20,778 bases of DNA from IMG/VR virus record IMGVR_UViG_3300031746_000210, positions 1 to 20,778 of that record; one strand, given 5' to 3'. Origin of the DNA: a virus. The notes beneath the pieces are model-generated. The model had not been told where the DNA came from. It made no database searches and worked only from the letters and a program-made list of their open reading frames with translations. The stretch's first letter is position 1; each line of letters starts with the position of its first letter. The position numbers were made by a program, and so were the translations under genes. Below, in pieces: positions 1-20,778 of this stretch.

Positions 1-60
1 CAATTAGTTGATGAAATTTTAGAGATAATTGTAAAATACGCAAAACCAAAAAACAGTTAA
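1..60 (+). CDS. C-terminal end of a gene cut by the window edge
   Basis: An open frame runs from base 1 to a TAA at 58-60 and gives 19 residues, QLVDEILEIIVKYAKPKNS. Only the tail is visible, so no function can be named. It looks like an amphipathic helix followed by a basic end. It is supported as a real gene end because a hairpin terminator lies about 40 bases downstream and the next genes run on the opposite strand. Confidence 0.5.
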   Translation, partial: QLVDEILEIIVKYAKPKNS

Positions 61-102
61 GGTCTATCCTAAAATAAAAAATATTAAAAAAATTAATATA
101 TG

Positions 103-137
103 AACCCCATTTTCTAATAAGAGTGGGGTTTCTTTTT
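103..137 (+). terminator. intrinsic terminator, possibly bidirectional
   Basis: Bases 103-109 (AACCCCA) pair with 124-130 (TGGGGTT), leaving a 14-base loop, and TCTTTTT follows. The G+C-rich 7-bp stem stands out from its AT-rich surroundings. It lies between convergent genes (ending at 60 on plus and 136 on minus), so it can stop the plus transcript and perhaps both. The T-tract is better on the plus strand. Confidence 0.75.
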
Positions 138-831
138 AGAATATAATTACATCCTCTAATCTGTCCTGAACCAAGTATGGTTTTTCTCCCGTAGGGTCTA
201 ATATGTCCTGAATAAGGTCATAACCCTCCACTTTAGTTTTAAAGTCTTTTAAATCAAAGTTAAATAAGTCTAATATTAAAGATTTGATAATGGTTTTATC
301 TAAACCTGATTTAGGTACAATTTTAATGTTAAAATCTTCATCGTCATTTAATTCTTTTGTGAAAAAGAAATGTACCTCATCAGTCATAATTGTACTGTAA
401 ACTTGGTTAAACATATAATGAGTATAATAAACCATTAATCTACCACAATTTAAACTATGACCATATGGAAACTCAGAATTAATTGAAATTTCACTTAAAG
501 GTTCATATTCCTGTGTAAATGGAATTTTATTAACTTTAACCCAACCTGTTTCAATGTTACTTATTTTTTGGTTATAGTTTATAACGTCAACAACATTAAG
601 TAATTTAATATTTAACTCAATTAATATTTCTTTAAATTTTTCTGTAAATTCATCTCTTATTAAATTTATATCTAAAAAAATTTCACTTGTGGTTATACCG
701 TTTACAACATAAAAAGATCCCACATCAGAAACTTGTATTATTGAATCTTTATTTTTATCAATTTTAGATAAAATAAATTCGGCAAATAAATTAACAATGC
801 CTCTTTTTGAATTTTTATTAATTAATCTCAT
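136..831 (-). CDS. hypothetical phage protein, 231 aa
   Basis: I do not recognise a named family. The 231-residue protein starts with a basic stretch (MRLINKNSKRG), has no signal peptide or membrane segment, and alternates hydrophobic strands with charged helices, as expected of a soluble globular protein. A central block (PYGHSLNCGRLMVYYTHYMF, around residues 122-141) looks structured and aromatic. It is read leftward and ends against the terminator at 103-137. Between its start and the end of the next minus gene lies a tandem 17-bp repeat. It is probably a phage protein of unknown role; the reading frame is clear but the function is not. Confidence 0.65.
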   Translation of the reverse strand: MRLINKNSKRGIVNLFAEFILSKIDKNKDSIIQVSDVGSFYVVNGITTSEIFLDINLIRDEFTEKFKEILIELNIKLLNVVDVINYNQKISNIETGWVKVNKIPFTQEYEPLSEISINSEFPYGHSLNCGRLMVYYTHYMFNQVYSTIMTDEVHFFFTKELNDDEDFNIKIVPKSGLDKTIIKSLILDLFNFDLKDFKTKVEGYDLIQDILDPTGEKPYLVQDRLEDVIIF

Positions 832-876
832 ATCTTTTTTTTACAATTGATATGGATTATAAATGAATAAATAAAT

Positions 877-910
877 AGTTTATTTAAATATAAAGTTTAT
901 TTAAATATAA
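877..910. repeat. two perfect tandem copies of a 17-bp AT-only-but-one repeat
   Basis: AGTTTATTTAAATATAA occurs at 877-893 and again, immediately adjacent and identical, at 894-910. The second copy runs over the last codons of the minus-strand gene ending at 901. A copy with one mismatch (AGTTTATTTATATATAA) lies at about 2252-2268, upstream of the small minus gene starting at 2233. All three are therefore next to minus-strand gene boundaries. Confidence 0.8.
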
Positions 911-2022
911 TGACCAAAGTTTTCGTTTATCTCTTTTTGAATATCAGACCAATCTGGATAATCAGGAGTTCTAAAATCTATACATTCAAAATCACCATCG
1001 TAGATTAGTTGTTTCATCAAAGTCGTATAACTACCAAAATAATCTAAATATGAATCTGAATATGATTGGCCTCTATTGTTTTCTAAAAATAAAGTAATGT
1101 CACCAACAAAATTTCTAATTTTAATATAATTTACATATATAGAGTGTTTTTTACCATCTGACATGGTATGTTCTTTTGGGAATTCATCAACTTTACCTTC
1201 AAAGTATTCATCTAAACCATTATATACTAATTCATATATTTCATTTTGATATGCAGAATTATATGCGTTCCAATAAACACTTTGTAATTCTTGACCTAAC
1301 TCACTCAAATCATTTTTACATAGTTCATTTATTGCCTCGGAATCTTTAATTAATTCATTTAAGTCTTCAGGTCCAATTTTAAAATAACCTTCAGTTCCCT
1401 GATCTTCTGATAAGATTTCAAAAAAATCAGAATCATAATCTTCTAAAGATAATTCAACATTACCAATTTCTTTAAAAATAACATCTTTTAAATGGGCGGT
1501 ATTTTTTTCGTCTAAATCATCAATAACTTCAGATGGTTTTGTGTCAACATCAAAATACCAATCGTTACCTAAACCATCTCCGTCAAATATTTGTTTTGCA
1601 ACATCTTCAGGAGAAATGTCACGACGGGAGGAACCACAGAAAAAAGAAGCCAACTCATCTCTATCCTTACCTAAATATAAATAGAACCCATCAGGTCTAA
1701 TTTCAACATCAGTTAAAAGGTTGCTTGTAATATACTTAATAGTATTATCGTAGTTATGTTCTAAACCATGTAGTAAATAATTGTTTATAAACGATTCAGG
1801 AACAGAATCATACTCTAAATTAGATATTATATCACTTTCAACCAAATAATCAAACACTTCATTACTAAAATCATCAGAAGGAATATTATTTATATCTATT
1901 TTATTTAATAAATTTTTTCCTTTTATAAATCTAAAAAAAGTTAAAATTTTTCCATTAAAAATAGAAGATATTTTATCCCAATTACCATCATTAAATTCTT
2001 CTATAATATTGTTTACCGTCAT
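901..2022 (-). CDS. hypothetical acidic protein, 373 aa
   Basis: No family is recognised. The protein is strongly acidic throughout (many DE-rich stretches such as PSEVIDDLDEKN and ELSLEDYDSDFFE) and has no signal peptide or membrane segment. Aromatic and acidic residues alternate near the C-terminus (YSDSYLDYFGSYTTL, then an FRTPDYPDW-type stretch). The start at 2022 (MTVNNIIEEF) is the first ATG after the minus-strand terminator at 2040-2069, which leaves only about 18 bases of leader. A large acidic phage protein could be an internal virion protein, a DNA mimic or an inhibitor, but nothing in the sequence decides between these. Confidence 0.65.
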   Translation of the reverse strand: MTVNNIIEEFNDGNWDKISSIFNGKILTFFRFIKGKNLLNKIDINNIPSDDFSNEVFDYLVESDIISNLEYDSVPESFINNYLLHGLEHNYDNTIKYITSNLLTDVEIRPDGFYLYLGKDRDELASFFCGSSRRDISPEDVAKQIFDGDGLGNDWYFDVDTKPSEVIDDLDEKNTAHLKDVIFKEIGNVELSLEDYDSDFFEILSEDQGTEGYFKIGPEDLNELIKDSEAINELCKNDLSELGQELQSVYWNAYNSAYQNEIYELVYNGLDEYFEGKVDEFPKEHTMSDGKKHSIYVNYIKIRNFVGDITLFLENNRGQSYSDSYLDYFGSYTTLMKQLIYDGDFECIDFRTPDYPDWSDIQKEINENFGHYI

Positions 2023-2039
2023 ATTTTTATTAATAAATA

Positions 2040-2069
2040 TAAAAAAAGTGAGAAAACTAATTTCCCACT
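2040..2069 (-). terminator. intrinsic terminator on the minus strand
   Basis: Read on the minus strand, AGTGGGAAA (2069-2061) pairs with TTTCTCACT (2055-2047) through a 5-base loop, with one G-U pair, and six or more T follow (2046-2040). It lies just past the stop of the small MGCGC gene and just before the 901-2022 gene, so it probably ends the former's transcript. Confidence 0.7.
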
Positions 2070-2092
2070 CAAGTAAATATTATAAACGACTA

Positions 2093-2233
2093 TTATTTAT
2101 TTTTATAATATTTCTCAACAATTTTTTTAACAGATTCCTGAACCGTAACATTTTGTGTTTGTGGTTGAGGTTGAACTGGTGTTTGTGGCTGAGGAGCCGC
2201 TTCAGACTGATTTTTTTTACATCCGCATCCCAT
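2093..2233 (-). CDS. small MGCGC phage protein, 46 aa
   Basis: This short minus-strand gene encodes MGCGCKKNQSEAAPQ followed by a Pro-Gln-Thr repeat region (residues 13-27, PQPQTPVQPQPQTQ) and a basic helical tail ending in VEKYYKNK. The start MGCGCK is one I associate with small phage proteins; the two closely spaced cysteines could bind metal or carry a lipid, but this is untested. The low-complexity Pro/Gln middle is a likely flexible linker. A well-formed terminator follows the stop at 2040-2069, which supports it being expressed. The plus-strand frame across the same DNA (2009-2320) is hydrophobic and poor in composition and is its shadow. Confidence 0.7.
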   Translation of the reverse strand: MGCGCKKNQSEAAPQPQTPVQPQPQTQNVTVQESVKKIVEKYYKNK

Positions 2234-2316
2234 AATAATTTAATTTTATATAGTTTATTTATATATAAATATTATAATATTATTAAATTTGTAAATAATA
2301 TAATATTTATTATTGA

Positions 2317-3855
2317 ATGAAAAAAATTATAAAAATTACAGAAAACAAATTAATAAATTTAATAAAAAATATTATTGTTGAAGAATCTGAAAATGATTAC
2401 TTTGAAATTACCCCGGAACAATATCATAAATTGTTGGTATCTGTTAATTTTAATGCAAAAGTTATTTCAAGATTACCAATGTTTAAAGGTAAAAAAATAA
2501 GAGTTAATGGTAATTTGAAATTAAATGGTTTAAGACAAATTACTAGTTTAGGTGATTTAACGGTAAGTGGACAATTAGATATTCCTTATACCGGAATAAA
2601 AAACTTAGACGGGGTAAAATTTGAAAAACTTGGTGCGTATCATATGACACCATATGCTGATGAAATTGAGAAAAAAAGATTAAAACAAGAAAGGGAAGAC
2701 GCTAATGAAAGAAGAATAAATGACGAATGGAATATAAAAAATACAGATGCAATAAGTGAGATGGCAAATGCTGTATTTGAATATATGTACGCAACTGGTG
2801 ATTTATACATATTAGATGATTCAGAACGTGAGGATCTGAAAAATTTTGAAATACAAATGGTGGAACTTGAAGAAAAAATTGATAATGAGGAAGATGATGA
2901 AATTTTAGATGATTTATATACTGAAAGAGATGAGTTAGAAGAAAATATTGACGCCTTAAAGGAAAAAGATAATGATCAATATGGTTTAGTTCCCGAAGAT
3001 CGGCATTCTCACTATAAAATGACAGTATTTAAATCAATTCATGGTGATACAAATGGAAATACTTATGCTGTTGGTACTGAAGGTGAGGTGGATGACTCCA
3101 TTGAAGAATATTATGAAGATATGGTAAATGATTTAAGTAGTTTTGATAAAAGCACACTAAGTAATCACATTGATGGTGAAGATGTGTATGATCATTTTGA
3201 AGATTCGATTCGTGACGATATTTATGAAAATTATGAAGATTATGATATTTCTAAAGAAACTAGTAAAGAACAAGATCAAGAAATAATAAACCTTAAAAAT
3301 GAAAAAAAATCTCTTGAGATAGAAAATTATTTAATTTCAAATGGGGCTAGATCTCCTCTTATTGAAGAAGGAATAGAAAGTATGAAATACTTTAAATTCA
3401 AAGATTATATGAACAATTTATTAGTTGTTGAATGGTCTGACGATAAATGGCAAATTTACCAAAACAATAAAAAGGTTGAGTCAGTAACTTATGAAGATGA
3501 TGATGATGATGATGATGGAGAACATGAATCGGATAATGAATCAAGGATTGAAGAAATTGAGAATAGGGCGGAAGAAATAGATTCTGAAATTGAAGAAATT
3601 GAAGAGAATCCTGATGGAGATTTAAGTGATGATGATATTGAACGAGTTATGGAAGAAAAAAGAGATGAGATAGAGTCTGACCCGATATCTTGGTTGGATG
3701 ATTATGGTATGAACTATGATAATTTTGTTAATACAAGAAGTTTACTACGTGACTTAATTGATGAATCTGACTATAGCGTAATAAGTCATTATGATGGGGA
3801 TTATCAAGAAGTTAATATAAATTCAAATACCTATATTGTATTTAGAACTGACTAA
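2317..3855 (+). CDS. large acidic tagged phage protein with LRR-like segment, 512 aa
   Basis: The N-terminus (MKKIIKITENKLINLIKNII, then VEE) has the form of a short amphipathic tag ending in I-V-E at residue 23. The sigma factor encoded at 10242-10802 starts in a similar way. Residues 50-107 contain leucine-rich-repeat-like phrasing (IRVNGNLKLNGL, LGDLTVSGQLDI, GIKNLDGVKFEKLG). The rest is extremely acidic with several predicted coiled coils (about 170-220, 315-340 and 400-460). It also has a run of seven aspartates (residues 394-400) encoded by seven consecutive GAT codons at 3496-3516. There is no membrane segment. An internal head protein or DNA-mimic role is a reasonable guess from tag and charge, but is not shown. 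Confidence 0.75.
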   Translation: MKKIIKITENKLINLIKNIIVEESENDYFEITPEQYHKLLVSVNFNAKVISRLPMFKGKKIRVNGNLKLNGLRQITSLGDLTVSGQLDIPYTGIKNLDGVKFEKLGAYHMTPYADEIEKKRLKQEREDANERRINDEWNIKNTDAISEMANAVFEYMYATGDLYILDDSEREDLKNFEIQMVELEEKIDNEEDDEILDDLYTERDELEENIDALKEKDNDQYGLVPEDRHSHYKMTVFKSIHGDTNGNTYAVGTEGEVDDSIEEYYEDMVNDLSSFDKSTLSNHIDGEDVYDHFEDSIRDDIYENYEDYDISKETSKEQDQEIINLKNEKKSLEIENYLISNGARSPLIEEGIESMKYFKFKDYMNNLLVVEWSDDKWQIYQNNKKVESVTYEDDDDDDDGEHESDNESRIEEIENRAEEIDSEIEEIEENPDGDLSDDDIERVMEEKRDEIESDPISWLDDYGMNYDNFVNTRSLLRDLIDESDYSVISHYDGDYQEVNINSNTYIVFRTD

Positions 3856-3882
3856 TACCTTTACAGAATGAAATAATATTAT

Positions 3883-3890
3883 TATCTTTA
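3883..3890 (+). promoter_or_regulatory. possible -7 element (TATCTTTA) abutting a start codon
   Basis: TATCTTTA differs from the Bacteroidetes -7 consensus TAnnTTTG only at the last base and ends 6 bases before the ATG at 3897. No TTG at the expected -33 distance is visible, so this is weaker than the other promoters listed. Confidence 0.35.
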
Positions 3891-3896
3891 TGTGTA

Positions 3897-4679
3897 ATGG
3901 AAAAAAAGAAAAAAATAGAATTTTTAATGAACACTGAATGGATGTTTGAAAAACCCATTGATCAAGAACACAAAGAGTATAAATTATTATCTTACTTTCA
4001 AAAAATGGGGGAAAAATTAGATAATATGGAACTCTATCCTGGATTCATTGAGTTGTCATTACACGTGGCAAATCTTCAAAATTTAATCAGAGATAAAAAA
4101 ATAATGTATACTAATAAAAAATTTACAACAATAGATGATGAATTATTAGTAAAAGATTTAAAAATAAAAGACATCCCAATATTAAACAATGAGGAAAAAG
4201 AAGAATTTAACAAAATATTAACATATAGTGCTCCAAGAATGTTAGAATATTTTAACATTGCTAAATCTGTTTGGGAAATAGTGTTTGATAGTGTAATTTT
4301 AAGAATAAAAAAAAACAAAAATGAGGTTTTACAAAAAAAAGGATATTTTTATTATTTAGACTCAAAAGATAATTTGTTTTATGTTTGGGAATTTAATGTT
4401 AAACAAGTAAATAAAAAATCACCTGAAAGTAAAACATTAGTAAATTTAATTTATTCTGAAAAAAAAAATAATTTGACAATTACAAAAATTATAAATACAT
4501 TTAGTCAATGGAATCAAGATAATATATCAAAATTACCTTTGTATGAAATGTTATGTGAAGCGAATTTCCCAATAAATGAAACGCTTCTTCCATTGTTTAA
4601 AAGAAAATTGATTACCTACATTAATCAAACTCAAATGATTGAAAATTATAAAAAAAACAAAGAAGAATTAAATTTTTAA
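3897..4679 (+). CDS. hypothetical protein upstream of glutamine synthetase, 260 aa
   Basis: No family is recognised. The protein starts with a lysine-rich stretch (MEKKKKIEFLMNTEWMFEKP) and is basic and helical, with no signal peptide or clear membrane span. Residues around 110-140 (SAPRMLEYFNIAKSVWEIVF) form a hydrophobic helix that could be buried. It is followed after 8 bases by the glutamine synthetase gene, so the two are probably co-transcribed. A -7-like element ends 6 bases before the ATG. The antisense frame at 4076-4318 is hydrophobic shadow and is not a gene. Confidence 0.7.
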   Translation: MEKKKKIEFLMNTEWMFEKPIDQEHKEYKLLSYFQKMGEKLDNMELYPGFIELSLHVANLQNLIRDKKIMYTNKKFTTIDDELLVKDLKIKDIPILNNEEKEEFNKILTYSAPRMLEYFNIAKSVWEIVFDSVILRIKKNKNEVLQKKGYFYYLDSKDNLFYVWEFNVKQVNKKSPESKTLVNLIYSEKKNNLTITKIINTFSQWNQDNISKLPLYEMLCEANFPINETLLPLFKRKLITYINQTQMIENYKKNKEELNF

Positions 4680-4687
4680 AATTGTAT

Positions 4688-5806
4688 ATGAAAGTTAAAT
4701 TAGAATATGTGTGGATCGACGGATATACACCTGAACCAAACCTTAGAAGTAAGGTAAAAATAGTTGATTATCAATCTATTAAGGAAGCGTTTCTTGATGG
4801 AAATTTCCCAATTTGGAACTTTGATGGGTCTTCAACATTACAGGCTGAAACAGGAAGTTCAGATTGTATTTTAAAACCTGTTAGACATTATTTTAAAGAT
4901 ATGGAATCAACCGTATATGTCTTATGTGAGGTATTAAATTCTGATGGGTCACCACACGAGTCAAATAAAAGATCAAGTATTGGTGAAGGTTTTGAAGATC
5001 TTTGGTTTGGTTTTGAACAAGAATACTTTATATACGACAAAAAAAACAAATGCGTTTTAGGTCATGATCAAAACAACTTGGAACCACAAGGTAAATATTA
5101 TTGTGGAGTTGGTCAATATGTTGTTGGAAGAGATTTTGTTGATAAACATTTAAATATGTGTTTAAATTATGGAATTGATATTACAGGAGTTAATGCTGAG
5201 GTTGCGTTAGGACAATGGGAATACCAAGTATTATCTAAAGAAAAATTAAAAAGTGGAGATGATCTTTGGATGACAAGATATTTTCTTTTTAAAACCTCAG
5301 AGAAATATTCATACCACATTGAATTACACCCAAAACCAATTACACATGGTAAATGGAATGGGTCTGGTCTTCATACAAATTTTTCAACAGATATTATGAG
5401 AAATGATGGAAATAAAGAATATTTTATGTCATTGTTTAACGCATTTGAATCAAGACATCGTCAACACATTAAATCTTACGGTTCAAACAATAATTTAAGA
5501 CTTACTGGTGAATACGAAACACAATCAATAGATAAGTTTAGTTGGGGTGTCTCTGATCGAGGAGCATCAATTAGAGTTCCAAAAGAAACCGCAGAGGAAT
5601 GGAAAGGATATCTTGAAGACAGAAGACCAGGATCAAACGCAGACCCATATAAAATTATTTTTGAGATTGTTAAATCACTCCACGAAACAAAACAAATATA
5701 CCGTATAAAAACCATGATGACTAAAAATATTGACACAAATAATCTTAGTGGTAAATATGGTACAATTTCTAATGATGAATTATTAAACGAATATAAAGAA
5801 GAATAA
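4688..5806 (+). CDS. glnII: glutamine synthetase, class II (GSII), 372 aa
   Basis: It should make glutamine from glutamate, ammonia and ATP. The class II signatures are all present and in order: WNFDGSST (43-50), GFEQEY (108-113), NAEVALGQWEYQ (169-180), KPI then WNGSGLHTNFST (216-234), RLTGEYET (271-278) and WGVSDRGASIR (286-296). The length fits GSII (about 350-380) and is far below GSI or GSIII. The ATG at 4688 is preferred over an in-frame TTG two codons upstream. The gene shows no truncation, and the acidic and arginine catalytic positions appear intact, so an active enzyme is likely. It follows a hypothetical gene by 8 bases and overlaps the DUF3310 gene by one base (TAATG), so it is part of a phage operon rather than a host gln locus. 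Recruitment from a cellular source is inferred. Confidence 0.93.
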   Translation: MKVKLEYVWIDGYTPEPNLRSKVKIVDYQSIKEAFLDGNFPIWNFDGSSTLQAETGSSDCILKPVRHYFKDMESTVYVLCEVLNSDGSPHESNKRSSIGEGFEDLWFGFEQEYFIYDKKNKCVLGHDQNNLEPQGKYYCGVGQYVVGRDFVDKHLNMCLNYGIDITGVNAEVALGQWEYQVLSKEKLKSGDDLWMTRYFLFKTSEKYSYHIELHPKPITHGKWNGSGLHTNFSTDIMRNDGNKEYFMSLFNAFESRHRQHIKSYGSNNNLRLTGEYETQSIDKFSWGVSDRGASIRVPKETAEEWKGYLEDRRPGSNADPYKIIFEIVKSLHETKQIYRIKTMMTKNIDTNNLSGKYGTISNDELLNEYKEE

Positions 5807-6075
5807 TGGATAAAGAATGTGTATGTGGTGGAACCGGACTTTGTCAGTGTCCACCGATAAAAATAGAACAAGTAAATCATCCTCAACATTATGGGGGAAA
5901 AAATAACGAATACGAAGCAATAAAAGTTATTGATGCTTGGGATTTGGGGTTTAGTTTAGGAAATGCAATAAAATATATTAGCCGTGCAGGAAAAAAAAGA
6001 AAAGATACAGAACTTGAAGACCTCAGAAAAGCCCTATGGTACATCCAACACCACATTGAAAACATCGAAAAATAA
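5806..6075 (+). CDS. DUF3310 family phage protein with Cys-rich N-terminus, 89 aa
   Basis: Residues 24-85 match the DUF3310 pattern found in many phages: VNHPQHYGG, then YEAIKVIDAW, then LGNAIKYISRAGKK and a DLRKALWYIQHHIE helix. The family's biochemical role is not settled, although some members are annotated as nucleotide kinases. The N-terminus carries an extra cysteine cluster, CVCGGTGLCQC (residues 5-15), that could bind zinc. The ATG overlaps the glutamine synthetase stop codon (TAATG), which suggests translational coupling. The downstream membrane-protein frame begins inside its 3' end. Confidence 0.85.
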   Translation: MDKECVCGGTGLCQCPPIKIEQVNHPQHYGGKNNEYEAIKVIDAWDLGFSLGNAIKYISRAGKKRKDTELEDLRKALWYIQHHIENIEK

Positions 6076-6379
6076 AACAGGATTTAGTAAAGAAATTTCA
6101 GTTTTAGACGCAATCACAACACCAAGTGAATTACTACGGGAAACTTTCATAAATTTTATGTGGGGGTTTTTAGGTAATTCTATTGTTGTGTTTGTTGCAA
6201 AAGAATTGGACTTTTTAGTTTTAATAAATTATGTTCTGTATTACGTTTTAATATCATATATTGTCAATAGAAAAAAATATGACACAATTTTAGGTAAGTT
6301 TATAGTTCTTCCTGGTTCAGCCGCTGCGGGAGCATTTGCAGGATATAAATTAGCGCAAATAATTACAGAAATAGTTTAA
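6056..6379 (+). CDS. small membrane protein, about 107 aa, uncertain start
   Basis: The frame encodes two or three hydrophobic segments: FINFMWGFLGNSIVVFVAKE, LVLINYVLYYVLISYIV, and a Gly/Ala-rich GSAAAGAFAGYKLAQIITEI near the end. It is therefore an inner-membrane protein. The conserved-looking part begins with TGFSKEISVLDAI, just after the DUF3310 stop, but no ATG, GTG or TTG lies between that stop and residue 27 of the hydrophobic part. The nearest upstream candidate is TTG at 6056, which overlaps DUF3310 by 20 bases; a GTG at 5984 would overlap by 92, and the first ATG (6158) would cut into the first hydrophobic segment. Its role is unknown. Confidence 0.6.
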   Translation: MKTSKNKTGFSKEISVLDAITTPSELLRETFINFMWGFLGNSIVVFVAKELDFLVLINYVLYYVLISYIVNRKKYDTILGKFIVLPGSAAAGAFAGYKLAQIITEIV

Positions 6380-6386
6380 TAAAAAT

Positions 6387-6417
6387 TTGACAATAAAAAA
6401 AATTATAGTTAGGTTTA
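6387..6417 (+). promoter_or_regulatory. Bacteroidetes-type promoter for the methyltransferase
   Basis: TTG at 6387-6389 (in TTGACA) is followed by 20 bases and then TAGGTTTA at 6410-6417, close to the -33/-7 consensus TTG-N19/20-TAnnTTTG. The ATG at 6449 lies 31 bases further on. It sits in the 69-base gap after the membrane-protein gene. Confidence 0.6.
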
Positions 6418-6448
6418 TTAAAATTGTTTAATTAATTAAAAAAAAAGT

Positions 6449-7306
6449 ATGAAAAATTTAGAAGACATTACTGGTAAAATTATTAATGGTAGTTGTATTG
6501 ATGTAATGAAAACATTTCCTGAAGGTTGTGTGGATTTAATTGTAACATCCCCACCCTATGGTGTTGGAATCGATTATGATGTACATGACGATGATGTTGC
6601 GTTTGAGGAGTATATTGAGTTCGCCAAAGATTGGTTAACAGAGGCTTACAAAGTTTTAAAGGATGATGGTCGAATTGCCTTGAATATTCCTTATGAGATC
6701 AATAGACAAACTAAGGGAGGTAGAATTTTATTTCTTTCAGAAATGTGGCAAATTATGAAAGAAATTGGTTATGGTTTCTTTGGTGTTGTGGATCTTGAAG
6801 AAGACTCGCCACATAGAAGTAAAACAACCGCTTGGGGTTCTTGGATGAGTCCTTCTAGTCCATACATTTATAACCCAAAAGAGTGTGTAATTTTAGCGTA
6901 TAAAAAACAACACATTAAAAAGGTAAAAGGTCAACCTGAATGGACAGGTGTTCCAACTGATGTTGAACAAGAAGACGGGACCACCAAAAAGAAAACTGTT
7001 TATGAAGAAAATGATAAGAAAGAGTTCATGGAACTTGTTTTTGGTCAGTGGAATTATTTTGCAGATACTAAGTCAATGACTAAGGCAACATTCTCAATGG
7101 ACATCCCAACAAAGGCAATTAAAATTTTATCGTATAAGAATGATATTGTTTTAGATCCATTTGCTGGTAGCGGAACTAGTTTGGTTGCTGCTGAAATATT
7201 GGGAAGACGTTGGGTTGGAATTGAGTTATCTCCAAATTACGCAAAAATTGCGAAAGATAGAGTTGAACCTTTTAGAATTCAGAAATCACTCTTTAATCAA
7301 AATTGA
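6449..7306 (+). CDS. DNA methyltransferase, beta class (N4-cytosine or N6-adenine), 285 aa
   Basis: It should transfer a methyl group from S-adenosylmethionine to the exocyclic amino group of cytosine or adenine in DNA. The catalytic motif TSPPYG (residues 33-38) comes first and the cofactor-binding motif DPFAGSGTS (236-244) comes near the C-terminus, followed by GRRWVGIELSPNYA; this order defines the beta class (N6_N4_Mtase fold). TSPPY suggests N4-cytosine but does not exclude N6-adenine. No restriction endonuclease is next to it, so it is a solitary phage enzyme that may protect the genome from host restriction. Its last 21 bases overlap the end of the convergent DUF192 gene. Confidence 0.9.
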   Translation: MKNLEDITGKIINGSCIDVMKTFPEGCVDLIVTSPPYGVGIDYDVHDDDVAFEEYIEFAKDWLTEAYKVLKDDGRIALNIPYEINRQTKGGRILFLSEMWQIMKEIGYGFFGVVDLEEDSPHRSKTTAWGSWMSPSSPYIYNPKECVILAYKKQHIKKVKGQPEWTGVPTDVEQEDGTTKKKTVYEENDKKEFMELVFGQWNYFADTKSMTKATFSMDIPTKAIKILSYKNDIVLDPFAGSGTSLVAAEILGRRWVGIELSPNYAKIAKDRVEPFRIQKSLFNQN

Positions 7307-7642
7307 ATCACCCTCGGTGATATCGTATTTAATACAGTCACCACCATTGATCTCTAAGATCATATCACCAACACCATCATATTGGGGACATTTCGAATCG
7401 TCTTGTTCCCGACAAGGTGGACAATCCGAGTAAATTTTTATTATTGATTCATCTGATATAAAAATAATATCTAAAGAAGTAGTACAATCCTTCATCCAAA
7501 ATGAATGAGTACCTTCATTCATTACAAATAACATACCGTTAAATTCGTCATCAAATTTTTTACCTTTCATTCCATCTTGAATGTCTTTATCGGTAATTGC
7601 AGATTTGACATTAAAAAGATTATTGTTTATTATTACTTCCAT
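7286..7642 (-). CDS. DUF192 family protein, 118 aa
   Basis: The DUF192 hallmarks are present: GMKGKKFDDEFNGMLFVM (residues 24-41), FWMKDC (48-53), LDIIFI (57-62), then an acidic strand and a final EGDSILIKE. Between them are cysteines CPPC (74-77) and CP (85-86). I recall such cysteines from other members of the family, so they are probably ancestral and may bind metal. Many bacterial members are secreted, but this one has no signal peptide. The function of the family is not established. It is the only minus-strand gene in this stretch, ends inside the methyltransferase gene and is separated from the divergent Nudix gene by 21 bases. Confidence 0.85.
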   Translation of the reverse strand: MEVIINNNLFNVKSAITDKDIQDGMKGKKFDDEFNGMLFVMNEGTHSFWMKDCTTSLDIIFISDESIIKIYSDCPPCREQDDSKCPQYDGVGDMILEINGGDCIKYDITEGDSILIKE

Positions 7643-7663
7643 ATATATATAAATATGTGAGGT

Positions 7664-8083
7664 ATGAAAAAAAACAAAAGATTTTCTGGAATATTAGTTA
7701 AATGTAATGACAAGGTATTGTTGTGTAAAAGAAGTAGTGACAACACAATGCCAAATCAATGGTCAATCCCTGGTGGGGGAATAGAAGATGGTGAAACACC
7801 TGAAGAGGCTGCTCGTAGGGAATTTTTTGAGGAAACAAATATTAAAATCAACGATAAATTAAATTTGGTTGGGTTTGTTGATAGATTTAACAAAGACGGT
7901 ACCTACCTAAAAGGTTTTATGTATGTCTATGGTCTTGAGGTTGAAGATAAGATATATCCAGATCTAGATAACGCAAAAGATGGTGGGGAACATAGTGAGT
8001 GTGGATATTATAGTATTGATGAATTACCAATTACAAATAAAACAGATGAATTTTATAAAATAATTGTTAAAAATTTACAATAA
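7664..8083 (+). CDS. Nudix hydrolase, 139 aa
   Basis: It should hydrolyse a nucleoside diphosphate linked to another group (such as oxidised dNTPs, NADH, ADP-ribose or capped RNA); the substrate cannot be told from sequence. The Nudix box is complete at residues 38-60: G38, E44 and REFFEETNI (52-60), with the metal-binding RExxEE intact and Asn replacing the usual final glycine. The preceding WSIPGGGIEDGE is also typical. The length is normal. It starts 21 bases from the divergent DUF192 gene and is followed by a strong terminator at 8176-8220. In phages such enzymes can adjust nucleotide pools or remove RNA caps. Confidence 0.92.
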   Translation: MKKNKRFSGILVKCNDKVLLCKRSSDNTMPNQWSIPGGGIEDGETPEEAARREFFEETNIKINDKLNLVGFVDRFNKDGTYLKGFMYVYGLEVEDKIYPDLDNAKDGGEHSECGYYSIDELPITNKTDEFYKIIVKNLQ

Positions 8084-8175
8084 AGTTAACTTTTAATAAA
8101 TTATAGTATATTTATATCGTACAAATAACAACCAAAATCCTCTTTCTTAGTTATTTAATGGTTAATCAAAAAGAT

Positions 8176-8220
8176 AATCCCATAACTTTTTTAAAAAAAT
8201 TATGGGATTTTTTATTTTTT
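8176..8220 (+). terminator. strong intrinsic terminator
   Basis: AATCCCATAA (8176-8185) pairs perfectly with TTATGGGATT (8200-8209), and the loop can extend the stem through T6/A7. The tail is TTTTTATTTTTT to 8220. It lies about 90 bases after the Nudix stop. The intervening 8084-8175 holds no gene that I can see and could be a 3' untranslated region or a small RNA. Confidence 0.9.
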
Positions 8221-8222
8221 GT

Positions 8223-8252
8223 TTGGCAGTTTAAAAAAAAGTATTACCTTTG
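8223..8252 (+). promoter_or_regulatory. Bacteroidetes-type promoter
   Basis: TTG at 8223-8225, 19 bases, then TACCTTTG at 8245-8252, an exact match to TAnnTTTG. It begins right after the terminator at 8176-8220 and drives the gene starting at 8282. This is the clearest promoter in the window. Confidence 0.8.
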
Positions 8253-8281
8253 TTCTGTAATTAAAAATTAAAAAATATATT

Positions 8282-8551
8282 ATGAAAAAATTTGAAGATT
8301 TAGAGTTTGAAAAAATTGAAGACGCTCCGTACCAAATTGGTGTGAAGTGTCGAATGGTGTTTGAAAATGGATACGGTGTATCTGTTGTTTCTCACACACA
8401 TTCATATGGTGGTGACGATGGTTTGTTTGAAATTGCCGTTTTAGGTAAAGATGGTGACTTAACTTATGATACTCCTGTAACAAATGATGTTATTGGGTAC
8501 TTGAGTCCTGATGAGGTTACTGACATTATGGAACAAGTACAATCTTTATAA
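8282..8551 (+). CDS. conserved phage hypothetical protein, 89 aa
   Basis: The protein (FENGYGVSVV at residues 28-37, SYGGDDGLFEIAVL, then DTPVTNDVIGYLSPDEVTDI) resembles a family I recall from many phages of unknown function, whose members share the FENGYGxSVV and YDTPITNDVxGxLS phrases. It is a small, acidic, cytoplasmic-looking protein with no signal peptide. It is first in the transcript that starts at the promoter at 8223-8252. The antisense frame at 8280-8483 is its shadow. Confidence 0.75.
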   Translation: MKKFEDLEFEKIEDAPYQIGVKCRMVFENGYGVSVVSHTHSYGGDDGLFEIAVLGKDGDLTYDTPVTNDVIGYLSPDEVTDIMEQVQSL

Positions 8552-8592
8552 TAAATTTATTAATATTAATTCAAACGTCTAAAATTTAAAAA

Positions 8593-8925
8593 ATGGGAAC
8601 TTACATTCACACATTTAAAAAAAAATTCAACAAAAAAGTTATTCTTGATGGACAAGAAGTTATTGTTGGACAGGCAACATTTTTATGTCGACAAGATTGG
8701 TTGGGTAATTACTCACCATCTGAGCATAGAGAAATGACAAGAGCATATGCTTTACCTAAACATGATCAACCTGATTACATTATTTTTGAGGATGAATCAG
8801 TATATAAAAATAATAAAAAAGGAGTTTGGTCGGACGGAAGTGGTTTTTGGGGTGGTATTGACCATAAAAATGATTTTGTTGGTACACTAAAAAAAGTTGG
8901 TAAAAAATTTGTTATTATAAAATAA
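8593..8925 (+). CDS. hypothetical phage protein, 110 aa
   Basis: I do not recognise this family. It begins MGTYIHTFKKKFNKKVILDG and has one cysteine, several tryptophans and a Gly/Trp-rich C-terminal half (GVWSDGSGFWGGIDHKND). It ends in a basic strand (KKVGKKFVIIK). There is no signal peptide or membrane segment. The ATG is preceded by an A-rich leader and no Shine-Dalgarno, as for its neighbours. It is probably co-transcribed with the gene at 8282. Confidence 0.7.
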   Translation: MGTYIHTFKKKFNKKVILDGQEVIVGQATFLCRQDWLGNYSPSEHREMTRAYALPKHDQPDYIIFEDESVYKNNKKGVWSDGSGFWGGIDHKNDFVGTLKKVGKKFVIIK

Positions 8926-8938
8926 TGTATTATCTTTA
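8909..8938 (+). promoter_or_regulatory. probable Bacteroidetes-type promoter
   Basis: TTG at 8909-8911, 19 bases, then TATCTTTA at 8931-8938, one base off consensus at the end. The -33 element lies inside the end of the 8593-8925 gene. The next ATG is at 8955, 16 bases downstream. Confidence 0.55.
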
Positions 8939-8954
8939 TAAAAAATTATAGATT

Positions 8955-9239
8955 ATGTTAAAACAAACAATTACGGGATACACACTAAAAGTTATTAATG
9001 AAAGTATGGGTGTGTTAATTGATGAGACATTTATGGATCAGATTCAATATAAAATATTTTTAAAAATGATTCATGGGTCAATTGAATTGGGAAATAATTT
9101 GAGTTTTTACAATGGAGACGCATTCTTAGTACATATACCAAATAAAATTTTAATTAATTCAGTAATTATTAGTAATGTGGAAGATATTTCTATAAGTGAT
9201 CAAGTTAAAAGTAAAATTGAATCATTAGTAACAAAATAA
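8955..9239 (+). CDS. hypothetical phage protein, 94 aa
   Basis: Not recognised. It is a small soluble protein with alternating beta-like strands (ITGYTLKVI, AFLVHIPNKILINSVII) and a final helix (VKSKIESLVTK). The centre contains DETFMDQIQYKIFLKMIHGS. There is no signal peptide. It is followed after 3 bases by the lipoprotein gene, so the two are probably translated from one transcript that starts at the promoter at 8909-8938. Confidence 0.65.
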   Translation: MLKQTITGYTLKVINESMGVLIDETFMDQIQYKIFLKMIHGSIELGNNLSFYNGDAFLVHIPNKILINSVIISNVEDISISDQVKSKIESLVTK

Positions 9240-9242
9240 GAT

Positions 9243-9692
9243 ATGAAAAAAATAATTTTTTTAACATTAGTATTAGTTGGGTTATTATCTTGTGAGAAAC
9301 AAGTTATTGAACCTGGTGAATATCAACCATATGTAACCCCAAATCCAACAACACAAGATAGTACATACTCTTTGGTTGGACAAACTTGGGTTATTAAACA
9401 ATATAGAATTGGTGAGATGGGTTTACCAATGGATATGATGCCGGTTGATACAATTAAATTTATTACAAAAAATAAATACACATATAACTCAATGAGTCCC
9501 CAAAATTATGGTTTTTATTCTGTGGGTACTGTTTATTCCTTAACATTGAATTATACAATATTTGGTTACTTAACTGGTAATGTGAATAAAGTTAATTTAG
9601 AAATGGGAGTTATAATTGGGGGTAAGTTTACGGATATTTCAATAGGTGTGGTTAATCCCCCAAACTACTACCTTTGGATGGAAAAAATATAA
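9243..9692 (+). CDS. predicted lipoprotein, 149 aa
   Basis: The N-terminus MKKIIFLTLVLVGLLSC is a lipoprotein signal peptide with lipobox LLSC and the modified Cys at residue 17. The mature part is beta-rich (VGQTWVIKQYRIGEMG, DTIKFITKNKYTYNS, SLTLNYTIFGYLTG) and resembles the small lipocalin-like lipoproteins of Bacteroidetes. It should be anchored to the host envelope. In phages, such proteins may block superinfection by masking receptors, but here this is only an inference. The next gene starts 2 bases after its stop. Confidence 0.8.
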   Translation: MKKIIFLTLVLVGLLSCEKQVIEPGEYQPYVTPNPTTQDSTYSLVGQTWVIKQYRIGEMGLPMDMMPVDTIKFITKNKYTYNSMSPQNYGFYSVGTVYSLTLNYTIFGYLTGNVNKVNLEMGVIIGGKFTDISIGVVNPPNYYLWMEKI

Positions 9693-9694
9693 AC

Positions 9695-10174
9695 ATGGGA
9701 ACAAATTATTATAGATCTCCAACTTTAAATGAATTGGAGACAAGGAAAAATCGTCTTATGTCTAGAATTAGACAAATGGAATTAAATGTGGAATCAGTTA
9801 ATAAAGATTTTAGAATAGATGGTACTGATCAATTTCAAAATTTGTCACCTTGGGATGAGTTTACTGATAATGTAAAAGTTCATTTAGGTAAACGTAGTGT
9901 GGGATGGAAGTTTCTTTGGAATTTCAATGAAGATAAGTTCTTTAAAGATAAAGAATCATTACTTGAATTTATTAAATCAGGTCGTATCTTAGATGAATAT
10001 GGGGATGAATTGAGCCAAGATGAATTTATTGAAATGTCTTTTTCGTGGGGACAGGAAGATGGTTTTGATTCGGAATCATATTATTTGGAATATCCTGAAA
10101 GTAGAAATTCTTGGAGTAAACCTGAACGTTATGTGGATGGGTTAAGAATATCTGATTCAATAGACTTTTTTTAA
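9695..10174 (+). CDS. MGTNYY family phage protein, 159 aa
   Basis: It begins MGTNYYRSPTLNEL and contains VHLGKRSVGWKFLWNF and a DEYGDELSQDEF segment. These match a family I recall from many phages (MGTNYY start, H-x-G-K-x-S-x-G-W centre) of unknown function. The ATG at 9695, two bases past the lipoprotein stop, is chosen over an in-frame TTG at 9674 because the family starts there. Unlike many relatives, no CxxC zinc motif follows the start; a coiled-coil stretch (LETRKNRLMSRIRQMEL) takes its place. It ends just before three consecutive hairpins. Confidence 0.8.
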   Translation: MGTNYYRSPTLNELETRKNRLMSRIRQMELNVESVNKDFRIDGTDQFQNLSPWDEFTDNVKVHLGKRSVGWKFLWNFNEDKFFKDKESLLEFIKSGRILDEYGDELSQDEFIEMSFSWGQEDGFDSESYYLEYPESRNSWSKPERYVDGLRISDSIDFF

Positions 10175-10179
10175 TTTTC

Positions 10180-10226
10180 CTTGTTTAGTAAAACAAGTTG
10201 GTGGAGTCGGACAATTCGTTGTCGAC
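10180..10226 (+). other. two stem-loops in a 3' untranslated region
   Basis: CTTGTTT-AGTA-AAACAAG (10180-10197) is a perfect 7-bp hairpin. GTCG(G)ACAA-TTCG-TTGTCGAC (10206-10226) is an 8-bp hairpin with one bulged G and a UUCG loop. Together with the terminator just downstream they make a G+C-richer, highly structured RNA tail after the 9695-10174 gene. Confidence 0.65.
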
Positions 10227-10230
10227 CTTT

Positions 10231-10259
10231 AAAGGGGAAGATTAGTCTTCCCTTTTTTT
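10231..10259 (+). terminator. intrinsic terminator overlapping the end of the sigma gene
   Basis: AAAGGGGAAGA (10231-10241) pairs with TCTTCCCTTTT (10246-10256), including one G-U pair, around the loop TTAG, and runs into seven T. The stop codon of the minus-strand sigma factor gene (10242-10244) lies in the loop, so the hairpin also forms at the 3' end of that transcript. Confidence 0.85.
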
Positions 10260-10802
10260 GTTTAAATTAATTAGGTATTGTTTTATTTTTATTTTTGCTT
10301 TAAATAAATTAGATTTTGATGTACCTTCACTAATCCCTAATTCGTCGGCAATTTCTTGATGTGACATATCTTCAAAGAAGAACATTTCAAATACTTTTTT
10401 TTGTGAAGGATATAAAGTTTCAACTGCATCTTTAATCTCTTTTGATGAATATAAACTTTCTTTTGGAGTGTCGTCAATTACTTCTAAATTTACTCGTTCA
10501 AAATCAATAGGGTTTTTGTATGGACTTCTTTTTTCTTTTTTCCATTCATCAATTACTGTATTTGTGATTACACGTTTTGCCCAAGCCTCAATAGGTCCTG
10601 ACTCATTGTACATACTAATTTTTTGATATACTTTAATGAACCCTAATTGACAAAAATCATTTGCTTTTTCTTCATCTCCATTTGCGTATTTTAAACAAAC
10701 TTGTCGATACATTTTTGGGTATAAAGATTTATATAGTGAATTAAAATCAACTACCTCATTTAATAATGTTGAATATTGGGATTCAGTTAAAATAATTTTC
10801 AT
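10242..10802 (-). CDS. ECF-like sigma-70 family factor with N-terminal tag, 186 aa
   Basis: Region 2 (about residues 24-92) contains DFCQLGFIKVYQKI and WAKRVITNTVIDEWKKEKR, the core-binding and -10-binding helices. Region 4 (about 126-178) contains LYPSQKKVFEMFFFEDMSHQ and EIADELGISEGTSKSNLFKA, the helix-turn-helix that reads -35. Regions 1 and 3 are absent, as in ECF sigma factors. It should redirect host RNA polymerase to phage promoters. The first 16 residues, MKIILTESQYSTLLNE, are extra to the family and resemble the start of the acidic protein encoded at 2317. It is the only minus gene nearby and is divergent from the kinase gene at 10850. No anti-sigma gene is adjacent. Confidence 0.9.
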   Translation of the reverse strand: MKIILTESQYSTLLNEVVDFNSLYKSLYPKMYRQVCLKYANGDEEKANDFCQLGFIKVYQKISMYNESGPIEAWAKRVITNTVIDEWKKEKRSPYKNPIDFERVNLEVIDDTPKESLYSSKEIKDAVETLYPSQKKVFEMFFFEDMSHQEIADELGISEGTSKSNLFKAKIKIKQYLINLNKKRED

Positions 10803-10814
10803 ACCAATAAATAG

Positions 10815-10845
10815 TTGTTTATTTAAAAAAAAATAACTATCTTTG
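10815..10845 (+). promoter_or_regulatory. Bacteroidetes-type promoter with its -7 box 4 bases from the ATG
   Basis: TTG at 10815-10817, 20 bases, then TATCTTTG at 10838-10845. The ATG of the kinase gene is at 10850, so transcription should begin at or within a few bases of the start codon, giving a leaderless or nearly leaderless mRNA. Confidence 0.75.
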
Positions 10846-10849
10846 TTTT

Positions 10850-11269
10850 ATGAAAAAAATATTATATATAGTTCGTGGAATTCCTGGATCTGGTAAAACC
10901 ACATTTGCAAAAAAATTAGTTGGTGATGACTTTTTAGTTTGTGAGGCAGACAAATATTTTATTGATAAAGAAACTGGTGAATATAAATTTGATGTCACTA
11001 AAATAAAAGATGCTCATAAATTCTGTCAAGATATGGTGGAAACTTATATGAAGGATTCATTATTAAATAACCATTTTTATACGGAAATTGCGGTATCTAA
11101 CACATTCACACAAGAGTGGGAAATGGAACGTTATTATGAATTGGCAAAACAATATGGTTATAAAGTGTTTTCAATAATTGTGGAAAATAGACACGGAGGA
11201 ACAAATGTACACGATTGCCCTGAAGATATGATAGAATTAATGCGTAATCGTTTTGAAATAAAATTATAA
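10850..11269 (+). CDS. P-loop ATPase, polynucleotide-kinase-like (N4BP2/AAA_33 type), 139 aa
   Basis: The Walker A motif GIPGSGKTT is at residues 10-18. Then come EADKYF (32-37) with the acidic residue expected to coordinate magnesium, an AHKFCQDMV helix (55-63), SNTFTQEWEM, and a C-terminal MIELMRNRFEI helix. This order fits the small zeta-toxin/polynucleotide-kinase-like family. It should phosphorylate a 5' end or a related small substrate. A phage polynucleotide kinase can help repair cleaved tRNA, but no RNA ligase is visible here, so the substrate remains open. Its promoter abuts the ATG. Confidence 0.85.
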   Translation: MKKILYIVRGIPGSGKTTFAKKLVGDDFLVCEADKYFIDKETGEYKFDVTKIKDAHKFCQDMVETYMKDSLLNNHFYTEIAVSNTFTQEWEMERYYELAKQYGYKVFSIIVENRHGGTNVHDCPEDMIELMRNRFEIKL

Positions 11270-11275
11270 TGAAAT

Positions 11276-11300
11276 TTGATAAAATATATTCATATCTTTG
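11276..11300 (+). promoter_or_regulatory. probable promoter with a short spacer
   Basis: TATCTTTG at 11293-11300 matches the -7 consensus exactly and ends 6 bases before the ATG at 11307. The only upstream TTG (11276-11278) is 14 bases away, shorter than the usual 19-20, so the -33 assignment is doubtful. Confidence 0.55.
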
Positions 11301-11306
11301 CCTTAT

Positions 11307-11489
11307 ATGAAAAAACCTTGTAAAGAATGTCCTCACTTTATTAAGAATCGTCATAATGATATGATTGTTGAATTTGGAAATAGGACAGGTAAAAAACATA
11401 ATTGTCATATGACCGAAGGGGTAAAAGATTTGTGGAATGTTACAGATAAAAAATTAGAATGTTATGGATCAAAAGAACAAAAAATTTAG
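11307..11489 (+). CDS. small Cys-rich protein, probable metal binder, 60 aa
   Basis: It begins MKKPCKECPHFIKN and later has KHNCHM and ECYG, giving four cysteines and a histidine in a C-x2-C-PHF ... C-H ... C-G arrangement reminiscent of DUF6283. Zinc or iron binding is likely and the function is unknown. The ATG at 11307 is chosen over a TTG at 11298, which would overlap the -7 promoter box and add only three residues. The gene overlaps the next one by 26 bases. Confidence 0.7.
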   Translation: MKKPCKECPHFIKNRHNDMIVEFGNRTGKKHNCHMTEGVKDLWNVTDKKLECYGSKEQKI

Positions 11490-11667
11490 ATTACCACGAA
11501 AGACAAAAAAGAAATTAAAAAAAGATTTCTTTACTTATCCAAAAAGTGAAAAAAATACTTACTTAATTGCTTGGCCATATAAAGATGAAGAAGATTATGT
11601 TGCACACAAAAAAGGATTATTAAGAGGACTTAAAGAGGGATTAAAAAAAAAATATAAAAATGGATAG
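11464..11667 (+). CDS. small basic protein, 67 aa
   Basis: Not recognised. It is strongly basic (MDQKNKKFRLPRKTKKKLKK, ending GLLRGLKEGLKKKYKNG), with a short hydrophobic core (TYLIAWPYKDEEDYVAHK). It could bind nucleic acid or act on a host target. The start lies within the end of the Cys-rich gene (26-base overlap) and the end overlaps the next gene by 8 bases. Such nesting supports a translated phage gene, and its start is the first ATG in the frame. Confidence 0.65.
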   Translation: MDQKNKKFRLPRKTKKKLKKDFFTYPKSEKNTYLIAWPYKDEEDYVAHKKGLLRGLKEGLKKKYKNG

Positions 11668-11881
11668 TAGAGAAATGATTTACGGAGTATGTGATAAAAC
11701 AGGTGGGTGTGATTCCTACTTTGGATTCTTCAAAAATGAAAAAGATGCGGAACACGAAGTTGGGGTCCAAGCTAATAGACTCAAGGAAGACTTGGGTATG
11801 ATGGATATTGACATTCAAACAGACCGAGCATTATTTAATGGAAAATTGGTGGTAGTAATTCATAGATACGTGTTAAGATAA
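11660..11881 (+). CDS. hypothetical phage protein, 73 aa
   Basis: Not recognised. The N-terminal MDSREMIYGVCDKTGGCDSY contains two cysteines, followed by FFKNEKDAEHEVGVQANRLK and a beta-rich end (LFNGKLVVVIHRYVLR). It is soluble and near neutral. It overlaps the preceding basic gene by 8 bases and is followed by a 93-base gap holding a possible promoter. The opposite-strand frame at 11630-11818 is a shadow. Confidence 0.65.
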   Translation: MDSREMIYGVCDKTGGCDSYFGFFKNEKDAEHEVGVQANRLKEDLGMMDIDIQTDRALFNGKLVVVIHRYVLR

Positions 11882-11914
11882 AACAATAGAAAATAAAAAG
11901 TGACTCACATTAAC

Positions 11915-11945
11915 TTGACAATTTTATTTTTTTTTATTATTTTTT
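11915..11945 (+). promoter_or_regulatory. possible promoter
   Basis: TTG at 11915-11917 (in TTGACA), 20 bases, then TATTTTTT at 11938-11945, one base off TAnnTTTG. It lies in a T-rich stretch, so the -7 match could be chance. The next ATG is at 11975. Confidence 0.4.
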
Positions 11946-11946
11946 T

Positions 11947-11974
11947 AAAAAATAAAAAATAAAAAATAAAAAAT
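11947..11974 (+). repeat. four tandem AAAAAAT heptamers directly before a start codon
   Basis: AAAAAAT is repeated four times without interruption and the last T is followed at once by the ATG at 11975. A related leader with two such heptamers ends at 20671, right before the ATG at 20672. It probably serves as an A-rich, unstructured translation initiation region in place of a Shine-Dalgarno. Confidence 0.8.
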
Positions 11975-12178
11975 ATGCAAACACTAACATTTAACACAAC
12001 AAAAAAAGAAGTAATTTTGATTAATTCACAAGGAGATATAATTTACTTTCAACACAACGTCCCAACAGTAAAAGTGATGGACCAACATTATGAAGTTTAT
12101 GTTGAAGATTTTGATGGTAAAAAAATTCCTGTATTTAGAGCACCAATTGCTAATACAAATATGATCATTGAAAAATAA
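11975..12178 (+). CDS. conserved phage hypothetical protein, 67 aa
   Basis: The protein (MQTLTFNTTKKEVILINSQG, VPTVKV, then PVFRAPIANTNMIIEK) resembles a small family I recall from Flavobacterium-type phages with the same PIANTNM ending. It is all-beta in appearance and soluble, and the function is unknown. It is translated from the AAAAAAT leader and is followed after 6 bases by the next gene. Confidence 0.75.
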   Translation: MQTLTFNTTKKEVILINSQGDIIYFQHNVPTVKVMDQHYEVYVEDFDGKKIPVFRAPIANTNMIIEK

Positions 12179-12184
12179 AAAGTT

Positions 12185-12505
12185 ATGGATGAGAATCAAG
12201 AACGTATTAAAAAAATGTATTTGAGAATAAACAGTGAACCAAATAATCATGAGATGCCACCACCCCCACCTAAAGATCGTGAAATGTTACTACCTCCACC
12301 AAAAAAAAGTAAAACTAAAACTTTTACTCTTGATGAAGATCAAGTTAAAAAGTTGGAGGAATGGCAGAGTCACATAAAGGCAATATATGGGAGTTATGGA
12401 AACTACGAATACAGATTCTCAAGTGATGGTATCGGAAAAATTGTCACAGTATTTAGTGAGTTGGCTGACATAGAATTAGATTTGACAGATGTTGATAGTT
12501 GGTAA
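12185..12505 (+). CDS. proline-rich hypothetical protein, 106 aa
   Basis: Residues 24-38 hold two proline runs separated by charged residues (MPPPPPKDREMLLPPPKK), a likely flexible linker. The C-terminal half (TFTLDEDQVKKLEEWQSHIK, then YRFSSDGIGKIVTVFSE) looks folded, with an acidic end (LDLTDVDSW). No family is recognised. It is preceded by 6 bases from the gene at 11975, so the two are probably co-transcribed. A short hairpin follows its stop. Confidence 0.7.
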   Translation: MDENQERIKKMYLRINSEPNNHEMPPPPPKDREMLLPPPKKSKTKTFTLDEDQVKKLEEWQSHIKAIYGSYGNYEYRFSSDGIGKIVTVFSELADIELDLTDVDSW

Positions 12506-12530
12506 ACTGACAAAATGTCAGTATTTTATG
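12506..12530 (+). terminator. weak intrinsic terminator
   Basis: ACTGACA (12506-12512) pairs with TGTCAGT (12516-12522) around an AAA loop, followed by ATTTTATG. The stem is good but the T-tract is short, so termination may be partial and some transcripts may continue into dnaK. Confidence 0.45.
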
Positions 12531-12559
12531 AATGGAATGTTTTTTGTAAAAAATAGTAC

Positions 12560-12571
12560 GACTTTAAAGTC
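12560..12571. promoter_or_regulatory. 12-bp perfect palindrome upstream of dnaK
   Basis: GACTTTAAAGTC is a perfect palindrome 32 bases before the dnaK ATG at 12604. No TTG-N19-TAnnTTTG promoter is visible in this gap, so the palindrome is the main candidate for a regulatory site, although the AT-rich centre makes chance possible. Confidence 0.3.
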
Positions 12572-12603
12572 ATAATAAATAAAAATAAAAATTAAAATTA
12601 AAA

Positions 12604-14460
12604 ATGGGAAAAATTATTGGAATTGATTTAGGAACAACAAATTCGTGTGTTGCCGTTATGGAAGGAAACGAACCTGTAGTTATAACAAATAGTGAAGGTA
12701 AACGAACAACACCATCCGTTATTGGATTTATTACAGATGGAGAAAGAAAAATTGGAGATCCGGCTAAACGACAAGCTGTAACCAATCCGGATAAAACTAT
12801 TAGTTCAATTAAACGTTTTATGGGGACAAGTTTTGATGAATCTAAAAAAGAGATTAAAAAAGTACCGTATAAGATTGTTAAAGGTGATGGAGGATCTCCA
12901 AGAGTTGAAATAGATAAACGACAATATTCACCACAAGAAATATCGGCAATGGTACTTCAAAAGATGAAACAAACTGCTGAGGATTATTTGGGTGAAACGG
13001 TAACTCAGGCGGTTATTACCGTACCGGCATATTTTAACGATGCTCAACGACAAGCAACTAAAGAGGCAGGTGAAATTGCGGGTTTAGAAGTAAAACGTAT
13101 TATTAACGAACCTACCGCAGCGGCATTAGCTTATGGTTTAGATAAAATGTCTAAAGATATGGTAGTTGTGGTTTTTGACTGTGGTGGTGGTACTCACGAT
13201 GTGTCCATTCTTGAATTAGGTGACGGAGTGTTTGAAGTATTATCAACTGATGGTGATACTCATTTAGGTGGTGATGACTTTGATCAAACAATCATCGATT
13301 GGTTAGTAAGTGAATTCAAAGAAGAGAACGGTCTTGATTTAACTCAGGATCCAATGGCATTACAAAGATTACGTGAGGCGGCTGAGAAGGCAAAAGTTGA
13401 ATTATCTTCAACCTCATCAAGTGAGATCAATTTACCTTATATTATGCCTGTGGACGGTATTCCAAAACATTTGGTAAGAACATTATCAAAATCTAAATTT
13501 GAACAGTTAGTTGATTCTTTGGTTAAAAGAACAATTGAACCTTGTAAGAAGGCATTAAAAAATGCTAAGATGAAGGTTTCTGATGTTGATGAAATTATCT
13601 TGGTTGGTGGTACAACAAGAATTCCAGCAATACAAGATGCAGTTAAACAATTCTTTGGTAAGGAACCTTCTAAAGGTGTTAACCCTGATGAGGTAGTTGC
13701 GTTAGGTGCAGCAATCCAAGGAGGTGTGTTAGCTGGTGATGTTAAAGATGTCTTATTATTAGATGTAACCCCATTATCTTTAGGTATTGAAACTATGGGT
13801 GGAGTTATGACTAAATTGATTGAGTCTAACACCACAATCCCGACTAAAAAATCTCAGGTGTTCTCAACGGCGGTGGATAATCAACCAACAGTTGAGATCC
13901 ACGTACTTCAGGGGGAAAGAGCAATGTCAACCGATAATAAAACTATTGGTAAATTCAACTTAGATGGTCTTCCACCGGCAATGAGAGGTGTTCCACAAAT
14001 TGAAGTTACGTTTGATATTGATGCAAATGGAATTATCAATGTGTCAGCGATAGATAAAGGAACAAACAAACAACAAACAATTCGTATTGAGGCATCTTCT
14101 GGATTATCAAAAGAAGAGATTGCGAAAATGAAACAAGAAGCTGAGTTAAATTCTGAACAAGACAAAAAACTAAGAGAAGATGCTGAAGTTATAAATAGAG
14201 CGGACGGTACAATATTTCAAACTGAAAAATCAATCAAAGATTTAGATGAAAAATTAACCGAAGATCAAAAAACCGAACTTAATACGGCACTTGAAAGTTT
14301 AAAAGAATCTTACGGTAAAAAAGATATTGAGAAGATTGAAAATGATATCAATGATCTTAATACTAAATTTCAAAATATTAGTCAATTATTGTACGAACAA
14401 ACAACAACAGAAGAAGAAAATAGTAAACCATCTGATGTTGAGTTTGAAGAGGTAATCTAA
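12604..14460 (+). CDS. dnaK: DnaK (Hsp70 chaperone), 618 aa
   Basis: It is an ATP-driven chaperone that binds and releases unfolded segments. The nucleotide-binding domain is complete: [10 protein letters not shown] (6-15), AKRQAVTNP (54-62), the lysine K70, [11 protein letters not shown] and [11 protein letters not shown]. The linker DVLLLD is at 382-387, followed by a beta substrate-binding domain and a helical lid, ending in EFEEVI-like residues. Its sequence is of Bacteroidetes type. The phosphate-2 loop reads D192-C-GGG-T-H-D199, where cellular DnaK has DLGGGTFD, so Cys193 and His198 replace Leu and Phe while Thr197 and Asp199 remain. No dnaJ or grpE lies in the window, so it presumably uses host cofactors. 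It may fold virion proteins. Acquisition from a host is likely. Confidence 0.97.
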
Positions 14461-14478
14461 TTTTTAAGTTAAATATAA

Positions 14479-14503
14479 AACCCTCACCTAATCCGTGGGG
14501 GTT
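14479..14503 (+). terminator. hairpin after dnaK, possible terminator
   Basis: AACCCTCAC (14479-14487) pairs with GTGGGGGTT (14495-14503) with one G-U pair and a 7-base loop. It is G+C-rich and stable and lies 18 bases after the dnaK stop, but CATGATA follows rather than a T-run, so termination may be incomplete or factor-assisted. Confidence 0.55.
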
Positions 14504-14542
14504 CATGATATAAAATAATTTATTAAAAAATAAATAAAAACA

Positions 14543-14842
14543 ATGAATAAAATAATATTAATTGAAAAAAAACCTTACTTGGTTTCTAATGAAGAAATAC
14601 AAATTGGTGATGAAGTTATTGTAACTGTTGGAGGTCAATACCCATCAAAAATGAATTGCGAAAACGAAACTGTTTTATCGTTAATTAAAAATCCAAGATT
14701 AACATTAACACAAAGTTATAAAATTGTTAGTGGACCAGATAAAGTTAATATACCCGAATCAAGAATAGACTTAATTTTTGAAAATGGGGGTATATGTGAT
14801 GTATCACTTGATGGATCTGAACTTAAATTTGATAATATATAA
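14543..14842 (+). CDS. hypothetical phage protein, 99 aa
   Basis: Not recognised. The protein is beta-rich (KIILIEKKPYLVSNEEIQIG, DEVIVTVGGQYP) with an acidic end (CDVSLDGSELKFDNI), consistent with a small beta-barrel. There is no signal peptide. Its stop is 1 base before the oxygenase start at 14844, so both are probably translated from one message. Its ATG follows an A-rich leader after the hairpin behind dnaK. Confidence 0.7.
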   Translation: MNKIILIEKKPYLVSNEEIQIGDEVIVTVGGQYPSKMNCENETVLSLIKNPRLTLTQSYKIVSGPDKVNIPESRIDLIFENGGICDVSLDGSELKFDNI

Positions 14843-14843
14843 A

Positions 14844-15398
14844 ATGGTAAAAGAAATTAATAATTTTTTATCTGATGAAGAATGTAATGAATTAATAAAT
14901 TTATCTTCAGATAGTTTTGATAATGCTGAGTTACTTGGTGAAAATATTGATGGATATAGAGTAGCAAAAGGAACTTGGTTAGAGGAAGAAGATGGTGAAG
15001 TTGTTATTAAATATAGAAAACTTATTTCAGAAATAACACAAATACCCACAATTAATATGGAAAGTATTAATGTTTTAAAATATGATATTGGAGGAGAATA
15101 TAAAGATCATCATGATTTTTTTCATCCTAACGAAAATTATTATAATGATGAAATAAAAAGAGGGGGACAAAGATTAAAAACAGGTTTAGTTTATTTAAAT
15201 GATAATTTTGAAGGAGGTGAAACATCATTTCCAAACCTAAATATTAAAATAGTCCCCAAAAAAGGAAAACTTGTATTATGGGATAACATAAAAGATGACG
15301 GTTCTTTAGATTATGATAGTATCCACGCTGGTTTACCTGTAACAAATGGTTTTAAATATATTGCGGTTATTTGGATTAGAGAAAATAAATTTTACTAA
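14844..15398 (+). CDS. 2-oxoglutarate/Fe(II) oxygenase, prolyl-4-hydroxylase-like, 184 aa
   Basis: It should use 2-oxoglutarate, oxygen and iron to hydroxylate a target, probably a protein side chain. The metal-binding set is present: H89 and D91 in YKDHHDFF, and H161 in SIHAGLPV, with K171 ten residues later to hold 2-oxoglutarate (HAGLPVTNGFKY). GGETSFPNL (124-132) and the ending IAVIWIREN are typical. The ATG at 14844 is chosen over an upstream ATG at 14778, which lies inside the preceding gene and adds unrelated residues. Related oxygenases occur in cyanophages. Neither substrate nor target is evident. Confidence 0.88.
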   Translation: MVKEINNFLSDEECNELINLSSDSFDNAELLGENIDGYRVAKGTWLEEEDGEVVIKYRKLISEITQIPTINMESINVLKYDIGGEYKDHHDFFHPNENYYNDEIKRGGQRLKTGLVYLNDNFEGGETSFPNLNIKIVPKKGKLVLWDNIKDDGSLDYDSIHAGLPVTNGFKYIAVIWIRENKFY

Positions 15399-15402
15399 AA
15401 AT

Positions 15403-15432
15403 TTGATTTATTAAAAAAAATAATTATATTTG
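15403..15432 (+). promoter_or_regulatory. Bacteroidetes-type promoter
   Basis: TTG at 15403-15405, 19 bases, then TATATTTG at 15425-15432, an exact -7 match. It precedes the lipoprotein gene at 15455 by 22 bases and starts 5 bases after the oxygenase stop. Confidence 0.75.
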
Positions 15433-15454
15433 TTTTATACATATTAACTAAATT

Positions 15455-15682
15455 ATGAAAAAATTAATTCTTATTGTTTTACTCGGACTTATATTATTCT
15501 CGTGTAACCAAAACAAATATAGATATAAAATAAAAGGTGATGTTATTACCAATAAAGGTCCTCATCCTGCTATTTGGTATACAGATACCATTAGTTTTGA
15601 TGGGGATACGGCGTATTACTTTAATAGTGATGGGTCTGAGGTAAGAATTAATCCCCCTTATGTATTAATTGATAATCAATAA
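15455..15682 (+). CDS. predicted small lipoprotein, 75 aa
   Basis: MKKLILIVLLGLILFSC is a lipoprotein signal peptide with lipobox LFSC and Cys at residue 17, the same position as in the other lipoprotein (9243-9692). The mature part (YRYKIKGDVITN, IWYTDTISFDGD, then FNSDGSEVRINPPY) resembles a family I recall from Bacteroidetes phages, with YTDTI and NSDGS phrases. It should sit in the host envelope; a superinfection-exclusion role is possible but not shown. It has its own promoter. Confidence 0.8.
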   Translation: MKKLILIVLLGLILFSCNQNKYRYKIKGDVITNKGPHPAIWYTDTISFDGDTAYYFNSDGSEVRINPPYVLIDNQ

Positions 15683-15687
15683 AAAAA

Positions 15688-15900
15688 ATGAAAAATTACA
15701 CAGAAATAGAGACATGGATTAAAAAAGTTATTAATTCTTGTAAAACTCAAGAACAAATAATTACGGCAAATAAATTAATTAATAATTTTGATAATCAATT
15801 AAAAAACAAAAATATTGTGGAGTATTTGAGAGAATATCAATATAATATTATTAATCCACTTGAGGTTTATTTAAACAAAAAAAGAAAAGAAATCCTTTAA
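15688..15900 (+). CDS. hypothetical helical phage protein, 70 aa
   Basis: The protein is almost wholly helical (YTEIETWIKKVINSCKTQEQ, IITANKLINNF, YLREYQYNIINPL) with one cysteine and a basic end (NKKRKEIL). The arrangement ETWIKKVINSC resembles a small phage family of unknown function. It begins 5 bases after the lipoprotein stop, so the two are probably co-transcribed. No signal peptide or membrane span is present. Confidence 0.65.
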   Translation: MKNYTEIETWIKKVINSCKTQEQIITANKLINNFDNQLKNKNIVEYLREYQYNIINPLEVYLNKKRKEIL

Positions 15901-15913
15901 ACAAAAAAATTAA

Positions 15914-16222
15914 ATGGGTTTTGATAAAAAAATATTAGATTTAAGTAGAACAATATACCAAACATCTGTTATGGTACACGGGGCAAAACAAAATCCAAAA
16001 GATCACATTGATAATATTAGAGGAATGATTAGAGAGTTCATTAGGACGGAAGTTGTCCCTTATGAATTAACCAATCAAGAAAAACTATCTTTTATTTTAA
16101 AAAATGAATTAATAATAACAAGAGCAGTTCTAAATGGTCACAAGGCTACTGATCAAGATGAGTACCAAAAAACTAGAGAAAAGATTAAAAAATATAGAAT
16201 AGAATTAGAAATAATTAAATAA
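15914..16222 (+). CDS. hypothetical helical phage protein, 102 aa
   Basis: Not recognised. It is helical throughout (KILDLSRTIYQTSVMVHGAK, DNIRGMIREFIRTEVVP, then a charged coiled-coil-like end EYQKTREKIKKYRIELEIIK). It has no cysteines, signal peptide or membrane segment. It is followed by an 11-bp hairpin at 16228-16257 that may end or regulate the transcript. Confidence 0.65.
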   Translation: MGFDKKILDLSRTIYQTSVMVHGAKQNPKDHIDNIRGMIREFIRTEVVPYELTNQEKLSFILKNELIITRAVLNGHKATDQDEYQKTREKIKKYRIELEIIK

Positions 16223-16227
16223 TTAAA

Positions 16228-16257
16228 ATCTATGTAGATTTAAAATTCTACATAGAT
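16228..16257 (+). other. 11-bp AT-rich hairpin in an intergenic gap
   Basis: ATCTATGTAGA (16228-16238) pairs with TCTACATAGAT (16247-16257) around an 8-base loop. No T-run follows, so it is not a standard terminator; it may be an operator or a factor-dependent end. It lies 6 bases after the stop at 16222. Confidence 0.5.
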
Positions 16258-16304
16258 ACAGTACAAGAGTTCTTTGACATAAAAATAAATAAAATTTAAA
16301 AAAC

Positions 16305-16685
16305 ATGGTAGAAATAACATCATATGTTTTAGGTATGCTTACGATTGCAGCAATATTACTATTAATTGCTTTAGTTTTAGGTATGGTTAAGATAAGCAAA
16401 TTAGAAAAACAAACAATAACAATTAAAAAAATGATTGACGAAGTATATCAATCAATTGATCACGAAAGAAGACATACTGAACAATTACTTGAATCTACCC
16501 ATCGTGATATTAATATGGTTGAACAAACAATAATGAATCAAGTTAGAAATGTGGATGATTTTCATCACAAGATAGAAAATGAAATTCATAGAGAAATTGA
16601 TCAAACAAAATCATACATTGATTCAAGAATAGATAAGGTAGTGTTACAAGGTTCCATTATAGGAAAAAAAGAAATAGTTAAATAA
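16305..16685 (+). CDS. membrane-anchored coiled-coil protein, 126 aa
   Basis: A single hydrophobic helix (residues about 5-28, TSYVLGMLTIAAILLLIALV) is followed by a long charged coiled coil (about 33-110) rich in E, K, H and R, with heptad-like spacing, ending SIIGKKEIVK. This is a type of small anchored coiled-coil protein that phages use at the inner membrane. A spanin or lysis-linked role is possible, but there is no lipoprotein partner directly next to it. Topology cannot be decided from the sequence. Confidence 0.75.
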   Translation: MVEITSYVLGMLTIAAILLLIALVLGMVKISKLEKQTITIKKMIDEVYQSIDHERRHTEQLLESTHRDINMVEQTIMNQVRNVDDFHHKIENEIHREIDQTKSYIDSRIDKVVLQGSIIGKKEIVK

Positions 16686-16734
16686 TCCGTTAAAAACTCT
16701 TGTACTTTTATTTTAAATTTTAAATTATTTTTCT

Positions 16735-16742
16735 TATATTTG
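16735..16742 (+). promoter_or_regulatory. -7 element 4 bases from a start codon
   Basis: TATATTTG at 16735-16742 matches TAnnTTTG and ends 4 bases before the ATG at 16747. The nearest TTG upstream (16700-16702) is 32 bases away, too far for a normal -33 box, so only the -7 element is supported. Confidence 0.5.
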
Positions 16743-16746
16743 TAAC

Positions 16747-17448
16747 ATGAAAAAAACAATAACATTTATTAGTGATACACATACCAAACACCGGTATTGT
16801 GAAAATGATTTACCAGGTGGTGATATACTAATACACGCTGGAGATTTTATGAACGGTGGATATACTAAAATAGAGGTAATTGAATTCCTTGATTGGTTTA
16901 GTGCAATAAAAGGATACGATAAGAAAATTTTTATTGCGGGAAATCACGACCGTATTTTAGAAAATGATCCTACTTGGAGTTTATTAACCATCAAAGATTA
17001 TACAAATCTAATTTATCTTCAAGATGAGATGTTTGGTCTTTATGATATGGATGAAGATCGTAGTTTAAAGATCTATGGGTCACCTTGGCAACCAAAGTTC
17101 TTTAATTGGGCTTTTAATTTACCTCGAAATGGAGAAGTAATGAAAGCAAAGTGGGATGATATACCTGACAATACGGACATACTGATTACACACGGACCAC
17201 CATTTGGACATTTAGATATTCCAGGAGGACAAAGTGTAAGAGTAGGTTGTGAAATGTTACGTCATCGAGTAGATGAAATTAAACCAAAGATTCATGTGTT
17301 TGGACACATACATGGAAGTTCAGGATATTATTATAATGGACACACACACTTTATTAATGCTTCAGTATTAGATGAGAGATATAATTACACTAACCTACCT
17401 GTTAGCGTTGAATGGGATTCAATAACAAATGAAATAAAATGGTTATGA
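16747..17448 (+). CDS. calcineurin-like metallophosphoesterase, MPPED-type, 233 aa
   Basis: It should hydrolyse phosphoester bonds with two metal ions. All ligand motifs are present: SDTH (9-12), GD at 32-33 in HAGDF, GNHD (65-68), THGPP (148-152) and GHIHG (186-190). The YGSPWQP segment (110-116) and the overall length fit the MPPED1/MPPED2 group. In phages, enzymes of this superfamily may act on cyclic nucleotides, RNA ends or other phosphoesters, and the sequence does not say which. The gene follows a 61-base gap with a -7 element. Confidence 0.92.
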   Translation: MKKTITFISDTHTKHRYCENDLPGGDILIHAGDFMNGGYTKIEVIEFLDWFSAIKGYDKKIFIAGNHDRILENDPTWSLLTIKDYTNLIYLQDEMFGLYDMDEDRSLKIYGSPWQPKFFNWAFNLPRNGEVMKAKWDDIPDNTDILITHGPPFGHLDIPGGQSVRVGCEMLRHRVDEIKPKIHVFGHIHGSSGYYYNGHTHFINASVLDERYNYTNLPVSVEWDSITNEIKWL

Positions 17449-17454
17449 TTAAAT

Positions 17455-17485
17455 TTGGTAAAGTAAAAATTTTTTCGTACATTTG
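17455..17485 (+). promoter_or_regulatory. Bacteroidetes-type promoter
   Basis: TTG at 17455-17457, 20 bases, then TACATTTG at 17478-17485, an exact -7 match. It lies between the phosphoesterase stop at 17448 and the ATG at 17504. Confidence 0.75.
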
Positions 17486-17503
17486 TAAAATAAAACAATA
17501 ATT

Positions 17504-18115
17504 ATGAGTAAATTTGACTACAAAGACAATCGGTCTATAGCAACAAAGGTAAAATCTTTTGCACAAAGTCTGATATTTTGGAGAGGACGTAAAAAAGGTA
17601 TTATACACACTCGTAACATCAACTTGGATGACTTACGGTATATCTTTTTTCCAAAGAAACTAGAAAAGTGGGGATATCTTGGAATAACTTTCTATAAAGA
17701 AGACAACGTCTACTACAAAGCTCTTTATCCGCTGGTATTGGCAATGGACTATGAAGCAAAACCAAAATGGTGTCCAAGATGGTTTCTACGGTTCTTACAT
17801 GTATTTGGTAGTGACCGTTCAATTGTTAGAGTTCGTAATTGGACTTTACACAATCTACATAAAAAATTAACTAAAGGTATTGCTTTTATTGATTGGAAAA
17901 CTAAATGGGAATCTTATGACCTCCGTATTTCTATACACGCACCAGAACACATCCAAAACTTGGCTGATGATATTGAACGTGGATTTTACGGCAGAGGCAG
18001 GCAAAACGAATTAGTTGAACAGATTAAATCGATAGATCCAGCCGCTAGAATTATTTGGGGTAGCGTCAAAAGATTAGAAGAACAATTAAATGAATTAGAA
18101 AACAATCAAGATTAA
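17504..18115 (+). CDS. hypothetical phage protein, 203 aa
   Basis: Not recognised. The protein is basic and tryptophan-rich (SLIFWRGRKKGIIHTRN, KPKWCPRWFLRFLHVFG, then VRVRNWTLHNLHKK), with a short helix FGSDRS and a C-terminal coiled coil (RLEEQLNELENNQD). There is no signal peptide, but the tryptophan- and arginine-rich middle could sit at a membrane surface. Its base composition is less AT-rich than that of many neighbours. Its last codons begin a 22-bp direct repeat that recurs at 18434. It has its own promoter. Confidence 0.7.
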   Translation: MSKFDYKDNRSIATKVKSFAQSLIFWRGRKKGIIHTRNINLDDLRYIFFPKKLEKWGYLGITFYKEDNVYYKALYPLVLAMDYEAKPKWCPRWFLRFLHVFGSDRSIVRVRNWTLHNLHKKLTKGIAFIDWKTKWESYDLRISIHAPEHIQNLADDIERGFYGRGRQNELVEQIKSIDPAARIIWGSVKRLEEQLNELENNQD

Positions 18116-18128
18116 ACAAACTAAAATA
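18107..18128 (+). repeat. 22-bp direct repeat, copy 1
   Basis: Bases 18107-18128, starting CAAGATTAAACAAAC and ending TAAAATA, are identical to 18434-18455. Copy 1 covers the last codons and stop of the 17504-18115 gene and the leader of the gene at 18131. By chance alone, an exact 22-bp repeat is not expected in a window of this size. Confidence 0.85.
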
Positions 18129-18130
18129 AA

Positions 18131-18442
18131 ATGAATAAAAGATTAAGTAAACAAGAAAAAAAAGAACAGGTAATCATTGATTTAGTTAACAAGATGTTTG
18201 AAATTGCGGGTCATACGGTAACCTTTGAGGACATTAAATATCGTAAAGACAATTGGTTTCAGGAATGGACTATGACTACTGAACAAAATGATCAATGGAA
18301 GTTATGGGGTAAAAAATACTTAATAAAAAACCTACGAATGAACGCAAAAAAAGCTGAAAATGAAATGATTTGGATCTCACTACAATGGGGTTTAAAATTT
18401 AGTGATTTTACATATAATATAATTAAAAATGAGCAAGATTAA
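18131..18442 (+). CDS. conserved phage hypothetical protein flanked by direct repeats, 103 aa
   Basis: The protein is helical and charged with many tryptophans (VIIDLVNKMFEIAGHTVTFE, KDNWFQEWTMTTEQNDQW, NEMIWISLQWGLKFSDF), resembling a phage family I recall with the same IAGHxVTxED and QWxLKF phrases but no known function. It is soluble. It lies exactly between two copies of a 22-bp direct repeat: copy 1 forms its leader, and copy 2 contains its final codons and stop. This suggests gain or duplication of a single-gene cassette. Confidence 0.75.
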   Translation: MNKRLSKQEKKEQVIIDLVNKMFEIAGHTVTFEDIKYRKDNWFQEWTMTTEQNDQWKLWGKKYLIKNLRMNAKKAENEMIWISLQWGLKFSDFTYNIIKNEQD

Positions 18443-18455
18443 ACAAACTAAAATA
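18434..18455 (+). repeat. 22-bp direct repeat, copy 2
   Basis: Identical to 18107-18128. It spans the stop of the 18131-18442 gene and ends 3 bases before the ATG at 18459, as copy 1 ends 2 bases before the ATG at 18131. Both copies thus act as the leader of the following gene. Confidence 0.85.
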
Positions 18456-18458
18456 CCA

Positions 18459-18782
18459 ATGACATTAACGGAAGATAATGTTTTAAAGATTGCTGTTGAT
18501 CAGGGAGTAATTGAAAATGAATTCAATTGGAAAATGATTCGTGAACATGATGGATTAACTAACCAATCTAAAGAAGTAATGTGGTTGGAATATAATGAGG
18601 AAGGTAGGTTTAAATCAAGATATGATAAACCAGCTGTTGGTCGTTCACTACTTATGTCACCATTTAACCAATTTTTTACATGGCAAACAACTCCAATAAC
18701 AGAAATTGTTGAGGATCAAGATGACTATATTAAATTTAAGACAAAAAATAGTAATTACGAGTTATGGAAACTAAAAAAATAA
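18459..18782 (+). CDS. conserved phage hypothetical protein, 107 aa
   Basis: The protein (LTEDNVLKIAVDQGVIENEF, VMWLEYNEEGRFKSRYDKPA, then GRSLLMSPFNQFFTWQTTPI) resembles a phage family of unknown function. The start at 18459 (MTLTEDN) is chosen because it sits 3 bases after repeat copy 2, just as the previous gene sits 2 bases after copy 1. The ATG at 18429 would add ten residues (MSKIKQTKIP), almost all translated from the repeat. It is soluble and probably co-transcribed with its neighbours. Confidence 0.7.
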   Translation: MTLTEDNVLKIAVDQGVIENEFNWKMIREHDGLTNQSKEVMWLEYNEEGRFKSRYDKPAVGRSLLMSPFNQFFTWQTTPITEIVEDQDDYIKFKTKNSNYELWKLKK

Positions 18783-18783
18783 T

Positions 18784-19161
18784 ATGAAACTAGAAGTATT
18801 TACAGAAATCCTAAATAGACTTAGGAAGCAATCAGACAAGGAACATGCATTGTATGTATTAGATATAGACACTATTAATTTCTCAGATAATTATATCTCA
18901 GTGATAAACATTTTATTAGAGGTGTACTATGGTAAGGATGGAGCAGATTGGATTAATTGGTATCTATGGGAGAGAGACCCTCTTGGAACAATTGACCAAG
19001 CAACTACTAATGACGGAAAACCTATTTGTTATGATGTCAAGTCATTATGGGAAGAGGTAGAACAATGTAGGTTGGATAATAAAGTGGAGTATGAGTTACC
19101 TGTTAGATTAACAGATGAGCAGAAATTAGAAGTATTAACAATGATACAAAATGGATTATGA
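18784..19161 (+). CDS. conserved phage hypothetical protein, 125 aa
   Basis: The protein contains SVINILLEVYYGKDGADWIN and WYLWERDPLG (around residues 38-68) and resembles a phage family of unknown function that has the same YYGKDGADWI phrase. It is acidic and soluble. It starts 1 base after the previous stop and overlaps the next gene by 4 bases (ATGA), so it opens a tightly coupled block with the two MKQTAVEWL paralogs. AGG arginine codons are more frequent here than in the rest of the window. Confidence 0.75.
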   Translation: MKLEVFTEILNRLRKQSDKEHALYVLDIDTINFSDNYISVINILLEVYYGKDGADWINWYLWERDPLGTIDQATTNDGKPICYDVKSLWEEVEQCRLDNKVEYELPVRLTDEQKLEVLTMIQNGL

Positions 19162-19382
19162 AACAGACAGCAGTAGAATGGTTGAGAGAAAAACTAAGGT
19201 TAGAATTTGGATTTATATTTAGTGATAATATACTTGAACAAGCCAAAGAAATGGAGAAAGAGCAGATAATAGATTTTGGCTATGATATAGCAGAAGACTT
19301 AGCTTGTGGTAAGTATAGAGATAAGAAACATATGGAAGAAAGATATGATGAATTTTTAACATATAACCAAAAAGAACAATGA
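19158..19382 (+). CDS. MKQTAVEWL phage protein, paralog 1, 74 aa
   Basis: It begins MKQTAVEWLREKLRLEFGF and has the family's second block, LEQAKEMEKEQI. This family is common in Flavobacterium phages and its function is unknown. The neighbouring gene starts with the same residues: the first 26 bases of both genes are identical, and a second 26-base identity lies at 19234-19259 versus 19491-19516. The gene overlaps both neighbours by 4 bases (ATGA), consistent with translational coupling. The middle and end differ from paralog 2. Confidence 0.8.
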   Translation: MKQTAVEWLREKLRLEFGFIFSDNILEQAKEMEKEQIIDFGYDIAEDLACGKYRDKKHMEERYDEFLTYNQKEQ

Positions 19383-19657
19383 AACAGACAGCAGTAGAAT
19401 GGTTAGAAGACCAAATTAAAAATTCAAAATATTACTTTAAATTAATGGCAGAAATAAATAGTAGAAGTACAGTATCACAATCTAACATATTTGAACAAGC
19501 CAAAGAAATGGAGAAAAAACAACTATTCTTATCATCTAGTATTTCACCAAAAGAGGCATATAAAGCAGGACAAAAAACAATGGAGTGTGGATGCTATGAC
19601 ATTTCAGATGCAACTACTTATGAAGAATGGTTATATGAACAATTTAAAGAACAATAA
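19379..19657 (+). CDS. MKQTAVEWL phage protein, paralog 2, 92 aa
   Basis: It begins MKQTAVEWLEDQIKNSKYYF, then carries FEQAKEMEKKQL and a C-terminal segment with cysteines (MECGCYDISDATTYEEWLYE). It is a tandem paralog of the preceding gene, sharing two blocks at near-perfect nucleotide identity while the sequence between and after them differs. It overlaps that gene by 4 bases (ATGA). The out-of-frame reading at 19491-19685 is a shadow. The function is unknown. Confidence 0.8.
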   Translation: MKQTAVEWLEDQIKNSKYYFKLMAEINSRSTVSQSNIFEQAKEMEKKQLFLSSSISPKEAYKAGQKTMECGCYDISDATTYEEWLYEQFKEQ

Positions 19658-19659
19658 AA

Positions 19660-19908
19660 ATGGGAAAAATAATATTAGAGTTTGACTCTGAAGAAGAAAA
19701 AAATGATGCAAGAACCGCATTAGATGGATATAAATGGAAAATAGCTATGTGGGATTTAGATCAATTACTTCGAGGAACCACAAAATATGGTACAAGTTTA
19801 CTTGATAAATCAAAAGAATCAAGTGAAGAAGAGGTGGATATTGCACAAAAAATACGTGACGAAATAAGAGAAATACTTAATGGTTATAGTTTAGATTTAA
19901 ACGACTAA
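19660..19908 (+). CDS. conserved phage hypothetical protein, 82 aa
   Basis: The protein (MGKIILEFDSEEEKNDARTA, LDGYKWKIAMWDLDQLLRG, then AQKIRDEIREILNGYSLDL) resembles a phage family of unknown function that shares the LEFDxxEE start and the AxWDxDQxLR helix. It is acidic, helical and soluble. It starts 2 bases after the previous stop, so it belongs to the same message as the paralog pair. It is followed by a 125-base gap holding a promoter. Confidence 0.75.
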   Translation: MGKIILEFDSEEEKNDARTALDGYKWKIAMWDLDQLLRGTTKYGTSLLDKSKESSEEEVDIAQKIRDEIREILNGYSLDLND

Positions 19909-19980
19909 AAAAAAAGAATCAAGTATATGTGGGTTAATACGTATAAATCAGGATTTAGTAGTAAACATATTGTAATGGAG

Positions 19981-20011
19981 TTGACATTACGATAAAAAAT
20001 AATTATATTAA
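19981..20011 (+). promoter_or_regulatory. possible promoter
   Basis: TTG at 19981-19983 (in TTGACA), 20 bases, then TATATTAA at 20004-20011, which keeps TAnnTT but not the final TG. The next ATG is at 20034. A short inverted repeat (GTAATG at 19972-19977, CATTAC at 19985-19990) surrounds the -33 element. Confidence 0.4.
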
Positions 20012-20033
20012 AAATATATAAATAAAATAAATT

Positions 20034-20369
20034 ATGAAAAAAATTTCAATCATCATTATTATCACATTAATTTTTACTGGACTATTTGCTGCCATTATCA
20101 ATAATAGAGCAAATACCAAATTTAGTAGATTAATAAAAAATAAAGAAAGAATAATCGACAGTCTTAAAAAAAATCCCCATGTAGATACTCTATGGTTATC
20201 ATTACCTGAAGACTCCATAAAGGTTCAAATAGGAAAACAATTAAAAAAAATTCAATCTCAAAGGGATAGAAATAGGGCGTTGAAAGAATATATTATTTTC
20301 TTAGAAAATGAAAACCAATTTTTAGGTAGTGTTCTTGCTGAGAAAGAATTAAAAGACGGTATCAAATAA
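20034..20369 (+). CDS. membrane-anchored coiled-coil protein, 111 aa
   Basis: Residues 4-22 (ISIIIIITLIFTGLFAAII) form a signal-anchor helix. The rest is charged with a likely coiled coil (about 25-45 and 70-100, QLKKIQSQRDRNRALKEYII) and ends KELKDGIK. The layout, one N-terminal membrane helix plus coiled coil, is like that of an inner-membrane spanin, but no outer-membrane lipoprotein partner lies adjacent, so this is only a possibility. A promoter-like element precedes it. Confidence 0.7.
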   Translation: MKKISIIIIITLIFTGLFAAIINNRANTKFSRLIKNKERIIDSLKKNPHVDTLWLSLPEDSIKVQIGKQLKKIQSQRDRNRALKEYIIFLENENQFLGSVLAEKELKDGIK

Positions 20370-20411
20370 CAAATAAATTACTAAAAACATAAAAAATGAA
20401 AAAAAAATATT

Positions 20412-20645
20412 ATGAGTGAAAACACAACACCTTACATAGGTTCGGATGGATATTTTTTTATGGATGACGACGAAATAAAATTATGGGACAACACCTTAAT
20501 AGACGGACTTAAAGAGATTGAAATGGGAGAAGTAATTGACAAAATTAGAAATTATTACAATACTTGTTGTGATATTGATGGAAGACCACCATCTAAAGTG
20601 GAACTCAACGAGTTTCTTGATTCATTAAAAATAAATAATAAATAA
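20412..20645 (+). CDS. hypothetical acidic phage protein, 77 aa
   Basis: Not recognised. The protein is acidic (FFMDDDEIKLWDNTLIDGLK, then EMGEVIDKIRNYYN) and ends DGRPPSKVELNEFLDSLKIN. It has two adjacent cysteines (TCCDIDG). There is no signal peptide. Its ATG overlaps the end of a 7-codon upstream reading frame that starts at 20396. It is followed by an A6T-type leader before the next gene. Confidence 0.65.
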   Translation: MSENTTPYIGSDGYFFMDDDEIKLWDNTLIDGLKEIEMGEVIDKIRNYYNTCCDIDGRPPSKVELNEFLDSLKINNK

Positions 20646-20671
20646 AAAATAATAAATAAAAAATAAAAAAT

Positions 20672-20778
20672 ATGAAAAAATTAATGATTAGTATTGCGTT
20701 AATGTTAACTTTAAATGTTAATGCACAATGGATAAACAAAAATGTTAATAATGGATTTGATGACCCTTATCGAATATG
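20672..20778 (+). CDS. start of a secreted protein, cut by the window edge
   Basis: Only the first 35 residues are visible: MKKLMISIALMLTLNVNA is a signal peptide with a likely cut after Ala18, before QWINKNVNNGFDDPYRI. The QW-x-K-N-x-x-N-G-F-D-x-PY start of the mature part resembles a phage family I recall, of unknown function. The ATG sits directly after two AAAAAAT heptamers (20658-20671). The protein should be exported by the Sec pathway; what it does outside the cytoplasm is unknown. Confidence 0.7.
   Translation, partial: MKKLMISIALMLTLNVNAQWINKNVNNGFDDPYRI

Follow-up and report, generated by a model that had tools for sequence, protein, structure and literature searches.

Two genes of the window that start alike

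The window, i.e. the whole stretch of DNA that was analysed, is the entire 20,778-base IMG/VR virus record IMGVR_UViG_3300031746_000210 (positions 1 to 20,778). Two of its ORFs encode proteins that are unrelated in body and similar in their first residues: an acidic protein of 512 amino acids (2317-3855, plus strand), which starts MKKIIKITENKLINLIKNIIVE|ESEN, and a sigma factor of 186 amino acids (10242-10802, minus strand), which starts MKIILTESQYSTLLNE|VVDF (the bar marks the predicted cleavage site). Both ORFs and both N-termini match their description in the first-pass annotation, which had also ascribed a shared motif MK-(K)-I-I-x-(I/L)-T-E to the two proteins. The sharing as such stands, as both carry the common core M..(I/L/V)(T/S)E..(L/Y), but the sigma factor reads MK-II-L-T-E and lacks the extra 'x', so that the two leaders are better described as subtypes, A and B, of one core. 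The Type A leader comprises residues 1-22 of the acidic protein (MKKIIKITENKLINLIKNIIVE; 2317..2382, plus strand) and its predicted removal after Glu22 would leave a mature protein of residues 23-512 (2383..3855, plus strand) with unknown function; the mature start at Glu24 that had been proposed is off by one, as the residue count gives Glu23. The Type B leader comprises residues 1-16 of the sigma factor (MKIILTESQYSTLLNE; 10755..10802, minus strand), and its predicted removal after Glu16 would leave a mature ECF-type sigma factor of residues 17-186 (10242..10754 with the stop, minus strand), in agreement with the start at Val17 proposed earlier. An early motif pattern, predating the definition of the subtypes, gave 0 matches in the window, and a search of the window for an S78 protease found none.

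The window's sigma factor is a clear ECF-type sigma-70 protein with regions 2 and 4. The Pfam domains Sigma70_r2 (residues 24-92, E 4.5e-12) and Sigma70_r4_2 (residues 122-172, E 3.7e-15) were both recovered above cut-off, and the PHROG family phrog_1740 matched residues 18-177. The ECF-type sigma factors of crAss-like phages (phrog_1740) likewise have sigma-70 regions, and the annotated relatives listed are around 26-32% identical to the window's protein; the homologues cr55_1, cr124_1 and cr6_1, however, start without a leader, and no S77 protease was found in their records. A leader with I/L-N-E at residues 14-16 was kept in all 15 loci found for the window's protein (8 at 95-100% identity), ending in LLNE|V or IINE|G, and the second [IL]xE of the window's sigma factor sits at T+10. 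Its AlphaFold model is poor (nine close sequences, mean pLDDT 59), with a block-mean pLDDT of 35-40 over residues 1-20 and sigma helices that start at residue 20. When the protein was sought in 20 other large records, only the related contig G001 was positive (1/21).

For the acidic protein no Pfam or PHROG match was obtained at E 0.1. In tblastn searches of annotated phages neither the protein nor one leader gave a match, and a longer leader gave one weak match (LR756508). A fold search yielded one strong match, to an uncharacterised phage protein, and nothing significant in the PDB (best E-value 0.15). In the AlphaFold model the leader forms a helix (residues 9-23) with a block-mean pLDDT of 55-61; pLDDT drops below 50 at residues 21-25 and the confident body begins at around residue 31 (block mean 92).

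Spread of the leader over unrelated proteins

A DNA pattern describing only the first 12 residues of the leader matched 67 stretches in viral contigs, encoding products of 54-512 amino acids (a few clipped by contig ends), of which 50 are distinct over the first 60 residues and 9 belong to the acidic family of the window. In 64 of the 67 products an [IL]xE ends at residues 20-28, a site outside the reach of the retrieval pattern. A looser core matched 410 ORFs of related uncultured phages, in 177 body clusters, 59 of which were seen in more than one locus or record; this count was made on 6255 ORFs from loci that may overlap and includes chance matches, expected for around 0.5% of the ORFs. 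Absence of the motif from other proteins would, according to the first-pass annotation, have refuted the idea of packaging. The motif was sought and found on many unrelated proteins, so that this outcome did not materialize, and one criterion for a T4-type capsid-targeting sequence (CTS), an N-terminal peptide common to otherwise unrelated proteins of one phage, is met.

The Type A leaders have the consensus MKKIIRLTESDLTRIVKRVINE| and the Type B leaders, to which that of the sigma factor belongs, MK(I/Y)IITES(Q/R)(L/Y)... Two further classes were discerned, class C with MNLQENIHRI.QMMGVI.E| and class D with MKELI(R/K)(R/K)ILRE|E. Given that many loci had been found through the leader itself, the large records G032, G033 and G034, retrieved solely by capsid or protease similarity, were used as an unbiased sample. 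The core was present at 23/416, 23/385 and 28/376 ORF starts, respectively, against 6/1252, 6/1089 and 6/1132 internal methionines (~0.5%), which makes the N-terminal rate about ten times the internal one in three unselected genomes. Class D starts were found in 3/416, 5/385 and 10/376 ORFs of these records and in 5/390 of the 308-kb relative G010, versus 0/1337, 0/1180, 0/1194 and 1/1351 internal methionines. Taken together, leaders with the core or of class C or D occur on 30 (G032), 30 (G033), 39 (G034) and, in G010, 32/390 ORFs. Three crAss-like records, for which the S77 search was negative, served as a control and showed the core at background level (4/410 ORFs versus 7/799 internal methionines), without any leader of class C or D. 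In a mixed set the core occurred at 263/3995 ORFs versus 55/13,764 internal methionines, but since this set blends leader-selected and unselected loci the argument rests on the counts for G032, G033 and G034.

On this basis several other sources of the likeness could be dismissed. Chance is ruled out by the internal-methionine and crAss-like controls, a shared domain or paralogy by the division of the bodies over 177 clusters, and a cellular motif by the 0 matches of the leader DNA pattern, as one exact pattern, in 84,980 bacterial and archaeal genomes. Individual chance matches do occur: locus L135 is one, its ORF being judged by eye to be an IscA-like iron-sulphur protein.

The likeness might also reside in the nucleic acid, as a translation start enhancer or a recombination site, or be the trace of a recent gene duplication. 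Within a genome the tag DNA is indeed 67-74% identical, as compared to 30-32% for the next 84 bases, and the usual lack of Shine-Dalgarno sequences in Bacteroidetes, as described in PMC9723584, makes signals in the start region conceivable. Nevertheless, identical tag residues are specified by different codons in 114/389 cases in G034 (29%), 66/138 in G016 (48%) and 127/219 in G005 (58%), which implies that the peptide is conserved rather than the DNA. Ahead of the ATG the likeness is low, at 28-31% (-60..-31) and 37-43% (-30..-1), and leaders of unlike sequence substitute for each other on the same body. We therefore consider an origin in the nucleic acid or in duplication highly improbable.

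To specify the cargo, Pfam domains were collected for 140 of the 154 usable representatives (nine were left out by eye as probable chance matches and five others were not included). At E 0.001 we recovered 21 Pfam families, most of them in one member. These include sigma-70 regions, Fe/Mn superoxide dismutase, phage lysozyme (2 members), peptidoglycan-binding domains (2), LysM, L,D-transpeptidase/Tlde1, OmpA, DUF5856 and others. The superoxide dismutase and a few other cargo proteins may be chance matches to the core; that of G033 is probably a false positive in this sense, its leader being of another kind. Most tagged bodies in this set lacked a named domain, and by inference one may expect anti-defence and take-over proteins among the tagged bodies. 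Many tagged genes are small and arranged in arrays, as would be anticipated for hypervariable internal head proteins.

The leader end and the exchange of leaders

The position at which the leader ends was inventoried for Type A using one member per body cluster. A Glu is found at T+14 in 77 of the 92 clusters and at T+18 in 11 more (88/92 in total), the remaining 4 having a Glu at neither position, and conservation drops within two residues past the terminal Glu. The P3 residue of this Glu is I/L in 75 of the 88 clusters, V in 7 and M in 6; 13 of the 77 clusters with Glu at T+14 carry V or M there. Elsewhere the same helix face is rich in V (position 8: 23 I/L and 65 V). The preference at P3 has a Fisher p of 4e-19, but as the leaders are related by descent this value overstates their independence. 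The Type A end conforms to the rule for the T4 prohead protease gp21, L/I-X-E, and thus the junction motif, a second criterion for a T4-type CTS, is met. The T4 controls comply with it too, ipII/ipIII through MKTYQEFIAE|A and gp23 through SFLTE|A.

Of the core-bearing ORFs in the mixed set (263), 193 show an [IL]xE at most 32 residues further on, mostly (164/193) at one of three spacings around four residues apart, with the Glu at 10-11, 14-15 or 19 (T=1). Type B is less regular, in that a second [IL]xE at T+9 or T+10 is present in only 14/43 clusters (other positions 0-3). Across whole genomes, N-terminal [IL]xE is only weakly over-represented in G016 (z 2.5) and not at all in G001 (z 0.1). 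Moreover, the LTE or ITE within the leader also fits the protease motif, so the cut could fall earlier. The acidic family, which has members in G010, G032, G033 and G034 (all with T4-type head genes), bears on this point. Seven members, drawn from records with and without head genes, were aligned, and [IL]-x-E is present at the leader/body junction in all seven (7/7). An intact core is kept by only three, namely the window's protein, L360 and L102; L069 has INE instead, L335 has LTN for LTE, and L354 and L137 lack the core. The shrunken leaders of the latter two still keep the junction motif (MNYHLKKILKSIISE|Q in L354 and MKFSMIKGILPE|Q in L137). The retention of the junction motif in spite of altered or shrunken leaders favours the junction, and not the internal LTE, as the conserved site.

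In several cases the same body was encountered behind different leaders. A body starting GLHDTSW follows a Type A leader in G002 (...RVINE|) and a class C leader in G010 and G032 (MNLQENIHRIKQMMGVINE|, ending in VINE). A protein of around 420 amino acids, encoded near the terminase and starting AP(I/V).Y..GPERM, is preceded by leaders of 9 to 43 residues, such as ...NKIINE|APIDYDGPERM, MAKYRTIKE|APIDYEGPERM and MKKKIIVRE|APIDYG. Its 20 distinct forms were chosen by regular expression; in 19 the body is immediately preceded by (I/L/V)-x-E (17 I/L, 2 V) and in the other one by TKE. L197, with TRE, fell outside the selection. Likewise, a family of 410 amino acids starting (A/S/R)LGVP(D/E) has leaders as different as MKNIIITENHLRYITE|ALGVPDN (...LRYITE), MKKRIHE|SLGVPEN and MKKILNE|RLGVPDG, and the superoxide dismutase (assigned by Pfam) starts at its Met behind three leaders, ...FFLTE|M, ...LLINE|M and ...LLITE|M.

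The exchange at the junction is not a general rule, however. Among 58 comparisons between leader-bearing and leader-less-core proteins, 29 had a partner devoid of a leader; in the other 29 an (I/L/V)-x-E was in register 16 times and not in register 13 times. Several of these 13 have the motif 1-3 residues off, and the GPERM body contributes T-(R/K)-E forms to them (L197, L220, L230). In a leader-blind test of ORF families an in-register [IL]xE at the point of N-terminal divergence was seen in 9 of 100 families, versus 13, 14, 9 and 7 in windows downstream, hence without enrichment at the level of families. Counted by pairs the figures were 485/1637 versus 50, 251, 26 and 29, with two families supplying 461 of the 485. 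Finally, 33 families that include both a homologue with the leader and one without the core were each represented by their best pair. Twenty of the 33 pairs align through the diverged leader, and among the remaining 13 there are 4 without a definable Glu, 6 in which the likeness starts at most 6 residues from the Glu and 3 in which it does not (+11, -9, +15), so that 3 of 9 usable families diverge elsewhere than near the leader-end Glu. Since the rule for the swap junction thus lacks generality, the claim is restricted to particular leader-bearing bodies.

The head proteins themselves also carry the motif. All 82 distinct N-termini of the capsid protein, derived from the best 80 loci of each search, have LI[NY]E|(A/S) where T4 gp23 has FLTE|A. 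In the protease an [IL]xE precedes the GRxYP motif at some point in 87 of 88 distinct starts, which were picked by motif; among the 14 N-termini listed, 13 show GIL(V/I)E or GVLIE at positions 16-20. T4 gp21 carries LLIE at residues 6-9.

These data have to be weighed against the possibility that the leader is a docking helix which targets the prohead core or another phage structure and stays uncut, its Glu being kept for reasons of helix or contact. The TES(E/D/Q) start resembles a helix capping box, from which it may be inferred that T and E could be explained without cleavage, and many Type B leaders lack a Glu near the end. In the T4 CTS an Asp at position 10 blocks processing and still allows targeting, according to PMC9026906, and in our own set the junction motif was out of register in 13 of the 29 leader-versus-leader comparisons. 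On the other hand, the GPERM body keeps its junction motif in nearly all forms in spite of the differing leaders, P3 favours I/L over V unlike the other hydrophobic positions, and in the major capsid protein the motif coincides with the position of the T4 cut. An uncut helix consequently seems unlikely to us, without being negligible.

Head machinery and the packaging of tagged proteins

A gp21-like prohead protease should be encoded by these phages if the leaders are removed in the T4 manner, and its absence had been put forward as a refutation. The search for it came out on the other side: Peptidase_S77 is present in 13 of the 31 tag-bearing records and Gp23 in 12, all 12 of which also have S77. 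In the other 18 records neither S77, Gp23 nor a T4 portal was found, which makes them resemble fragments that miss the head module; 14 of them are shorter than 110 kb. In G010 Gp23, Peptidase_S77 and the T4 portal occur together, and G032, G033 and G034 have S77 and portal profile matches plus a capsid ORF. S77 and the T4 portal were found neither in the window nor in its close relatives G001-G004, which are incomplete contigs, and the same holds for Gp23 in G001-G004 (the window was outside this search). The contigs available for the window's own phage, the longest being G001 with 106 kb, contain no head genes. The window's phage is connected to the head machinery indirectly, via the collinearity of G001 with G010 and via leader-bearing homologues of the acidic protein in G010 and G034, and that it encodes the protease itself is inferred.

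The leader might instead address proteins to a site or partner in the infected cell that is unrelated to the head, for instance the host membrane, a replication compartment or RNA polymerase. Cargo such as the sigma factor or the cell-wall-active domains might exert its effect in the infected cell without ever entering a particle, and there are no virion data. Yet in G005, G032, G033 and G034 the head module contains tagged genes or has them as neighbours (the G010 head genes listed included none), the end motif is that of the prohead protease, and the proteins of the head core (protease, scaffold) show [IL]xE near the N-terminus. We think it quite improbable that the leader has such an address.

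As to the host, the head module of G010 contains a reverse-strand bS21 gene between portal and protease, and a similar arrangement is described in PMC9723584 for phages predicted to infect Bacteroidetes. The link to Bacteroidetes phages that the first-pass annotation had suggested fits with this observation. The isolate Flavobacterium phage immuto (NC_055915) is more distantly related and possesses an S77 and a Gp23 of its own. It has three other shared leaders, most of which hold [IL]-x-E: MENFDLKKFLVEN-like starts on four proteins, MKKS(Q/E)-type starts on four ([IL]xE in 3/4) and MKKQILSEQF.RMQ.LAGIITE|S on two; one leader with its predicted junction reads MKKSQLRQIIKE|A. N-terminal sharing amounted to 26 pairs versus 4 in a control window, though the method also catches ordinary signal peptides. 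In Tenacibaculum phage PTm1, which has S77, shared leaders were not detected (9 pairs, control 8). Mass-spectrometry data for immuto were not found, the main text of PMC7077304 mentioning neither 'immuto' nor 'mass spectrometry', and virion or N-terminomic data for the leader lineage were not found in the literature searched either. A search of the open-licence literature, mainly of titles and abstract openings, for capsid targeting, prohead protease, Bacteroidetes and jumbo phages and the leader strings gave no description of the leaders, which leaves their novelty unproven.

The leader is a modular N-terminal element that, with the one pattern used, was found in viral contigs and in none of the prokaryote genomes searched. 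In most cases the gp21 motif closes it, and the genomes that carry it include ones with S77 and Gp23. We consider it probable that it represents an exchangeable T4-type capsid-targeting propeptide that is removed by the prohead protease, where packaging, docking, cleavage and injection are inferred. The T4-type reading of the first-pass annotation thus gains support from the breadth of the motif, the S77 of the relatives and the T4 controls, while packaging and trimming remain inference. More explicitly, the leader would be a peptide of 16-26 residues, likely a short strand and an amphipathic helix, which by analogy with T4 would dock its cargo onto the scaffold inside the prohead core. The gp21-like S77 may then cut after the junction (I/L)-x-E, as is suggested, although not shown, by the motif, its position, the swaps and the capsid protein. 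The trimmed body is presumed to be free in the head and to enter the host together with the DNA. For the window this would mean delivery of the ECF sigma factor and of the acidic protein, whose function is unknown, and the sigma factor might redirect the host RNA polymerase early in infection, which is the weakest step of the inference.

PMC9026906 gives the T4 rules as propeptides of 10-19 residues that are cut after L/I-X-E; the CTS of IPI, IPII and IPIII, cut by gp21, are likewise short N-terminal propeptides on unrelated bodies. As in T4, (I/L)-x-E stands at the junction, and S77, Gp23 and the T4 portal occur in genomes related to the window. By eye the leaders have only M-K and (I/L)-x-E in common with the T4 CTS MKTYQEFIAE, and common descent is not claimed. 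With 16-26 residues versus 10-19 in the T4 IPs the length criterion is not met overall: the acidic protein's leader has 22 residues and the long form up to 26, whereas the 16 residues of the sigma factor's leader fall inside the T4 range. The propeptide length describes T4 and has not been shown to be a requirement for others. Unlike in T4, several leader classes occur per genome, the cargo includes recognisable enzymes and a sigma factor, and 30-39 of the 376-416 ORFs per genome (G010, G032-G034) carry the core, C or D, as compared to the three IPs named for T4 in the source as far as available. In giant phages (phiKZ, SPN3US, 201phi2-1) many head proteins, ejection proteins among them, are likewise cleaved after Glu by the prohead protease, but the phiKZ motif is S/A-X-E, unlike (I/L)-x-E, and the part of PMC9026906 at hand does not mention a shared leader peptide. 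Encapsulin cargo-loading peptides, by which a short peptide addresses a protein into a protein shell, resemble the leaders as short shell addresses and differ from them in being mostly C-terminal and not known to be cut.

A broader proposition, to which we lean only slightly, is that a large T4-type giant phage lineage, probably of Bacteroidetes, loads dozens of different proteins per head by means of several interchangeable, protease-removed address peptides. Under this view the N-termini alone would reveal which proteins the lineage injects, among them a superoxide dismutase and a sigma factor by which host transcription is reprogrammed upon entry. Injected phage proteins are normally learned by virion proteomics, phage by phage. 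If the leaders are capsid-targeting propeptides, the sequence alone gives a list of candidate injected proteins for a large uncultured lineage, and a packaged phage sigma factor, if true, would constitute a direct route to the immediate control of host transcription.

A possible third leader in the window

The product of positions 901-2022 (minus strand) begins with MTVNNIIEE followed by FNDGNWDKI, and its homologue in the related large phage record G010 with MKPHLQEYIDE followed by FNNGEFDDL. Given a comparison of these two starts, a short leader with an I-x-E end may be present on this product, which would make it a third such protein of the window. The window also carries phage-borne genes, all on the plus strand, for glutamine synthetase (4682-5806), an N6/N4 DNA methylase (6449-7306), a NUDIX hydrolase (7664-8083), DnaK/Hsp70 (12604-14460) and a 2OG-Fe(II) oxygenase (14844-15398).

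Proteins at and within the head modules

The RYMFFSNLEQ family adjoins the head genes (e.g. at loci L214, L233 and L302, G032:35396 and G033:73672), with a leader of Type A, of class D or none. The similar leader-bearing G034 paralogues of type MKIIITENQYKLIKENISLKEKL (e.g. at 78977, 166712, 239222, 242222 and 283644) form one family, and one of them lies inside the head module, two genes ahead of the prohead protease. The T4-type portal of this record (G034:162873-165968, locus L366) occupies a 1031-aa frame, against about 600-620 aa in G010, G032 and G033. Some 1.3 kb of additional coding sequence, perhaps an intein, interrupts its match to the profile.

Leaders in other related phages

Two 512-aa proteins (L038:5679-7217, minus strand; L039:853-2391, plus strand) resemble the G033 superoxide dismutase in their initial portion, are around twice as long and have leaders of 30 residues ending in LINE/LITE. 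Several common N-terminal leaders were observed in the more distant Flavobacterium phage immuto (NC_055915), the same single isolate in which queuosine-type DNA modification genes and GroEL/GroES are present.
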